From NCBI RefSeq assembly GCF_000813725.1, contig NZ_JWLD01000020.1:1-64000 (forward strand): a stretch of DNA of 64,000 bases, written 5' to 3'. Of the stretch, positions 1-64,000 are shown one piece after another (the stretch's first letter is position 1; every line of letters begins with the position of its first letter). The stretch comes from Leisingera sp. ANG-Vp (lineage in GTDB: Bacteria; Pseudomonadota; Alphaproteobacteria; Rhodobacterales; Rhodobacteraceae). The notes beneath the pieces are model-generated. The model ran no database searches, had not been told where the DNA came from, and was given only the letters and a program-made list of their open reading frames with translations. Both the position numbers and the translations under genes were made by a program.

Positions 1-174
1 GGTCTCGGTCTCGGTCTCGGAAACCGGGGACTCCATATCGTCGGATGCGTCAACCGCCTCTTCAGCAGCGTCCGCAGTCACGTCTTGTTCTGAAGTCTCT
101 GCAACATCTTCTGCCGGCTGGGTCTCACCGGGGCCGGGCTCAATCACGTCTTCCGGATTTTTCTTGTCAGCCAC
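1..174 (-). CDS. Mitofilin-like / acidic N-terminal fragment (partial, runs off left edge)
   Basis: Only the first 58 codons are in the window. They read from a GTG start with a purine-rich ribosome binding site (GAGGGGGGAAG) about 5 bases upstream. The peptide is acidic and rich in Glu, Pro, Thr and Asp, opening with ADKKNPEDVIEPGPGE, and has no membrane segment yet. It lies 53 bp downstream of hemD on the same strand. In Rhodobacterales the gene after hemD usually encodes a mitofilin-like inner-membrane protein with such a disordered N-terminus, so that is my inference. The last visible codons are a tandem GAGACC (Glu-Thr) repeat at the window edge. The identity rests on position and composition only. 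Confidence 0.6.
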   Translation of the reverse strand, partial: MADKKNPEDVIEPGPGETQPAEDVAETSEQDVTADAAEEAVDASDDMESPVSETETET

Positions 175-227
175 GCCGGCTTCCCCCCTCGATTCCTAAA
201 AATACATTCTTTCGAACACACTGGACA

Positions 228-953
228 CTACTCTGCGCGATCCTTGCCCTCAAGCCGGGATAGCTGCGCTGCGGCATCAAGGACGGCCTCGCCCATAGCC
301 TGAGCATCCGGAGCCCTACTTACGCGCAACGTCTTGCATTTCAAGCCTTTCAGAGGGCCAGCCACCGCCTGGCTCAGCGCAATCAGATGCAAATTCGCCC
401 CGTCCCCGCACAGATTGGCAAAATGGCGCGCAGTTCTGGGAGAGAAAAGCGGCACGATCACGTCATTTTGCGCAGCGATTGCCGCTTGTGCTTCTTCAGG
501 CAGCGGCAGCAGCACCTGATCGTAAACAACCTGTTCGCGGCAGATCAGTCCGGCATCCGTCAAACGCTGTGCGATTTCCCCCCGCGCATGCGCTCCGCGA
601 AGATGCAGCAGCGGCGCCTCTGGGCATTGTGAAGCCAGTGCTGCCACCAGTTCATCCGCGCAGGTTCCGAGGCAGGATGCCTCCCAGCCCTCCGCCGCCG
701 CGGCCTTGGCGGTGCGCTGCCCCACGCAAAAAGCAGGCAGGCGGGCAGCGGTTTCACGTGAAGCGGCCGCGACCCCGTTTGCAGAAGTGAAAATCACGGC
801 CTCGGCGTCCCTGAGCAATACGGGCGCATTTGCCGGGCGGATTTCGATCAGCGGCGCATAAATCACCTGCATATCCGCGCACTCCGCATCCGGCAGCCCG
901 GCCACGAAGCTCTCTGCCGCCGCCAGCGGGCGTGTCATCAGCAAAGCGGCCAT
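228..953 (-). CDS. hemD: Uroporphyrinogen-III synthase
   Basis: HemD cyclises hydroxymethylbilane to uroporphyrinogen III, the branch point to haem and sirohaem/B12, in the cytoplasm. The 241-residue product has the usual family length. It opens with the typical ALLMTRPLAAAESF segment and has the two-lobed HemD pattern, including IFTSANGVAAA near residue 65 and a conserved PLFSPRTARHF stretch near residue 175. I chose the ATG at 953, preceded by a GGGAG ribosome binding site; a second ATG five codons in is possible. The gene is divergent from tsaD and followed by a mitofilin-like gene. The open frame extends far upstream into tsaD antisense sequence, which I regard as non-coding. Confidence 0.93.
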   Translation of the reverse strand: MAALLMTRPLAAAESFVAGLPDAECADMQVIYAPLIEIRPANAPVLLRDAEAVIFTSANGVAAASRETAARLPAFCVGQRTAKAAAAEGWEASCLGTCADELVAALASQCPEAPLLHLRGAHARGEIAQRLTDAGLICREQVVYDQVLLPLPEEAQAAIAAQNDVIVPLFSPRTARHFANLCGDGANLHLIALSQAVAGPLKGLKCKTLRVSRAPDAQAMGEAVLDAAAQLSRLEGKDRAE

Positions 954-1027
954 CGCAGGGCTCCCGGGATTGTTTGCAGGCAGCTTAGGTGGTAGCCCCG
1001 GCTGCAATTCGATGCAACGGTAAGGCC

Positions 1028-2125
1028 ATGACAAAGACCCTGACCATTCTGGGGCTGGAGAGCAGCTGCGACGACACCGCCGCCGCCGTGGTGCGGCAGT
1101 CAGAGGACGCGGCACCTGAAGTTCTGTCTTCGATCGTGTTCGGCCAGACCGAACTGCACAGCGCCTATGGCGGCGTGGTGCCCGAGATCGCCGCGCGCGC
1201 CCATGCCGAAAAGCTGGACCTCTGCGTCCGCGATGCGCTGGCCGAGGCCGGGCTGACACTGAAGGACATGGATGCGGTTGCAGTGACAGCCGGTCCCGGC
1301 CTGATCGGCGGCGTAATGTCCGGCGTGATGTGCGCCAAGGGGATCGCGGCTGCCACCGGCCTGCCGCTGGTGGGCGTGAACCATCTGGCGGGCCATGCGC
1401 TGACACCGCGGCTGACGGATGGTATCGCCTATCCCTACCTGATGCTGCTGGTCTCCGGCGGCCATTGCCAGTACCTGCTGGCGCGAGGGCCGGAGGATTT
1501 CACGCGGCTCGGCGGCACCATCGACGACGCGCCCGGCGAGGCGTTCGACAAGACTGCCCGCCTTTTAGGCCTGCCGCAGCCCGGCGGACCCTCGGTCCAG
1601 GCTGAGGCCGAAGGCGGCGACCCCAAACGCTTCCGCTTCCCGCGGCCCCTGCTGGACCGGCCGGATTGCAACCTGTCATTCTCGGGCCTGAAAACCGCGC
1701 TGATGCGGATGCGGGATCAGATCGTGGCAGAGAAAGGCGGCCTCACCCGCCAGGACCGCGCCGACCTCTGTGCCGGTTTCCAGGCGGCTGTGGTGGATAC
1801 GCTGGCCGAGAAAACCCGCCGCGCGATCCGCCTTTACATGGAAGAACAGCCGGCGCAGCCAACCGTCGCCGTGGCTGGCGGTGTTGCGGCAAATACCGCC
1901 ATTCGCGCCGCGTTAGAGACTGTTTGTGCTGAAGCTGGCGCTGCCTTTACCGCGCCGCCGCTGCGGCTTTGCACGGACAATGCCGCGATGATCGCCTATG
2001 CGGGCCTCGAGCGGTTCAAGGCGGGTGCGCGCGACGGGCTGGACCTGACCGCCCGCCCGCGCTGGCCGCTGGACCAAAGCAGCCCGGCACTGATCGGATC
2101 CGGCCGCAAGGGAGCCAAGGCATGA
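1028..2125 (+). CDS. tsaD: tRNA N6-adenosine threonylcarbamoyltransferase
   Basis: TsaD transfers the threonylcarbamoyl group to A37 of ANN-decoding tRNAs, working with TsaB, TsaE and TsaC. The 365-residue protein starts [14 protein letters not shown] and carries the metal-binding HLAGH motif near residue 113, the VSGGHCQYL strand and the C-terminal [11 protein letters not shown] and [12 protein letters not shown] motifs of the ASKHA fold. The ATG at 1028 matches the family start; an upstream in-frame ATG at 989 would extend into the hemD promoter region. It is the first gene of an operon and overlaps gpsA by four bases (ATGA). Its partner tsaE lies further along at 12.6 kb. Confidence 0.97.
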
Positions 2126-3084
2126 GCATTTCTGTACTGGGATCAGGCGCGTTCGGCACCGCTTTGGCCATCTCTCTGGCCGGCAACGGGCCGATGACCC
2201 TCTGGGCCCGCAACGCCATGAAGGCGCAGTCGATGCAGGACAGCCGCCGCAACGGCACCCGCCTGCCCGGCGTGGCGCTGCCGGAGAATCTGTCGATCAC
2301 TGCAGATATTGCGCAGGCCTGCGCATCTGACGTGCTGCTGCTGGCGGTGCCGATGCAGACTCTGCGCGAGGTTCTGGAAGAGCATCAGGCACATATGGGC
2401 AGCAAGACGCTTGTTGCCTGCTGCAAGGGGATCGAGCTGGACTCTGGCCTGGGTCCGGTTGCCGTCATCCAGGAAGCCCTGCCGGAAGCAGACGCCGCCC
2501 TGCTGACCGGTCCGAGCTTTGCGGCCGACATTGCCCGCGGGCTGCCGACCGCCCTGACCCTTGCCTGCGGCGACGCAGAGCAATGCAAGGTGCTGCAGGA
2601 GCAGCTGACCACCGCCAACCTGCGTCTTTACCGCACAACGGACACTGCCGGCGCCGAGATCGGCGGCGCGCTGAAGAACGTCATGGCGATTGCCTGCGGC
2701 GCTGTCATCGGTGCGGGCCTTGGCGACAGCGCCCGCGCCGCCTTGATGACCCGCGGCTATGCCGAGATGCAGAGGATGGCGCTGGCCTGCGGCGCCAAGG
2801 CGGAAACGTTGGCCGGGCTTTCCGGTTTCGGAGACCTCACGCTCACCTGCAGCTCCGACCTCTCCCGCAACTACCGTCTGGGTCTTTCCATCGGCCGCGG
2901 CGAGGAATTTGATTCCAGCATTACGGTCGAAGGCGCCGCCACCGCGCGGGCCGTTGCAGCGCAGGCCCAGCGGATGGGATTGGACATGCCGATCACACTC
3001 ACGGTAACCAATTTGCTCGATCAGCGCTTGACGATCAGCGAGGCAGCGGCACATTTGCTTAAAAGACCATTAAAAGAGGAATAA
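2122..3084 (+). CDS. gpsA: Glycerol-3-phosphate dehydrogenase [NAD(P)+]
   Basis: GpsA reduces dihydroxyacetone phosphate to sn-glycerol 3-phosphate, the backbone for phospholipids. The 320-residue protein has the N-terminal Rossmann motif ([14 protein letters not shown]), the CKGIELDSG loop, [10 protein letters not shown], and the catalytic-domain segment [13 protein letters not shown] containing the conserved Lys. The C-terminal domain has [20 protein letters not shown]. The ATG at 2122 overlaps the tsaD stop codon, which supports this start and translational coupling. The longer frame from 1969 is an overlap with tsaD and is not used. Confidence 0.97.
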
Positions 3085-3085
3085 A

Positions 3086-3358
3086 ATGCTCATCGCATTG
3101 ATTGCCCGCGACAAACCCGGCGCCCTGCAGACCCGTCTCGACAACCGCGACGCGCATCTGGCCTATATCAACGACACCGGTGTTGTGGCACAGGCCGGCC
3201 CGCTGCTGGATCAGGATGGCAATATGGCCGGCTCTCTGGTTATTCTGGACGTCGAAGACATGGCAGCCGGCCAGGCCTGGGCGGACAACGATCCCTACAA
3301 CAAGGCAGGCCTGTTTGAAGCTGTCGAACTGATCACCTGGAAAAAGGTCATCGGCTGA
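3086..3358 (+). CDS. YciI family protein
   Basis: This 90-residue protein belongs to the YciI-like alpha/beta ferredoxin-fold family, recognised by the N-terminal LIALIARDKPGALQTRL, the HLAYI segment with its conserved His, and the C-terminal DPYNKAGLFEAVELITWKKV. The His-Asp pair of the family has been proposed as catalytic, but no substrate is established for most members. It follows gpsA with one base between stop and start, and its stop shares an A with the start of the EVE gene. The unit tsaD-gpsA-YciI-EVE looks like one transcript. Function is unknown. Confidence 0.9.
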   Translation: MLIALIARDKPGALQTRLDNRDAHLAYINDTGVVAQAGPLLDQDGNMAGSLVILDVEDMAAGQAWADNDPYNKAGLFEAVELITWKKVIG

Positions 3359-3780
3359 TGCGTTACTGGCTGTTCAAATCCGAACCCTCCACCTGGAGCT
3401 GGGACAACCAGGTCTCCAAAGGCGAAGACGGTGAAGAATGGGACGGCGTGCGCAACTACCAGGCGCGCAATTTCATGCGCGAGATGAAAATCGGCGATCG
3501 CGGTTTTTTCTATCACTCGCAGAAGGAAAAATCCGTGGTCGGCATCGTCGAGGTCTGCGCCGAGGCGCATCCCGACAGCACCACCGAAGACGCGCGCTGG
3601 GAATGCGTGGACATCAAGGCGGTGCGCCCCTTTGCCAAGCCAGTCACCCTGGACCAGATCAAGGGTGACCCGCGGCTGGAAGAGATGGTGCTGGTCAAAA
3701 ACTCCCGCCTGTCAGTGCAACCGGTGAGCGAAGCCGAATGGACCGCCATCTGTGCGCTGGGGGAGACAGATCCCGGCTGA
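3358..3780 (+). CDS. EVE domain-containing protein
   Basis: A single EVE domain (formerly DUF55) makes up this 140-residue protein, with the hallmark start MRYWLFKSEPSTWSW, followed by WDGVRNYQARNFM and GDRGFFYHS. EVE domains have a PUA-like fold related to YTH and are thought to bind modified bases in RNA or DNA. Its tight coupling (TGATG) to YciI and the tsaD operon would fit a role near RNA modification, but that is inference. Confidence 0.93.
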   Translation: MRYWLFKSEPSTWSWDNQVSKGEDGEEWDGVRNYQARNFMREMKIGDRGFFYHSQKEKSVVGIVEVCAEAHPDSTTEDARWECVDIKAVRPFAKPVTLDQIKGDPRLEEMVLVKNSRLSVQPVSEAEWTAICALGETDPG

Positions 3781-3825
3781 TCTGCCAAGCTGCTCTCCAC
3801 AGGCAGAAAAATCAGGGAGAGCATC

Positions 3826-4221
3826 ATGGAACTTGTAAGTGTGATTGCGGCAGCGGCGGCTGCCTTTGTGCTGGGCGCAGTTTATTACGGTGCCTTGGCC
3901 AAGCCCTGGGTCGAGGCCGCGGGGGTGGAATGCGATGAGACCGGCAAGCCGAAGGGCGGCCAGAGCCCGGCGATCTTTGCCATGGCCTTTGTTCTGCAGC
4001 TGATCGTCGTTGGCATGATGCGCCATGTATTCACCCTGTCGGGCATTGATTCCCTGGGCGCGGGCCTGGTCGGCGGTGCCGGTGTCGGGCTGTTTTTCAT
4101 CAGCCCCTGGATCGCGCTGAACAACATGTATGGGATGCGGCCGGTGAAACTGACGCTGATCGACGGCGGCTATGCCACGCTGGCCTGCGCTGCTGCCGGC
4201 GCGGTCCTGGGGCTGTTCTGA
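3826..4221 (+). CDS. DUF1761 family membrane protein
   Basis: This small hydrophobic protein of 131 residues has four predicted membrane segments (near residues 3-22, 48-66, 75-96 and 112-131). The segment AAFVLGAVYYGALAKPW near the start is typical of DUF1761 proteins. No function is known for the family. A ribosome binding site AGGGAG lies about 8 bases upstream. It is separated by 45 bp from the EVE gene and may share its transcript. A long perfect inverted repeat follows the stop. Confidence 0.82.
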   Translation: MELVSVIAAAAAAFVLGAVYYGALAKPWVEAAGVECDETGKPKGGQSPAIFAMAFVLQLIVVGMMRHVFTLSGIDSLGAGLVGGAGVGLFFISPWIALNNMYGMRPVKLTLIDGGYATLACAAAGAVLGLF

Positions 4222-4243
4222 TACCGCTGCGTCTAAATTGAAA

Positions 4244-4279
4244 AAGGGAAGGTCTTGGGGACAAACAAGACCTTCCCTT
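4244..4279. terminator. Perfect 14-bp inverted repeat, probable terminator
   Basis: The arms 4244-4257 and 4266-4279 are exactly complementary with an 8-nt loop. It sits 22 bp after the DUF1761 stop. On the plus strand no T-run follows. On the minus strand the stem runs into TTTTTC, so the better intrinsic terminator faces left, although no minus-strand gene is obvious upstream of it. Confidence 0.6.
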
Positions 4280-4440
4280 CCACCCCGCGTGCTCCATATC
4301 CACCACACGCGTATGAAAATCTGTGTCTTGGCCGTCCTGACCGTGACATCAGGTATAGGCTGCCCGGCCCCGATTCCGCAAAGCAATAACCCGGACAATG
4401 CGAGACAAATGGGAATGGCCGCTTAAGCCGCGGACCGGAC

Positions 4441-4478
4441 TTGACAGGCAGCTCTTTTATTTAACAGTATTGTTAAAT
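4441..4478 (+). promoter_or_regulatory. Putative promoter with palindromic operator for the DUF899 gene
   Basis: A perfect inverted repeat, ATTTAACA-GTAT-TGTTAAAT, spans 4459-4478, 30 bp before the start codon of the thioredoxin-like gene. A TTGACA element lies at 4441-4446, and a weak -10-like CAGTAT at 4465-4470 falls inside the palindrome. The form is that of an operator for a dimeric repressor of the ArsR, TetR or MarR type. No regulator gene is adjacent. The promoter part is inference; the palindrome is seen directly. Confidence 0.5.
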
Positions 4479-4507
4479 ATAGATCAGCCAGCCAGGAAAG
4501 GCACATC

Positions 4508-5155
4508 ATGCCTGTAAGCCTCCCCAACGAAAGCGCTGCCTACCGGGCGGCCCGCAACGAACTGCTGAAAGCCGAGCTTGCGCTCAGGGCGCAGACGGAA
4601 GAAGTCGCCGCCCTGCGCCGCGCTCTGCCGGAAGGCGGGCTGGTTGCACAAGACTACAGCTTCCGCAGCACCAGCGGGGCTGAGGTCTCCATGCAGGACC
4701 TGTTCGGCGGCCACAGCACCCTCGCCATCTATTCGCTGATGTACGGATCGCAGGCCAAGGCCGCCTGCCCGATGTGCGCTGCCTTCCTGGACGGCTGGCG
4801 CGGGCAGGTTTCCCACGCGCAAGAGCGGATGGCGTTTGCCGTTGTCGCGCAATCCTCACCGGAGCGGCTAACGGCGCTGCAGGAGGACAAAGGCTGGCAG
4901 GCGCTGCCGCTCTATTCTGCTGAGGGCACCAGCTATCAGCAGGACTACCTGGCTGAGAATGACACCGGCGCGCAGCTGCCGATGCTGCATGTCTTTACCC
5001 GCACAGGGGACAGCATCCGGCATTTCTGGGGGTCCGAGATGTTCTTTGAGCCCAGCCCCTGGCAGCCCCGCCACATCGATGCGCTGTGGCCACTCTGGAG
5101 CTTGTTTGACCTGACACCCGAAGGCCGCGGCAGCCATATGCCAAACCAGCGCTGA
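4508..5155 (+). CDS. DUF899 family thioredoxin-like protein
   Basis: The 215-residue protein has an N-terminal helical region (residues 1-50) and a thioredoxin/AhpC-like fold with the motif ACPMCAAFLDG near residue 96, a possible redox CxxC. The FFWG-like segment HFWGSEMFFEP near residue 176 is characteristic of DUF899 (AhpC-like) proteins. No substrate is known for the family. It is monocistronic, with a palindromic operator upstream and GC-rich hairpins downstream, so it looks individually regulated, perhaps by a stress-sensing repressor; that is inference. Confidence 0.85.
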   Translation: MPVSLPNESAAYRAARNELLKAELALRAQTEEVAALRRALPEGGLVAQDYSFRSTSGAEVSMQDLFGGHSTLAIYSLMYGSQAKAACPMCAAFLDGWRGQVSHAQERMAFAVVAQSSPERLTALQEDKGWQALPLYSAEGTSYQQDYLAENDTGAQLPMLHVFTRTGDSIRHFWGSEMFFEPSPWQPRHIDALWPLWSLFDLTPEGRGSHMPNQR

Positions 5156-5180
5156 GCATTGATCAGCCTGCCCTTCTGAT

Positions 5181-5236
5181 GAGGGCGGCGCCCTCCCGCG
5201 GGGAGGGTCGGGCGCTGCCCGGCAGTGCCGCCGGGC
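5181..5236. repeat. Cluster of GC-rich hairpins after the DUF899 gene
   Basis: Three stems can be drawn: 5181-5186 with 5190-5195, 5191-5197 with 5201-5207 (these two share bases and exclude each other), and 5217-5223 with 5230-5236. No T-run follows, so this may be a Rho-independent terminator of poor quality or a dispersed GC-rich repeat like those common between Rhodobacterales genes. Confidence 0.5.
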
Positions 5237-5261
5237 GGATCGTTGTTGTCGAGATGATTTG

Positions 5262-5298
5262 ACAAAAGAAAAGCGCCGCCGGATTGCTACAGCGGCGC
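5262..5298 (-). terminator. Intrinsic terminator of ahcY
   Basis: On the minus strand the stem GCGCCGC/GCGGCGC (5292-5298 with 5273-5279) is followed by TTTTCTTTT, 22 bp beyond the ahcY stop codon. This is a classical terminator layout. Confidence 0.85.
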
Positions 5299-5320
5299 CT
5301 ATTCTTCCAAGCGGAACCGC

Positions 5321-6709
5321 TTAGTAGCGGTAGTGCTCCGGCTTGAACGGGCCTTCCGGCTTCACGCCGATGTAGGCAGCCTGCTCAGAGCTCAGTTGGG
5401 TCAGTTTGACGCCGATACGGCCCAGGTGCAGGCGGGCGACTTTCTCGTCCAGATGCTTGGGCAGGATGTAGACGTCGTTTTCGTAGTTGTCGCCGCGGGT
5501 CCACAGTTCGATCTGCGCCAGCACCTGGTTGGTGAAGGAAGCGGACATCACGAACGACGGGTGGCCGGTGGCGTTGCCGAGGTTCAGCAGACGGCCTTCG
5601 GACAGCAGGATGATGCGGCTGCCCGAGGGCATCTCGATCATGTCCACCTGGTCCTTGATGTTGGTCCACTTGTGGTTCTTCAGCGCCGCGACCTGGATTT
5701 CATTGTCGAAGTGGCCGATGTTGCCGACGATCGCCATGTCCTTCATCTCGCGCATGTGCTCGATGCGGATCACGTCCTTGTTGCCGGTGGTGGTGATGAA
5801 CACGTCGGCGGTTGCGACTTCATCTTCCAGCAGGGTGACCTCAAAGCCGTCCATGGCGGCCTGCAGGGCGCAGATCGGGTCGGCTTCGGTCACTTTCACC
5901 CGGGCGCCGGCGCCGCGCAGCGAGGCAGCCGAGCCTTTGCCCACGTCGCCATAGCCGCACACCACAGCGACCTTGCCGGCCATCATGGTGTCGGTGGCGC
6001 GGCGGATGCCGTCGACCAGCGATTCCTTGCAGCCGTATTTGTTGTCGAACTTCGACTTGGTGACCGAGTCATTGACGTTGATCGCCGGGAACGGCAGCTG
6101 GCCGTTCTTCTGCAGATCATAAAGGCGGTGCACGCCGGTGGTGGTTTCCTCGGAAACACCCAGGATCGCGTCGCGGGTCTTGGTGAACCAGCCCGGGGAA
6201 GCCTCCATGCGTTTCTGGATCTGTGCCTTGATAACCGCTTCTTCCTCAGACTGCGGCACCGGGATGATCTCTTCGCCTGCTTCGGCACGGGCACCCAGCA
6301 GCACATAAAGGGTGGCGTCACCGCCATCGTCGAGGATCAGGTTGGCGCCTTCCGGGAACATGAAGGATTTATCCAGATAGTCCCAATGCTCTTCCAAGGT
6401 CTGGCCCTTGATCGCAAAGACCGGAATGCCGGCTTCGGCAATTGCCGCGGCAGCGTGGTCCTGGGTTGAGAAGATGTTGCACGACGCCCAGCGCACATCT
6501 GCGCCCAGCGCCACCAGCGTTTCAATCAGAACCGCGGTCTGGATGGTCATATGCAGCGAGCCGACGATGCGGGCGCCTTTCAGCGGTTTGCTTTCACCGT
6601 ACTCCTCGCGCAGTGCCATCAGGCCCGGCATCTCGGTTTCAGCGATATCCAGCTCTTTGCGGCCAAAGCCTGCCAGCGCGATGTCTTTGACGATATAATC
6701 CCCGGCCAT
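5321..6709 (-). CDS. ahcY: Adenosylhomocysteinase (SAH hydrolase)
   Basis: AhcY hydrolyses S-adenosylhomocysteine to adenosine and homocysteine with bound NAD+, clearing the product inhibitor of methyltransferases. The 462-residue protein has the family N-terminus [16 protein letters not shown], the substrate segments [14 protein letters not shown] and [14 protein letters not shown], the NAD-binding [23 protein letters not shown], and the C-terminal [13 protein letters not shown], whose Lys and Tyr reach the neighbouring subunit's NAD. I start at the ATG at 6709, which has GGAG 6 bases upstream; the ATG at 6721 would add four residues and destroys that spacing. It lies near regA, as in Rhodobacter. 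Confidence 0.97.
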
Positions 6710-6740
6710 AGTCTGCTCCATTCCGGTTACACGTTATCTT

Positions 6741-6822
6741 GCCGAAGGCCCTAACACCGGGAGTGTTTAGATTCAACGAAGATACCGGCAACCTGAGAAT
6801 TCAACTCAGGCCGTCTGGACGG
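6741..6822 (-). other. Hairpin-rich leader upstream of ahcY
   Basis: The 150 bp before ahcY contain several short perfect stems: 6811-6822 (CCGTC/GACGG), 6792-6797 with 6805-6810 (CCTGAG/CTCAGG), 6754-6757 with 6763-6766, and 6741-6743 with 6747-6749. The region may be a structured 5' leader or the terminator of the upstream minus-strand gene. I could not fit a known SAH or SAM riboswitch to it by eye. Confidence 0.35.
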
Positions 6823-6859
6823 TTCAGGCTGTTGGGGGAGCCCGCCTGGGCGGCCAAGC

Positions 6860-7174
6860 TCAGCTTGGCGTGCCCGGGACTTTCTTTACTTCCTTAACCT
6901 GGAAGAATGAGGAACCGGTTGCCACAACGCAGCTGATTCCGTTTGCATGTGTCACCAGAACAGTGAAGGTTCCGGTTTCATCCGACGACCAGACCTCGAT
7001 CACAGTGGCCTCGGGACGGCTTTTTTGCAGCCCGCCGGCTGTCAGCCGCTCGGAGTATCCGCTTTCCAGCTTGGCGGTCATGACTTCACGGTCGCCGCAG
7101 CTGGCAGCCAGGGCCGGCGGAGCGGTTGCCGCCATGCCGAACAGCAGGGAAAGACCTAACAGACGCTTAAACAT
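6860..7174 (-). CDS. Small secreted protein of unknown function
   Basis: The 104-residue protein starts with a clear Sec signal peptide (FKRLLGLSLLFGMAATAPPALA, predicted cut after ALA at about residue 23). The mature part is about 81 residues and has two Cys (CGDRE and ISCVV) that could form a disulfide. A ribosome binding site GGAGCAAG precedes the ATG. It lies upstream of ahcY on the same strand. I do not recognise a domain; the neighbour gives no clear hint of function. Confidence 0.8.
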   Translation of the reverse strand: MFKRLLGLSLLFGMAATAPPALAASCGDREVMTAKLESGYSERLTAGGLQKSRPEATVIEVWSSDETGTFTVLVTHANGISCVVATGSSFFQVKEVKKVPGTPS

Positions 7175-7430
7175 GACTTGCTCCTTTCGTTCGCATCACG
7201 TTCGCGAAAGGGGCTTGCCTGGGAGGGGCAATGACCCCTGTCGTACTAATAATATGGGGTCGCAACGGGCATTTTTCAAACTCACAACCGGTCACCCTGG
7301 CGTCACACAGGGTAAGGCGGCTGCATCTTTCTGCGCCGCAATTTTGCTGATTTCAGCCTATGGAATCCGGGGCTTGCACGGTATTCTGAGACCTCACGCA
7401 GGCAGAAGCAAAAAATCTGAAAGGCAGCCC

Positions 7431-8021
7431 ATGAAACACCCCCGCGCCTGGCAACGGATGCTTTCTGGCCGCCGCCTGGACCTGCTGGATCCGACGCCGG
7501 TGGATATCGAGATTGAGGACATTGCCCACGGCCTCGCCTTTGTCGCCCGCTGGAACGGGCAGACCCGGGGCGACTTTGCTTATTCAGTCGCTGAGCATTC
7601 GCTGCTGGTTGAGGACATTTTCACCCGGATGCAGCCCAAGGCGCCGGTCAAATGGCGGCTGGCGGCGCTGCTGCACGACGCACCGGAATACGTCATCGGC
7701 GACATGATCTCGCCGGTGAAGGCTGCCGTAGGACCGGGATACGGAGAGCTGGACCTGCGGCTGACCGCGGCAATCCACCTGCGCTTCGGCCTGCCCGCTG
7801 TGCTGCCCAAGACCGTCAAGGCGCAGATCAAACGGGCCGACAAGGTCAGCGCCTGGATGGAGGCGGTGCAGATTGCCGGGTTTTCCGAGAAGGAGGCCAC
7901 CAAGTTCTTCGGCAGGCCAAATGAAGACATCGTCCGCAACCTGGAGATTCATCTGCGCCCGCCTGTTGAGGTACGGCAGGATTTCGTGGCCCGGCATCTT
8001 GAGCTGCTTGAGCTGCTTTAG
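7431..8021 (+). CDS. HD domain phosphohydrolase (YfbR-like)
   Basis: This 196-residue HD-fold metal hydrolase has candidate ligands H33, H56 (SVAEHSLLV), the H82-D83 doublet (LLHDAPEYVIGDM) and a later Asp in KRADKVSAW. The layout matches YfbR-like 5'-deoxynucleotidases and related phosphohydrolases of COG1896, so a nucleotide substrate is likely but unproven. The ATG at 7431 is chosen because the domain starts right after it; the open frame extends upstream to 6870, overlapping the signal-peptide gene on the other strand. It is convergent with regA. Confidence 0.88.
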   Translation: MKHPRAWQRMLSGRRLDLLDPTPVDIEIEDIAHGLAFVARWNGQTRGDFAYSVAEHSLLVEDIFTRMQPKAPVKWRLAALLHDAPEYVIGDMISPVKAAVGPGYGELDLRLTAAIHLRFGLPAVLPKTVKAQIKRADKVSAWMEAVQIAGFSEKEATKFFGRPNEDIVRNLEIHLRPPVEVRQDFVARHLELLELL

Positions 8022-8122
8022 GCGGCCGCTGCCGAACCTGCACATCCGAAATGGCAATGCAAAGGCTGCAGAGACCCGCGGGCGCGCGCAATCGCGCCGC
8101 CCCATGGGAACGGGTCGGCGCG

Positions 8123-8141
8123 GCCCGGCTTGCTGCCGGGC
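8123..8141. terminator. Hairpin between HD gene and regA
   Basis: A perfect 7-bp stem GCCCGGC/GCCGGGC with a 5-nt loop lies between the convergent HD hydrolase and regA genes. There is no T-run, so a terminator role is only suggested by its position. Confidence 0.4.
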
Positions 8142-8183
8142 GAGCCTCATCCGCAAGGCGAAGAGGTCTATTCCGATGTAGCC

Positions 8184-8738
8184 CTAGCGCGGGCTGCGCT
8201 TGGCCAGGATCCGCTGCAGGGTGCGGCGGTGCATGTTCAGGCGCCGGGCAGTTTCCGAGACATTGCGGTCGCAAAGCTCATAGATCCGCTGGATATGCTC
8301 CCAGCGCACCCGGTCGGCGCTCATCGGGTTCTCCGGCGGCGGCGGCAGCTCATCGCCGCTGGCCAGCAGCGCGTTCATGATGTCGGTGGCATCGGCCGGC
8401 TTGGACAGATAATCAGTCGCGCCGATCTTGACCGCGGCAACTGCGGTGGCAATGGCACCGTATCCGGTCAGCACCACAACCCGGCTGTCGGGCCGCTTTT
8501 CGCGCAGCACTTCGACCACGTCGAGGCCGTTGCCATCCTCCAGCCGCAGGTCGACCACGGCATAGGCCGGCGGGCGCGCTGTGGCGATGGCGCTGCCTGC
8601 GGCGACCGAGCCGGCAGTCTCAACCTCAAAGCCGCGTTTCTCCATTGCCTTGGCCAAACGCCGCAGAAACGGCTCGTCGTCATCGACCAGCAGCAGCGTC
8701 TTGTCGGGTCCAATGTCCTGCAGAGCAGTTTCGGCCAT
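8184..8738 (-). CDS. regA: Redox response regulator RegA/PrrA/ActR
   Basis: RegA is the DNA-binding partner of the RegB kinase and controls energy-related genes (respiration, CO2 and N2 fixation, photosynthesis where present). The 184-residue protein has a receiver domain with the acidic pair VDDDE near residue 18, the phosphoacceptor Asp63 (VVDLRLEDGNG) and Lys in YLSKPAD. A proline linker (ELPPPPENPMS) precedes the Fis-type helix-turn-helix NVSETARRLNMHRRTLQRILAKRSPR, nearly invariant among RegA homologues. It follows senC on the minus strand, and regB is divergent. Confidence 0.96.
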   Translation of the reverse strand: MAETALQDIGPDKTLLLVDDDEPFLRRLAKAMEKRGFEVETAGSVAAGSAIATARPPAYAVVDLRLEDGNGLDVVEVLREKRPDSRVVVLTGYGAIATAVAAVKIGATDYLSKPADATDIMNALLASGDELPPPPENPMSADRVRWEHIQRIYELCDRNVSETARRLNMHRRTLQRILAKRSPR

Positions 8739-8816
8739 GCCCGGTCCTCCGCGAAGTTTTTCAGTTCACGCAAGAATATGACCGGGCAAGGGGAAAGGTC
8801 AAACAGCTATCCTGCT

Positions 8817-9437
8817 TCAGATTTTCTCGACGAAACAGGCGGTTTTGTCGGCCATCTGCTCCGCCGTTTCATCGCGGCGGAAGAACTCGACAAAGCCATC
8901 CTCGGGCAGCACCAGGTAGGAGAAGGTGGAGTGGTCGACCAGGTAGTAATCCTCGTCGCCTTCGTTCTTCTTGAAGTAGGTCTTATAGGCTTTGCTGGCC
9001 GCCTTGACCTGGTCCAGCGAACCGGTGAGGCCAATCATCTTTTCATGCAGGTTTTCGGCAAAATCGCCAACGGCCTCAGGGGTATCGCGGTCCGGGTCGA
9101 TGGAGATGAACACCGGCGTCACACTGATTCCGCGCTCCGCCAGAACGTCGACGGCATCGGCGTTGCGGGCCGAATCCATCGGGCAGACATCGGGACAGAA
9201 GGTGTAGCCGAAGTAGACGATTGACGGCTCGGTGATCACGTCCTTGTCGGTCACCGTCTCACCCTGTGCGTTGACCAGCTCGAACGGCCCGCCGATGGTA
9301 TCCGCGCCGCCGGCGATCTGGCTGCTGCGGCACTGTGCGAATTTGTCGCCCCCGCCGCCTCCGCGTGTCAGCATCCAGGCGCCGCCCAGCAGGGCAGCAA
9401 CAAAAACGGCAGCAAGAAGAGCATAAAGGCGGGTCAT
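8817..9437 (-). CDS. senC: SCO1/SenC/PrrC family copper chaperone
   Basis: SenC/PrrC proteins bring copper to the CuA or CuB site of cytochrome oxidases in the periplasm and influence RegB signalling. The 206-residue protein has a single N-terminal membrane anchor (residues 4-24), a glycine-rich linker and a thioredoxin fold with the CxxxC copper motif FGYTFCPDVCPMD and the distal His in YYLVDHSTFSYL. Spacing to regA is 78 bp on the same strand. The regB gene starts 116 bp away on the other strand, so the intergenic region holds both promoters. Confidence 0.94.
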   Translation of the reverse strand: MTRLYALLAAVFVAALLGGAWMLTRGGGGGDKFAQCRSSQIAGGADTIGGPFELVNAQGETVTDKDVITEPSIVYFGYTFCPDVCPMDSARNADAVDVLAERGISVTPVFISIDPDRDTPEAVGDFAENLHEKMIGLTGSLDQVKAASKAYKTYFKKNEGDEDYYLVDHSTFSYLVLPEDGFVEFFRRDETAEQMADKTACFVEKI

Positions 9438-9553
9438 GAGATCACACTTTTCGTCAGGGAAGGGTTGTTGATCGTTTGCGGCGCCAGACCTATCAAGAAA
9501 TACAGCCGATGCAACTGGCGCACGGCGTCACATCTGCGGGAGCACCGAAGCAC

Positions 9554-10951
9554 ATGAGCGAACGCCCTTACCGGCTGCTGAGCGGCCAGGAGCACAGCAA
9601 CTGGATCCGGCTGCGCACCCTGATCCTGCTGCGCTGGGTTGCAATTGCGGGCCAGGTGACGGCCATCGCCGTTGCCCAGTACCGCTTCAACCTGCAGCTG
9701 GAGCTGGCGCTGTGCTACCTCGCCATCGGCGTTTCGGCCGCGGGCAATCTGATCGCCGTCTTTGCCTTCCCGGAAAACAAGCGCCTGAGCGAGTTCGAGA
9801 ACTTCCTGATGGTGCTGTTCGACCTCCTGCAGCTGGCGTTCCTGTTGTATCTGACCGGCGGGCTCAACAACCCCTTTGCGCTCTTGGTGCTGGGGCCGGT
9901 GACAATTTCCGCTGCGGTGATGGGGCTGCGCTCCACCCTGATCATCGGCGCCACAGCCATCATCCTGGTCACCCTGATGGCCGAGTTCCACCTGCCGCTG
10001 CGCACCGAGCAGGGGTTCATTCTGCGCATTCCGGATGTGTTCATCTTCGGCAACTGGATTGCGATTGTGATCGCCATTCTGTTCATCGGGGCCTATTCCT
10101 TCCGGGTCAGCAACGAGATGCGGTCGATGTCGGACGCGCTGAGCGCCACCCAGCTGGCCTTGTCGCGCGAGCAGAAGCTGACCGATCTGGGCGGTGTGGT
10201 TGCGGCCGCCGCGCATGAGCTGGGCACGCCGCTTGCGACCATAAAACTCACCAGCGCTGAGCTGATCGAAGAGCTGGATGACCGCCCCGACCTGCGCGAG
10301 GATGCCGCCCTGATCCGCGAGCAGGCTGACCGCTGCCGCGACATCCTGCGCAGCATGGGCCGGGCCGGCAAAGACGACCTGCACCTGCGGCAGGCTCCGT
10401 TCTCGACCCTGGTGAACGAGGCCGCCGAGCCGCATATGAACCGCGGCAAGGCGATCCTCTACAATGAGGAGCCGCTGGAGGGCGGGGATTTCCAGCAGCC
10501 GACCGTGATGCGGAAACCCGAGATCATTCACGGGCTGCGGAACCTGGTGCAAAATGCCGTCGACTTTGCCAAAACCACCGTCTGGATTGATGCCGCCTGG
10601 AACGACGACCGGATCATCCTGCGGATCTGCGATGACGGCCGCGGCTTCCCGCCTCAGCTGATCGGCCGGATCGGCGACCCCTTTGTGCGCCGCCGCCGCG
10701 GCGAGAGCGAACTGAAACAGCGGCCGGAGTATGAAGGCATGGGCCTGGGCCTGTTCATTGCCAAAACCCTGCTGGAGCGCACCGGCGCGCAGCTGCGATT
10801 CGCCAACGGAACCGACACCTTCCAGACCCTCAACCCCTACCAGGACCGCCGCGGCGCAATTGTCGAGGTGTCCTGGCCGCGCAAAAAGATCGATGCCCTT
10901 GCCGGCGGCGGCAGCCCGGCGCTCGGAAAAAATATTCCTCTAGAAATTTAA
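9554..10951 (+). CDS. regB: Redox sensor histidine kinase RegB/PrrB
   Basis: RegB is a membrane histidine kinase that reads the redox state of the quinone pool. The 465-residue protein has six predicted membrane segments in residues 25-185. It carries the quinone-binding heptapeptide GGLNNPF, the phosphoacceptor His in VVAAAAHELGTPLATIKL, the redox-active Cys in IREQADRCRDILRSMGRAGKDDL, and ATPase boxes NLVQNAVDFAK, DDGRGFP and GMGLGLFIAKTLLERTGA. I use the ATG at 9554 (MSERPYRLL), with GGAG upstream; the ATG at 9509 would add 15 residues. Its C-terminal tail is longer than the ATPase core and looks disordered. Confidence 0.95.
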   Translation: MSERPYRLLSGQEHSNWIRLRTLILLRWVAIAGQVTAIAVAQYRFNLQLELALCYLAIGVSAAGNLIAVFAFPENKRLSEFENFLMVLFDLLQLAFLLYLTGGLNNPFALLVLGPVTISAAVMGLRSTLIIGATAIILVTLMAEFHLPLRTEQGFILRIPDVFIFGNWIAIVIAILFIGAYSFRVSNEMRSMSDALSATQLALSREQKLTDLGGVVAAAAHELGTPLATIKLTSAELIEELDDRPDLREDAALIREQADRCRDILRSMGRAGKDDLHLRQAPFSTLVNEAAEPHMNRGKAILYNEEPLEGGDFQQPTVMRKPEIIHGLRNLVQNAVDFAKTTVWIDAAWNDDRIILRICDDGRGFPPQLIGRIGDPFVRRRRGESELKQRPEYEGMGLGLFIAKTLLERTGAQLRFANGTDTFQTLNPYQDRRGAIVEVSWPRKKIDALAGGGSPALGKNIPLEI

Positions 10952-11039
10952 CTATTCACTTTTGGGCAACCAATTAAACTTGATTTAACCTTTATTAGGG
11001 AACCATGCCGGTAAACGAGAGCTGAACTGGGCAGGAAAC

Positions 11040-12587
11040 ATGCAGAACTTCGCTTCGATCGAATGGTTTGTACTGGCAGCACTGTGCGCCGCAACCGCCG
11101 CGGCCGCGGTCTGGTGGCTGTCGCCAACGCCCCGCCGCCGCGGCATGGAACATGACCTGCTGGCCGGTGACGGCCGCACCGATGCGGTGTTCCTGTTCGA
11201 CGAAAACAGCCTGATCGGCTGGTCCTCCGGCGCCCGCAAGTTCATTGGCGACCAGGCCGAGAACTTCGACTGGAGCATGCTGCGCGACCAGCTTGCCCGC
11301 AGCTACCCCGGCCTGCCGCAATCCCCTGGTTTTCTTAAGGATGTCGGCCCGCTGGTGCTCTCCGGCACCGCCTCTGCCGAAAGCCGCGAGGCGCATTGCG
11401 AATGGATTGACGGAGTCACCCGGGTGCAATTGCGCCGCAGCACCCTGGAAGAGCAGAACAAATCCCTGGATCAGGAACTGACCACCCTGCGTGCCGCTGT
11501 GCATCAGGCCCCCTACCCGGTCTGGCTGCAGTCGGAAGAGGGCAATGTCACCTGGTCCAACCTTGCCTATGACGATCTCAGCCAGAAGATCCGCGGCCGC
11601 AGCGCCGATTTTGCGGAGCCCCTGTTCACCGATCTGCACGACCCGATGACCAGCGGAAAGCCTGAGCGAATCTCCATCCCGCTGCCGGAAAGCAGCAAAA
11701 AGCTGTGGTACAACGTCTCGACCACCGAAACCGAGGCCGGCTGGCTGTGCCATGCGGTGGACGTCAACGCCGTGGTCGACGCCGAGGTCGCACAGCGCAA
11801 CTTTGTGCAGACCCTGGCCAAGACTTTTGCCCAGCTGTCGATCGGCCTTGCAATCTTTGACCGCAACCGCCAGCTGGTGCTGTTCAACCCGGTGCTGATC
11901 GACCTGACCGCCCTGCCCGCAAATTTCCTCAGCTCGCGCCCGAACCTGCTGACCTTCTTCGACCGGCTGCGCGACCAGCGGATGATGCCGGAACCGAAAA
12001 GCTATTCCAGCTGGCGCCACCAGATGGCCGACCTGCTGGAAGCTGCCGCCGAAGGCCGTTACCAGGAAACATGGTCGCTGCCGTCGGGCTCGGTCTACAA
12101 GGTCTCGGGCCGGCCGCACCCCGATGGCGCCATCGCCTTCCTGTTCGAGGACATCACCGCCGAAGTGACCCTGACCCGCCAATTCCGGTCCGAGCTGGAA
12201 ATGGGCCAGTCAATCATGGATCAGATGGACGAAGCGATTGCGGTTTTCGCCAACGATGGCAGCATGACATTCTCCAACAGCGCCTATGGCAGCTTGTGGC
12301 AGATGGACCCGGAGGCCAGCTTTGCCAAAGTCTCGATCATGGACGCCAGCCGCGTCTGGCAGGACACCTGCGCCCCCACCCCGGTCTGGGGCGAGATCCG
12401 CGACTTTGTCGCCGGCTGCGAAGGGCGGGATACCTGGTGGTCCCATGTGCAGCTGCGTGACGGAACGGCAATGATCTGCAAGGTCTCCGCGATCCAGAAC
12501 GGTGCCACCATGGTCAGGTTCCACACCCCGGAAACTGCCACTTTGCCAGCGGATCAGGAGCGTTTCCCCGCCCTCAGTCAAAACTGA
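11040..12587 (+). CDS. Membrane-anchored multi-PAS protein without kinase domain
   Basis: The 515-residue protein has one N-terminal membrane helix (about residues 8-27) and three PAS-like regions (about residues 150-250, 255-370 and 390-505; examples: LSIGLAIFDRNRQLVLFNPVLIDL and DQMDEAIAVFANDGSMTFSN). A short coiled coil (STLEEQNKSLDQELTTLR) precedes them. The whole open frame ends without an HisKA, HATPase, GGDEF, EAL or PP2C domain, so it may be a sensor that acts through partner proteins. It is preceded by an 88-bp AT-rich gap after regB and followed by tsaE; the regB-PAS-tsaE order suggests conservation. Function is unknown. Confidence 0.85.
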   Translation: MQNFASIEWFVLAALCAATAAAAVWWLSPTPRRRGMEHDLLAGDGRTDAVFLFDENSLIGWSSGARKFIGDQAENFDWSMLRDQLARSYPGLPQSPGFLKDVGPLVLSGTASAESREAHCEWIDGVTRVQLRRSTLEEQNKSLDQELTTLRAAVHQAPYPVWLQSEEGNVTWSNLAYDDLSQKIRGRSADFAEPLFTDLHDPMTSGKPERISIPLPESSKKLWYNVSTTETEAGWLCHAVDVNAVVDAEVAQRNFVQTLAKTFAQLSIGLAIFDRNRQLVLFNPVLIDLTALPANFLSSRPNLLTFFDRLRDQRMMPEPKSYSSWRHQMADLLEAAAEGRYQETWSLPSGSVYKVSGRPHPDGAIAFLFEDITAEVTLTRQFRSELEMGQSIMDQMDEAIAVFANDGSMTFSNSAYGSLWQMDPEASFAKVSIMDASRVWQDTCAPTPVWGEIRDFVAGCEGRDTWWSHVQLRDGTAMICKVSAIQNGATMVRFHTPETATLPADQERFPALSQN

Positions 12588-12636
12588 ACCCGGAAACCCG
12601 CTTGCAGCAGGCAAACGGCGGCGCCATTCTAGCGCC

Positions 12637-13113
12637 ATGACACCGAATACCGCGTCCCGCACGCTGAACTCACCGGATGAAACGGCCCAATTGGCCGCAG
12701 AAATCGCCGGGGCCCTGCGCCCCGGCGATTGCCTGCTGCTGGAGGGTGTGATCGGGGCCGGCAAGACCCATTTCGCCCGCCATCTGATCCAGTCGCTGAT
12801 GGATGTTCCCGAAGATGTCCCTTCGCCGACGTTCACCCTGGTGCAGACCTATGACGTGCCCGCCGGAGAGCTGTGGCACACCGACCTCTACCGGCTCTCC
12901 TCCCTGGATGAGCTGGAAGAACTGGGCCTGACCGAAGCTTTCGACAGTGCCATCTGCCTGGTCGAATGGCCCGGCCGGCTGGCTGAGCTGACCCCGCCCC
13001 ACGCCCTGCACCTGACCCTTGCCCTGGATCCCGATCACGAAGACCGCCGCCACTTGACGCTGAGCTGGAGCGACGCGAAATGGCAGCCCCTGATGGAGCG
13101 CATCTGCGCATGA
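12637..13113 (+). CDS. tsaE: tRNA threonylcarbamoyladenosine biosynthesis ATPase
   Basis: TsaE is the small P-loop ATPase that drives the TsaB-TsaD complex in t6A37 formation. The 158-residue product has the Walker A LEGVIGAGKTHFAR, the PSPTFTLVQTY switch, HTDLYRLSSLDELEELGL and the Walker-like LVEWPGRL. The start at 12637 fits the family and avoids overlapping the PAS gene by 86 bp. Its stop overlaps the start of amgK by ATGA, so it heads the tsaE-amgK-murU-addB-addA operon. Confidence 0.96.
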   Translation: MTPNTASRTLNSPDETAQLAAEIAGALRPGDCLLLEGVIGAGKTHFARHLIQSLMDVPEDVPSPTFTLVQTYDVPAGELWHTDLYRLSSLDELEELGLTEAFDSAICLVEWPGRLAELTPPHALHLTLALDPDHEDRRHLTLSWSDAKWQPLMERICA

Positions 13114-14105
13114 CCGACCGCAACACCCTGTGCGAAACCTTCCTCGCAGCAACGCCTTACGCTGGCTGGCAGCGCGGGCCCCTGGCCGGCGATGCCTCGA
13201 ACCGGCGGTACGAGCGGCTGACCTCTGGCGGCAGAACCGTTGTGCTGATGGACGCGCCGCCGGAGAAGGGCGAGGACGTCCGCCCCTTTATCCGCATTGC
13301 GGAATACTTGCGCGCCCAGGGCCTCAGCGCGCCGGAAATCCTGGCCCGGGACGTCGAGCACGGCTTTTTGCTGCTGGAAGATCTGGGCGACGATCTCTTT
13401 GCCCGTGCTGTCCTGCGTGAACCCAAGCTGGAAAAGGAGCTGTACCAGGCAGCAACCGATGCCCTTGTTGTCCTGCACCAGGCGCCGATGCCGGAACTGG
13501 AGCCCTACGGCCCCCGGATGATGGCAGAAATGGCTGGTCTTGCCCTGTCCAAGTACCGCGACGGTATCCTGGGCGGACATGATCCAAACCTGCAATCCAG
13601 GTTTGAAGACCAGTTCGAAGACATCCTGCGCGAAACCATTAAGGGCGATCCGGTGCTTGTCCAGCGCGACTACCACGCGGAGAACCTGCTGTGGCTTCCC
13701 GAGCGCTCGGGCGTTGCCCGGGTTGGCCTGCTGGATTTCCAGGATGCCCGCTCCGGCCACCCGGCCTATGATCTGGTCTCGCTGCTGCAGGATGCCCGCC
13801 GCGATGTGCCCGCCGGCATCGAAATGCAAATGATCGACCGCTACATTGCCGCCGCCGGCGCCGACGATTCCGGTTTCCGCACCGCCTATACGGTGCTGGG
13901 CGTGCAGCGGAACCTGCGCATTCTTGGCGTCTTTGCCCGCCTCAGCATGGAGTATGGCAAGCCGCACTATGTGGACCTGATCCCGCGGGTCTGGGACCAT
14001 TTCATCCGCGGGCTGGAGCATCCTGCATTGGCGCCGGTTGCCGGGCTGCTGCGCGACAGCTTGCCTGCGCCCACTCCGGACAACCTGAACAAGCTGAGGC
14101 CCTGA
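13110..14105 (+). CDS. amgK: Aminoglycoside phosphotransferase-fold kinase, likely N-acetylmuramate/GlcNAc kinase AmgK
   Basis: The 331-residue protein has the APH kinase fold: a glycine-poor loop (LAGDASNRRYERL), the catalytic-loop HxD-like RDYHAENLLWLPE and the metal Asp in GLLDFQDARSGHPAYDL. This is the AmgK form of COG3178. AmgK phosphorylates MurNAc or GlcNAc at C1, and the next gene is the MurU-type nucleotidyltransferase, which supports the assignment. Together they feed recycled muramic acid to UDP-MurNAc, bypassing MurA. The ATGA overlap with tsaE and TGATG overlap with murU suggest translational coupling. The substrate is inferred from the pair. Confidence 0.88.
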   Translation: MTDRNTLCETFLAATPYAGWQRGPLAGDASNRRYERLTSGGRTVVLMDAPPEKGEDVRPFIRIAEYLRAQGLSAPEILARDVEHGFLLLEDLGDDLFARAVLREPKLEKELYQAATDALVVLHQAPMPELEPYGPRMMAEMAGLALSKYRDGILGGHDPNLQSRFEDQFEDILRETIKGDPVLVQRDYHAENLLWLPERSGVARVGLLDFQDARSGHPAYDLVSLLQDARRDVPAGIEMQMIDRYIAAAGADDSGFRTAYTVLGVQRNLRILGVFARLSMEYGKPHYVDLIPRVWDHFIRGLEHPALAPVAGLLRDSLPAPTPDNLNKLRP

Positions 14106-14797
14106 TGCAGCGTTCCCCCGATGCCGTGATGCTGTTTGCCGCGGGTTTTGGCACCCGGATGCGGGAGCTGACCCGTGACAAGCCGAAACCGATGATCGAC
14201 GTCGCTGGCCGGCCATTGATTTCCCACGCGCTGGAGCTGGCCAAGGCCATCCAGCCGGCCCGGATTGCGGCGAACCTGCATTACAAGCCTGAGTCTCTGA
14301 AAGCCTTGTTAGAGCCTGAAAATGTGCAGATCAGTCTCGAAAGCCCCGAGATTCTCGACACTGGCGGCGGGCTGCGCTACGCCTTGCCTTTGCTGGGAGA
14401 CGGGCCGGTTTTCACCATGAACACTGATGCCATCTGGAAAGGCCCGAACCCGCTCCAACTGGCGCTTGAGGCTTGGGATCCCGACCGCATGGACGCGCTG
14501 CTGGTCTGCGTGCCGCTGGAACGCGCCGTGGGCCGCACCGGCGGCGGTGATTTCTCGGCAGACGCGGAGGGCCGCATCAGCCGCGGCGGAAATCTGGTCT
14601 ATGGCGGTGTTCAGATCCTGAAAACAGACGGACTGCACCAGGTCGAAGAACAAGTGTTTTCGCTGAATGTGCTGTGGAACAAAATGGCTGCGGACAACCG
14701 GCTGTTTGCACTGGAATATCCCGGCCGCTGGTGCGATGTGGGCCGCCCCGAAGGGATTACATTGGCCGAGGAGCTGATCGCCGCAGATGATGTTTGA
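14105..14797 (+). CDS. murU: Nucleotidyltransferase, likely N-acetylmuramate-1-P uridylyltransferase MurU
   Basis: The 230-residue nucleotidyltransferase has the sugar-1-phosphate nucleotidyltransferase signature LFAAGFGTRMRELTRDKPKPMIDVAGRPLI, the ETGGG-like DTGGGLRYALPLLG and the NTDAIW metal motif. MurU converts MurNAc-1-P with UTP to UDP-MurNAc. The same fold is often annotated as mannose-1-phosphate guanylyltransferase, but the amgK neighbour makes MurU more likely. It overlaps addB by 11 bases. Confidence 0.87.
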   Translation: MQRSPDAVMLFAAGFGTRMRELTRDKPKPMIDVAGRPLISHALELAKAIQPARIAANLHYKPESLKALLEPENVQISLESPEILDTGGGLRYALPLLGDGPVFTMNTDAIWKGPNPLQLALEAWDPDRMDALLVCVPLERAVGRTGGGDFSADAEGRISRGGNLVYGGVQILKTDGLHQVEEQVFSLNVLWNKMAADNRLFALEYPGRWCDVGRPEGITLAEELIAADDV

Positions 14798-17720
14798 ACC
14801 CTCCAGCACACCGCGCGTCTTTGCCGTGCCCTGCGGCGTCGATTTCCCGCGGGCGCTGGTCGAGGGCCTGCGCAGCCGCGCCCATGGACAGCCGCCCGAG
14901 GCACTGGCCTGGGCCGAGTTGATCCTCAACACCTCCCGCATGGCGCGCCGGGTTCGGATGCTGTTTGACGACGGCCCTGCCCTCTTGCTGCCGCGGATGC
15001 TGATGCTGACGGATCTGGCCCAGCGCGCCACGCTGGAGGGCCTGCCGCCCGCCCTGCCCCCGCTGCGGCGCCGGCTGGAACTGTCGCAGCTGATCGCCAA
15101 ACTGCTGGACGCCCAGCCCGATCTGGCCTCGCGCGCCTCGCTCTATGATCTGTCTGACAGCCTCGCGGCGCTGATCGACGAGATGCAAGGCGAAGGCGTC
15201 AGCACCGATACCATCCGCGATCTAGATGTCTCCGACATGTCCGGCCACTGGGCGCGGGCACAGGCCTTTATCGGCATCGCCGATGAGTTCACCGGTCTGC
15301 ATGAGGGCGCGATGGATGCCCAGGCGCGGCAGCGTCAGGTGGTGCTGAACCTGATCGAACAGTGGCAGCACACCCCGCCTCAGCATCCGGTGATCCTGGC
15401 CGGTTCCACCGGCTCGCGCGGGACTACGCTGCTGCTGATGGAAGCCATCGCCCGCCTGCCGCAAGGCGCCGTAGTGCTGCCCGGATTCGATTTCGACCAG
15501 CCGGCACAGGTCTGGAGCGGGCTGGATGACCCGATGATCTCGGAAGATCACCCGCAGTACCGGTTCCACAAGCTGATGAAAGACTTGGAGATTTCACCGG
15601 CGGATGTACTCCCTTGGACCGATGCAGCGCCGGTCTCTCCAGACCGGAACAAACTGGTGTCCCTTGCCCTGCGCCCTGCTCCGGTCACCGACGCCTGGAT
15701 GAGCGAAGGCCCGCTGTTGACCGGATTGGACGCGGCCACGGAAAAGGTCACCTTGGTTGAGGCCCCCAGCCCCCGTTCCGAGGCTTTGGCCATTGCATTG
15801 CGTCTGCGTCAGGCAGCCGAGGACGGCCAAACTGCCGCGCTGATCACACCTGACCGGATGCTGACACGCCAGGTTTCCGCCGCGCTCGACCGCTGGGACA
15901 TCCTGCCCGATGACTCGGCCGGCCAGCCGCTGCAGCTGTCTCCTCCCGGCCGTTTCCTGCGCCATGTGGCGGGGCTGTTCTGCAAGCCGCTCACCTGCGA
16001 CAGCCTGCTGACGCTCCTGAAACACCCGCTCACCCACGACGGCGCTGATCGCGGCAATCACCTGCGCCAGACCCGCGAGCTGGAGCTGTCCTTGCGCCGC
16101 AACGGCCCGCCCTTCCCCGATGCCGAAAACTTTGCGGCCTTTGAAACGGGCCGGGAACTGACGCCCGGCTGGACCGCCTGGCTGAGCAGCAGTTTCGCAA
16201 ATCAGGAGATCACCGGCACCCAGCCCCTGACGGATTGGGTCACGCGCCTACGCGATCTGGCTGAACGCATCGCGGCCGGCAGCCAGGCCGACGGCGCCGG
16301 AACCCTGTGGGACAAGAAGGCTGGCCAAGCCGCGCTTGCCTGCATTGAGGATCTTGAAGCCGAAGCGCCCTATGGCGGCGAGATGACCGCCCGCGATTTT
16401 GCCGACTTGCTGGGCGCTCTGCTCAGCCAGGGCGAAGTGCGCGACCGCGATGCGCCTTACGGCTTGATCATGATCTGGGGCACGCTGGAGGCGCGCGTTC
16501 AAGGCGCCGATCTGGTGATCCTTGGCGGTCTCAACGAAGGCAGCTGGCCGGAAGCCGCCTCTCCCGACCCCTGGCTGAACCGACAGCTGCGCAATCAGGC
16601 GGGGCTGCTGCTGCCGGAACGCCGCTTCGGCCTGTCGGCGCATGACTTCCAGCAGGCCATTGCCGCGCCCGAGGTCTGGCTGACCCGATCTGAGCGGTCC
16701 GAGGAAGCCGATACAGTCCCCTCGCGCTGGTTGAACCGGCTGACCAACCTGCTCTCCGGCCTGCCAGATCAGGGCGGCCGCGATGCGCTGGACAGAATGC
16801 GGGCCAAAGGCCGCCAGTGGCTTGGCTGGGCCGATGCGTTGGAGGAACCAACGCCGGTCCCGCAAATGCCGCGCCCCTCGCCGCGCCCGCCGGTGCCGAG
16901 CCGCCCGCGCCGGCTGACGATCACCGAAATCCCGCGGCTGATCCGCGACCCTTATGCGATCTACGCCAAACATGTGCTGCGGCTGAAACCGCTCAATCCG
17001 CTGGTGCAGGAACCCGATGCCTTGCTGCGCGGCATCGTGGTGCATGAGGTGTTCGAGCATTTCATCAAGGAAGCCCAGGCTGATCCGTCCCTGCTGACTG
17101 CCGATCACCTGGTCGAAAAGACCCGCGAGCTGCTGGACACCCATGTGCCCTGGCCGGTTGCGCGCATCCTGTGGCACACGCGCATCCGCAAGATCGCCGC
17201 GGATTTTGTGCTGGCAGAGCAGGAACGCCAGTCCCGCGCCAAACCTGTTGCCTTTGAGGCCAAGGGCAGCGCCCGGCTGGACCCGCTGGACTTCACCATT
17301 GCCTGCCGCGCCGACCGGATCGACAGGGACGACCACGGTTTCCTGCATCTTTATGACTACAAGACCGGCGCGCCGCCCTCGGAGGCGCAGCAGAAGAAGT
17401 TCGAGAAACAGCTGCTGATCGAAGCTGCCATGGCCGAGGAAGGCGCCTTTGAGGATCTTGGCCCGGCCGAGGTCGCCCGCGCCCTGTTCATAGGATTGGG
17501 CAGCAAGATGAAGGAAGTGCGTGCGCCGCTGGATGAGCAGCCGCCCGCCAGGGTATGGGATGAGCTGCGCACCTTGATCGGAGCCTATTTCGAGCCTGAA
17601 CAAGGCTATTCGAGCCGCCGCATGGTGCATCGCGACGATATCGCCGGCGACTATGACCACCTGGCACGCTACGGCGAATGGGACCGCAGCGCCACGCCGC
17701 AGCCGGAGGATCTGGCATGA
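14787..17720 (+). CDS. addB: Double-strand break repair protein AddB
   Basis: AddB is the second subunit of the AddAB helicase-nuclease, which processes DNA ends for RecA-mediated repair in bacteria lacking RecBCD. The 977-residue protein is a degenerate helicase with a C-terminal PDDEXK nuclease domain visible as IACRADRIDRDDHGFLHLYDYKTGAPPS near residue 850. The helicase body includes ILGGLNEGSWPEAASPDPWLNRQLR near residue 580. The ATG at 14787 starts inside murU and the stop overlaps addA by ATGA, so the five genes form a single unit. Confidence 0.95.
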   Translation: MMFEPSSTPRVFAVPCGVDFPRALVEGLRSRAHGQPPEALAWAELILNTSRMARRVRMLFDDGPALLLPRMLMLTDLAQRATLEGLPPALPPLRRRLELSQLIAKLLDAQPDLASRASLYDLSDSLAALIDEMQGEGVSTDTIRDLDVSDMSGHWARAQAFIGIADEFTGLHEGAMDAQARQRQVVLNLIEQWQHTPPQHPVILAGSTGSRGTTLLLMEAIARLPQGAVVLPGFDFDQPAQVWSGLDDPMISEDHPQYRFHKLMKDLEISPADVLPWTDAAPVSPDRNKLVSLALRPAPVTDAWMSEGPLLTGLDAATEKVTLVEAPSPRSEALAIALRLRQAAEDGQTAALITPDRMLTRQVSAALDRWDILPDDSAGQPLQLSPPGRFLRHVAGLFCKPLTCDSLLTLLKHPLTHDGADRGNHLRQTRELELSLRRNGPPFPDAENFAAFETGRELTPGWTAWLSSSFANQEITGTQPLTDWVTRLRDLAERIAAGSQADGAGTLWDKKAGQAALACIEDLEAEAPYGGEMTARDFADLLGALLSQGEVRDRDAPYGLIMIWGTLEARVQGADLVILGGLNEGSWPEAASPDPWLNRQLRNQAGLLLPERRFGLSAHDFQQAIAAPEVWLTRSERSEEADTVPSRWLNRLTNLLSGLPDQGGRDALDRMRAKGRQWLGWADALEEPTPVPQMPRPSPRPPVPSRPRRLTITEIPRLIRDPYAIYAKHVLRLKPLNPLVQEPDALLRGIVVHEVFEHFIKEAQADPSLLTADHLVEKTRELLDTHVPWPVARILWHTRIRKIAADFVLAEQERQSRAKPVAFEAKGSARLDPLDFTIACRADRIDRDDHGFLHLYDYKTGAPPSEAQQKKFEKQLLIEAAMAEEGAFEDLGPAEVARALFIGLGSKMKEVRAPLDEQPPARVWDELRTLIGAYFEPEQGYSSRRMVHRDDIAGDYDHLARYGEWDRSATPQPEDLA

Positions 17721-20700
17721 CCATCCGCGATGCCGCCTCCGAGGCGCAGTTCCGCGCCGCCCGCCCCGATGCCTCGACCTGGCTGGCGGCCAATGCCGGA
17801 TCGGGCAAGACCAAAGTGCTGACCGACCGGGTTGCGCGGCTGTTGCTGAAGGACGTGCAACCGCAGCATATCCTCTGCCTCACCTATACCAAGGCCGCAG
17901 CCAGCGAGATGCAGAACCGGCTGTTCAAACGGCTGGGCGAATGGGCGATGCTGGGTGATCCGGCGCTGATTGGTGCCCTGACCGAGTTAGGCGAAGTCAA
18001 CACTGCTGCCGAGGATCTTGCCAAGGCCCGCACCTTGTTTGCCCGCGCCATCGAGACGCCTGGCGGGCTGAAGATCCAGACCATCCACTCCTTTTGTTCG
18101 TCGCTCCTGCGCCGCTTCCCGCTGGAAGCCGGCGTCAGTCCGCAGTTCTCCGAGATGGACGACCGCGCGGGCCAGCTCTTGCGGGCGGAAATCATGGAGG
18201 ACTTTGCCCAAGGCGAGGAGGCCCCATTAGTCGACGCCCTGGCGCGCCATGTCAGCGACAGCGATTTTGAGACCCTGACCGCAGCAATCTGCCAGCGCCG
18301 CGCCGATTTCGGTGAGCCGCTGGACTGGGCCGGGCTGCTGGAGCTGTTCGAGCTGCCCGAAGGGTTTGACGAAACCGCACTGGAAGCATTGGTCTTCCTT
18401 GGCGGCGAAGAGGAGCTGCTGCAGCGGACCCGTGAGATGCTGGGGCAGGGCGGCGCTACCGACCAGAAAGCGGCCGCCAAGCTGGCGGGCGTCACCGCGC
18501 CTGCGCTCGCCGATCTCAGCACGCTGGAAAGCATCTTTCTGACCGGCGCCAGCGCCAAGGAGCCGTTTACCGCCAAGGTCGGCAAGTTCCCGACCAAGAA
18601 ACTGCGTGAATCGCATCTCTCGCTAATGGATCAGCTGGAGCCCCTGATGCTGCGGGTGGAGGATGCGCGCGTCAAGCGGCTCGGTCTCACCGCTGCCCGC
18701 AAAAGCCACGGCCTGCACCGGTTTGCCGCTGCCTTCCTGCCGGAATATGAACGCCGCAAGCAGCTGCGCGGCTGGCTCGACTTTGACGATCTGATCCTGA
18801 AGGCCCGGCAACTGCTGAACGATCCGGGCGTGGCGGCCTGGGTGCTCTACCGGCTGGACGGTGGCATCGACCATATCCTGGTGGACGAGGCGCAGGACAC
18901 CAGCCCGGTGCAATGGGACGTGATCGAGAAGCTGGCGCAGGAATTCACCGCCGGCGAGGGCGCGCGGTCGGATGTGGAGCGCACCATCTTTGTGGTCGGC
19001 GACAAGAAACAGTCGATTTACTCCTTCCAGGGCGCCGATCCGGATGCCTTTGACCGGATGCAGCAGGAGTTCGGCAAGCGGCTGGCGGAAACCGGGGCAG
19101 GGCTGCAGGACGCCTCGCTGGATTTCTCTTTCCGCTCCTCGGCTGCGATCCTGAAGCTGGTCGATCTGGTGTTCAAGGACAGCCCCCGCGCCGGTTTCCG
19201 CAAGGAGGCCCTGCACCGCGCCTTCAAATCCGATCTGCCGGGCCGGGTGGACCTGTGGCCGGTGGTCGAAAAGGTCGAGGATGACGAGGACCCCGACTGG
19301 ACCAGCCCCGTCGACCGCCCCAGCAGCCGCCATCACACGGTGATCCTGGCCGAACGGATCGCAGGTTCGATCAAGCAGATGATTGAGACTGGCGTGACAA
19401 TCCCCGAGGATGGCACGCAGCGCGGCACGTTCCGGCGCCGGCCTGTGACAGCCGGCGATTTCCTGATCCTGGTGCAGCGCCGCTCCGATCTGTTCTCGGA
19501 AATCATCCGTGCCTGCAAAAAGGCCGAACTGCCCATCGCCGGCGCCGACCGGCTCAAGGTGGGGGCGGAACTGGCAGTGAAGGACATTGCCGCACTGCTG
19601 CGGTTCCTGGCGCTGCCGGAAGACTCTTTGTCACTGGCGGAGGCTCTGAAATCGCCGCTGTTCGGCTGGGGCGAGCAGGCACTGTTCGACCTCGCGCACC
19701 GGCGCGAGGCGATGTACCTGTGGCCGGCGCTGCGCGAACGGGCAGGGGAGTTTCCCGAAACCATGGCGGTGCTGAACGACCTGCGCGCCAATGCCGATTT
19801 TCTGCGCCCCTTCGACCTGATCGAGCGCATTCTGACCCGCCATGGCGGCCGTCAGAAACTGCTGGGCCGGCTGGGCCCGGAGGCCGAGGACGGCATCAAT
19901 GCGCTGCTGTCGCAGGCGCTGGCCTATGAGCGGACGGATGTGCCGAGCCTCACCGGGTTTCTGGTCTGGATGCAAACCGATGATCTGGAAATCAAACGCC
20001 AGATGGGCGCCGCCGGCGACATGATCCGGGTGATGTCGGTGCATGGTTCCAAGGGTCTGGAAGCGCCGATCGTGATCCTGCCGGACACCGCCAAACGGCG
20101 GCCGCCAACAGATGCGGAAATCATGCTGGCGGGCAGCACTCCGGTTTGGAAGGTGCCGAAGGAGCAGATGCCCGCCGCCATGCTGGCGGCCCGCGAAGCG
20201 GCGCAGGAAAAGCTGCAGAATGAGCGGCTGAGACTTTTGTATGTGGCTCTAACCCGAGCGGAAAAGTGGCTGATCGTGGCAGCTGCCGGCGACGCAGGTG
20301 AAGCCGGCGACAGCTGGTACCGCATGGTCGAAGGCGCCATGCGGGAAGGCGGCGCCATGGAATGCGATACCGGAGGCGGCTCCGGCCTGCGCATGCAGCA
20401 TGGTGATTGGGACGGTTTGCCGCTGGACATTCCGGCGGTCATAGAAGCTGAAACCCACAGCTTGCCGGAGGTCTTCACCCGGCCCGCCCGTTCTTATGAA
20501 GCACCGGCGCCGGCGCTCAGCCCCTCGGACCTGGGCGGCGCCAAGGCCTTACCCGGTGATCAGGGTCTGGATGAGGACGCAGCCAAAGCCCGCGGCAGCC
20601 GGCTGCATTTGCTGCTAGAGCATCTGCCGGGCCGGCCGGAGGCAGATTGGCCGCAACTGGCGCAGAACCTGTTGCAGGGTTCTGAGGACACCGCAGAATT

Positions 20701-21070
20701 GCTGGCTGAGGCGTCTGCAGTGCTCAGAAATCCGGAGCTCTCGCACATATTCCAGCCGGAAACGCTGGCGGAAGTACCCGTAGCTGCGGATCTGCAGGGA
20801 AACCGCCTGCACGGCATCATCGACAGGCTGATTGTCACACCGGAAAAAGTCCTGGCCGTGGATTTCAAATCCAACGCTTCGGTGCCGGAAACGCAAGAAC
20901 AATGCCCGGAAGGCCTGCTGCGCCAGATGGGCGCCTATGCCCATGCGCTGGCACAGATTTATCCGGACCGTACTGTTGAAACCACGCTGCTTTGGACCCG
21001 CACTGCAACCCTGATGCCGCTTGCGCACGACCGCGTGACAGCGGCGCTGATGCGGCGGATGGAACCTTGA
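17717..21070 (+). CDS. addA: Double-strand break repair helicase AddA
   Basis: AddA is the ATP-driven UvrD-type helicase and nuclease subunit that pairs with AddB. The 1117-residue protein shows Walker A ANAGSGKTKVLTDRVA near residue 30, the DExx box HILVDEAQDTSPVQWD near residue 390, GDKKQSIYSFQGADP, and motifs VMSVHGSKGLEAPIVILPD and LLYVALTRAEKWLIV. The C-terminal nuclease domain has VLAVDFKSNASVPE, a PDDEXK-type core. The start at 17717 (MTIRDAAS) overlaps the addB stop. A 63-bp gap separates it from trxA. Confidence 0.97.
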   Translation: MTIRDAASEAQFRAARPDASTWLAANAGSGKTKVLTDRVARLLLKDVQPQHILCLTYTKAAASEMQNRLFKRLGEWAMLGDPALIGALTELGEVNTAAEDLAKARTLFARAIETPGGLKIQTIHSFCSSLLRRFPLEAGVSPQFSEMDDRAGQLLRAEIMEDFAQGEEAPLVDALARHVSDSDFETLTAAICQRRADFGEPLDWAGLLELFELPEGFDETALEALVFLGGEEELLQRTREMLGQGGATDQKAAAKLAGVTAPALADLSTLESIFLTGASAKEPFTAKVGKFPTKKLRESHLSLMDQLEPLMLRVEDARVKRLGLTAARKSHGLHRFAAAFLPEYERRKQLRGWLDFDDLILKARQLLNDPGVAAWVLYRLDGGIDHILVDEAQDTSPVQWDVIEKLAQEFTAGEGARSDVERTIFVVGDKKQSIYSFQGADPDAFDRMQQEFGKRLAETGAGLQDASLDFSFRSSAAILKLVDLVFKDSPRAGFRKEALHRAFKSDLPGRVDLWPVVEKVEDDEDPDWTSPVDRPSSRHHTVILAERIAGSIKQMIETGVTIPEDGTQRGTFRRRPVTAGDFLILVQRRSDLFSEIIRACKKAELPIAGADRLKVGAELAVKDIAALLRFLALPEDSLSLAEALKSPLFGWGEQALFDLAHRREAMYLWPALRERAGEFPETMAVLNDLRANADFLRPFDLIERILTRHGGRQKLLGRLGPEAEDGINALLSQALAYERTDVPSLTGFLVWMQTDDLEIKRQMGAAGDMIRVMSVHGSKGLEAPIVILPDTAKRRPPTDAEIMLAGSTPVWKVPKEQMPAAMLAAREAAQEKLQNERLRLLYVALTRAEKWLIVAAAGDAGEAGDSWYRMVEGAMREGGAMECDTGGGSGLRMQHGDWDGLPLDIPAVIEAETHSLPEVFTRPARSYEAPAPALSPSDLGGAKALPGDQGLDEDAAKARGSRLHLLLEHLPGRPEADWPQLAQNLLQGSEDTAELLAEASAVLRNPELSHIFQPETLAEVPVAADLQGNRLHGIIDRLIVTPEKVLAVDFKSNASVPETQEQCPEGLLRQMGAYAHALAQIYPDRTVETTLLWTRTATLMPLAHDRVTAALMRRMEP

Positions 21071-21133
21071 CGATCCGTTAAGCCGTACCTAGGTTCCAAC
21101 TCCAGTTGCCACATACTCTATGGAGACATGCAT

Positions 21134-21454
21134 ATGTCCACCGTTGCCGTCACCGACGCCACTTTTGACGCCGAAGTCAAGAACTCCGATATCCCCGTTG
21201 TGGTGGATTTCTGGGCTGAGTGGTGCGGTCCCTGTAAGCAGATTGGCCCGGCTCTGGAAGAGCTGGCCGCAGAATTCGACGGCAAGATCAAGATTGCCAA
21301 GGTCGACGTTGACAGCAACCCGAACTCCGCCGCCGCCATGGGCGTGCGCGGCATCCCGGCGCTGTTCATCTTCAAGGACGGCCAGGTGATTTCGAACCGC
21401 GCCGGCGCCGCCCCCAAGGCCGCGCTGCAGAGCTGGATCGAAGAAGCCATCTAA
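21134..21454 (+). CDS. trxA: Thioredoxin
   Basis: Thioredoxin is the main cytoplasmic disulfide reductant. The 106-residue protein has the classical active site [13 protein letters not shown] near residue 31 and the cis-proline loop [15 protein letters not shown] second ATG six bases upstream (21128) gives MHMSTVA; the GGAG at 21122-21125 is too close to that one but well spaced (8 bases) from 21134, so I use the inner start. A terminator follows. Confidence 0.97.
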
Positions 21455-21481
21455 GCCGGATCCCTCTCGAAGGGTTTCACA

Positions 21482-21507
21482 GGGCTGTCCCCGAGGGGCG
21501 GCCCTTT
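21482..21507 (+). terminator. Intrinsic terminator of trxA
   Basis: The stem formed by GGGC near 21482 and GCCC ending at 21503, with the inner CCCC/GGGG, is followed by TTTTATT, 28 bp after the trxA stop. Confidence 0.8.
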
Positions 21508-21610
21508 TATTGTGTCTTGCGCTCTGGTGTAGCCGCCAGCGGCAAACTGGCTCTTTTAAATGTGTCTGTGTCCTGCGACGCTCCGCGCCGAGACAGGTAC
21601 AGGAGGCACT

Positions 21611-21958
21611 ATGGCCAAGACACGGGTATTGGTGGAATTCGGCATGGGCACATCGCTCAGGCGCGAGGACTACACTGAGGCCGCCCGCCGCGCGATCAAG
21701 GACGCGCTGTGGCACAACTCCGTCAGCATGGCGGAGCTGTTTGAGTTCCAGAAGGAAGACATGATCATCGACGCCGAGATCGGGGTGCAGAAGCCTGAGG
21801 CCGTCGACACGGACGCGCTGAAGGAGATCTTCCCCTACGGCCGGCCCAGCATCCGGATTGTGGAAGGCGGGCTCAACATCGAAAAACCCCACGGCGGCCG
21901 CACGGTGATCGCCAATGCCGCCGTTGTGGTGTCCTTTGACATGGAGGCCGCACAATGA
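21611..21958 (+). CDS. Lin0512 family protein (copy 1)
   Basis: This 115-residue protein belongs to the Lin0512 conserved family (TIGR02058-type), seen in VEFGMGTSLRREDYTEAARRAIKDAL and IGVQKPEAVDTDALKE. No function is established. It has a perfect AGGAGG ribosome binding site (21601-21606) and is followed by a paralogue whose start overlaps its stop by ATGA. The two proteins share the E-x-G-M-G-x-x-L start, DYT-AARRA-x2-DAL and IGVQ-x-PEAVD, so they probably arose by duplication and may form a mixed complex. Confidence 0.85.
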   Translation: MAKTRVLVEFGMGTSLRREDYTEAARRAIKDALWHNSVSMAELFEFQKEDMIIDAEIGVQKPEAVDTDALKEIFPYGRPSIRIVEGGLNIEKPHGGRTVIANAAVVVSFDMEAAQ

Positions 21959-22320
21959 GCGAAAAACGCATCATCCTGGAAATGGGCATGGGAAATGACC
22001 TCTACGGCCAGGACTATACCAAGGCAGCCCGGCGCGCGGTGCAAGACGCGCTGCATCACTCCTCGATCACCCTGTTTTCCAAGCTGGGGATCGATCACAG
22101 CGAGATGCGTGTCGACGTGACCATCGGCGTGCAGCAGCCGGAGGCGGTGGATTGCGGTCTGGTGGCTGAAGATTTGCCGCGGGGCAGGGCCAATGTGCGC
22201 GCGGTCAAGGGCGGCCTGGATGTCGAAGACGCCGAGGCCGGCACCAGGCACGTGGTTGCCACGGCTGCGATTGAGGCCTGGCTGCCGGATCAGGCTGGAA
22301 AGTACAAAATCAGCGGCTGA
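21955..22320 (+). CDS. Lin0512 family protein (copy 2)
   Basis: The second copy (121 residues) keeps the family landmarks: ILEMGMGNDLYGQDYTKAARRAVQDALHH, TIGVQQPEAVDCG and GGLDVEDAEAGTRHVV. It differs from copy 1 most in the region between residues 38 and 50 and has a longer C-terminal tail. Translational coupling and a shared terminator indicate one transcript with copy 1. Function is unknown. Confidence 0.85.
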   Translation: MSEKRIILEMGMGNDLYGQDYTKAARRAVQDALHHSSITLFSKLGIDHSEMRVDVTIGVQQPEAVDCGLVAEDLPRGRANVRAVKGGLDVEDAEAGTRHVVATAAIEAWLPDQAGKYKISG

Positions 22321-22340
22321 AACAAGGCTCAAAAAGAAGA

Positions 22341-22365
22341 AAGCCGCCCAGGCGGGCGGCTTTTT
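22341..22365. terminator. Bidirectional intrinsic terminator
   Basis: A perfect 9-bp stem (22341-22349 with 22354-22362) with a 4-nt loop is followed by TTTTT on the plus strand and, on the minus strand, by TTTCTTCTTTTT. It ends both the Lin0512 operon and the convergent DUF1127 gene. Confidence 0.9.
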
Positions 22366-22387
22366 GAAATCGGTTCTGGCCGGCTGA

Positions 22388-22579
22388 TTACAGCGAAGCG
22401 ATGTCGCCGCGGACCAGGCCGATGTCTGCCAGCTGTGCGTCCGACAGCTTGTCCAGAGCGTTCCGGGTTTGACGGGCCTCGTTCCATTCCACGAGAGCAG
22501 TTTTCACGTTGATCAGTGTGTCGACCACGCGGAGAACGGTGACTGCTCCGAGCGGCGCGTAGATGTTTGCGGTAGTCAT
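22388..22579 (-). CDS. DUF1127 domain-containing small protein
   Basis: The 63-residue protein ends with the DUF1127 (YjiS-like) motif ARQTRNALDKLSDAQLADIGLVRGDI, preceded by a hydrophobic N-terminal half. Such small proteins in alphaproteobacteria have been linked to phosphate metabolism and RNA turnover in some species; nothing here points to a specific role. The start ATG at 22579 is inside a longer open frame; upstream sequence reads as non-coding. Confidence 0.88.
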   Translation of the reverse strand: MTTANIYAPLGAVTVLRVVDTLINVKTALVEWNEARQTRNALDKLSDAQLADIGLVRGDIASL

Positions 22580-22720
22580 TGCGCTAGTCCTTCTGAGAAA
22601 CAGCCGACCCTGTGCCGGTTGTGAGCCCCATGTAGGATGTGCTGCTGAGTCCCACAATTGCTGGAATCTCAGCCCCGCTCTGCACTGGCTGCATGGCGGG
22701 TTGCTTAGGTTTTAACGCGG

Positions 22721-23638
22721 TCAGACTGGCCATCCGGCCGCCTTCAGGCGGTTACGTATCTTCTCCTCCGCAGTATCCAGCCCGCCGTTGATCGACATCT
22801 GCTGCCAGAACCAATGCACATAGCCTGCAAAGTCCGGCTGCAGATGCGGGCCCATCTCCAACGCCGCTGCCGCGCCGTCCTGGATGACATTTGCGGCAAT
22901 GTGGTGAAAGTCGATCTGCCCGAACAGAACCGCAGGTTTGGCAAAGAAGTACCCGAAGAAGGCAGCAGAGGAGTTCTGCGTCACCACGTAATCGCAGCCG
23001 GCTAGCAATCCGGCCATGCCGCCAATACGCACTGTCAGGCGGGGAAACCGCTTTTCCAGCTGTTCAAGCGCCGCCAGTTCCTCAGCGGAATAGGTCTCTT
23101 TCGGATGCAGGGTCGCCACCACAGGGCGGGTCCGGTCCTGCTCCAGCACCTGTTCCACCATGCGAAGCGGCGAACAGCATTGAAACGACCGGTGCTGAAG
23201 CAGCCGGCCTTGCAGCGGAACATATACAAAGCCTTGTTTTTTCACCTGTGCCGCGGCGGGGCCGAACTGCCGGTTTTGCCAGAACTTGTAAAAGCGCTGC
23301 GCCTCTTTGCGATCCGCCTTTTCCGCCGGGAAGCTGCTGCGGGCAACCTGCCAGTCCCAGCGCTTGGCCGTGGTTTCAATGGCCCAGAACGGGTACTCAT
23401 ACACTTTGCGCATGGTCAGCGCCCGGTCGTGAAACGGATCCGCCATGTGGAACATGGCATACCCCGGGCGGGAAACCGACAAGGTGAGCTGCTCTTGTTT
23501 CGGGCCGGTGAAGGCGACGGAGAACCCGGCCTCCCGAACGACATTGCACAGCTTGTTGATGAAATTATGCCGCCCCGCCTCTGCGCGCCGGCGCAGGCTG
23601 TCGTGCAGATAGAAAGTAAGAATACGCGCCTCGCTCAT
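22721..23638 (-). CDS. Capsule polysaccharide biosynthesis-like protein
   Basis: The 305-residue protein resembles the Capsule_synth family (PF05159, GT-B fold, KpsC/KpsS-like). The C-terminal half has VVATLHPKETYSAEEL and CDYVVTQNSSAAFFGYFFAKPAVLFGQIDFHHIA, typical of the nucleotide-sugar binding half. The N-terminal half is less certain. It stands alone, divergent from hslV, with no other polysaccharide gene nearby, so its acceptor is unknown. The start at 23638 (MSEARILTFY) is chosen over an upstream ATG at 23713 that would run through the hslV promoter. Confidence 0.7.
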   Translation of the reverse strand: MSEARILTFYLHDSLRRRAEAGRHNFINKLCNVVREAGFSVAFTGPKQEQLTLSVSRPGYAMFHMADPFHDRALTMRKVYEYPFWAIETTAKRWDWQVARSSFPAEKADRKEAQRFYKFWQNRQFGPAAAQVKKQGFVYVPLQGRLLQHRSFQCCSPLRMVEQVLEQDRTRPVVATLHPKETYSAEELAALEQLEKRFPRLTVRIGGMAGLLAGCDYVVTQNSSAAFFGYFFAKPAVLFGQIDFHHIAANVIQDGAAAALEMGPHLQPDFAGYVHWFWQQMSINGGLDTAEEKIRNRLKAAGWPV

Positions 23639-23686
23639 TCCCAGATTGATAAGGCTGCTGTGCCTGCGGGGGCAAGACCGCTTTCC

Positions 23687-23715
23687 CTTGTGCCGGAATG
23701 GGGATGGTTCCATAT
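23687..23715 (+). promoter_or_regulatory. Putative RpoH (sigma-32) promoter of hslV
   Basis: CTTGTG at 23687-23692 and CCATAT at 23710-23715 are separated by exactly 17 bp and lie 27 bp before the hslV start codon. The pattern resembles alphaproteobacterial RpoH promoters, and hslV is usually a heat-shock gene. No experiment is implied. Confidence 0.5.
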
Positions 23716-23741
23716 AAAGGGCAACTCAATTGGAGGCATGA

Positions 23742-24305
23742 ATGGCAGACGATCAATTCCCCGGCTGGCACGGCACAACCATTATCGGCGTAAAGAAGGG
23801 CGGCGAGGTGGTTATCGCCGGCGACGGCCAGGTGTCGCTGGGCCAGACCGTGATCAAGGGCACCGCCCGCAAGGTGCGCCGCCTGTCGCCCGGCGGCTTT
23901 GATGTTGTGGCAGGTTTTGCCGGCTCGACCGCGGATGCCTTCACGCTGCTGGAGCGGCTGGAAGCGAAGCTGGAAGCCACGCCCGGCCAGCTGGCCCGTG
24001 CCAGCGTGGAACTGGCCAAGGACTGGCGCACCGACAAATACCTGCAGAAGCTGGAAGCGATGCTGATCGTCACCGACGGCAAGGACATGTTTGTGATCAC
24101 CGGTGCCGGCGATGTGCTGGAGCCGGAACACAACGTGGCGGCCATCGGCTCAGGCGGTAATTTTGCCCTGGCAGCGGCGCGCGGCATGATGGACAGCGAT
24201 AAATCCGCCGAAGGAGTGGCCCGCGATGCGATGGCCATTGCCGCGGATATCTGCGTCTACACCAATGGCAATCTGACCGTCGAATCTATTGGCAAGGAAG
24301 CCTGA
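23742..24305 (+). CDS. hslV: ATP-dependent protease peptidase subunit HslV
   Basis: HslV is the proteolytic chamber of the HslUV complex, an N-terminal-Thr hydrolase. The 187-residue protein has the short alphaproteobacterial propeptide ([10 protein letters not shown]), so the catalytic Thr is probably residue 12 in [10 protein letters not shown]. Core motifs [12 protein letters not shown] and [14 protein letters not shown] match. A TTGGAGG ribosome binding site precedes the start; an ATG four bases upstream is out of frame. HslU lies 1.9 kb downstream, with two unrelated genes between them. Confidence 0.96.
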
Positions 24306-24306
24306 G

Positions 24307-25377
24307 GTGTCCCGGATCAGCCAGGATGATCTGCGCGCCGCGGTTGGTTCGGGCCTCCTGAGCGAGGCCCAGGCCGCCTCGCTGCTGGCACTGGCAGACA
24401 GCCGCCGGGGCGCTCGCGAGAACCTGGCACCCGGCGATGAGCCGTTTGAGCTGTTCAAAGGGTTCAATGAGATCTTCATTGTCATCGGCCTCTTGATCCT
24501 GGCTTCCGGCTGGATGGCCTTTACGGCTGTGGATCTGGCCGGCTCGCTGGGCGGCTATCAGCAAAAAGCAGTCTATTCCGCTGCCGCCGGCGCCGTGGTT
24601 CTTTGGCTGCTGTCCGAGTATTTCATCCGCCGCCGCAGGATGGTGGCGCCAGCCATTGCGCTGTCGCTCCTATGGGCCGGCAACGCAGGCACCGGGTTCG
24701 CGGCGCATTTCTCGCAGCCCTTCATGATTGCGCAGAACGATTTCTCCAGCCTGCCACTGCCCTTTGCGCTGTCCACTGCCGCCATTGCCGTGTTCTGGCT
24801 GCGCTTCCGTGTGCCCTTTGCAATGGCGCTTATTGCTTTGGGGGTCTTTGTTTTTGCCTTGCTGACCGGCGCTATCCAGGCCGGCACCCCGGCAGGGGTG
24901 AGCGACCTGTTCCTGCTGTCGGCCAGCGGGCCCTTTGCCTGGATCACCCTGGCCGTCGGACTTGCCGTTTTTGCCGTTGCCATGGCGTTCGACCTCAGCG
25001 ACCCTCACCGGGTGACACGGCGGTCAGCGCAGGGGTTCTGGCTGCATGTTGTTGCCGCGCCGGCCCTGGTCAACACCATCGCGCTGAGCCTGCTGGACGC
25101 CGGCACATCCGGCTCCAACATGCTGCTGTTCGGGATCCTGCTGCTGTTTGCCCTGATTGCGATCATCATCGACCGCCGGTCGTTCCTGATTGCTGCCATT
25201 GGCTACAGCGTCACGCTGGCCGGGACTGTGTTCAATGGCGAAGGCACCGCGATCACCATCCTGGCGCTTGGCGTGTTCCTGGTGGCCCTGGGCGCCTTCT
25301 GGAGCCGGATTCGCGCAGCCCTGCTGGCGCCGCTTGGCGGGGTTCTGCCCTTGCACCGGCTGCCGCCGTCTCATTAG
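24307..25377 (+). CDS. DUF2157 family membrane protein
   Basis: This 356-residue protein has a soluble N-terminal helical region (residues 1-55, SRISQDDLRAAVGSGLLSEAQAASLLAL) followed by about ten hydrophobic segments. The pattern matches DUF2157 predicted membrane proteins, whose function is unknown. I use the GTG at 24307, one base after the hslV stop, with AAGGAAG upstream; the first possible start in the frame is a TTG at 24289. It is probably cotranscribed with hslV. Confidence 0.8.
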   Translation: MSRISQDDLRAAVGSGLLSEAQAASLLALADSRRGARENLAPGDEPFELFKGFNEIFIVIGLLILASGWMAFTAVDLAGSLGGYQQKAVYSAAAGAVVLWLLSEYFIRRRRMVAPAIALSLLWAGNAGTGFAAHFSQPFMIAQNDFSSLPLPFALSTAAIAVFWLRFRVPFAMALIALGVFVFALLTGAIQAGTPAGVSDLFLLSASGPFAWITLAVGLAVFAVAMAFDLSDPHRVTRRSAQGFWLHVVAAPALVNTIALSLLDAGTSGSNMLLFGILLLFALIAIIIDRRSFLIAAIGYSVTLAGTVFNGEGTAITILALGVFLVALGAFWSRIRAALLAPLGGVLPLHRLPPSH

Positions 25378-25514
25378 CTCCATCGAATTCACCGGCTGTC
25401 GCGCCAGCGGCAGCCACGCGCCTGCCCGCCCCATGGCGGGCGCGTACCGCCCAGCAGGACCGAGCTGACCAAAGGCAGCAAGCTCTAGCCCTTTGCCTCC
25501 CCCAAAACAGAACA

Positions 25515-25538
25515 AGGGCTGAGCAACTGCCCAGCCCT
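25515..25538. terminator. Probable terminator between DUF2157 and DM13 genes
   Basis: Arms 25515-25525 and 25528-25538 pair as AGGGCTGxGCA with one mismatch and a 2-nt loop. Both flanking genes are convergent, which fits a shared terminator. T-runs are short on both sides. The remaining part of this 195-bp gap shows nothing else I can identify. Confidence 0.55.
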
Positions 25539-25572
25539 CCCTTTGGCTTCGCTATGTGAGTGGCGGCGCCGG

Positions 25573-25968
25573 TTATTTGATCTTGGCAACGCCCAGCGGC
25601 ACGCCGGCCACTTCGCACCAGATGTAGACTTCATTGTGCTTGGAAATGTCCCAGGTGGCGGGCACCGCGTAACGCTGCTTGCCGGTCAGGCTGAGCAGGG
25701 CGCCCAGCTTGGTGTCGGGGTCGTATTTGCCGTCCTTGCCCAGGGCAACACGCGGGTCCGGGCCGCCGTCCAGCGAGAAGTCATCGCCCAGTTCGACGAT
25801 GTAACGGCCGCCTTCCTCGACGATTTTGACCGCGCCTGAAGTTACGTGGTTCGAGCGGCCCTCGAAATGGCCTTTGACGCCGCCGGCTACGGCAGCAGTT
25901 GCACCGGTGAGGGTCACGGCGGCGGTGGTTGCAGCAGCGGCTGCGAAGAAGGAACGGCGATTCAGCAT
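25573..25968 (-). CDS. Secreted DM13 domain protein
   Basis: The 131-residue protein begins with a signal peptide (LNRRSFFAAAAATTAAVTL, ending near AVAGG at residue 29) whose twin Arg (NRRSFF) could direct it to Tat. The mature part is a DM13-like domain (HFEGRSNHVTSGAVKIVEEGGRYIVELGDDFSLDGGPDPRVAL and WCEVAGVPLGVAKI). DM13 domains are thought to bind a redox cofactor or haem-like ligand; a conserved Cys is present near the C-terminus. It stands alone between the DUF2157 and hslU genes. Confidence 0.8.
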   Translation of the reverse strand: MLNRRSFFAAAAATTAAVTLTGATAAVAGGVKGHFEGRSNHVTSGAVKIVEEGGRYIVELGDDFSLDGGPDPRVALGKDGKYDPDTKLGALLSLTGKQRYAVPATWDISKHNEVYIWCEVAGVPLGVAKIK

Positions 25969-26170
25969 TGTTGTCTCCCTTTGGCTCCTGAACAAAACGC
26001 TGGCTGCATCTGGTCAGGTTCCGGATCAAAAAGAAACCGGGGCTCACCGGCCTATTATCTGGCGTGTTTGACCCGTGTTCCGGCGTGAGCCATCCGTGAT
26101 CAAGGCGTGATCGGCTTGTGTTTTCCTCCGCCATGATTAGGTTCCCGGTGAAACAAGAAAGCTGAGTGAC

Positions 26171-27484
26171 ATGACCGATCTGACCCCGCGCGAAATCGTT
26201 TCCGAACTGGACCGCTTCATCATCGGCCAGAAGGAGGCCAAGCGTGCCGTGGCCGTGGCCCTGCGCAGCCGCTGGCGGCGCAAGCAGCTGGCGGACGACC
26301 TGCGCGACGAGGTCTATCCGAAGAACATCCTGATGATCGGCCCCACCGGTGTCGGCAAGACCGAGATCTCGCGCCGGCTGGCAAAACTGGCGCGCGCGCC
26401 GTTCATCAAGATCGAGGCCACCAAGTTCACCGAGGTTGGATATGTCGGCCGCGACGTGGAGCAGATCATCCGCGATCTGGTCGACAGTGCCATTGCCCAG
26501 ACCCGCGAGTACATGCGGGAAGAGGTAAAAGCCAATGCCCACAAGGCTGCCGAGGACCGTGTGGTCGAGGCCATCGCCGGCACCGATGCGCGCGACGCCA
26601 CCCGCGAGATGTTCCGCAAGAAGCTGAAGGCTGGTGAGCTGGACGACACCGTTATTGAACTGGACGTGGCAGATACCTCAAACCCGATGGGCAACATGTT
26701 CGACATTCCCGGCCAGCCGGGCGGCGGTAATATGGGCATGCTGAACCTCGGCGACCTATTCGGCAAGGCGATGGGCGGGCGCACCACCCGCAAGAAGATG
26801 ACCGTAGCCGAAAGCTATGAGGTGCTAATCGGCGAAGAGGCAGACAAACTGCTGGACGACGAAACCGTCACCCGCACCGCGCTGGAAGCGGTCGAGCAGA
26901 ACGGCATCGTTTTCCTGGATGAAATCGACAAGGTCTGCGCCCGTCAGGAAACCCGCGGCGGCGATGTCAGCCGCGAGGGCGTCCAGCGGGACCTGCTGCC
27001 GCTGATCGAAGGCACCACCGTCAGCACCAAGCACGGGCCGGTTAAGACCGACCACATCCTTTTCATCGCGTCGGGCGCCTTCCACATCGCCAAGCCGTCG
27101 GACCTGCTGCCGGAACTGCAGGGCCGTCTGCCGATCCGGGTGAACCTGCGGGCGCTGACCGAAGAGGATTTCGTGCGCATCCTGACCGAGACCGACAACG
27201 CGCTGACCCGCCAGTACACCGCGCTGATGGACACCGAAGAAGTCACAGTCACCTTCACCAAAGATGGCATCGCGGCGCTGGCCAAGATCGCCGCCGAAGT
27301 GAACCAGACCGTCGAAAACATCGGTGCGCGCCGGCTCTACACGGTGATGGAGCGGGTGTTTGAGGAGCTGTCCTTTACCGCGCCGGACCGCTCGGGCGAG
27401 GCGGTAACTGTGGATGCCGGCTTTGTCATGAAGCATCTGGGAGAGCTGGGCCGGTCCGCCGACGTCAGCCGTTACGTGCTGTAA
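26171..27484 (+). CDS. hslU: ATP-dependent protease ATPase subunit HslU
   Basis: HslU is the AAA+ unfoldase that caps HslV. The 437-residue protein has [28 protein letters not shown] at the start, Walker [19 protein letters not shown], the pore loop [10 protein letters not shown], Walker [12 protein letters not shown], and the C-terminal [14 protein letters not shown] tail that inserts into HslV. It is monocistronic and 1.9 kb from hslV. The spacer gap 25969-26170 may hold its promoter; I could not identify a clean heat-shock pattern there. Confidence 0.97.
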
Positions 27485-27566
27485 CCCGCCGGAAACCGGC
27501 AGCATCTCTGGACATTGGCGGCAGGTGCAGTAGCCTGCCGTTAATTGTTTTTGAGGGCAGACATCA

Positions 27567-28685
27567 ATGCAGGGCCTGCGCGCGGTTGCCGCTTTGTTAC
27601 TGATCGGATTGGGCGGCTGCACGGACCGGTCCTACAGCCCAACCGTGCCGGAAGCATTGGAAGTGGGCACGGCCAAGACCGTTTTTGCCGCAACCACCCG
27701 CGAGCCGCTGCCCAACGGAACCTACGGATCCGAGCGGACAGAAGACTTCAGTCTACTGGAGCTTACCGTGTCGATCCCGCCAGGACATAAGGCTGGCGAT
27801 CTGAAATTCGGTTACGGCGATCCGGATCCGTTGCGGGAATTCACCATGGCCGGGCGAAGGATTTTTGCCTCTGAAGCGGATTTCTCGGCCCGGCTGCGCC
27901 AGGAGCTGAGCAAGTTTCCCGCCAACCAGCGCGAAGTGACTGTGTTTGTGCATGGCTTCAACTCCACCCAGGCTGAAACCGCGTTCCGGGCGGCCCAGCT
28001 GACTCATGATATCGAAATCCCGGGCGCAACGGTGGTCTATTCCTGGCCCAGCAAGGGAAAGCCGCTGGGCTATGCCTATGACGGCGACAGCGTGCTGTTT
28101 GCCCGCGACGGACTGGAAAGGCTGCTGCGGCAGCTGCGCAGCTCCGGCGTGGACCGGATTGTGATCGTGGCCCATTCCATGGGCGGGCTGCTGACAATGG
28201 AAACCTTGCGCCAGATTGAAATCCAATCGCCCGGATGGGCGGCCAAGAACCTGGGCGGGGTGGTGCTGATGTCGCCTGATCTGGATGTTGACGTGTTCAA
28301 GACCCAGATGCGCAGGTTCGCCAAAGTGCCGGAGCCCTTTTTGATCTTCGTTTCCCGCAAAGACAACATCCTGACCCTGTCGCAGCGGCTGCGCGGACTC
28401 GACGGGCGGGAACGGCTTGGCAATCTCAACAACATCGAGGAGGTCAAGGAGTTCCCTGTTGGGATCGTTGACACCACCGAATTTGCCGAAGAAGCCGGTT
28501 CTCAGCATTTCGTGGCAGCAACCTCGCCGGCCCTGCTCGCCTTGTTGAATGGTGCACAGGAAACCACCGAGACGTTCAGGCGGGAAAGCAACGTTCCGAT
28601 TGACCGTATCCTGCCAGGGCAGATTGTTATTCGCGACAATGCCACACGGGTGAACCTGCAAGCGCCGCGGGGCAGCGAAAAGTAA
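27567..28685 (+). CDS. Lipoprotein alpha/beta hydrolase, DUF900 family
   Basis: The 372-residue protein has an N-terminal lipobox (LLLIGLGGC, lipidated Cys18), so it is probably anchored to a membrane facing the periplasm. The hydrolase core carries TVFVHGFNSTQAETAFRAAQL, the nucleophile elbow IVAHSMGG and a C-terminal His in SQHFVAATSP. This is the DUF900 (PF05990) subgroup of alpha/beta hydrolases, of unknown substrate. It is monocistronic, convergent with smr. Confidence 0.85.
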   Translation: MQGLRAVAALLLIGLGGCTDRSYSPTVPEALEVGTAKTVFAATTREPLPNGTYGSERTEDFSLLELTVSIPPGHKAGDLKFGYGDPDPLREFTMAGRRIFASEADFSARLRQELSKFPANQREVTVFVHGFNSTQAETAFRAAQLTHDIEIPGATVVYSWPSKGKPLGYAYDGDSVLFARDGLERLLRQLRSSGVDRIVIVAHSMGGLLTMETLRQIEIQSPGWAAKNLGGVVLMSPDLDVDVFKTQMRRFAKVPEPFLIFVSRKDNILTLSQRLRGLDGRERLGNLNNIEEVKEFPVGIVDTTEFAEEAGSQHFVAATSPALLALLNGAQETTETFRRESNVPIDRILPGQIVIRDNATRVNLQAPRGSEK

Positions 28686-28699
28686 CCGTCAGCCCAGGA

Positions 28700-29287
28700 T
28701 CAGCGGGAGCGGCGCAGGTAAACGTAATAGGCGCCCTCGCCGCCGTGGCTGATGTGGGCCGGCGTCACCTGCAGCACCGCCTGCGCCAAGGGCGGCAGCG
28801 CCAGCCACTGCGGCACCTTATGGCGCAGCACGCCGCGCGGCACCGGAATCGGGCCCGGCTCGTCGCGGTGCTTGCCCTTGCCGGTTACCACCAGCACCAG
28901 CCGCTTGCCCGAGGCCTGGGCGGACAGGATGAACCGGGTAAGGGCAGGGTGGGCCCCATCGATGCGCATGCCGTGCAGGTCCAGCTTGCCTTCAGGCCGG
29001 ATCTTGCCGCGCTTCATGCGGCGGAAGGACTTTTCATCCATCTTCACCGGATCGCCGGCCAGGCTGCGGGCGATCGAGGGCTTGAGGTCGTGTTTCACCG
29101 GTTTCGGTCTGGCGCGGCTGCCAACCTCAAACGGATCGAGCCGCGGCTCCGGATGCTTCACGGGCTTGGGCTTGGGTTTCGGCGGGTAAGGCGGCGTGGA
29201 ATGGGAGCCGGGCGACAGGCGCTCAGTCTGCTTGACGACCTTCTGCCAGAGGTCGATCTCGTCTTCCGTCAATTTCCGCCGTGTCAT
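28700..29287 (-). CDS. Smr domain protein
   Basis: The 195-residue protein has a long basic, proline-rich N-terminal linker (SGSHSTPPYPPKPKPKPVKHPEPR) and a C-terminal Smr domain with GKLDLHGMRIDGAHPALTRFI, LVLVVTGKGKH and GGEGAYYVYLRRSR. Smr domains nick nucleic acids or bind branched ones; members of this group have been tied to ribosome or mRNA surveillance. The start codon is adjacent to the mltA stop, so it is part of the minus-strand TIM44-like/mltA/smr operon. Confidence 0.87.
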   Translation of the reverse strand: MTRRKLTEDEIDLWQKVVKQTERLSPGSHSTPPYPPKPKPKPVKHPEPRLDPFEVGSRARPKPVKHDLKPSIARSLAGDPVKMDEKSFRRMKRGKIRPEGKLDLHGMRIDGAHPALTRFILSAQASGKRLVLVVTGKGKHRDEPGPIPVPRGVLRHKVPQWLALPPLAQAVLQVTPAHISHGGEGAYYVYLRRSR

Positions 29288-30340
29288 TCAAAGGTCTTCC
29301 GGCAACATTGCATAGGCCCGCTGGATCGGCAGCAGCACCACCATCCGCCCGGGGTCTTTCATTGTGCCGGCCGTTTGTCCAGCCTCGTCGCCGGTGCCGA
29401 CAAAGATATCAGCCCGCTGTGCGCCCTTGATGGCAGATCCGGTATCTTGCGCAATCATCAGCCGGCGCAGCGGCATATGGCCGTCCTTTTCCACCCAGAC
29501 CGGCGCACCCAGCGGGGTATAGACAGGATCGGCGGCAATGGTGCGCATCGGCGTGACCGAGCGGTTCATGGCCCCAAGCGGCCCCTTGGAGGCAGCCACT
29601 TTGCGCACCTCGCGGAAGAAGACGTAGGAGGGATTGTGAAACAGCAGCTCCTTGCCGTCCACCGGGTTGCGGCGTACCCAGGACTTGATCACCTGAGCGC
29701 TGACCTGATGCGCATTGTAGACACCGCGGCGCACTAATTCGCGGCCGATGGATTTGTACTCATGCCCATTGGCCCCGCCATAGCCAACCCGGATGGTCGA
29801 GCCATCGGGCAGACGGATCCGCCCGGAGCCCTGGATCTGCAGAAAGAACAGCTCGACGGGATCGTCGACCCAGGCGATTTCCAGCCCGCGGCGCTCCATC
29901 ACGCCGCTGGTCAGGATGTCCCGGCGCGGCAGCCACAGATTGGTTTGGCGCGCCTCCGGCGGCATTTTGTAAACCGGATAGCGGTAGCGGCCGGACGGGT
30001 AGCGGGAGCCGTTCAGCTCAGGCTCGAAATATCCGGTGAACAGGGCCTTGTTGCCATCCTCAATCAGCACCGGGCGGAAGAACAGCTCGAAAAAGGCCCG
30101 GGCGCCTTCCGGCGCCTGGGCCTGCGCGGCCTTGCACAAAGCCGCCCAATCCGGGTCCTTGAGGTCGCGGCAGGTTTCCAGAAAAACGGATAGCGCTGCC
30201 GCGTGGTCGTCCTCTGCCCAGCCCTCCAGCTGGGAAAACTCCAGAATGCTGGAGACGGTCTCTGACTGCGCCCCGGAGGCGGTCATCGCGGCACCTGCAA
30301 ATGCAGCTGCCCGAAGTGCCCCCCGAAGCGCGGCAATCAT
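29288..30340 (-). CDS. mltA: Murein transglycosylase A
   Basis: MltA cleaves the glycan strand of peptidoglycan, leaving a 1,6-anhydro muramyl end. The 350-residue protein starts with a weak Sec signal (AALRGALRAAAFAGAAMTASGAQS) and has the MltA-core FTGYFEPELNGSRYPSGRYRYPVY and FFLQIQGSGRI, and the 3D domain MIAQDTGSAIKGAQRADIFVGTGDEAG, which contains the catalytic Asp. It overlaps the upstream Tim44-like gene by four bases and abuts smr. Confidence 0.94.
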   Translation of the reverse strand: MIAALRGALRAAAFAGAAMTASGAQSETVSSILEFSQLEGWAEDDHAAALSVFLETCRDLKDPDWAALCKAAQAQAPEGARAFFELFFRPVLIEDGNKALFTGYFEPELNGSRYPSGRYRYPVYKMPPEARQTNLWLPRRDILTSGVMERRGLEIAWVDDPVELFFLQIQGSGRIRLPDGSTIRVGYGGANGHEYKSIGRELVRRGVYNAHQVSAQVIKSWVRRNPVDGKELLFHNPSYVFFREVRKVAASKGPLGAMNRSVTPMRTIAADPVYTPLGAPVWVEKDGHMPLRRLMIAQDTGSAIKGAQRADIFVGTGDEAGQTAGTMKDPGRMVVLLPIQRAYAMLPEDL

Positions 30341-30993
30341 GCGTCCGTCGCGACCAGCTGCCAGTTGGGGTCGTCCGCGCCCATGTTGCGCGCAAAAACC
30401 CAGGTGTCCTTCTGGCGTTTCACCGCCTTCGGGTCACCCTCGACAATGTCGCCGCCGCGGTCGCGGACCACCGAGGTCATCTCTCCGACAAAGCGCATAG
30501 TGATCTCGGCGCGGCCGGACTGGCTGTCGAACGTAGCATCGGCGACAGTGGTTTCACGCACGCCGATGAACTCCGCCTCGATCTTCAGGCCCTGATCTTC
30601 GCGCTGTGCAACGGCGTCGACAAAGCTTTCGAAGACATCCCCGGCCAGGAACGGCTGAATGTCGTCCAGGTTGCCGTGTTCGAACCCCATCAGGATCATC
30701 TCGTAAGCGCCACGGGCACCCTGAACGAAATCCTGCACCTGGAACGAAGGCTCAACCCGCTTCATCTCCGCCAGCGCCAGCGCCTGAGCACTGCCGTCGG
30801 CGACATAGTCGGTGATGTCCCGGTCCGGGCCGCCTTCGATCACTTCCAGATCAGGGCGGCGGCCGCGTGCTTCGGATTGCGGCAACGGCGGCTTTTCAAA
30901 GCCCTCGCGTGTTCCGAGCACGCTTTTCAAGCGCAGGATCAGAAACACAGCAATACCGGCCAAAACCAAAAGCTGAATCACAGGCGACTCCAT
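30337..30993 (-). CDS. Tim44-like / TimA domain protein
   Basis: The 218-residue protein has one N-terminal membrane anchor (residues 5-21, VIQLLVLAGIAVFLILRL) and a Tim44-like domain (GAYEMILMGFEHGNLDDIQPFLAGDVFESFVDAV and KRQKDTWVFARNMGADDPNWQLVATDA). Such proteins are the bacterial relatives of the mitochondrial import motor subunit; their role is poorly defined, maybe linked to membrane protein handling. It is the first gene of the operon with mltA and smr, divergent from fxsA. Confidence 0.88.
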   Translation of the reverse strand: MESPVIQLLVLAGIAVFLILRLKSVLGTREGFEKPPLPQSEARGRRPDLEVIEGGPDRDITDYVADGSAQALALAEMKRVEPSFQVQDFVQGARGAYEMILMGFEHGNLDDIQPFLAGDVFESFVDAVAQREDQGLKIEAEFIGVRETTVADATFDSQSGRAEITMRFVGEMTSVVRDRGGDIVEGDPKAVKRQKDTWVFARNMGADDPNWQLVATDA

Positions 30994-31108
30994 AGATACC
31001 TCATGCTAGGCGTTCGTGCTTGGTTTGAAACCAAAGCGGTCAAGTCTTATGTAGGTGACGGGCGGGGGCAAGTCTACCGCTGCAGCGTATGATCTCAAGG
31101 AAACCCTA

Positions 31109-31609
31109 ATGTATCTTTTCCTGGCCTTTCTGATGGTTCCCATCATTGAAATCGCTTTGTTTATTCAGGTGGGGGGTGCCATCGGGCTGTGGCCGACCCT
31201 GGCCATCGTGGTTCTGACCGCGGTTATCGGCACCTGGCTGGTGAAAACACAGGGCCGCATGGCGATGGGCCAGCTGAGATCGTCTTTTCAGCAGTTGAAC
31301 GATCCGGCAGAGCCTTTGGCCCATGGGGCTATGATCCTGTTTGCAGGCGCTTTGCTGCTGACGCCGGGTTTCTTTACCGATGCCTTTGGCTTTGCCCTGC
31401 TGATGCCGCCGGTGCGGCTGGCGGTGTACCGCTATCTGCGCGCCCGTGTCACGGTGGCGCAATTCCAGATGGGGCCGGGCAGCATGCATGGCCGCCACTA
31501 TCCCGGCGCAGCCGGAAAACCGGATGACATCATCGACGGCGATTACGAAGATGTGACCCCGGGGAAGCGCCCCGAAGGCCCCTCAGGCTGGGTTGACGGC
31601 CCCCGTTGA
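31109..31609 (+). CDS. fxsA: FxsA family membrane protein
   Basis: FxsA-type proteins are small membrane proteins first named for suppression of phage F exclusion. The 166-residue protein has the typical YLFLAFLMVPIIEIALFIQVGGAIGLWPTLAIVVLTAVIGTWLVKTQG start and PLAHGAMILFAGALLLTPGFFTDAFGFALLMPPVR, giving three or four membrane segments. The C-terminal tail is hydrophilic. The start ATG at 31109 has AAGGAAA upstream; the frame from 31055 is longer but non-conserved. SecB follows. Confidence 0.92.
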   Translation: MYLFLAFLMVPIIEIALFIQVGGAIGLWPTLAIVVLTAVIGTWLVKTQGRMAMGQLRSSFQQLNDPAEPLAHGAMILFAGALLLTPGFFTDAFGFALLMPPVRLAVYRYLRARVTVAQFQMGPGSMHGRHYPGAAGKPDDIIDGDYEDVTPGKRPEGPSGWVDGPR

Positions 31610-31665
31610 GATACCCGGACCAAGCTGTTAAGCACGGTCCAAAGCATTTTTTCAGGAGTATCCCG

Positions 31666-32154
31666 ATGGCCGAAAACGGCGAAGCCCAGCAGCAGCCCCA
31701 AGTTCAAATGAACATCCTGGGCCAGTTCATCCGCGACATGTCGTTTGAGAACGTGATGGCGCAGAAAGGCTCTGGCGGCGAGGTTCAGCCCGACGTCAGT
31801 GTTCAGGTGAACCTGGATGCCAAGAAGCGTTCCGCCGAGAACCAGTATGAGGTTGTCACCAAGCTGACCGTCGAATCCAAGAACAAGGAAGGCGGCGAAG
31901 TCCTGTTCGTGCTGGAGCTGGAATATGTCGGCGTGTTCAACATCGCAGGCGTTCCGGAAGACCAGCTGCATCCGTTCCTGCTGATCGAATGCCCCCGCCA
32001 GACCTTCCCGTTCCTGCGCCGGATCGTGTCCGACGTGACCCGCGACGGCGGCTTCCCGCCGCTGAACCTGGACAACATCGATTTCGTGGCGATCTACCGC
32101 AACGAGCTGGCCCGCCGCCAGCAAGAGGCCGCCGCGGCTGCCCCGACCCAGTAA
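31666..32154 (+). CDS. secB: Protein-export chaperone SecB
   Basis: SecB is a tetrameric cytoplasmic chaperone that keeps secretory proteins unfolded and delivers them to SecA. The 162-residue protein has the family pattern MNILGQFIRDMSFENVMAQKG, LEYVGVFNIAGVP, LLIECPRQTFPFLRRIVSDVTRDGGFPPLNLDNIDFVAIY. The ATG at 31666 has AGGAG 7 bases upstream. It is followed by a strong terminator. Confidence 0.97.
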   Translation: MAENGEAQQQPQVQMNILGQFIRDMSFENVMAQKGSGGEVQPDVSVQVNLDAKKRSAENQYEVVTKLTVESKNKEGGEVLFVLELEYVGVFNIAGVPEDQLHPFLLIECPRQTFPFLRRIVSDVTRDGGFPPLNLDNIDFVAIYRNELARRQQEAAAAAPTQ

Positions 32155-32175
32155 GGGTTCAGAGTTTTGAAACAG

Positions 32176-32204
32176 AAAACGCCGCTGACATTCAGCGGCG
32201 TTTT
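32176..32204. terminator. Bidirectional intrinsic terminator secB/dnaQ
   Basis: A perfect 13-bp stem (32176-32188 with 32192-32204) with a 3-nt loop lies between the convergent secB and dnaQ genes. T-runs occur on the plus side and a shorter one on the minus side. Confidence 0.92.
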
Positions 32205-32254
32205 TCGTTTTTCGGGCCGGCTTGGGTCAACCTGCGTGGGCCAAGCTGCGTAGG

Positions 32255-32980
32255 TCAGGAGGCCTTCCACAGGGCATCATCCCCCATCTTGGCAACAAAA
32301 GCGTCATGCGCGGCCTGTTCCTCGGCTGTGATCCGCGAGGGCAGGGGCGTTTGCCGCGGGACCGGGCGCCAGTCATCTTCCACTTGGGCAGTGCTGGAGG
32401 AGGCCTGCGTCGACAGGCCAAAATCGGGCTGGCGGCCGCCGATCAGCTCCAGATAGACATCGGCCAGGATCTCGGAGTCGAGCAGAGCGCCGTGCAGGGT
32501 CCGGTTCGAGTTGTCGATGTTAAACCGCCGGCAAAGCGCATCCAGCGTCGCCGGCGAGCCCGGAAAGCGCTGGCGGGCCATCGCCAGCGTGTCGATCGCC
32601 TGATCCATCGGCAGTTTGGGCAGCCCCATCCAGCCAAGCTCGGCGTTGAGGAATTTCATATCAAAGCTGGCATTGTGAATGACCAGCTTGGAATCCTGCA
32701 CAAAGTCCAAAAACTTCTGTCCGATCTTGGCAAACACCGGTTTGTCCCGCAGCGTCACCGCGCCGGGTTCGGGTTTTTGCGGCGGTTCCAGCAGGTCCGG
32801 GCCGATGCCATGCACCGAGAACGCCTCGGCCGGCATTGAGCGTTCCGGATTCATGTATTCGTGAAACGTCTTGCCGGTGGGCATGTGGTTGTAGAGCTCC
32901 ACCGCGCCGATTTCCACGATCCGGTCGCCGGAGAACGGGTCAAAACCGGTGGTTTCCGTATCAAGAACGATTTCACGCAT
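32255..32980 (-). CDS. dnaQ: DNA polymerase III subunit epsilon
   Basis: Epsilon is the 3'-5' proofreading exonuclease of the replicase. The 241-residue protein is a DEDDh exonuclease: REIVLDTETTGFDP (Asp7, Glu9), FVQDSKLVIHNASFDMKF with the second Asp, and RTLHGALLDSEILADVYLEL with the His and last Asp. The C-terminal tail would bind the polymerase alpha subunit. It is the last gene of maf-aroE-coaE-dnaQ and overlaps coaE by 8 bases. Confidence 0.96.
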   Translation of the reverse strand: MREIVLDTETTGFDPFSGDRIVEIGAVELYNHMPTGKTFHEYMNPERSMPAEAFSVHGIGPDLLEPPQKPEPGAVTLRDKPVFAKIGQKFLDFVQDSKLVIHNASFDMKFLNAELGWMGLPKLPMDQAIDTLAMARQRFPGSPATLDALCRRFNIDNSNRTLHGALLDSEILADVYLELIGGRQPDFGLSTQASSSTAQVEDDWRPVPRQTPLPSRITAEEQAAHDAFVAKMGDDALWKAS

Positions 32981-33566
32981 GGCTCAGTTTGCTCCTGATA
33001 TCTGCGAGGATCCCTGCCACCTGCGCCTCGGCATGCTCCAGCGTGTCCGTTTCGATCACATAATCAGAGCGGGCACACTTCTCCTCAATCGGCATCTGTT
33101 TTTGCAGGATATGCCGGAACTGCTCAACCGTCATCGTGCCGCGGGCCAGAACCCGTTGCTGCTGGGTTTCCGCGTCAACACTCACACAGGCCACTGCGTC
33201 CATTTCGGCATTGCCGCCGGTTTCAAACAGCAGCGGGATGTCGAAGACCAGAACATCGCTTTTTGCTTGCGCCCGGAAGGCGGCCCGGTCCTGCGCGACC
33301 AGCGGATGCACGATGGTTTCGATGCGTTTCAATGCGTCTGGATCAGCGCCAATGATCTTCTTCAAGGCAGCACGGCTGACTGCGCCGTCCTCGATTGCCT
33401 CAGGGAAAGCGGCCTGCATCGGTGCAACCGCCGCACCGTCTTTGCCATAAAGCCGGTGCACCGCCGCATCCGCATCCCAGACCGCGCAGCCCTGGGCCGC
33501 AAACAATTTGGCGGTAGTGCTTTTGCCCATGCCGATCGAGCCGGTAAGGCCGAGGCTGAAACTCAT
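32973..33566 (-). CDS. coaE: Dephospho-CoA kinase
   Basis: CoaE phosphorylates the ribose of dephospho-CoA in the last step of coenzyme A synthesis. The 197-residue protein has the P-loop GLTGSIGMGKSTTAKLFA, the substrate segment WDADAAVHRLY and the LID-like ARGTMTVEQFRHILQKQMP. The start overlaps the aroE stop by four bases. Confidence 0.95.
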   Translation of the reverse strand: MSFSLGLTGSIGMGKSTTAKLFAAQGCAVWDADAAVHRLYGKDGAAVAPMQAAFPEAIEDGAVSRAALKKIIGADPDALKRIETIVHPLVAQDRAAFRAQAKSDVLVFDIPLLFETGGNAEMDAVACVSVDAETQQQRVLARGTMTVEQFRHILQKQMPIEEKCARSDYVIETDTLEHAEAQVAGILADIRSKLSHA

Positions 33567-34396
33567 CTGAGCGCCGCCGCGCGGGTGGCTGCATCCACGT
33601 CTGGGCGGTGGCCGAACCAGCGCTCGAAACCCGGAACCGCCTGGTGCAGCAGCATGCCAAGCCCGTCGACCACGGTGCAGCCGGCCTCCTCAGCCGCTTG
33701 CAGCAGGTCGGTTTTCAGAGGCGCATAGATCAGGTCGGTCACCACGGCGCTGCGCTGCAGTCCGTCCAGCGGCACCCGCAGGCGGGGCTTACCAACCATG
33801 CCCAGCGAGGTGGTGTTCACAATCAGAGCGCCTTCTTCAATAATATTGCCGGCCTGGACCCAGTCAGACACTTTCACCCGGCTGCCAAAATCGCTCTGCA
33901 GCTGCTCGGCGCGGTCGCGGGTGCGGTTGGTCAGCAGAATCTCGGGCACGCCGGCCTCCAGCAGCGAGGCCACCACCGCGCGGCAGGCGCCGCCGGCGCC
34001 CAGCACCACGGCCGGCCCGGACTGCGGTTCCCACAGCGGCGCGCCCTGATGCAGGTTGGTGATGAAACCATAGCCGTCGGTATTGTCGGCCATGATGGTG
34101 CCGTCCTTGCGGAAGATCAGCGTATTGGCCGCACCGATCAGCTTGGCCCGGTCGGTGACCTTGTCGGCAATCTCCATCACCGCTTCCTTGTGCGGGATGG
34201 TCACGTTGGCGCCGACAAATCCCATCTTCGGCATCATCCGGATGGTGTCCGCCAGATCCTCCGGCTCCACATGCATCGGCACATAATGCCCTTTGATGCC
34301 ATGCGTGTTCAGCCAGTGGCGTTGCAGCTGCGGGGATTTGGAATGTGCAACCGGACAGCCGATAACGCCGGCGAGCGGGATTTTTGCTTCTGTCAT
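33563..34396 (-). CDS. aroE: Shikimate dehydrogenase (NADP+)
   Basis: AroE reduces 3-dehydroshikimate to shikimate in aromatic amino acid synthesis. The 277-residue protein has GVIGCPVAHSKSPQLQRHWL, the catalytic Lys in NVTIPHKEAV, the NADP-binding VLGAGGACRAVVASLL and a C-terminal GLGMLLHQAVPGFERWFG. It overlaps maf by four bases on one side and coaE on the other. Confidence 0.96.
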   Translation of the reverse strand: MTEAKIPLAGVIGCPVAHSKSPQLQRHWLNTHGIKGHYVPMHVEPEDLADTIRMMPKMGFVGANVTIPHKEAVMEIADKVTDRAKLIGAANTLIFRKDGTIMADNTDGYGFITNLHQGAPLWEPQSGPAVVLGAGGACRAVVASLLEAGVPEILLTNRTRDRAEQLQSDFGSRVKVSDWVQAGNIIEEGALIVNTTSLGMVGKPRLRVPLDGLQRSAVVTDLIYAPLKTDLLQAAEEAGCTVVDGLGMLLHQAVPGFERWFGHRPDVDAATRAAALR

Positions 34397-34992
34397 TGCT
34401 CGATTACCCCTTGCAGGCCTAAGTAACTGATAAGCTCCATCAGCGGCAATCCCAAGACATTAAAGTAGCTTCCGTCAATGGAGGCGAACAGACGCACGCC
34501 TTCCTCCTCCAGCTTATAGGCGCCCACCGCGTTGCGGATGCTGTCCCAGTTCCGGGTCACATAATCCTGCAGATAAGCATCCGAGCATTTCCGCATCACC
34601 AGCCGGACCTGTCCCACATGGCGCCAAATAGGTTCACCATCACGGTAGATCACTGCCGCCGACAGCAGCATATGCCGCTTGCCGCACATCTCCTTGAGCT
34701 GCGCCAGCGCAACCTCTTCACTGGCTGGTTTGGACAGGAGTTTCCCTTCAAAATCAAGTACCTGGTCACATCCCAGAACCAGTTTACCCGGGTGTCTGCC
34801 ACTGATCTTGCGCGCCTTGGCTTCGGCCAGCGCATCGGCGATATCCCGAGGCGGCGCCTGTTCGGCCAAAAGCGAAGCCTTGATCGCGTCTTCATCCAGC
34901 CGCGGGACGTCAGTGGCAAATTCTATGCCGGCCTGGCGCAGAAGATGCGCCCGGATTTCGGAACCGGAAGCCAGCACTATGTGGGCAGTCAT
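34393..34992 (-). CDS. maf: Maf family nucleotide pyrophosphatase (YceF-like)
   Basis: Maf proteins hydrolyse non-canonical nucleoside triphosphates to monophosphates. The 199-residue protein starts IVLASGSEIRAHLLRQAGI and has LVLGCDQVLDFEGKLLSKP. The CDQV form of the central motif is like YceF (7-methyl-GTP pyrophosphatase) rather than the dTTP/UTP-specific Maf. It is the first gene of the minus operon reading away from the origin region. Confidence 0.9.
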   Translation of the reverse strand: MTAHIVLASGSEIRAHLLRQAGIEFATDVPRLDEDAIKASLLAEQAPPRDIADALAEAKARKISGRHPGKLVLGCDQVLDFEGKLLSKPASEEVALAQLKEMCGKRHMLLSAAVIYRDGEPIWRHVGQVRLVMRKCSDAYLQDYVTRNWDSIRNAVGAYKLEEEGVRLFASIDGSYFNVLGLPLMELISYLGLQGVIEQ

Positions 34993-35202
34993 GTGGAAAA
35001 CCCCGTGGGAAAGACGCAGATCGTTTCAGGACGTTTTGTATGGTTTTCCGCGCTCAAGTAAAGACTCCAGGGGTTGACGCAAATCTCAGGATTCAGCCGG
35101 CTGAGTCGTCCTTTGTGAGTCAGGATAACTTTGAATCCGTGGATATGCCGGCTCTCCCCGGATCATCCCTGTCTTATCCCCAAGCACGGATAGGTAAACA
35201 CA

Positions 35203-35236
35203 TTCTTAACGCACCTTATTTCTAAGGCGTTAAGAA
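35203..35236. repeat. Inverted repeat inside oriC
   Basis: Outer arms TTCTTAACGC (35203-35212) and its exact complement (35227-35236) enclose an inner pair CCTTA (35214-35218) with TAAGG (35223-35227). The two pairings overlap by one base. It lies between DnaA-box-like sites and could be a protein-binding palindrome. Confidence 0.7.
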
Positions 35237-35348
35237 AATTTCCACGACTCCGGTCCCATCCAAGCTGGAATCTTATCCCTGCTGGGGATAAGCGAAGGAG
35301 GACTCACTTATCCACCGGAATCCACGCACACTACAAAAACATCATCCT

Positions 35349-35372
35349 TCTAATAATCATTTAATTATTAGA
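35349..35372. repeat. AT-rich palindrome, candidate unwinding element
   Basis: TCTAATAAT (35349-35357) pairs exactly with ATTATTAGA (35364-35372) across a 6-nt loop. The stretch 35325-35372 is the most AT-rich of the region. It is followed by repeated AGATCAG words before hemJ. Confidence 0.6.
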
Positions 35373-35401
35373 GAGATCAGATCAGTTCGGGAGATCAGCC
35401 C

Positions 35402-35857
35402 ATGGACCTGAGCGATGTCATGTTCGCGCTCTACCCATATGCCAAGTCGCTGCACATCATGGCTGTCCTCAGCTGGATGGCGGGTCTCTTCTATCTTCCC
35501 CGTCTGTTCGTGTATCACGTGGAGCAGGCTGAGAATGTGCAGGAAGCCGTACCGATCTTCCTGCAGATGGAAGAGAAGCTTCTCAGGATCATCATGCGCC
35601 CAGCCATGTATGTCTCCTGGGCAGCGGGGCTGTTCATCATTCTAACGCCCGGAATCGTCGACTGGAGCTACATCTGGCCCTGGACCAAGGGAGTCTCGGT
35701 GATTGCCATGACCTGGTTCCATCACTGGCTGCTGTTCCGCTACCGAGATTTCAAAGAAGGCAGGAATTCTCTCACCGGCCGGCAGTTCCGGATGATGAAC
35801 GAGGTCCCCACCGTGCTGATGCTGGTGATTGTGGTTTCAGTCATCTTCAAATTCTAA
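35402..35857 (+). CDS. hemJ: Protoporphyrinogen IX oxidase HemJ
   Basis: HemJ (UPF0093) is the membrane-bound, haem-containing enzyme that oxidises protoporphyrinogen IX in bacteria lacking HemY or HemG. The 151-residue protein has four membrane segments and the conserved SLHIMAVLSWMAGLFYLPRLFVYH with its His residues, plus WFHHWLLFRYRDF. A GGGAG-like site lies before the ATG. It is the first gene to the right of the origin region. Confidence 0.93.
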   Translation: MDLSDVMFALYPYAKSLHIMAVLSWMAGLFYLPRLFVYHVEQAENVQEAVPIFLQMEEKLLRIIMRPAMYVSWAAGLFIILTPGIVDWSYIWPWTKGVSVIAMTWFHHWLLFRYRDFKEGRNSLTGRQFRMMNEVPTVLMLVIVVSVIFKF

Positions 35858-35886
35858 CGCAGAGGCGCAGAAACAGGCCCAGCAGC

Positions 35887-36015
35887 GCCGGAACGCTTGC
35901 AGCCGGCGTTTGACTCATCTGAAACGAGTCCCTATGTATGGCTCTCAACGGGCCCGTCCGGGCGTGCCGTGTTTTCCATTCCTGTCGTCAGACCGACCCC
36001 CTGGGCAAACGGGGG
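35887..36015 (+). promoter_or_regulatory. hemJ-rho intergenic leader with hairpins
   Basis: Three pairings are visible in the 176-bp gap: GCCGG/CCGGC (35887-35891 with 35903-35907, maybe the end of the hemJ transcript), GACTC/GAGTC (35912-35916 with 35926-35930) and CCCCC/GGGGG (35997-36001 with 36011-36015) just before the rho ribosome binding site. Rho often represses its own gene through its leader; here that is only inference. Confidence 0.4.
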
Positions 36016-36033
36016 AGTAGAGGCCGTATATAT

Positions 36034-37305
36034 ATGACCGTGCAATCCCTGAATCTGTCCGATCTCAAGGCAAAAAGCCCCAAAGCGCTGCTGGCAATGG
36101 CCGAGGAGCTGGAGATCGAAAACGCCTCGACCATGCGCAAGGGCGAGATGATGTTCCAGATCCTGCGCGAACGCGCGGATGAAGGCTGGGAAATCGGCGG
36201 CGACGGCGTGCTGGAAGTGCTGCAGGACGGGTTCGGCTTCCTGCGCTCGCCCGAAGCCAACTATCTGCCGGGTCCGGATGACATTTATGTTTCGCCCGAC
36301 ATGATCCGCCAATGGTCTCTGCGCACCGGTGACACCGTCGAAGGCCTGATCAAGGCGCCGCTGGAAAACGAGCGGTATTTTGCGCTGACCAATGTCACTA
36401 AGATCAACTTTGAAGAGCCCGAAAAGGCCCGTCACAAGATTGCATTCGACAACCTGACACCGCTCTACCCGGATGAGCGCCTGAAGATGGAGATCGAGGA
36501 TCCGACCATCAAGGACCGTTCTGCCCGTGTGATCGACCTGGTTGCGCCGATCGGCAAGGGCCAGCGTTCGCTGATCGTGGCGCCGCCACGGACCGGTAAA
36601 ACGGTGATCCTTCAGAACATCGCGCACTCCATCGAGAAGAACCATCCGGAATGCTACCTGATCGTTCTCTTGATCGACGAACGCCCGGAAGAGGTGACCG
36701 ACATGCAGCGCTCGGTGAAAGGCGAGGTTGTTTCCTCTACCTTTGACGAGCCGGCAACCCGGCACGTTGCGGTCTCTGAAATGGTTATCGAAAAAGCCAA
36801 GCGTCTGGTGGAACATAAACGAGATGTTGTGATTCTTCTCGACTCCATCACAAGACTTGGTAGGGCCTTTAACACCGTGGTGCCGTCCTCGGGTAAAGTT
36901 CTGACCGGTGGTGTTGACGCCAACGCGCTGCAGCGCCCCAAGCGTTTCTTTGGTGCCGCGCGCAACATCGAAGAAGGCGGCTCGCTCACCATTATCGCCA
37001 CTGCACTGATCGACACCGGCTCGCGCATGGACGAGGTGATCTTCGAAGAGTTCAAAGGCACCGGCAACTCGGAAATCGTGCTGGACCGCAAGATTGCCGA
37101 CAAGCGCGTGTTCCCGGCCATCGACATCCTCAAGTCCGGCACCCGGAAAGAGGACCTGCTGGTCGATAAGGTTGACCTGGCCAAGACCTTTGTGCTGCGC
37201 CGGATCCTGAACCCGATGGGCACAACGGACGCGATTGAGTTCCTGCTGTCGAAGCTGAAGCAGACCAAGTCGAACTCCGAGTTTTTCGACTCGATGAACA
37301 CCTGA
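36034..37305 (+). CDS. rho: Transcription termination factor Rho
   Basis: Rho is the hexameric RNA-dependent ATPase helicase that ends transcription. The 423-residue protein has the N-terminal [27 protein letters not shown], the RNA-binding cold-shock fold ([27 protein letters not shown]), Walker [18 protein letters not shown], Walker [17 protein letters not shown] and the C-terminal SGTRKEDLL stretch. The ATG at 36034 matches the family; the longer open frame from 35938 reads through the leader. Many alphaproteobacteria have rho near oriC. Confidence 0.97.
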
Positions 37306-37335
37306 TCCGGGCCGGCGAGAGAGAAGGGCCACCCC

Positions 37336-38622
37336 ATGGACACGATCTTTGCGCTGGCCTCCGCCCAAGGCAAGGCCGGGGTTGCGGTGATCCGCGTCTC
37401 CGGGCCTTTGGCGCTGGAGGCCGGCGCGCAGCTCTGCGGCGGTGTCTTGCCGGCACGGGGTTCCAGCCTACGAATCCTTCGGGACGAATCAGGGGAACGC
37501 CTGGATGAGGCACTGATTCTGACTTTCACTGCGCCAAAGAGCTTTACAGGCGAAAATACCGTTGAATTTCAAACACATGGAAGTACCGCAGTGGTGTCTG
37601 CCGTACTTGATTCGCTAGGGCGAATCGGTGGTTTGAGAATGGCTGAACCGGGCGAGTTCACCCGCCGGGCCCTGGAGAACGGTAATTTGGACTTGGCCCA
37701 GGTTGAAGGCCTCGCCGATCTGATTGATGCTGAAACCGAAGCACAGCGCAAGCAAGCGCAGGTGATTCTCGCCGGCGGGCTCGGTAATCTGGCTGAGAAA
37801 TGGCGGGAGAAACTGATCCGGGCCGCCTCGCTGATTGAAGTCACCATCGACTTTGCTGACGAAGAGGTTCCTGTTGATGTCACACCGGAAGTTTCTGAAC
37901 TTCTGGCGGATGTCCAGGCCGGCTTGGAAAAAGAGACCGCCGGCGTCAGAATTGCCGAGCGGATCCGCAGCGGTTTTGAAGTGGCTATCATTGGTGCGCC
38001 CAATGTCGGGAAGTCGACGCTTCTGAATGCGCTCGCCGGCCGCGAAGCCGCGATCACATCCGAGTACGCCGGCACGACCCGCGATATCATCGAAGTCCGT
38101 ATGGATCTTGCCGGTCTGCCTGTCACCTTGCTGGACACTGCCGGCCTGCGCGACACAGACGATCACGTCGAAGGTATTGGCATTGCGCTGGCGCGCAAAC
38201 GGGCTGAGGACGCGGATCTGCGCGTATTCCTGGCAGAGGATGACGAAGTCCTGGACGTGGAAATGCGGGCCGGCGACATTCGCCTGCGTCCGAAAGCCGA
38301 TCTGAGAGACGACGCCGGCGATGCGGTGTCCGGCCGTTCGGGGCAGGGGATTGATCGTCTGGTCGGCCACGTTTCCAGCGTTCTGGAAACACGTTCGGCC
38401 CAGGCCGGCATTGCCACACGCGCGCGCCATAGGGATGCCATGCTGACGGCCCTGGTAAACCTGCAGGAAGCGCAGGATATCCTGCAGCGCGGCCCTGAGT
38501 TTTATGATATAGCGGCTGAGGAAATGCGGTCTGCCATCCGGGCATTGGAAATGCTGGTGGGGCGGATCGGCGTCGAAAACTTGCTGGATGAGATTTTCTC
38601 GAGTTTCTGCCTAGGAAAGTGA
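37336..38622 (+). CDS. mnmE: tRNA uridine-5-carboxymethylaminomethyl(34) synthesis GTPase MnmE
   Basis: MnmE and MnmG together modify U34 of several tRNAs. The 428-residue protein has the N-terminal formyl-THF binding domain ([22 protein letters not shown]), a G domain with G1 GAPNVGKST (residues 220-228), the G2 loop AGTTRD, G3 DTAGLR, and the C-terminal FCLGK motif whose Cys is required. The G4 position reads RPKADL (residues 318-323) instead of the usual NKxDL, so the Asn that reads guanine is replaced by Pro. It is directly followed by mnmG. Confidence 0.95.
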
Positions 38623-38627
38623 AGGAG

Positions 38628-38643
38628 TGTTTCACGTGAAACA
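38628..38643. promoter_or_regulatory. parS: parS partition site 1
   Basis: The 16-bp palindrome TGTTTCACGTGAAACA is a perfect parS consensus for chromosomal ParB. It lies across the start of mnmG, so one of the possible start codons (GTG 38636) is inside it. It is about 3.2 kb from the origin region and 3.3 kb before parB. Confidence 0.95.
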
Positions 38644-40510
38644 TTCGGCTTATGATGTCATCGTCGTTGGCGGGGGGCACGCCGGCACTGAAGCGGCACA
38701 CGCCGCAGCCCGCATAGGTGTCAAGACAGCGCTGGTCACCCTGAACAGGGACGGTATCGGTGTTATGTCCTGCAACCCTGCGATCGGCGGCTTGGGTAAA
38801 GGACACTTGGTCCGAGAGATTGATGCCCTTGACGGGGTGATGGGGCGGGTTGCGGATCTGGCCGGCATCCAGTTCCGGCTTTTAAACCGCCGTAAAGGGC
38901 CGGCTGTACAAGGGCCACGAGCACAGTCTGATCGGAAGATCTACCGGACAGAAATGCTGAAACTGACTGAGAATCAGCCGAATCTGGATATTATTGAAGG
39001 GGAAGTAACCGACTTCCTGATGTCCGGACCTTCCGTTGCCGGCGTGCTCCTTGCTGATGGCAGTGAGATACCAAGCCGGACGGTTATCCTTACGTCAGGT
39101 ACATTTTTGCGCGGCGTAATCCACATTGGCGACGTTTCAAAACCTGGCGGGCGGATAGGGGATAAGCCCTCAGTCAAACTTGCCGAGCGTCTTGACAGTT
39201 TTGACTTGCCTCTTGGACGGTTGAAAACCGGCACGCCGCCCCGGCTGGATGGCCGGACAATTGACTGGGAGAGTCTTGATGCGCAGCCCGGCGATGACGA
39301 TCCTGTCTTCTTTTCCTTTCTAACAAAGTCTCTCAGTGCCAAGCAGGTGTCCTGCGGCATCACCCATACAAATGCCCGAACGCATGAAATTATCCGGAAG
39401 AACCTGGAACGTTCTGCCATGTACGGAGGGCATATCGAAGGCGTTGGGCCGCGCTATTGCCCTTCGATCGAAGACAAGATTGTTCGTTTCGCCGACAAGG
39501 ACTCTCATCAGATCTTTCTTGAGCCGGAAGGGGTCACCGACAACACCGTTTATCCCAACGGTATTTCCACCAGCCTGCCGACAGATGTTCAAGAGGACTA
39601 TGTCCATTCGATAAGAGGGCTGGAGCAGGCGGTTATCCTTCAGCCGGGCTATGCCATTGAGTACGACTATGTGGATCCTCGGGCCCTGACGCTGGAACTG
39701 TCGTTGAAGGATGTTCCTGGGCTGTATCTTGCTGGTCAGATCAACGGGACTACCGGATATGAAGAGGCTGCAGCTCAAGGGCTTGTTGCCGGGCTTAATG
39801 CAGCTCGCAAATGCCAGGATAAGCCACCTGTTATCTTCAGTCGTGCCAGCAGCTACATCGGGGTCATGATTGATGATCTGACCGCAAACGGTGTTACCGA
39901 ACCCTACCGGATGTTCACCTCGCGTGCTGAATTCCGGCTTTCATTGCGGGCAGACAATGCAGACCAGAGGCTGACCCCGCTGGCCATCGAATGGGGGTGC
40001 GCCGGCGCGGAGCGTCGGAAAGCCTTTTTGGAAAAGAGCGAGAAGCTTACTTCAGCCCGGAATGTTCTGGATACGCAAAGCTTTACGCCAAAGCAGGTCA
40101 AAGAAGCCGGGATTCGGGTAAATCAGGATGGAAACCGGCGCACAGGTTTGGATGTGCTGGCGTTTCCTGACGTCACCTTCGAGGATGTCCTGCCACTCGT
40201 GCCTGAGCTTTCGGAAGTGGAGCCTGACATCCGCCGGCAGGTGGAGAGAGACGCACTTTACGCCAACTACATTGCCAGGCAGGAGCGGGAGATTTCGGCG
40301 ATGAAGCGTGATGAGGGATATGCAATTCCTGCAGATTTTTCCTATGCAGGTATTGATGGTTTGTCCAAGGAACTGCAGCAGAAACTAACTTTAGCCCGGC
40401 CTGAGACATTGGCTAAGGCGGCCCGTATTGATGGAATGACACCTGCAGCTCTGGCCTTGTTGCTGGCGCGACTGCGCCGGGATCGAGGATCCAGGGAGAA
40501 ATCCGCATGA
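38636..40510 (+). CDS. mnmG: tRNA uridine-5-carboxymethylaminomethyl(34) synthesis enzyme MnmG (GidA)
   Basis: MnmG is the FAD enzyme that works with MnmE on U34. The 624-residue protein has the FAD-binding [45 protein letters not shown], and the conserved [26 protein letters not shown] and [22 protein letters not shown] use GTG 38636, since AAGGAG at 38622-38627 is spaced 8 bases from it. The alternative GTG 38627 (FHVKHS in addition) would have the weaker AGGAAAG. The end overlaps rsmG by four bases. GC content looks lower than the window average. Confidence 0.96.
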
Positions 40511-41124
40511 GCAAAAAACGGATTTTGGAGTCGCTGAATGTTTCACGTGAAACAATGCAGCGGCTGGAGATCTTTGAGCAGGTCATTCAGAAATGGAACC
40601 CGAAGATAAATTTGGTTTCCAAGGCTAGCCTGGATCAACTCTGGACCCGGCATATTGCGGATTCTGTACAGGTCTTCCGCTGTGTCGGACAGGTTGATCA
40701 CTGGGTGGACATTGGCAGCGGCGGCGGTTTTCCGGGACTGATCATTTCCGTACTAGCGGCAGATGAGGCGCCGGCGATGAAAGTAACGCTGATCGAAAGT
40801 GATCAGCGTAAGTCGGCCTTCCTGCGTACAGCAGCGCGTGAATGCGGGGCTGCGGTCACCGTTCTGACAGAGCGTATTGAGAAGGCGCCACCCCAGAACG
40901 CTGATGTGCTGTCAGCAAGAGCGCTGGCGGATCTTTCACTGCTTTTGGAGTTTTCTGAACGCCATCTAAAAGAAGCTGGAACGGCGGTATTCCCAAAGGG
41001 GGAAAGCTGGAAAAAAGAAGTGGATAACGCGCGGGAGCAATGGCGATTCGATGCGGAACCAGTTAGAAGTCTCACAGAACAAGAAGCAGTAATCCTGAAA
41101 ATAAGGGGAGTGGCACGTGTCTGA
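40507..41124 (+). CDS. rsmG: 16S rRNA (guanine(527)-N(7))-methyltransferase RsmG (GidB)
   Basis: RsmG methylates G527 of 16S rRNA with S-adenosylmethionine; loss is known to give low-level streptomycin resistance. The 205-residue protein has [37 protein letters not shown] and the SAM-binding [15 protein letters not shown]. The parS palindrome is embedded in codons 11-16 (Asn-Val-Ser-Arg-Glu-Thr). The start overlaps mnmG and the end overlaps parA by 8 bases. Confidence 0.96.
40539..40554. promoter_or_regulatory. parS: parS partition site 2
   Basis: A second perfect 16-bp parS palindrome, identical to site 1, lies in the first codons of rsmG. It sits 580 bp before parA. The embedding in the NVSRET codons is common among bacteria. 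Confidence 0.95.
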
Positions 41125-41926
41125 TTATTCCCGGCCGGAGGGGCCTCGTATTATCGCGGTGGCAAATCAAAAAGGCGGGGTAGGGAAGACAACAACGGCC
41201 ATTAATCTCGCCGCAGCCTTGGTGGAATGCGGTATGCGGGTGCTGGTGGTGGATCTGGACCCGCAGGGTAATGCTTCGACCGGTCTTGGAATCGAACCAT
41301 CGGATAGGGATCTGACCACCTATGATCTGCTGGTGGAAGATGCTCAGTTGACCGATGTGATCCGGGAGACCTCGATCGATGATCTCTGCATCATCCCGGC
41401 AACCATTGACCTGAGCTCTGCGGATATTGAGCTGTTCACAAATGAAAAACGCAGTTTCCTGTTGCATGATGCTTTGCGTCAGACGGCGATGGATGACTAC
41501 GACTGGGACTACGTCTTGATCGATTGCCCGCCGTCATTGAACCTGCTGACAGTAAACGCAATGGTAGCTGCCCATTCCGTGCTGGTGCCTCTGCAAAGCG
41601 AGTTCTTTGCTCTGGAAGGGGTGACGCAGCTGATGCTGACAATTCGCGAGGTCCGGCAGTCGGCGAATCCCGGATTGCGAATCGAGGGAATCGTTCTGAC
41701 CATGTTCGACCGACGCAACAACCTGTCGCAGCAGGTGGAGCAAGACGCCCGGGACAACCTGGGTGAGCTCGTTTTCCAGACCAAGATACCGCGCAATGTA
41801 AGGGTGAGCGAAGCGCCGTCTTACGCACAGCCGGTTCTGAACTACGACACCAATTCGCTGGGTGCGCAGGCCTACCGTGCCCTGGCAGAAGAAATCATCA
41901 ATAAACATCACAAGATCGCGGCGTAA
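41117..41926 (+). CDS. parA: Chromosome partitioning ATPase ParA
   Basis: ParA is the Walker-type ATPase that moves the ParB-parS complex. The 269-residue protein has the deviant Walker A AVANQKGGVGKTTTAINLAAAL, DLDPQGNASTGLG and DYVLIDCPPSLNLLTVNAM. It starts with GTG at 41117, preceded by GGGGAG with a 6-base gap and overlapping the rsmG end. It is followed by parB 26 bp later. Confidence 0.97.
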   Translation: MSDYSRPEGPRIIAVANQKGGVGKTTTAINLAAALVECGMRVLVVDLDPQGNASTGLGIEPSDRDLTTYDLLVEDAQLTDVIRETSIDDLCIIPATIDLSSADIELFTNEKRSFLLHDALRQTAMDDYDWDYVLIDCPPSLNLLTVNAMVAAHSVLVPLQSEFFALEGVTQLMLTIREVRQSANPGLRIEGIVLTMFDRRNNLSQQVEQDARDNLGELVFQTKIPRNVRVSEAPSYAQPVLNYDTNSLGAQAYRALAEEIINKHHKIAA

Positions 41927-41952
41927 ATGCAGTACACGTACCGGAGGCAACC

Positions 41953-42846
41953 ATGGCTGACAAAAAAACAAAACCACGCGGGCTGGGCCGGGGGCTGTCA
42001 GCATTGATGGCTGATGTGAACCCTGCGCCGGTGAGTACGCAGGCAGAAGCTCCGCGGAATGCAGAAATTCTGGTGCCGATCGAAAATGTCATCGCCAACC
42101 CGAATCAGCCGCGCCGGCAGTTTCTGCAGGAAGATCTGGATGATCTGACCGCCTCTATTAAGGAGAAGGGCGTACTGCAGCCGCTGATCGTGCGGCCGCG
42201 GCCTGGCGGGCAGTATGAGATTGTTGCCGGCGAACGCCGCTGGCGCGCGTCTCAGGCAGCACAACTGCACGAAGTACCGGTGTTGATCCGGGATTACTCT
42301 GACCTCGAGATGATGGAAGTTGCCATCATCGAGAACATCCAGCGCTCTGACCTGAACGCGATGGAAGAGGCGCAGAGCTATAAGCAGTTGATGGAGAAGT
42401 TCGGCCACACCCAGGAAAAGATGGCAGAAGCGCTTGGCAAAAGCCGCAGCCATATTGCGAACCTGGTCCGTCTGCTGCATCTGCCGGATGATGTGCAGAT
42501 CCTGGTGCAAGAACGTAAGCTCTCTGCCGGCCACGCCCGGGCGCTGATTACCTCGGACAATGCCTCTGATCTTGCGAAAAAGATTGTGAAGGGCGGATTG
42601 TCCGTCCGCGCAACTGAGGCGCTGGTGAAAAAGGATGCGGCCGGGTATCAGACCGCCACTGCCAAGAAGCCGAAGAAAGCGTCCGAAAAGGATGCCGATA
42701 CCCGGGCCCTGGAAGGGGATCTGTCGGCGATGCTGAAGATGAAGGTGTCGATCGATCACAAACCGGGCGGGGAAAGCGGCTCTGTGACGATCAGTTACGA
42801 TGATCTCGATCAGCTGGATGAGCTGTGCAATCTGCTCAGCCGTTAG
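41953..42846 (+). CDS. parB: Chromosome partitioning protein ParB
   Basis: ParB is the CTPase that loads on DNA at parS and spreads. The 297-residue protein has the [11 protein letters not shown] opening that stimulates ParA, the CTP-binding region ([47 protein letters not shown]), the helix-turn-helix [22 protein letters not shown] and a C-terminal dimer domain. GGAGG lies 5 bases before the ATG. The last bases overlap the convergent DUF454 gene by 11 bp. Confidence 0.97.
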
Positions 42847-43189
42847 GGCGGGTCCAGATGAAGGTCAGGACTGCCGACAGTACAACGGCTTGAATGCCAA
42901 GGACGTAGGCTGGTACCCCGACAAACAGAGATAGGCCAAAGACGGCGGCAATCGAAAGGGTTGCCGCCTTTTTTGCGCCCGGCCGGATAGCTCCTTGCTC
43001 GCGCCAATCGGTGATCATCGGGCCGAAGACATTGTGGGCCAGAATCCAGTTGTGCAGGCGGTCAGAGGAGTTGGCAAAGCAAAAAGCAGCGAGAAGCAGG
43101 AAAGGCACCGTTGGAAGAAGAGGGAGGACAATGCCAATGACAGCCAAGGCCACAAAGAATAGTCCAAGGCCGGCGTAGACAAAACGCAT
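42836..43189 (-). CDS. YbaN family protein (DUF454)
   Basis: The 117-residue membrane protein has LGLFFVALAVIGIVLPLLPTVPFLLLAAFCFANSSDRLHNWI and a second hydrophobic pair at the C-terminus, as in the YbaN (DUF454) family of unknown function. The GLPLLPTVPF-like segment is the family mark. It follows hemW by 4 bp and overlaps parB by 11 bp at the 3' ends. Confidence 0.9.
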   Translation of the reverse strand: MRFVYAGLGLFFVALAVIGIVLPLLPTVPFLLLAAFCFANSSDRLHNWILAHNVFGPMITDWREQGAIRPGAKKAATLSIAAVFGLSLFVGVPAYVLGIQAVVLSAVLTFIWTRPNG

Positions 43190-43193
43190 TGCT

Positions 43194-44348
43194 TCAATCC
43201 ATCAACAGATCGCGGAGAACCGCATTCAATACCGCGCGGCCCTGATCGGTTGCGCGAAGCCTCTGGTCCGAGATAGTGACCATGCCCATCTGTACAAGGT
43301 CATCAAGCCGGCTTTTGTGAAGATCCCGGCCGGCGAGCTGAGAATATCGCACCATATCCAGACCTTCAGACAGGCGCATCCCCATCATCAAGTATTCAGC
43401 CGCAGCATCTTCTGCTGTGAGAGCTTCGCGCAGGGATTCACCGTTGCCCTTGCCGGCGGCTTGCAGCCAGGCTCCTGGGGCGAGGTGGGTTTCAGTCGCG
43501 TATCGGATGCCGTTCAGGGTGAGGCGGCCATGGGCGCCAGGGCCGATACCGGCGTAATCGCCGTAGCGCCAGTAAATCAGGTTGTGACGGGATTCCGAAC
43601 CGGGTTTGGCGTGGTTGGAAATCTCGTAGCCACCCATACCAAAGTCCGCGCAGATATCCTGGGTCGCAAGGTACATGTCGGCGGCGGTGTCATCGCTAGG
43701 CAGGTTGCGCAGCTTGCCGCGGGCGTAGCGGTCGCCAAAGGCGGTGCCGTCCTCGATGGTGAGCTGGTAGAGCGACAGGTGGTCGATGGCCATCGACAGG
43801 GCCTCGCGCAGTTCGCCCTGCCAGGCTTCCAGGGTCTGGCCCTGGCGCGCGTAAATCAGGTCAAAGCTGACCCGGTCAAAACAGTTGCGGGCGATGTCAA
43901 AGGCGGCCTTGGCTTCAGAGACGCTGTGGATGCGTCCGAGCCGGCGCAGATCCTCGTCGTTCAGTGCCTGAATACCCATGGAGACCCTGTTCACGCCGGC
44001 GTCGCGGTAGCCTGCAAAGCGGCCAGCCTCGACAGAGCCTGGGTTTGCTTCAAGAGAGATCTCTATGTCATTGGCAAAGGGCCAGATTTCACGTGCCCGT
44101 TCGATGACGGCAGACACTGTTTCCGGCAGCATTAGGGACGGGGTGCCGCCGCCGAAGAAAATCGAGTTCAGAACGCGGTCTGACAGCTGTTCAGAGAGTC
44201 TATCCAGTTCGGCCAGATAGGCCCTAACCCATAGGTTCTGGTCTATTTTCGCGGAGACATGGCTGTTGAAGTCGCAATAGGGGCATTTGGCCTGGCAGAA
44301 GGGCCAATGCACATAGAGGCCAAAGCCCCCGTTGCGCCAGTCATCCAC
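43194..44348 (-). CDS. hemW: Radical SAM protein HemW
   Basis: HemW is the radical SAM-type haem chaperone (formerly called HemN-like). The 384-residue protein has the CxxxCxxC iron-sulfur motif at Cys18, Cys22 and Cys25 (FCQAKCPYCDF), then SIFFGGGTPSLM and the SAM-binding EISLEANPGSVE, with the C-terminal HemN-type domain. I chose GTG 44348 ([16 protein letters not shown]), which overlaps the rdgB stop by 8 bases. The longer frame upstream overlaps rdgB and is not real. Confidence 0.95.
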   Translation of the reverse strand: MDDWRNGGFGLYVHWPFCQAKCPYCDFNSHVSAKIDQNLWVRAYLAELDRLSEQLSDRVLNSIFFGGGTPSLMLPETVSAVIERAREIWPFANDIEISLEANPGSVEAGRFAGYRDAGVNRVSMGIQALNDEDLRRLGRIHSVSEAKAAFDIARNCFDRVSFDLIYARQGQTLEAWQGELREALSMAIDHLSLYQLTIEDGTAFGDRYARGKLRNLPSDDTAADMYLATQDICADFGMGGYEISNHAKPGSESRHNLIYWRYGDYAGIGPGAHGRLTLNGIRYATETHLAPGAWLQAAGKGNGESLREALTAEDAAAEYLMMGMRLSEGLDMVRYSQLAGRDLHKSRLDDLVQMGMVTISDQRLRATDQGRAVLNAVLRDLLMD

Positions 44349-44955
44349 CGAAACAGCCCTGGACGAACTGGGCCACTGCCTTGCCGCGGTGGCTGATCTT
44401 GTTTTTCTCCGCCGGGTCCATTTCGGCGCAGGTGATGTCAAAGCCGTCAGGCTGGAACATCGGGTCGTAGCCAAAACCGTGTTCGCCGCGGATCGGCCAG
44501 ACCAGCTGGCCGGGCATGACGCCCTCGAAGACTTCGTCATGGCCGTCGGGCCAGGCAATGACCAGGGTGCAGCGGAACTGGGCGGTACGGGGGGCTTGGG
44601 CACCGGCTGCGTTCAGCTCGTCATTGGCGCGGGTCATCGCCAGTTTGAAGTCGCGGCCGTTGGGGGTTTCGGCCCAGTCGGCGGTATAGACACCGGGGGC
44701 GCCGTTCAGCGCGTCGATGGTGATGCCGGAGTCATCGGAGAGGGCAGGGAGGCCGGTGGCCTTGGCGGCGGCATGGGCCTTGATCCGCGCATTGCCGACA
44801 AAGCTGTCTTCGGTCTCTTCCGGTTCCGGCAGATCCATCTCGCCGGCGCCGACCACGCTGACGCCGAAGGGCGCGAGAATCTCGGTGATCTCGTGCAGCT
44901 TGCCCTTGTTGTGGGTGGCGACAAGCAGCTTGCCGCCTTCCAGTTTGCGGGTCAT
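44341..44955 (-). CDS. rdgB: dITP/XTP pyrophosphatase RdgB
   Basis: RdgB hydrolyses dITP, dXTP and XTP to monophosphates, keeping deaminated bases out of DNA and RNA. The 204-residue protein has [51 protein letters not shown] and [13 protein letters not shown], typical of the Ham1 fold. The start overlaps the rph stop by four bases. Confidence 0.96.
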
Positions 44956-45665
44956 TTGCAGGCGGCCTTCTGCATCTCGGCCAGCTCAGATGTGCCTTGG
45001 GCGGCCAGATCCATCAGCTGGTTCATCTGGTCGCGCGAGAAGACGGAGCCTTCGGCCGACATCTGCACTTCGATCAGCTTGCCGGAGCCGGTCATGATGA
45101 AGTTGCCATCGACGCCGGCCTCAGAGTCCTCGGGGTAGTCGAGATCCAAAACCGGCTGGCCGGCATAGATGCCGCAGGAGACAGCTGCGACCGGATCCAG
45201 CAGCGGGTCGATCTGCACGTCGCCGGCTTTCATCAGCTTGTTCACTGCCAGGCGCAGCGCCACCCAGCCGCCGGTGATCGAGGCGCAGCGGGTGCCGCCA
45301 TCGGCCTGCAGCACATCGCAGTCCACGGTGATCTGGCGCTCGCCCAGGGCAACGCGGTCGACGCCGGCCCGCAGGGCGCGGCCGATCAGGCGCTGGATTT
45401 CAACGGTGCGGCCGCCCTGTTTGCCCGAGGAAGCCTCGCGGCGCATGCGGGTGTTGGTGGCGCGGGGCAGCATGCCGTATTCGGCAGTGACCCAGCCCAG
45501 GCCGGTGCCTTTGATGAAAGGCGGCACGCGGTCTTCGATGGTGGCGGTGCACAGCACATGGGTGTCGCCCATCTTGATCAGGCAGGAGCCCTCGGCGTGC
45601 TTGGTGAAACCGGTCTCGATCGAGACGGCGCGCATTTCATTCAATTCTCGTCCAGAGGGTCGCAT
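44952..45665 (-). CDS. rph: Ribonuclease PH
   Basis: RNase PH trims the 3' ends of tRNA precursors by phosphorolysis. The 237-residue protein has [43 protein letters not shown] and [25 protein letters not shown]. The start at 45665 gives the standard length; the frame extends a further 15 codons upstream without support. It is the first gene of the rph-rdgB-hemW-DUF454 operon, divergent from hrcA. Confidence 0.96.
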
Positions 45666-45726
45666 GGTATATCCTTTTGCTGTTGGCTTGGGGATAGCCC
45701 TGCGGGACAAGGCGATGCAAGCCCGA

Positions 45727-45754
45727 TTGACCTTTTGGCCTGCTGCTCTTTAAT
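45727..45754 (+). promoter_or_regulatory. Putative sigma-70 promoter of hrcA
   Basis: TTGACC at 45727-45732 and TTTAAT at 45749-45754 are 16 bp apart, 54 bp before the hrcA start. No CIRCE element is visible in the rph-hrcA gap. Confidence 0.4.
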
Positions 45755-45808
45755 GACATCTTGGCAGCGGCTTCTTATGTTGAAACCGCAAGACATGCTG
45801 GAAGGCCG

Positions 45809-46873
45809 ATGAGTGACCCGCAAAACATTCTGCAGGATCTGAACGACCGCTCGCGGGAGGTGTTCCGGACGGTGGTGGAAAGCTATCTGGAGAGCGGCGA
45901 TCCGGTTGGCAGCCGTACTTTAACCCGCAGCCTAAGTGAAAAGGTAAGCGCGGCGACGGTGCGCAATGTGATGCAGGATCTGGAGTTCCTGGGGCTCTTG
46001 GACAGCCCGCATATCAGTGCCGGACGGGTGCCGACGCAGCTGGGGCTGAGGATGTTTGTCGATGGTCTCCTGGAGGTCGAGGACCTGAAGGCGCAGGACC
46101 GTCAGAAGATCGACGCGACCCTGGGCAAGAATGCCGGTGATGTCGGCGGCATGTTGGACCGTGTGGGCGCGGCTTTGTCGGGGGTCACGCAGGGGGCGTC
46201 GCTGGTGCTGACGCCCAAGCATGAGGCCGAGATCCGCCATATCGAATTTGTCTCGCTGGCCCATGACCGGGCACTGGTAGTTCTGGTGTTCTCGGATGGC
46301 CACGTGGAAAACCGCCTGTTCACGCCGCCGCCGGGTCAGACGCCCAGCTCGATGCGGGAGGCGGCAAATTTCCTGAATGCCTTGATTGAGGGGCGCACGC
46401 TGAGCGAAGTGCAGCGGCAGATCCAGGGTGAGATCGCAGCACGGCGCCAGGAGATCGATAGCCTGGCGCATGCAATGATCGAAAGCGGTTTGGCGGTTTG
46501 GGAAGACGATGGCAGTGATCAGGCCCGGCTGATTGTCCGGGGCCGTGCGAATCTGCTGGCAGAAACCGGTGCCGCAGAGGAGCTGGAGCGGATCCGGACC
46601 CTGTTTGACGACCTTGAGCGCAAGCGGGATATCGCAGAATTCCTGGAACTGACCGAGGACGGCGAGGGCGTGCGCATTTTTATCGGTTCGGAGAACAAAC
46701 TTTTCTCACTTTCGGGTTCCTCTTTGGTGGTGTCTCCCTATATGAACGCGGATCGAAAGATCATTGGTGCGGTGGGGGTGATTGGCCCGACACGCCTGAA
46801 TTACGGACGGATCGTGCCGATTGTGGACTATACGGCACAACTGGTCGGCAAGCTGTTGTCGGACCGGAGTTAG
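45809..46873 (+). CDS. hrcA: Heat-inducible transcription repressor HrcA
   Basis: HrcA represses groESL and related chaperone genes at CIRCE operators. The 354-residue protein has the N-terminal winged helix (EVFRTVVESYLESGDPVGSRTLTRSLSEKVSAATVRNVMQDLEFLGLLDSPHISAGRVPTQLGLRMFVD) and the C-terminal domain FIGSENKLFSLSGSSLVVSPY and IGPTRLNYGRIVPIVDYTAQLV. The start at 45809 has GGAAGG upstream. The grpE start follows after 9 bp. Confidence 0.96.
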   Translation: MSDPQNILQDLNDRSREVFRTVVESYLESGDPVGSRTLTRSLSEKVSAATVRNVMQDLEFLGLLDSPHISAGRVPTQLGLRMFVDGLLEVEDLKAQDRQKIDATLGKNAGDVGGMLDRVGAALSGVTQGASLVLTPKHEAEIRHIEFVSLAHDRALVVLVFSDGHVENRLFTPPPGQTPSSMREAANFLNALIEGRTLSEVQRQIQGEIAARRQEIDSLAHAMIESGLAVWEDDGSDQARLIVRGRANLLAETGAAEELERIRTLFDDLERKRDIAEFLELTEDGEGVRIFIGSENKLFSLSGSSLVVSPYMNADRKIIGAVGVIGPTRLNYGRIVPIVDYTAQLVGKLLSDRS

Positions 46874-46882
46874 AGGTGAAAC

Positions 46883-47443
46883 ATGGCAGAGCTCAAGGAC
46901 GAAGACTTTCTGGATGACATCGCCGCCGCCGAGGCTGAAGAGCTGGCAGCGCAGACCGAGGAATTTGATGACGCCTCGCTGGAAATCGATGCGCTCCGGG
47001 CGGAACGGGATGAGCTGAAAGACCGGTTCATGCGGGCGCTGGCGGATGCCGAGAACGCCCGCAAGCGCGGCGACAAGGCACGCCGCGAGGCAGAGAACTA
47101 TGGCGGTTCGAAACTGGCCCGCGACATGCTGCCGGTCTATGACAACATGAAGCGCGCGATTGAAGCGGCGACCGATGAGCAGCGCGAAGTTTCCGCGGCG
47201 CTGATCGAAGGCGTGGAACTGACCATGCGTTCGCTGCTGGGCGTGTTTGAGAAGCATGGCATCCGGATTGTCTCGCCAGAGGTTGGCGACAAGTTCGACC
47301 CGAAGGTGCATGAAGCAATGTTCGAAGCGCCGGTGCCGGGCACCAAAGCGGGCGATATCATCCAGGTGTCGGCGGAAGGTTTCATGCTGCACGACCGCCT
47401 GCTGCGCGCAGCACAGGTTGGCGTGTCTTCGACGCCGGCATAA
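46883..47443 (+). CDS. grpE: Nucleotide exchange factor GrpE
   Basis: GrpE releases ADP from DnaK. The 186-residue protein has a long acidic coiled-coil N-terminus (residues 1-90, FDDASLEIDALRAERDELKDRFMRALADAENARKR) and the beta-sheet domain with GDKFDPKVHEAMFEAPVPGTKAGDIIQVSAEGFMLHDRLLRAAQVGV. It is coupled to hrcA. DnaK and DnaJ are not in this window. Confidence 0.96.
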   Translation: MAELKDEDFLDDIAAAEAEELAAQTEEFDDASLEIDALRAERDELKDRFMRALADAENARKRGDKARREAENYGGSKLARDMLPVYDNMKRAIEAATDEQREVSAALIEGVELTMRSLLGVFEKHGIRIVSPEVGDKFDPKVHEAMFEAPVPGTKAGDIIQVSAEGFMLHDRLLRAAQVGVSSTPA

Positions 47444-47447
47444 GAAA

Positions 47448-47500
47448 AAGCGCCCCTGCGGGCGCTGCCTCCGGCGGGAGTATTTTTGGCAAGATGAAAG
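47448..47500 (+). repeat. Dispersed intergenic repeat, copy A (after grpE)
   Basis: A perfect stem (47448-47454 with 47459-47465) is followed by GGCGGGAGTATTTTTGGCA and AGATGAAAG. It may act as the terminator between grpE and the convergent mutS. Similar blocks occur at 54539-54600 and 57048-57107. Confidence 0.65.
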
Positions 47501-47527
47501 AGCGGTCCCGGTTGGGGCCGCTTTTGT

Positions 47528-50158
47528 TTAGCCTGCGGCTTCTTTCAGCTTGTAGAGCATTTCCAGCGCTTCACGTGGCGATAGGTCATCCGGGTGGATG
47601 CCGGCCAGGAGTTCTTCTGCCGGCGAGGGGCCTGTGGGTGCCTTGGGCTGTGGCGGCGGGGCAGCTGCAAACAGGGGCAGGTCGTCGATCTGGATCTTGG
47701 TGCCGCCTTCGCGGCTGCCTTGCTCCAGCATGTCGAGGACATCACGCGCCCGGGCCACCACAGAAGCGGGAAGACCGGCCAACTGTGCCACTTGGACACC
47801 ATAGGAACGGTCGGCGGCGCCTTTGCGCACCTCGTGCAGGAAGATCACTTCGCCTTCCCATTCCTTGACCGCAACGGTGGCGTTGTCGACGCCCTCCAGC
47901 TTGGCGGCGAGCTGGGTCAGCTCGTGGTAGTGGGTTGCAAACAGCGCCCGGGAGCGGTTCACCTCGTGCAGATGTTCCAGCGTCGCCCAGGCAATGGAGA
48001 GGCCGTCATAGGTGGCGGTGCCGCGGCCGATTTCATCCAGGATCACCAGGGCGCGGTCGTCGGCCTGGTTCAGAATCGCGGCAGTTTCGACCATTTCGAC
48101 CATGAAGGTGGAGCGGCCGCGGGCCAGGTCGTCGGAGGCGCCGACGCGGCTGAACAGCTGGCTGACCAGGCCGATATGGGCAGCCTCAGCCGGGACATAG
48201 CTTCCCATCTGGGCCAGCAAGGCAATCAGGGCGTTCTGGCGCAGAAAGGTCGATTTACCGGCCATGTTGGGGCCGGTCAGCAGCCAGACCGCGGCACCGT
48301 CCTGGGCTGTCAGATCGCAGTCGTTGGCCACGAAAGTCTCGCCGCCCTGCTGGCGCAGCGCCTGTTCCACCACCGGGTGGCGGCCGCCTTCCACGTGGAA
48401 CGCACGGCTGTTGTCGACCTTTGGGCGGGTCCAGTTTTCACCGCGGGCCAGATCGGCGAGACCGGTGAGCAGGTCCAGCTCGGCCAATCCCCGGGCGGCA
48501 GTGTTGAGCCGGGCCGCGCAATCAAGAATAGCGCCGGAAAGCCTTGCATAGAGCCTTTTTTCAATCTCCAGCGCCAGATTGCCGGCATTCAGGATGCGGG
48601 TCTCGATCTCGCTGAGTTCCACCGTGGTGAAGCGCACCTGGTTGGCGGTGGTCTGGCGGTGGATGTAGGTCTCGTTCAAAGGCGGCGACATCATCTTGTC
48701 CGCGTGGGTGGCGGTGGTTTCGATGAAATAGCCCAGCACGTTGTTGTGCTTGATCTTCAGCGAGGCAACGCCAGTGTGCTCGGCATATTGCTTTTGCATC
48801 GAGGCAATGACCGAGCGGCCTTCGTCGCGCAGGGTGCGGGCTTCGTCCAGCTCCGGGTCATAGCCGGTGGCGATGAAACCGCCGTCACGCGCCAGCAGGG
48901 GCGGTTCGGCGATCAAGGCTGCGTCCAGCAGTGAGAGCAGGTCATCGAATCCCTGCAGGTCGGACATGGCGCGAGCCATCAGATCGGGCAGGTCCTGACC
49001 AGAGCAGAGATCAGCAATCACCTCTGCCTGAGAAAGCCCGTTTCGGATGGCGGCCAGATCGCGGGGACCGCCGCGCTCCAAGGCGAGGCGCGATAGGGCG
49101 CGGTCCAGGTCAGGGGTCTTGCGCAGTGAAGCACGCAAATCTTCTGCGGTCTGCGTCTGATCAACAGTGAAATCCAGGGCGGCAAGGCGCTGGTGGATCA
49201 CATCCAGACTGCGCGAGGGGCTGGACAGGCGCTGTTCCAGCAGGCGGGCGCCGCCGGGGGTGACGGTGCGGTCCACCACCGACAGAAGCGAGCCGGCCCG
49301 GCCGCCGGACAGCGAGCGGGTCAGTTCCAGATTGCGGCGGGTTGCGGCGTCAATCTGCACCACCCGGTCCTGGGCCTCCTGCTGCGGCGGCTGCAGCAGC
49401 GGCAGCTTGCCTTTCTGGGTGATCTCCAGATAGTCGATCAGCGCACCCATGGCTGAGACTTCCGCGCGGGTGAAGGTGCCAAAGCCGTCCAGGGCGCTGA
49501 CGTTGAACAGGCTGCAGATGCGTTTTTCTGCTGCGGTGCTGTCAAAGCTTGCTTTGCCCAGCGGGGTCAGCGGGATTTTGTATTCATCAGCCAGCGGCAG
49601 GGCGGCGTCATAGGCGGGGCCGTCGGCGACAATCAGTTCGGAGGGGGCGAGGCGGGCCAACTCAGGAGACAGGCGGACCCGGGCAACCGGCATCACGTGA
49701 AACGCGCCGGTGGAGATATCGGCCCATGCAAGCGCGGCCTCATCCCGCAGTTCGGAGTAGGAGACCAGGAAATTGTGGCGGCGTGCCTCCAGCAGGGAAT
49801 CCTCAGTCAGGGTGCCAGGGGTCACCAGCCGCACCACATCGCGTTTCACCACGGATTTGTAGCCGCGTTTCTTGGCCTCGGCCGGGCTTTCCATCTGTTC
49901 GCCCACGGCGACGCGGAAGCCTTTGCGGATCAAAGTCAGCAGATAGCCCTCGGCGGCATGAACCGGCACGCCGCACATCGGAATGTCTTCACCGTTATGC
50001 TTGCCGCGTTTGGTCAGCGCGATGTCGAGGGCTTCGGCCGCATTCACCGCGTCCTCAAAGAACATCTCGTAGAAATCGCCCATCCGGTAAAAAAGCAGCG
50101 CGTCTGCATGCGCTGCCTTGATCTCGAGATACTGCGCCATCATGGGCGTTACGGTCAT
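47528..50158 (-). CDS. mutS: DNA mismatch repair protein MutS
   Basis: MutS recognises mismatches and recruits MutL. The 876-residue protein begins MMAQYLEIKAAHADALLFYRMGDFYEMFFEDAV, whose Phe-x-Glu motif (FYEMF) contacts the mismatch. It ends with the ATPase domain: Walker A LTGPNMAGKSTFLRQNALIALLAQMGSYVPAE, Walker B ILDEIGRGTATYDGLSIAW and THYHELTQLA. Start at 50158 has GGGGGA upstream; the frame from 50191 adds 11 unsupported residues. Confidence 0.97.
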   Translation of the reverse strand: MTVTPMMAQYLEIKAAHADALLFYRMGDFYEMFFEDAVNAAEALDIALTKRGKHNGEDIPMCGVPVHAAEGYLLTLIRKGFRVAVGEQMESPAEAKKRGYKSVVKRDVVRLVTPGTLTEDSLLEARRHNFLVSYSELRDEAALAWADISTGAFHVMPVARVRLSPELARLAPSELIVADGPAYDAALPLADEYKIPLTPLGKASFDSTAAEKRICSLFNVSALDGFGTFTRAEVSAMGALIDYLEITQKGKLPLLQPPQQEAQDRVVQIDAATRRNLELTRSLSGGRAGSLLSVVDRTVTPGGARLLEQRLSSPSRSLDVIHQRLAALDFTVDQTQTAEDLRASLRKTPDLDRALSRLALERGGPRDLAAIRNGLSQAEVIADLCSGQDLPDLMARAMSDLQGFDDLLSLLDAALIAEPPLLARDGGFIATGYDPELDEARTLRDEGRSVIASMQKQYAEHTGVASLKIKHNNVLGYFIETTATHADKMMSPPLNETYIHRQTTANQVRFTTVELSEIETRILNAGNLALEIEKRLYARLSGAILDCAARLNTAARGLAELDLLTGLADLARGENWTRPKVDNSRAFHVEGGRHPVVEQALRQQGGETFVANDCDLTAQDGAAVWLLTGPNMAGKSTFLRQNALIALLAQMGSYVPAEAAHIGLVSQLFSRVGASDDLARGRSTFMVEMVETAAILNQADDRALVILDEIGRGTATYDGLSIAWATLEHLHEVNRSRALFATHYHELTQLAAKLEGVDNATVAVKEWEGEVIFLHEVRKGAADRSYGVQVAQLAGLPASVVARARDVLDMLEQGSREGGTKIQIDDLPLFAAAPPPQPKAPTGPSPAEELLAGIHPDDLSPREALEMLYKLKEAAG

Positions 50159-50226
50159 GAAAAGTCCCCCGGGGTCGTCGTTGCATGACATTTACATTGG
50201 GGGGAGTCCGAGGGGAACCCGGATAT

Positions 50227-50255
50227 GGCCGCCGCCGGCTGTCCCGGCGGCGGCC
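50227..50255 (-). terminator. Strong hairpin after flagellin gene
   Basis: A perfect 12-bp GC-rich stem (50227-50238 with 50244-50255) with a 5-nt loop begins 5 bp after the flagellin stop. The following minus-strand bases are not T-rich, so it is a terminator candidate or an mRNA 3' stabiliser. Confidence 0.6.
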
Positions 50256-50260
50256 TGCTG

Positions 50261-51094
50261 TCAGTAGAGGTTGCGCAGCGTGTCGGGCATGGTGTTGGCG
50301 ATTGAAAGCGCCACGGTGCTGAGCTGCTGCTGGGCCTGCAGGGCACGCCATTGGGCAGCGGCTTCCTCCATGCTGGTATCGATCATCGAGCTGACGCCCT
50401 GGGTGATCGAATCCGATAGCTTGCTATTGAAATCGTTCTGTCCAGCCAGGCCGTTGGCGCTGGCGCCTAAAGCAGCCGAACTGTCGATGGCGTAAGACAG
50501 AAAACCTTCGATTTCGCTCAAAGCTGTCAGCGCACTGGCACTGTCAGTGATGGATGTCCGGTTGCCGAGGTCAAACAACGGGCTGCCTTCGAAATCAACA
50601 CCGTCAACGCTGAGGGTTGACACGCCACCGGCACTGGACAGCGAAGAAGCAACCGTAAGCGAGGTGCCGCCATTGCCATCAACATTGGTTTTCAGCAGGT
50701 TTACGCCGTTGAAGCTGGAGGATGAGACAATTGAATTGATCTGCTCGGTTTTGCTGGCCATGGCGGCTTCATACGTGCTGAAGTCGCCCATGCCGCTGCT
50801 GGCCATGATTGCCAAAGACCTCATTTCTGACAGGGTCTCGGTGATCTGCTCAGCCCCGGCAGAGGCCACGGCTACGGTTGCCTCGCCCAAGGACAGAGAA
50901 TCCGAAACCGAGCGCAGGCCGGAGATGTCCGAGTTCATCAGCTCTGATATGGCCCAAAGCGCAGCATTGTCCTGCGCGGTATTGACTTCCTGACCGGTTG
51001 AGATGCTGTTCTGAACACTGTTGAGCTGTTCAGTAGTGCCTCCCAAGGTCTGCAAGGCAACCATCGCACCGGAATTGTTGTGGATGCTTATCAT
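50261..51094 (-). CDS. fliC: Flagellin (isolated copy)
   Basis: The 277-residue protein has the flagellin ends: an N-terminal coiled coil (NNSGAMVALQTLGGTTEQLNSVQNSISTGQEVNTAQDNAALWAISELMNSDISGLRSVSDSLSLGEATVAVASAGAEQI) and a C-terminal segment (QAQQQLSTVALSIANTMPDTLRNLY). The central domain is short, as in other roseobacter flagellins. No other flagellar gene is in the window, so it is an orphan relative to any flagellar cluster. Compared with the usual start (MSSILTNNSAMVAL), the first residues differ. It could be a minor or alternative filament protein. Confidence 0.88.
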   Translation of the reverse strand: MISIHNNSGAMVALQTLGGTTEQLNSVQNSISTGQEVNTAQDNAALWAISELMNSDISGLRSVSDSLSLGEATVAVASAGAEQITETLSEMRSLAIMASSGMGDFSTYEAAMASKTEQINSIVSSSSFNGVNLLKTNVDGNGGTSLTVASSLSSAGGVSTLSVDGVDFEGSPLFDLGNRTSITDSASALTALSEIEGFLSYAIDSSAALGASANGLAGQNDFNSKLSDSITQGVSSMIDTSMEEAAAQWRALQAQQQLSTVALSIANTMPDTLRNLY

Positions 51095-51118
51095 TCCTCA
51101 TTATTCCTTTGATCCTAT

Positions 51119-51203
51119 GCCCGGTTTCGGGCGGACAGACGTCATTCTGACAGGTGCTTCCAGACTTGATATTCGAGCCGCAGCGCCACCTGGCCTACAG
51201 GTG
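51119..51203 (-). promoter_or_regulatory. Structured leader of the flagellin gene
   Basis: Two stems lie in the 296-bp gap upstream of the flagellin gene: GCCCG/CGGGC (51119-51123 with 51128-51132) and CACCTG/CAGGTG (51187-51192 with 51198-51203). Hairpins in the leader could serve post-transcriptional control, as FlbT does for flagellin mRNA in Caulobacter; that is inference. I see no clear promoter for the opposite maeB gene beyond an AT-rich stretch near 51230-51320. Confidence 0.35.
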
Positions 51204-51390
51204 CGGGTTAACAGCTAATGAATAATTGCAGCATCTGGCGGTCTACTTTAAGGCGAAAGGTTGACGGAATTTATCGTCTTTTAGCCGCTTTTTTCTCAAT
51301 TCTGGCTATACAGATTCTTGAAACCCTTGATTGAGGGCTGCGGTTGGCTGGGATAAGACGGGCTGCGACGAGGAGAGGACACGAGTTTCA

Positions 51391-53646
51391 ATGCCCAAAT
51401 CAAAGATCACCAACGAAGAAGCCCTGGCGTTCCACCTGCAGCCGACGCCGGGTAAATGGGAGATCAACGCCACCGTTCCGATGACGACGCAGCGGGACCT
51501 GTCGCTGGCCTACTCTCCGGGTGTGGCAGTTCCCTGTGAAGCGATCGCAGAAAACCCCGAGACCGCCTATGATTATACCAACAAGGGCAACCTGGTTGCT
51601 GTGATCTCCAACGGTACCGCAGTGCTGGGCCTGGGCAATCTGGGGGCGCTGGGCTCGAAACCGGTGATGGAGGGCAAGTCGGTCCTGTTCAAACGGTTTG
51701 CCGATGTGAACTCGATCGATATTGAGCTGGACACTGAAGATCCGGACAAATTCATCGACGCGGTCAAGCTGATGGGTCCGACCTTTGGCGGCATCAACCT
51801 GGAAGACATCAAGGCGCCCGAGTGTTTCATCATCGAGCAGCGCCTGAAGGAAGAAATGGACATTCCGGTCTTCCACGACGACCAGCATGGCACCGCGGTG
51901 ATCTGCGCTGCGGGCCTGATCAACGCGCTGCATCTCTCGGGCAAGAAGATCGAGGACGTGAAAATCGTCCTGAACGGTGCCGGTGCGGCGGGCATCGCCT
52001 GTATCGAACTGCTCAAGGCAATGGGCGCGCGGCACGAAAACTGCATCGTCTGCGACACCAAGGGTGTGATCTACCAGGGCCGCACCGAGGGCATGAACCA
52101 GTGGAAATCGGCGCATGCCATCACTACCGATCTGCGCACTCTGGAAGAAGCGATGCGCGGTGCCGACGTATTCCTTGGCGTGTCGGTCAAGGGCGCGGTG
52201 ACCCAGGAGATGGTTGCCTCGATGGCCGACAATCCGGTGATCTTTGCGATGGCCAACCCCGATCCGGAGATCACCCCGGAAGAGGCGCATGAGGTGCGGG
52301 TGGATGCCATTGTTGCGACTGGCCGGTCGGACTATCCGAACCAGGTCAACAACGTGCTGGGCTTCCCCTACCTGTTCCGCGGCGCGCTGGACATTCACGC
52401 CCGTGCCATTAACGACGAGATGAAAATCGCCTGTGCCCATGCCTTGGCCGCTCTGGCGCGTGAAGACGTGCCGGACGAGGTGGCGCTGGCTTATGGCAAG
52501 TCGCTGTCCTTCGGCCGCGATTACATCATCCCGACCCCGTTCGACCCGCGGCTGATCCACCGGATCCCGCCGGCGGTTGCCAAGGCCGGCATGGACACTG
52601 GAGCGGCCCGCCGCCCGATCATCGACATGGATGCCTATGAAGTCGGCCTCAAGTCCCGCATGGACCCGACCGCTTCGATCCTGCGCGGCCTCAACGCACG
52701 GGCCCGCTCGGCCCAGTCGCGGATGATCTTTGCCGAGGGCGACGACCCGCGGGCGCTGCGCGCTGCGGTGATGTACCAGCGCTCGGGCTTTGGCAAATCG
52801 CTGGTGGTCGGCCGTCAGGAAGATGTGCGCGAGAAGCTGGAAAAAGCCGGCCTGGGCGACGCAGTGCGCGAGCTTGAGGTGGTCAATGCCGCCAACACCC
52901 CGCATTTTGATGCCTACAAGGATTTCCTCTACAGCCGCCTGCAGCGCAAGGGGTTTGACCACAAGGATATTCACCGCCTGGTCGGCCGCGACCGGCATGT
53001 GTTCTCTAGTCTGATGCTGGCGCATGGCCATGGCGACGGTCTGGTGACCGGGGCTACCCGGAAATCCGCGCATGTTCTGGAGCGGATCAACCATGTGTTT
53101 GATGCCGATGCCGAGCATGGTGTTGCCGGCGTCACCGCGCTTTTGCACAAAGGCCGGATCGTGCTGATCGGCGACACGCTGGTGCATGAATGGCCGGACG
53201 AGAACCACCTGGCCAACATCGCCGAGCGCGCCGCCGGCGTGGCCCGCCACATGGGGCTTGAGCCGCGGGTGGCTTTTGTCAGCTTCTCCACCTTCGGCTA
53301 CCCGGTGTCGGAACGGGCCGAGAAGATGCATGTCGCCCCCACCGTGCTGGATCAGCGCGGCGTCGATTTTGAATACGAAGGCGAGATGACCGTTGATGTG
53401 GCGCTGAACGAGCGGGCGCAGCGCTACTACCCGTTCCAGCGCCTGACCGGCCCGGCCAATATCCTGATCGTGCCGGCCCGCCACTCGGCTTCGATTTCGG
53501 TCAAGCTGATGCAGGAGATGGGCGGCGCCACCGTGATCGGCCCGATCCTCTCGGGCATCGACAAGCCGATCCAGATCTGTTCCACCACCTCCACCACCAA
53601 TGACATTCTGAACATGGCGGTGCTGGCGGCTTGCAACATCGGGTGA
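51391..53646 (+). CDS. maeB: NADP-dependent malic enzyme with phosphotransacetylase-like domain
   Basis: The enzyme oxidatively decarboxylates malate to pyruvate with NADP+. The 751-residue protein has the malic enzyme half (residues 1-430: LAYSPGVAVPCEAI, NGTAVLGLGNLGALGSKPVMEGK, FHDDQHGTAV, VLNGAGAAGIACIELL, FAMANPDPEI) fused to a C-terminal phosphotransacetylase-like domain (residues 430-751: RMIFAEGDDPRALRAAV, ATRKSAHVLERI, GPANILIVPARHSASISVKLMQEMGGATVIGPILSGIDKPIQI). In related enzymes the second domain lacks PTA activity but binds regulators. The start at 51391 is preceded by GAGGAG. Confidence 0.95.
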   Translation: MPKSKITNEEALAFHLQPTPGKWEINATVPMTTQRDLSLAYSPGVAVPCEAIAENPETAYDYTNKGNLVAVISNGTAVLGLGNLGALGSKPVMEGKSVLFKRFADVNSIDIELDTEDPDKFIDAVKLMGPTFGGINLEDIKAPECFIIEQRLKEEMDIPVFHDDQHGTAVICAAGLINALHLSGKKIEDVKIVLNGAGAAGIACIELLKAMGARHENCIVCDTKGVIYQGRTEGMNQWKSAHAITTDLRTLEEAMRGADVFLGVSVKGAVTQEMVASMADNPVIFAMANPDPEITPEEAHEVRVDAIVATGRSDYPNQVNNVLGFPYLFRGALDIHARAINDEMKIACAHALAALAREDVPDEVALAYGKSLSFGRDYIIPTPFDPRLIHRIPPAVAKAGMDTGAARRPIIDMDAYEVGLKSRMDPTASILRGLNARARSAQSRMIFAEGDDPRALRAAVMYQRSGFGKSLVVGRQEDVREKLEKAGLGDAVRELEVVNAANTPHFDAYKDFLYSRLQRKGFDHKDIHRLVGRDRHVFSSLMLAHGHGDGLVTGATRKSAHVLERINHVFDADAEHGVAGVTALLHKGRIVLIGDTLVHEWPDENHLANIAERAAGVARHMGLEPRVAFVSFSTFGYPVSERAEKMHVAPTVLDQRGVDFEYEGEMTVDVALNERAQRYYPFQRLTGPANILIVPARHSASISVKLMQEMGGATVIGPILSGIDKPIQICSTTSTTNDILNMAVLAACNIG

Positions 53647-53652
53647 TCCGGC

Positions 53653-54525
53653 ATGGCGATCTGGAATCTGGGCTCGATCAACGCGGATATGGTCTATGCC
53701 ATGCCGCATCTGCCGGCGGCGGGGGAAACCCTTGCCGCCTCCAGCCTGGACCGGTTCCTGGGCGGCAAGGGCGCCAATATGTCGGTTGCCGCCGCCCGTG
53801 CCGGCAGCGAGGTGTTTCACATCGGTGCAGTAGGGCCGGACGGGCTTTGGGCGCGCGAACGGCTGACGGCCTTTGGCGTGGACACAGGCCATGTCATGGA
53901 AACAGGGACACCGACCGGACATGCGGTCATTGCGGTTGAACCGGGCGGTGAGAACCAGATCATCCTGTTTCCCGGCGCCAACCGTGCTTTGGCGCTGGAG
54001 CAGCTGACACAGGCGCTTTCCAAAGCCAGGGCAGGCGACACTCTGGTGATTCAGAATGAAACCAGCTTGCAGGCTGAGGCGGCAGAGCTGGGCCGGCGGC
54101 TGGGTTTGCGGGTCTGCTACGCGGCAGCCCCTTTCGATGCTGATGCTGTGCAGGCAGTGCTTCCGTTTCTGGACTTTCTGATCCTGAACGAAGTCGAGGC
54201 GGCACAGCTTGAGCAGGCCATTGGCAAGCCGCCCGGTGCAATCGGCGTCAGGGATGTGATCATCACGCTCGGCGCCAAGGGGGCCCGGCATATCGATGGC
54301 GGCACGGGCGCGGTTCAGGATGTGCCGGCCTTGCCGGTCACCGCGGTCGACACCACCGGTGCCGGCGACACGTTCACCGGCTATGTGCTGGCAGGCCTGG
54401 ACCAGGGCCTGGCCATGGAGAAGGCAATGGCAGCAGCCAGCCGCGCCGCGGCATTGATGGTGACACGGCACGGCACGGCAGACGTCATTCCTGAGCTGGC
54501 AGAGGTACAGGCCGCCCGTTTCTGA
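53653..54525 (+). CDS. PfkB family carbohydrate kinase (ribokinase-like)
   Basis: The 290-residue protein is a ribokinase-like sugar kinase. It has the first PfkB signature (LDRFLGGKGANMSVAAARAGSEVFHIGAVGPDG) and the second (AVDTTGAGDTFTGYVLAGL), where the Asp in GAGD is catalytic. Ribose is the likely substrate by resemblance, but no rbs genes are close. It follows maeB by 6 bp, so it may be cotranscribed. Confidence 0.9.
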   Translation: MAIWNLGSINADMVYAMPHLPAAGETLAASSLDRFLGGKGANMSVAAARAGSEVFHIGAVGPDGLWARERLTAFGVDTGHVMETGTPTGHAVIAVEPGGENQIILFPGANRALALEQLTQALSKARAGDTLVIQNETSLQAEAAELGRRLGLRVCYAAAPFDADAVQAVLPFLDFLILNEVEAAQLEQAIGKPPGAIGVRDVIITLGAKGARHIDGGTGAVQDVPALPVTAVDTTGAGDTFTGYVLAGLDQGLAMEKAMAAASRAAALMVTRHGTADVIPELAEVQAARF

Positions 54526-54538
54526 TCCTGGGCGCCCT

Positions 54539-54600
54539 GCTTCTTTCTGGTTCCAAATACCCCGGGGGAATTGGCTGTCAGGCCAAGGGGGCAGCGCCCC
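54539..54600 (-). repeat. Dispersed intergenic repeat, copy B (before msrA end)
   Basis: On the minus strand this reads GGGGCGCTGCCCC, then TTGGCC, then CCCCCGGGGTATTTGGA and CAGAAAGAAGC. The same elements, in the same order and orientation, appear in copies A and C. Confidence 0.65.
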
Positions 54601-54603
54601 GCC

Positions 54604-55269
54604 TTAATGCCCTTTGGCAAAGGGAGCAGCATCCCCCCACAATTGCGCTACCCGTGCGTCACGGCCGCAGGCCTGGCGGTAGCGCTTGTAGGCTGCGGCC
54701 TGCCTTTTCGGGCCAAAGCGGGTGAACACCAGGCTCTCTCCCTTGTAGTAGTCCTGGTGGTAATCTTCTGCCTCGTAGAATGTGCCTGCCTGCAGGACCG
54801 GAGTCACAATTTTCTGCCCCAAGGCCGCCTGAGCGTCTGCCTTTACCTGGCTGGCCAATGACTTTTCTGCAGGATTAGAGACAAACACAGCGGTTCGGTA
54901 GCTGTCTCCGCGGTCGCAGAACTGGCCGCCGGCATCGGTGGGATCGACTGAGCGGAAAAACAATTCCAGAAGCCGTTCCCGAGACACTTCTGCCGGATCA
55001 AAGGTGATTTGCACCGCCTCGTAGTGGCCGGAACCTCCGCGGGTCACCTCCTTGTAGGTCGGGTTTTCCGTCTTGCCGCCGGTATAGCCCGAAACCGCTT
55101 CGACCACCCCGGGGACGCTCTCGAAATCGCTTTCCACGCACCAGAAACAGCCGCCCGCAACGGTCAGCACCTCGGTGGACTGGGCCTGCAGCGGATTTGT
55201 TTGCGCTGCAGTGCCGATGGCAATCAGGCCCATCAGGGCCAGGGGTTTCAAGGTTTCCAGAACACGCAT
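54604..55269 (-). CDS. msrA: Peptide-methionine (S)-S-oxide reductase, secreted
   Basis: MsrA repairs oxidised Met residues. The 221-residue protein has an N-terminal signal-like hydrophobic segment (residues 8-22, LKPLALMGLIAIGTAAQ, cut near LQAQS), so it is likely periplasmic. The catalytic AGGCFWCVESDFE has the active Cys, and GGSGHYEAVQITFDP, EDYHQDYY match the MsrA core. The C-terminal tail (GRDARVAQLWG) is extra. It is monocistronic, with copy B of the repeat at its 3' end. Confidence 0.93.
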   Translation of the reverse strand: MRVLETLKPLALMGLIAIGTAAQTNPLQAQSTEVLTVAGGCFWCVESDFESVPGVVEAVSGYTGGKTENPTYKEVTRGGSGHYEAVQITFDPAEVSRERLLELFFRSVDPTDAGGQFCDRGDSYRTAVFVSNPAEKSLASQVKADAQAALGQKIVTPVLQAGTFYEAEDYHQDYYKGESLVFTRFGPKRQAAAYKRYRQACGRDARVAQLWGDAAPFAKGH

Positions 55270-55417
55270 TCTCTGCCTCCATCCTGTTTGCAGCCACCCT
55301 GCCGGCTCGCGCCCGGCCGCTCAACCCGCCGGCGCCGGATTTCACAGACAGGTGACAGCAAGTTACTGCTTGGAAATTGGATCCAATATTACTAGTTTGC
55401 GCCCGCAGGAGGACAGC

Positions 55418-56326
55418 ATGACCGAAAAGATGAGCACCCATCAGGCACAGGAAGATCAGCGCAACGAAGAGATCCTGATCTATCTGAATGGCGAGGTAGT
55501 ACCGAAGGCTGAGGCCAAGGTGAGTGTCTATGACAGCGGTTTCATGCTGGGGGACGGTGTCTGGGAGGGGCTGCGGCTCTACAACGGCACCTGGGCATTT
55601 ATTGATGAGCATCTGGACCGGTTGTTCGAGGCGGCCAAGGCGATTGACCTGGACATTGGCATGGACCGGGAAGCTGTCAGAAATGCCGTGTTAGAGACAC
55701 AAAAAGCCAATGGCATGACCACAGATGCCCATGCGCGCCTGATGGTGACGCGCGGGGTGAAGACGCGGCCGTTCCAGCATCCATCCCTGTCGCAGCAGGG
55801 GCCGACCATGGCGATCATCATGGAGCATTCGCGCCCCAACCTGCCGCGGCCGATCAAGCTGGCGACGGTGCCCCATATCCGCGGGCTGCCGATGACCCAG
55901 GATCCCAAGCTCAACTCGCATTCCAAACTGAACTGCATCATCGCCTGTGTGGCGGCTGAAAAAGCCGGCGCGGATGAGGCGCTGATGCTGGACGTGAATG
56001 GTTTTGTGAACACCACCAACGCCTGCAACTTCTTCATCGTGCGCAAGGGCGAGGTTTGGACCTCGACCGGCGATTACTGCATGAACGGAATCACCCGGCA
56101 GAAGGTAATCGACCTGTGCCGCGAAAACGGTATCCCGGTGTATGAACGGAACTATTCGCTGGTCGACACCTATGGAGCCGATGAGGCCTTTCTGACCGGC
56201 ACCTTCGGGGCGCAAACCCCAGTGGGCGACATTGACGGCCGGCAGATCGGCAGCGGCGTGATGGGGCCGATGACCGAGCGCATCCGCGGCCTGTATAAGG
56301 CACTCATTGAGCGGGAGTGCGCCTGA
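55418..56326 (+). CDS. Class IV (BCAT/DAAT-like) aminotransferase
   Basis: The 302-residue PLP enzyme has the fold-IV pattern: VYDSGFMLGDGVWEGLRLYNG, HLDRLFEAA, and the PLP Lys170 in SHSKLNC. The usual Glu that contacts the PLP ring nitrogen (EGxxxN in IlvE-type enzymes) lies in GFVNTTNACNFFIV and reads Thr199, which is unusual. Start at 55418 has the SD AGGAGG 4 bases upstream. The next gene, a sulfotransferase-like protein, shares a base (TGATG), so the two are coupled. I do not give ilvE as a symbol because substrate and active-site differ. Confidence 0.83.
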   Translation: MTEKMSTHQAQEDQRNEEILIYLNGEVVPKAEAKVSVYDSGFMLGDGVWEGLRLYNGTWAFIDEHLDRLFEAAKAIDLDIGMDREAVRNAVLETQKANGMTTDAHARLMVTRGVKTRPFQHPSLSQQGPTMAIIMEHSRPNLPRPIKLATVPHIRGLPMTQDPKLNSHSKLNCIIACVAAEKAGADEALMLDVNGFVNTTNACNFFIVRKGEVWTSTGDYCMNGITRQKVIDLCRENGIPVYERNYSLVDTYGADEAFLTGTFGAQTPVGDIDGRQIGSGVMGPMTERIRGLYKALIERECA

Positions 56327-57039
56327 TGCGGATTGCCATGTGGTCCGGGCCGCGGAACCTGTCGACGGCTATGATGTATGCCTTTGGCAACCGCGGCGAT
56401 TGCGCGGTGGCGGATGAGCCGTTTTATGCGGCCTACCTGGCGATGACCGGCCTGGATCATCCCATGCGGGCAGAGATTTTGGACAGCCAGCCGCAGGATC
56501 CGGAAACCGTGGCCAAAGCGCTGCTGGGGCCGGTCCCAGCGGCCAAGCCGTTTTACTATCAAAAGCATATGACCCACCACATGATCCCCGGCGTTCCGCG
56601 GGACTGGATGCGGGAAGTGGTCAATGTCTTCCTGATCCGGCATCCGGCCCGGGTGATAGCCTCTTATGCGGTGAAACGGGAAAACCCCACGCTAGAGGAT
56701 ATCGGTTTCCGCCAGCAGGCCGAGCTGTTTGATTTGGTGCGCAGCTGGGGGCAGACGCCGGTTGTCGTGGACAGCCACGATATCCGCGAGGATCCGGCCG
56801 CCAAGCTGGAGCAGCTGTGCGAGGCAATTGGCATGCCGTTCTCGCCCAGAATGCTGAGCTGGCCCAAGGGCGGCCACAAGGACGATGGTGCCTGGGCCGC
56901 GCATTGGTACGGGGCGGTTTGGAACTCCACCGGTTTTGCCGGCCCGGAAGAGGCGCTGCCTGAGGTTCCGGAGGAGCTGCAGCCAGTGCTGGAGGCAGCG
57001 ATGCCGTACTATGAGAAGATGAAGGCGGCAAAGATTTGA
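56326..57039 (+). CDS. Sulfotransferase-like P-loop protein
   Basis: The 240-residue protein starts with the 5'-phosphosulfate-like loop MWSGPRNLSTAMMYAFGNRG and has the 3'-phosphate-binding-like VFLIRHPARVIASYAVKRE near residue 105, both hallmarks of the PAPS-dependent sulfotransferase family. The acceptor is unknown. It is coupled by TGATG to the class IV aminotransferase. Plant proteins annotated as branched-chain-aminotransferase-like are, as I recall, fusions of such domains, which would support a shared pathway; I have not verified this by search. Confidence 0.8.
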   Translation: MRIAMWSGPRNLSTAMMYAFGNRGDCAVADEPFYAAYLAMTGLDHPMRAEILDSQPQDPETVAKALLGPVPAAKPFYYQKHMTHHMIPGVPRDWMREVVNVFLIRHPARVIASYAVKRENPTLEDIGFRQQAELFDLVRSWGQTPVVVDSHDIREDPAAKLEQLCEAIGMPFSPRMLSWPKGGHKDDGAWAAHWYGAVWNSTGFAGPEEALPEVPEELQPVLEAAMPYYEKMKAAKI

Positions 57040-57047
57040 GGGAAGGA

Positions 57048-57107
57048 GGGGCTTTGCCCCTCGCGTCTGGGGCGCTCACCCCAGGATATCTTGGCCAGAA
57101 GAAGAGA
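57048..57107 (+). repeat. Dispersed intergenic repeat, copy C
   Basis: GGGGC/GCCCC stem (57048-57052 with 57056-57060), a second stem TGGGG/CCCCA (57068-57072 with 57079-57083), then GGATATCTTGGCCAGAAGA and AGAG. The arrangement parallels copies A and B. It separates the convergent sulfotransferase-like and SCP2 genes. Confidence 0.65.
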
Positions 57108-57108
57108 C

Positions 57109-57393
57109 TCAGGTGATCAGCTTGCTGAGTTTCAGGGCGACGCTCATGTCGCCGGAGATTTTGATCTTGCCCATCATAACGGCGGTCATCGGATTGAGCT
57201 TGCCGGTCAGCAGTTTGGTCAGGTTTTCGGGAGACAGCCGCAAGGTGCAGTCGGTGTCCCGGTCTATGGTACTGGCGTCTCCGTTTGCCAGGACAATCAC
57301 ACCGTCCTCACCGCAATCGAATTTGAGGGAGCCGTCAAAGCTCTTGCCGGTCAGGCCATTCTTGATGTGTGCGGCAATTTCGTCCAGCGCCAT
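57109..57393 (-). CDS. SCP2 sterol-binding domain protein
   Basis: The 94-residue protein is a single SCP2 domain with FDGSLKFDCGEDGVIVLANGDASTIDRDTDCTLRLSPENLTKLLTGKLNPMTAVMMGKIKISGDMSVALKLSKLI. SCP2 domains form a hydrophobic cavity that binds lipids or fatty acyl chains. No membrane segment or signal is present. Its ligand is unknown. Confidence 0.9.
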   Translation of the reverse strand: MALDEIAAHIKNGLTGKSFDGSLKFDCGEDGVIVLANGDASTIDRDTDCTLRLSPENLTKLLTGKLNPMTAVMMGKIKISGDMSVALKLSKLIT

Positions 57394-57471
57394 AACGTCC
57401 TCCCCAGCTGAGGGAAGGGTTAGGCGGGCTAGTTATCACAGGCAATATTGACCAAGGGGGAGGCTGGGTCG

Positions 57472-57936
57472 TTACCCGGCGGCAAGCGCCTCTTGGGTCA
57501 GCGGGCAGGGCTGGCCGCCATAGAAGGCATTCAGCACTTGCTGGAAGTCTTCCGGCGCGTCCGGCACCGCGGCAAACAGTGTCATCGAGGAGCGCAGTTT
57601 CTTGGCGTCGATGCCGCCGAGGATCTGTGCAGCATCCTGGCCCTGATGCGACAGCATCAGCCGGCTGACCTCGATCAGGCGGGCGCGCAGTTTCCCGTGG
57701 TTCAGATAGGCGGTGGCTTCAGCAAGATCCTCGATCCCGTAAAGCTGCGCCATATGGGAACGGCCGAGCTCGGCCAGCTGGGGAAAGACGAACCACATCC
57801 AGTGGCTCGTCTTCTGTCCTGCAGAGAGTTCCCTCAGGACATCCGCCCATACGGTGTCCTGAGCTTCGACGAACATATCCAGCTCTTCCGCGAAATCGTC
57901 CTCGAAATCGCCGTCTATGTCGTCGTATTCACTCAT
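57472..57936 (-). CDS. DUF1810 domain-containing protein
   Basis: The 154-residue protein has an acidic N-terminus and a DUF1810 domain ([54 protein letters not shown]). The His in TSHWMWF is a family mark. Function is unknown. It overlaps the argG stop by four bases on the same strand, so the two may be cotranscribed. Confidence 0.9.
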
Positions 57937-59159
57937 TTCTTGACGCGGCGCTCGCGGGCGGCCAGCAGCTTGAGACGCAGGGCGTTCAGCTGGATGAAGC
58001 CTGCGGCGTCTTTCTGGTCGTAGGCGCCGGCGTCTTCTTCAAAGGTCACATGCGCCTCGGAGTAAAGCGAGTTTTCCGACCAGCGGCCAACGGTGTTTAC
58101 CGAGCCTTTGTAGAGTTTCACGCGCACGGTGCCGGAGACATGGGTTTGGCTCGCGTCAATCGCCGCCTGCAGCATTTCGCGCTCGGGCGAGTACCAGAAG
58201 CCGTTGTAGATCAGCTCAGCATACTGCGGCATCAGCTGGTCTTTCAGATGCATCGCGCCGCGGTCCATGGTGATGGATTCGATGCCGCGGTGGGCTTCCA
58301 GCATGATGGTGCCGCCCGGGGTCTCGTAGATGCCGCGGGACTTCATGCCGACAAAGCGGCCTTCGACCAGGTCGAGGCGGCCGATGCCGTGCTTGCGGCC
58401 GTATTCATTGAGCGCGGTCAGGATGGTTGCCGGCGACATCGCCTTGCCGTTGATGGCAACCGGATCGCCTTTTTCAAAGGTGATCTCGATGTATTCCGGG
58501 GTGTCGGGTGCGTCTTCCGGGTGCACGGTGCGCTGGTAGACATAGTCGGGCGCCATTTCCGCCGGGTCTTCCAGCACTTTGCCTTCAGAGGAGGTGTGCA
58601 GCAGGTTGGCATCGACGGAGAAGGGCGCCTCGCCGCGCTTGTCCTTGGCGATCGGGATCTGGTGGGCCTCGGCGAATTCCAGCAGCTTGGTGCGCGAGGA
58701 CAGATCCCACTCGCGCCAGGGCGCGATCACCTTGATGTCGGGGTTCAGCGCGTAAGCCGCCAGTTCAAAGCGGACCTGGTCGTTGCCTTTGCCGGTGGCG
58801 CCGTGGGAAACGGCATCGGCACCAGTCTGTTCGGCGATCTCAACCAGGCGCTTGGAGATCAGCGGGCGGGCGATGGAGGTGCCCAGCAGGTACAGACCCT
58901 CGTAAACCGCATTGGCACGGAACATCGGGAAGACGAAGTCGCGGACAAATTCCTCGCGCACATCTTCGATGAAGATGTTCTCCGGCTTGATGCCCAGCAT
59001 TTCCGCTTTCTTGCGGGCGGGCTCCAGCTCTTCACCCTGGCCGAGGTCGGCGGTGAAGGTGACAACTTCGCAGCCGTATTCGGTCTGCAGCCATTTCAGG
59101 ATGATCGAGGTGTCGAGGCCGCCGGAGTAGGCGAGCACAACTTTCTTGGGCGCGGACAT
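57933..59159 (-). CDS. argG: Argininosuccinate synthase
   Basis: ArgG joins citrulline and aspartate with ATP to make argininosuccinate. The 408-residue protein has the P-loop-like [18 protein letters not shown] near residue 8, [31 protein letters not shown] and [22 protein letters not shown]. The start at 59159 is the family start; the open frame from 59321 overlaps upstream sequence. Confidence 0.97.
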
Positions 59160-59296
59160 GGAATTCCCTCTCAGGTCAGAACGTGTGGGGCGTAGCGGGT
59201 TTTGCCCGGAAGGGCAAGGTTGTCCGGGGTTTTCTAATCCGCCGGGCACGCATAACGTGCGCGGCAATACAAAACGTTCTTTTGGAGAATGCCCGT

Positions 59297-60070
59297 ATGA
59301 AAGGCTGGTCGATTTTCGCACACTCGGTTCGAATGGTTCTTAGGAACTTCGAGTGGGCGATAAGAATTGCACTTGTGCCCGTCTTGATTGGTTTTGCGCT
59401 CATCTATGCTGTACTCAGCTCAACCGGGCAACCGATTGCCATGTTTTGGGATGAGCAGGCTTTGTCAGATACTTTGCAATCCGGCAAGCTGGGTTTTTCG
59501 TTCATCGCCGCAATGCTGATCTTCATAGCGGTTCAATTTTGGATCTTTGTGGCATGGCACCGGTTCATCCTTCTGGAAGAGTATCCAACAAGCTGGTTTC
59601 CCGCTTTCAAAGGAGATCGGATATTGTCCTATTTCGGGCACATGCTGGTCATCGGGTTTCTAGTGGTTGTGCTCTATATTCCACTGATGCTTCTTGTTAA
59701 CGGCCTTATCTCTGCGATGGGACCGGGAGCGCTGGTACCTATGCTTCTCTTGATCGCTGGGTACTCTATTTTCGTTCTTATTGCGATGTACCGAATGCTT
59801 CCCGTTTTGCCGGCTGTAGCCATTGGCAGGCCGCTATTGCTGCGTGAGTCGTGGAGAGCCACTTCCGGATCCTCCGGCACAATCTTCGTTGTTCTTGTCC
59901 TGTTGGGGATTCTGCAGCTTTTGCTGCAGTTTATTTCTGGGTTGTCGATAGCAGTTTTCGCCCCGCTTGGAGTTGTCTTTTCAGCGGTGGCCATGCTGGT
60001 CATGTCCTTGGTGAGTGTCAGCGTTCTCACCACTTTCTATGGCCATTTTGTCGAAGGCCGCGCGGTTTGA
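59297..60070 (+). CDS. Low-GC membrane protein of unknown function
   Basis: The 257-residue protein has about six membrane segments (near residues 20-45, 67-90, 112-136, 140-160, 195-218 and 225-245). It is preceded by GGAG with a 9-base gap. I do not recognise a specific family; it recalls DUF4013-like membrane proteins in outline only. Base composition differs from the surroundings: hand counts of three 60-base lines (from 59641, 59761 and 59881) give about 44% GC, while neighbours look clearly richer. This may mean later acquisition. Confidence 0.75.
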
Positions 60071-60142
60071 CAGCCGGTATTCTTATGTATGCTTTTCGCC
60101 CGCCCCTTGCCTTGGGGGCGGGCTTGCGCCACTGAAGGATAC

Positions 60143-61369
60143 ATGAGCGATTTCAAGACCCAGGCCCGCAAGGCCGAGGCGGCGATGCGCGATGTGTTTC
60201 CGCCCACGCCGCTTCAACGCAATGTGCATCTGTCCGAGCGTTTCGGCGCTGACATTTATCTGAAGCGCGAAGACCTGAGCCCGGTCCGCTCTTACAAGAT
60301 CCGCGGCGCGCTGAATGCGATGCGCAAGCAGCCCGATCAGGAGCTGTTTGTCTGCGCCTCGGCCGGCAACCACGCTCAAGGCGTGGCGTTCATGTGCCGC
60401 CACATGGGCAGGCGCGGGGTGATTTTCATGCCGGTCACCACGCCGCAGCAGAAGATCCAGAAGACCCGGATGTTCGGCGGCGACAATATCGAGATCCATC
60501 TGGTTGGCGACTATTTCGATATCTGCCTTGCGGCGGCGCAGGAGTGGTGCGCCAAGGAGGGCGGGCATTTTCTGTCACCCTTCGACGATGCGGATGTGAT
60601 CGAAGGCCAGGCCTCGATCGCGGTGGAGATCGAAGCGCAGCTGGGCAAGGCGCCGGATCATGTGATCCTGCCGGTCGGCGGCGGCGGCATGTCTTCCGGC
60701 GTTGCATCCTGGTTTGGCGATGAGGTGCACAGCCTGTTTGTGGAACCCTCCGGCGGTGCCTGCCTGCGCGCGGCGCTTGCCGCGGGCAAGCCCGTGGCGC
60801 TGGATCACGTCGATACCTTTTGTGATGGTGCTGCGGTGGGCCGGATCGGCAGCAAGACCTTTGACATCCTGAAGGACGTTCCGCTGCCGGATGTGCTCAG
60901 CATCGCGGAGGACCGGATCTGCGCCACCATCATCGAGATGCTCAACGTCGAGGGCATCGTTCTGGAGCCGGCCGGGGCACTGTCGGTGGAGGCGCTGCAG
61001 GACGTGCGCAGCTGGATCCGCGGCAAGACCGTGGTGTGCCTCACTTCCGGCGGCAACTTCGATTTCGAGCGGCTGCCCGAAGTCAAGGAACGGGCGCAGC
61101 GCTATTCCGGAGTCAAAAAATACTTCATCCTGCGCCTTCCGCAGCGTCCCGGCGCGCTAAAGGAGTTTCTTGGCATTCTAGGGCCGGAGGATGACATCGC
61201 CCGCTTTGAATATATGAAGAAGTCTGCCCGGAATTTCGGATCGGTGCTGATCGGCATTGAAACCAAACGGCCGGAGAACTTTGAGCTGCTGTTCGCGCGG
61301 TTGGATGCAGCTGGAATGACCTATACGGACATCACCCAGGACGAGACACTGGCGCAATTCGTGATCTGA
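60143..61369 (+). CDS. ilvA: Threonine ammonia-lyase (threonine dehydratase)
   Basis: IlvA deaminates threonine to 2-oxobutanoate, the first step to isoleucine. The 408-residue protein has the PLP Lys in VRSYKIRGALNAM, ASAGNHAQGVAF, LPVGGGGMSSGVASWFG and a C-terminal ACT-like regulatory domain (KYFILRLPQRPGALKEFLGILG). That single ACT-like domain matches the shorter IlvA form. Start at 60143 has GAAGGAT; the frame from 60089 is longer but reads into the intergenic region. Confidence 0.94.
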   Translation: MSDFKTQARKAEAAMRDVFPPTPLQRNVHLSERFGADIYLKREDLSPVRSYKIRGALNAMRKQPDQELFVCASAGNHAQGVAFMCRHMGRRGVIFMPVTTPQQKIQKTRMFGGDNIEIHLVGDYFDICLAAAQEWCAKEGGHFLSPFDDADVIEGQASIAVEIEAQLGKAPDHVILPVGGGGMSSGVASWFGDEVHSLFVEPSGGACLRAALAAGKPVALDHVDTFCDGAAVGRIGSKTFDILKDVPLPDVLSIAEDRICATIIEMLNVEGIVLEPAGALSVEALQDVRSWIRGKTVVCLTSGGNFDFERLPEVKERAQRYSGVKKYFILRLPQRPGALKEFLGILGPEDDIARFEYMKKSARNFGSVLIGIETKRPENFELLFARLDAAGMTYTDITQDETLAQFVI

Positions 61370-61384
61370 TGCCGGGCTGAGAGG

Positions 61385-61708
61385 TCAGAATCTTTCCTGC
61401 AAACCTGCCAGGAAAACGGCCTTCGAATCGTGAAAACTGGCAATGATGGCAGAGACATCGACGTTTTCGGCATCGCCCTGCGCGGACTTTCGCTCGCCGT
61501 CGAGGCACATGTCTGAGAAGTCTGCAAACCCAAGGTTGAGCGCGCTGCCTTTCAGGAAGTGCAAGTTCTGTTCCAGCTGGCTCCGGTCGCTGTCCTGTAG
61601 CTTGCCGATGACCTCCTCGACCTCTTCGAGAAAGATTTCAACGACTTCTTCAAAATCTTCTGCCCCAACTTCTTCGCGCAGCTCGGTCACACGCGGCCAG
61701 TCAATCAT
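61385..61708 (-). CDS. Histidine phosphotransfer (Hpt) domain protein
   Basis: The 107-residue, mostly helical acidic protein has the Hpt signature QNLHFLKGSALNLGFADFSDMC with phosphoacceptor His50 and the downstream small residues. Hpt proteins carry phosphate between receivers. It is divergent from a response regulator-PP2C phosphatase gene, its likely partner. The gene ends 15 bp from ilvA, convergently. Confidence 0.9.
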   Translation of the reverse strand: MIDWPRVTELREEVGAEDFEEVVEIFLEEVEEVIGKLQDSDRSQLEQNLHFLKGSALNLGFADFSDMCLDGERKSAQGDAENVDVSAIIASFHDSKAVFLAGLQERF

Positions 61709-61896
61709 GTCATAGCGTCCTTACGATCTATCGCGATGGGCAATTTCTTAAGTTGATTGCAGTAAAAATATAGTGAAAGAAAGAGGGAAGCTCAAATTTT
61801 AGGTTTCACCGCCTGTTAAATTTCTGGACCGATAGTATCACAAGCTCATCTGATTATGCCATTTGTGAGGTGCCTTCGGTGCTGCCAGAAAGTTCG
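61709..61896. promoter_or_regulatory. AT-rich divergent promoter region, Hpt / response regulator
   Basis: This 188-bp region is clearly AT-rich relative to its surroundings, with runs such as AGTAAAAATATAGTGAAAGA. It contains the promoters for both divergent genes, but I could not assign specific elements. Confidence 0.4.
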
Positions 61897-63150
61897 ATGG
61901 ACAACGAGGACCACACAGTGGCCGGATCAATACGCCGTGTGCTGGTTGTCGACGACAGCCGGCTTCAGAGACGCATCCTTGTGGCCTCTCTCAAGAAATG
62001 GGGATTTGAGGTTGTCGAGGCCGAGAGCGGCGAGGCGGCGATGGAGATCTGTCAGGCAGAAACCCCGGATCTGATCCTCAGCGACTGGATGATGCCGGGC
62101 ATGAACGGGCTGGAGTTCTGCCGCGCCTTCCGCAACCGTTCCAGCGAAGATTACGCCTATTTCATCCTGCTGACCTCCAAGAGTGAGAAGAACGAGGTTG
62201 CCGAGGGCCTGGACGCCGGCGCCGATGATTTCCTGACCAAGCCGGTCAGCTCGGATGAGCTGCGTGCGCGTATTTCTGCAGGTGAGCGTATTCTGCGGAT
62301 GCAGCGGGAACTCTCCGAGAAGAACCGCATTGTGTCAGAGACGCTGGGCGAGCTGCAGCGGGTTTACGACGCAATCGACAAGGACCTGATCCAGGCCCGC
62401 AAGATCCAGGAATCGCTGGTGCCGGAGCTGTCCAAAGATTTTGGCTCCTCCACGGTCAGCTTGCTGCTGAAGCCCTGCGGCCATATCGGCGGTGACCTGG
62501 TGGGCATGTTCTCTCCGGGGGTTAATCGAATTGGGTTTTATTCGATTGATGTCTCGGGCCACGGCATCACGTCTGCAATGATGACGGCGCGTTTGGGCGG
62601 CTATCTGTCCTCGAACTATTTCGATCAGAACGTCGGTATGGAGAAGCGGTTCAACCGGTTCTACGCCCTGCGGCAGCCCGAGGAAGTGGCCAGCCTGCTG
62701 AATGCACGGCTGATCGCGGACACCGGCATCGAAGAATACTTTACCATGGCCTATTGCATCGCCGACCTGCGCAGCGGGGTGGTCAAGATGGTGCAGGCCG
62801 GCCACCCGCATCCGCTGCTGCTGCGGCAGAACGGCGAGCTGGAGTTCATCGGCAAGGGGGGCGTGCCGGTGGGGCTGGTGCCGGATATCGGGTACAGCCA
62901 GGAAGAATTCACCATGGAAAAGGGCGACCGGCTGCTGTTGTTCTCCGACGGTTTCACTGAGGCGCGTCTGGAAGACGGTTCAATGCTGGAGCCCGAGGGC
63001 CTGCTGGAGCTGGTGGGTAAATGCAGCTCTGATCAAAGCGGCAAGGAATTCCTTGACGATCTCTACTGGCATCTGACCCAGGTGATGAGCAAGGAACACG
63101 GCCTTGAGGATGACGTCTCGGCAACACTGTTCGAATATCAGGGACCGTAA
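61897..63150 (+). CDS. Response regulator with PP2C (SpoIIE/RsbU-type) phosphatase
   Basis: The 417-residue protein has a receiver (residues 13-135: RRVLVVDDSRLQRRILVASLKKWGFEVVEA, phosphoacceptor in LILSDWMMPGMNGLEF, Lys in FLTKPVSSDEL), a coiled-coil linker, and a C-terminal PP2C-type phosphatase domain (CGHIGGDLVGMF, SIDVSGHGITSAMMTARLGGYLSS, LLFSDGFTEA, DDVSATLF). Such proteins dephosphorylate anti-anti-sigma factors in partner-switching pathways. The start may be GTG 61870 instead, adding nine residues. No anti-sigma pair is in the window. Confidence 0.92.
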   Translation: MDNEDHTVAGSIRRVLVVDDSRLQRRILVASLKKWGFEVVEAESGEAAMEICQAETPDLILSDWMMPGMNGLEFCRAFRNRSSEDYAYFILLTSKSEKNEVAEGLDAGADDFLTKPVSSDELRARISAGERILRMQRELSEKNRIVSETLGELQRVYDAIDKDLIQARKIQESLVPELSKDFGSSTVSLLLKPCGHIGGDLVGMFSPGVNRIGFYSIDVSGHGITSAMMTARLGGYLSSNYFDQNVGMEKRFNRFYALRQPEEVASLLNARLIADTGIEEYFTMAYCIADLRSGVVKMVQAGHPHPLLLRQNGELEFIGKGGVPVGLVPDIGYSQEEFTMEKGDRLLLFSDGFTEARLEDGSMLEPEGLLELVGKCSSDQSGKEFLDDLYWHLTQVMSKEHGLEDDVSATLFEYQGP

Positions 63151-63230
63151 CTTCTTCTTTCCGCATGCTGTCAGACATCCCCCGGCCGTAGCTGGGATTT
63201 TGTGTTTTTAGAGGGTGCTTTGGCAGTGAC

Positions 63231-63674
63231 TTACAGACGCGCAGCCAGTTGCGCGGCGAAATGGCGGTCGCCGGCATTGCCTAGCCGGATTGCTGCTTCC
63301 TGCGGGAGCATCCACAGCGCTTCGTGATCTTCTTCCAAGGGCGGTCCAACCTGGCGCAGCGGCCGGGCCACATAGATGTGGCACAGTTTTTCTGCCCAAA
63401 GATCATACTCTGGCATATAGGCGAAGCGCCGGAACACGCCCAGCTTTCGCGGCGTTGAAATCTTCCAGCCGGTTTCCTCGTAAACCTCGCGGTGCAGGGC
63501 AGGGATAGGCGACTCGCCCGGATCGATGCCGCCGCCGGGAAGCTGGATGTCGGGGTCCGGATCATACTGGCAGGTGACCAGCAGCTTGCCGTCCCGCGGC
63601 AGCAGCGCATAGGCGCCGGGGCGTCTGCGGTAGGTCTGGCCCTTCTGCGGCGTCTCGCCAAATCGTCTGATCAC
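63231..63674 (-). CDS. NUDIX hydrolase
   Basis: The 147-residue protein has the complete NUDIX box GGGIDPGESPIPALHREVYEETGW (23-residue type). Family members hydrolyse nucleoside diphosphates linked to another moiety. The substrate cannot be told from sequence. It is divergent from hslO. Confidence 0.92.
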   Translation of the reverse strand: MIRRFGETPQKGQTYRRRPGAYALLPRDGKLLVTCQYDPDPDIQLPGGGIDPGESPIPALHREVYEETGWKISTPRKLGVFRRFAYMPEYDLWAEKLCHIYVARPLRQVGPPLEEDHEALWMLPQEAAIRLGNAGDRHFAAQLAARL

Positions 63675-63684
63675 CGGCCGGCCC

Positions 63685-63712
63685 CTTCACTCTGCTGCCG
63701 TTTCTCCTATAT
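63685..63712 (+). promoter_or_regulatory. Possible RpoH promoter of hslO
   Basis: CTTCAC at 63685-63690 and CTATAT at 63707-63712 lie 16 bp apart, 39 bp before the hslO start. The match to the RpoH pattern is weaker than that before hslV. Confidence 0.3.
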
Positions 63713-63751
63713 AGCCCCGGTATGCCAATCCCCGGCGCGTAAGGAAACCCC

Positions 63752-64000
63752 ATGACTATTGGTTCGAAAATCGCGTGGGACGACACCGTCCTGCCCTTCC
63801 AGCTTGATGCATCCGACATGCGCGGCCGCGTAGCGCGGCTGGACGGTGTTCTGGATGGTATCCTGAAACAGCACGACTACCCGCCGATGGTCGAGGCGCT
63901 GGTTGCCGAAATGGCGCTGCTGACCGCGCTGATCGGCCAGACCATCTCGCTGCGCTGGAAACTGTCGCTGCAGGTGCAGTCCAAGGGGGCGGTGCGGATG
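63752..64000 (+). CDS. hslO: Hsp33 redox chaperone (partial, runs off right edge)
   Basis: Only the first 83 codons are in the window. They read DDTVLPFQLDASDMRGRVARLDGVLDGILKQHDYPPMVEALVAEMALLTALIGQTISLRWKLSLQVQSKGAVRM, the typical Hsp33 N-terminal domain (LDGVLDxILKxHxYPxxV). Hsp33 is activated by oxidation through a zinc-binding C-terminal switch, not visible here. The ATG at 63752 has AAGGAAA upstream. Confidence 0.92.
   Translation, partial: MTIGSKIAWDDTVLPFQLDASDMRGRVARLDGVLDGILKQHDYPPMVEALVAEMALLTALIGQTISLRWKLSLQVQSKGAVRM

Follow-up and report, generated by a model that had tools for sequence, protein, structure and literature searches.

The presumed chromosome origin (oriC) of Leisingera sp. 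ANG-Vp contains nine GANTC sites, the target sequence of the methylase CcrM, within 260 bp (35063-35322). The cluster is real and strong, is conserved across the genus and has evolved more than once at this locus; oriC is best read as working like a methylation-marked origin. All nine sites fall within the 409 bp that separate maf from hemJ, and the next best 260-bp stretch of the window (the whole stretch of DNA analysed, 64 kb) holds five. An earlier sequence-only reading had placed the sites at 35063, 35090, 35103, 35117, 35133, 35246, 35268, 35301 and 35318, and all nine coordinates were exact. Its expectation of about one site is bracketed by the values of ~0.35 and 1.7 per 260 bp calculated from the genome rate and from the composition of the gap, respectively. 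In 2000 dinucleotide-preserving shuffles of the gap (34993-35401) the mean count was 2.7, and none of the shuffles (0/2000) reached nine. Of 16 palindromes of the XYNyx type, GANTC alone was strongly enriched in the gap, the remaining 15 showing no comparable excess.

The background was taken from a genome sample composed of the window and 20 further stretches (371,213 bases, ~7% of 5.15 Mb), in which 503 GANTC were found, or 1.36 per kb. Outside oriC, no 260-bp window of this sample had more than five. The count per 260 bp that the earlier reading had proposed as a check thus leaves the oriC cluster unique within the sampled ~7% of the genome. Intergenic sequences were represented by 114 gaps of at least 120 bp, defined with a simple ORF caller in the sampled stretches. 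The gaps scored as non-origin contained 51 GANTC against a shuffled expectation of 99.8, four of these 51 being oriC sites in a split-off piece, and every other intergenic gap in the sample had at most two. Outside oriC, intergenic GANTC in the gaps of this simple ORF caller therefore occurs at about half of the shuffled expectation. This deficit runs in the opposite direction to the general intergenic GANTC excess reported for Alphaproteobacteria in passages of PMC3973325.

The gap (34993..35401, 48% GC) separates the divergent genes maf (34393..34992, minus strand; TIGR00172 above its cut-off) and hemJ (35402..35857, plus strand; best model TIGR00701, below its cut-off). The encoded HemJ shares 97% identity with its counterpart in Leisingera sp. 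ANG-M1. The rho gene adjoins hemJ, and ParA-like and ParB genes are located 6 kb from the gap. From 35-37 kb onwards the cumulative GC skew climbs steadily, with a slightly lower point at 16-18 kb. Five DnaA-box-like 9-mers were found in the gap, each with at most two mismatches to TTATCCACA, which we take to be the DnaA-box consensus: TTATCCTGA (35120..35128, minus strand), ATATCCACG (35138..35146, minus), TTATCCCCA twice (35174..35182, plus, and 35283..35291, minus), and TTATCCACC (35308..35316, plus). To their right, a conserved CTACAAAAACATCATCC block and an AT-rich stretch (35331..35372, plus strand) are likely to form the unwinding element. The skew turn, the boxes, the AT-rich element, the maf/hemJ/rho neighbourhood and the ParA-like/ParB genes are all features by which alphaproteobacterial chromosome origins are recognized, and the gap is presumed on these features to be the chromosome origin. 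A protein-motif search of the sampled 371 kb found no dnaA. The poorly conserved middle of oriC contains an inverted repeat, TTCTTAACGC...GCGTTAAGAA (35203-35236), which is kept in part of the genus only; its TTAAC/GTTAA halves resemble what we assume to be CtrA half-sites.

The same gap between maf and hemJ recurs in all 21 genomes of the genus Leisingera (our own plus 20 more), where it carries five to nine GANTC; with two exceptions, each of the nine sites is preserved in 17 or more of these genomes. The best kept is the third site (GAGTC, 35103..35107), which is intact in 21/21 and whose context, TGAGTCG, fits the extended GcrA motif YGAKTCG. The eighth (GACTC, 35301..35305) and ninth (GAATC, 35318..35322) are intact in 20/21 each and lie 2 bp and 1 bp, respectively, from the DnaA-box-like 9-mer at 35308-35316 that they enclose. 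Three sites are intact in 19/21: the first (GACTC, 35063..35067), the second (GATTC, 35090..35094) and the seventh (GAATC, 35268..35272). The fourth (GAGTC, 35117..35121), which overlaps the box-like 35120-35128, is intact in 17/21. The two exceptions are the fifth (GAATC, 35133..35137; 8/21), which abuts the box-like 35138-35146, and the sixth (GACTC, 35246..35250; 11/21). The 12-bp palindrome TCAGCCGGCTGA (35093..35104) described in the earlier reading is real. However, two GANTC overlap its ends rather than flanking it from outside; they are the sites at 35090 and 35103, the former being the left end of an 18-bp near-palindrome (35090-35107). The palindrome is perfect in only 4/21 genomes of the genus, whereas these two sites are intact in 19/21 and 21/21.

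For each reference sequence separately, the conservation of GA.TC at its sites was measured against circularly shifted versions of that site set. In the genus of G034, 1/375 shifts (reference L195) and 2/368 shifts (L192) reached the observed conservation, and in the genus of G098 the counts were 1/395 (L203) and 0/395 (L199). In Leisingera, 4/391 shifts did so with L111 as the reference; with the window's own sequence, a reference that includes the two poorly kept sites, the result was weak (39/393). Among motifs occurring at least four times, GANTC ranked 2nd of 26 (L111), 5th of 26 (L002), 2nd of 22 (L192) and 1st of 25 (L199) in mean conservation. The GANTC sites of the genera of G034 and G098 stand as conserved islands amid divergent sequence. 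Because GA.TC outperforms its circular shifts in three lineages, although only weakly when the window's own sequence is the reference, selection is likely to act on the GANTC sites themselves. Selection confined to GA.TC would predict a central base more variable than other centres, and this was rejected: N varies in 3/32 conserved GANTC against 57/718 other windows in five lineages, which is no excess.

Other Rhodobacteraceae were surveyed in two draws. The first comprised 120 genomes from 120 genera, 102 of which (our own included) gave a HemJ match. Of the other 101 matches, 89 were taken; the 12 omitted were weak, distant or truncated. From these 89, a further 11 were dropped, three (L033, L083 and L091) for the absence of maf beside hemJ and eight for a gap outside 300-600 bp, leaving 78 genera; one of these eight, L056, has 10 GANTC in a gap of 1264 bp. 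The second draw (395 genomes, matches in 282 genera) added 80 new genera from the matches listed, of which 79 were usable; since these matches were ordered by HemJ similarity, this sample leans to nearer relatives. In the 157 other genera together, the gap held 237 GANTC against 268.5 by shuffling, and five genera had six or more; no cluster of this size was present in the 79 genera of the second draw. The conservation in related origins that the earlier reading had looked for is found within the genus (21/21) but is not general in other genera: 54 of the 157 have no GANTC in the gap. When 40 short motifs were compared across the origins of the 78 genera, GANTC came first in variance-to-mean ratio (3.13), ahead of CGNCG (2.75). 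Among named neighbours (80 loci, 79 with maf) the counts formed a gradient, with two to five GANTC in Tritonibacter and Phaeobacter, one to three in Ruegeria except for two with none, and zero to two in Roseovarius; Epibacterium ulvae (10) and one uncultured relative (12) stood apart from it.

On a tree of HemJ and Maf from 256 distinct loci, the state of having six or more GANTC needed eight changes. These can be read as seven gains, two of them weak, and one loss. The gains were placed in Leisingera, in the E. ulvae pair, in the genera of G034 and G098, in a pair within the genus of G041, and at L070 and L087, the last two being the weakest (p 0.004 and p 0.038, respectively); the single loss was placed at L095. 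The clusters are general in two of these genera, with 8-11 sites in 4/4 genomes of the genus of G034 and 11-14 sites in 8/8 of the genus of G098. Of 18 genomes searched in the genus of G041, 16 matched, and L209 (nine sites) and L210 (eight sites) differ from the other 14, which have zero to four. As only these two of the 16 are clustered, the gain looks recent. An inverted CGACTCATGAGTCG element is made up of two of these sites.

The survey was extended to the class with 86 genomes, which gave 70 HemJ matches, 68 of them outside Rhodobacteraceae. Forty loci were taken, and four were dropped, L341 for too long a gap and L344, L361 and L364 because a flanking gene was not found, leaving 36 loci, one per family. 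The gap measured here was that from hemE to the divergent neighbour (a regulator of pyruvate phosphate dikinase, or maf). These presumed origin gaps contained 119 GANTC against 70.5 expected; 7/36 had six or more and 2/36 had none, compared with 5/157 and 54/157 in Rhodobacteraceae (Fisher's exact test: p = 0.002 and p = 0.0004, respectively). Origin GANTC thus occurs with moderate frequency in the class and is scarce in Rhodobacteraceae. The comparison suggests that Rhodobacteraceae lost their origin sites and that Leisingera and a few other lineages regained them. The general intergenic excess of GANTC may contribute to the class signal, part of which would then not be specific to origins.

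The enzyme that would methylate the sites is encoded in the genome. The single RAMA-domain match of our own genome lies in a 367-residue frame with what we take to be the methylase motifs named DPPY and FFGTG. The solved CcrM of C. crescentus matched it over 351/367 residues (E 3.8e-167). The NCBIfam CcrM model NF050803 also matched (E 1.1e-194), but with 646 bits against a cut-off of 830. The methylase and RAMA domains are both intact. The nine sites are CcrM targets by sequence, as the earlier reading had it, and a full-length CcrM is available in the genome to act on them. Methylation of adenine (m6A) at GANTC was measured in Phaeobacter gallaeciensis strains and in Sulfitobacter, according to passages of PMC5583230 and PMC9025767, respectively; the literature searched contained no such measurement for Leisingera. 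CcrM was found in 115/120 genera and GcrA in all 120, our own genome included, and both are present in each of the five genera of the first draw that have a cluster. The presence or absence of CcrM or GcrA was therefore rejected as the cause of the presence or absence of clusters, both proteins being near-universal. The SeqA model PF03925 had no match in our own genome (99.65% complete) and matched the E. coli control, and SeqA is stated in part of PMC5172544 to occur in gamma-proteobacteria only. Separately, five genera gave no CcrM match, and the three of them that could be measured (L044, L045 and L081, from the genera of G025, G100 and G013) have 2.8, 3.4 and 4.9 GANTC per kb near the origin, which places them in the top five of the 19-kb loci. 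It is as if the loss of CcrM in these genera had ended an avoidance of GANTC.

We give an even chance to the proposal that the Leisingera oriC, by virtue of its nine sites, is a methylation-marked origin. CcrM would methylate the nine oriC sites. As oriC is copied first in the cell cycle, all nine would become hemimethylated together and, with CcrM expected only late, would remain in that state for much of the cycle, until the enzyme is made. A fresh origin would be rendered less able to fire again, either by a protein sensing or shielding hemimethylated GANTC or by DnaA itself at the sites touching its boxes. The mark would then act as a once-per-cycle gate, as the GATC clusters of E. coli do, with another methylase and another reader. 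Clustering of the sites could let a protein that needs several of them, as SeqA of E. coli does, read the hemimethylated state. It is plausible, as the earlier reading had suggested, that methylation marks newly replicated Leisingera origins; its further suggestion, a control of DnaA access, would be one possible consequence. About 80% of Caulobacter cells are hemimethylated at sites close to the origin (in a passage of PMC3973325). Proteins known for sensing or shielding GANTC are GcrA and MucR, the latter of which bars CcrM from certain sites in both Caulobacter and S. meliloti (in part of PMC5172544).

Four of the nine Leisingera sites lie within 3 bp of a DnaA-box-like 9-mer, where 1.6 would be expected (p = 0.057), which is only a hint of a special relation between GANTC and DnaA boxes in this genus. 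Apposition to DnaA boxes as a general rule was rejected, as it was not significant in the other clusters. Across nine origins, adjacent sites were 10-14 bp apart in 14 cases against 7.6 expected (p = 0.013). Helical spacing of the sites is also only a hint, since this distance class was picked after looking and the 79 further genera offered no new cluster for a repeat.

Among the closest known systems is the oriC of E. coli, which has 11 GATC sites, Dam methylase and SeqA (in a passage of PMC10073500). In both origins the target of a solitary adenine methylase is densely clustered within oriC, and that of E. coli is hemimethylated after firing, as that of Leisingera would be. Unlike in E. coli, the sites in Leisingera are GANTC for CcrM and not GATC for Dam, CcrM is expected only late in the cycle, and the cluster is an exception within its family, the Rhodobacteraceae. 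As SeqA was not found in the genome, the Leisingera oriC falls outside the Dam/SeqA type. The origin of Caulobacter, Cori, is similar in being a DnaA-dependent alphaproteobacterial chromosome origin with CcrM sites; it has several GANTC motifs (according to part of PMC3973325), and Leisingera has nine in 260 bp. However, Caulobacter without CcrM has a normal DNA content (same source), and C. crescentus mutants of ccrM or gcrA have a normal origin-to-terminus ratio (in a passage of PMC3885167). By analogy, these CcrM-loss data would count against the gating model.

The origins of repABC replicons are GANTC-rich, and CcrM methylation has been proposed to time and limit their firing (in passages of PMC6090056 and PMC11514494). 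In A. tumefaciens, ori2 over-initiates when CcrM is overproduced, with hemimethylation proposed as a brake, whereas CcrM depletion has no obvious effect on the DnaA-dependent ori1 (in part of PMC11514494). The analogy with ori2 would be in favour of the gating model and that with ori1 against it; unlike the Leisingera oriC, ori2 and the repABC origins are RepC origins of secondary replicons. In the roseobacter Dinoroseobacter shibae, the ori and ter regions are enriched in GANTC (in a passage of PMC6473078, citing Tomasch 2018). This resembles Leisingera in that more GANTC occurs near the origin of the chromosome, but the D. shibae statement concerns regions and not a cluster inside oriC. In the literature searched, which left most subscription papers outside, no report of a GANTC cluster in the oriC of Leisingera or Phaeobacter was found, and PMC5583230 was the only paper to contain both Leisingera and GANTC.

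Three other explanations were weighed against a methylation-marked origin. The sites could serve transcription, with GcrA and sigma70 reading methylated GANTC at the maf/hemJ promoters or at the promoter of a transcript entering oriC. The ubiquity of GcrA in the 120 genera agrees with this, as do its preference for fully methylated or hemimethylated GANTC promoters (in part of PMC8116508) and the proposal that it activates only promoters bearing YGAKTCG (in a passage of PMC7987155). The invariant GAGTC at 35103 lies in such a motif, and the genus of G098 has seven YGAKTCG against 1.5-2.0 expected, with a mild excess also in L133 (4 vs 1.4) and L210 (3 vs 1.1). Leisingera itself, however, has one YGAKTCG where 1.1 are expected, which is no excess even if one site could still serve, and arrays of GcrA sites were rejected as a general rule on this ground. 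Two promoters would also need fewer than nine sites spread over 260 bp, and a simple consensus scan, which other promoter types escape, found no sigma70-like promoter in 34900-35450. We consider a role in transcription unlikely. Chance build-up in one ancestor, with the set having no function and being kept by descent and by overlap with other conserved origin elements, seems to us improbable to a similar degree. The absence of clusters from most related origins, the poor upkeep of two of the nine sites and the weak excess over shifted windows from the window's own sequence would all fit it. Set against these are a count far beyond chance, clusters that arose several times at the same locus, and the conserved site islands in the divergent sequence of the genera of G034 and G098.

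GANTC might also be a by-product of a longer recognition sequence of some other origin protein, for example a repeated GAGTCG/CGACTC. The recurrence of GAGTCG/CGACTC in the genus of G098 and the conservation of N, which is as great as that of other central positions, speak for this explanation. Within each cluster, however, N and the flanks vary from site to site, the centre being C or G in five of the Leisingera sites and A or T in four. Across the genus, the centre is C, T or G at 35301 (GATTC or GAGTC in most relatives) and A or T at 35318 (GATTC in two relatives). Together with the fact that GANTC is the one strongly enriched motif of 16 tested in the gap, this makes a longer motif the least probable of the three, and we regard it as very unlikely. 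A broader form of the preferred reading, a methylation-marked origin, is that origin gating by CcrM evolved several times in Rhodobacteraceae from GANTC-poor origins, as a convergent counterpart of Dam/SeqA with a reader other than SeqA; this we put forward tentatively, as possible but rather doubtful.

Whether CcrM controls the initiation of chromosome replication has been answered with no for Caulobacter and proposed for a secondary origin of Agrobacterium. A genus with a conserved, dense cluster of CcrM sites at its main origin, beside relatives free of such a cluster, is a better place to ask. If the gating model is true, the enterobacterial marking of new origins would have been reinvented with other parts. 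The apparently recent gain in L209 and L210, set against 14 congeners with zero to four sites, provides a natural before-and-after pair in which to seek the reader.

Two further observations were made on the surveyed loci. One GANTC near -300 from hemJ is common to many of the origins with few sites (Ruegeria, Tritonibacter and Phaeobacter) and corresponds approximately to the site at 35103; of 88 YGAKTCG sites in 253 loci, nine of them from the genus Leisingera, 29 fall in the 20-bp bin at -300. This GANTC is perhaps an ancestral GcrA site. In addition, L118, titled Nocardioides marinus, has a Leisingera-like origin with a HemJ 83% identical, and one and the same match was obtained with L185, titled Flavobacteriia, and with L186, whose title is Roseobacter, on contigs equal in length and position. 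These three look like mislabelled records.
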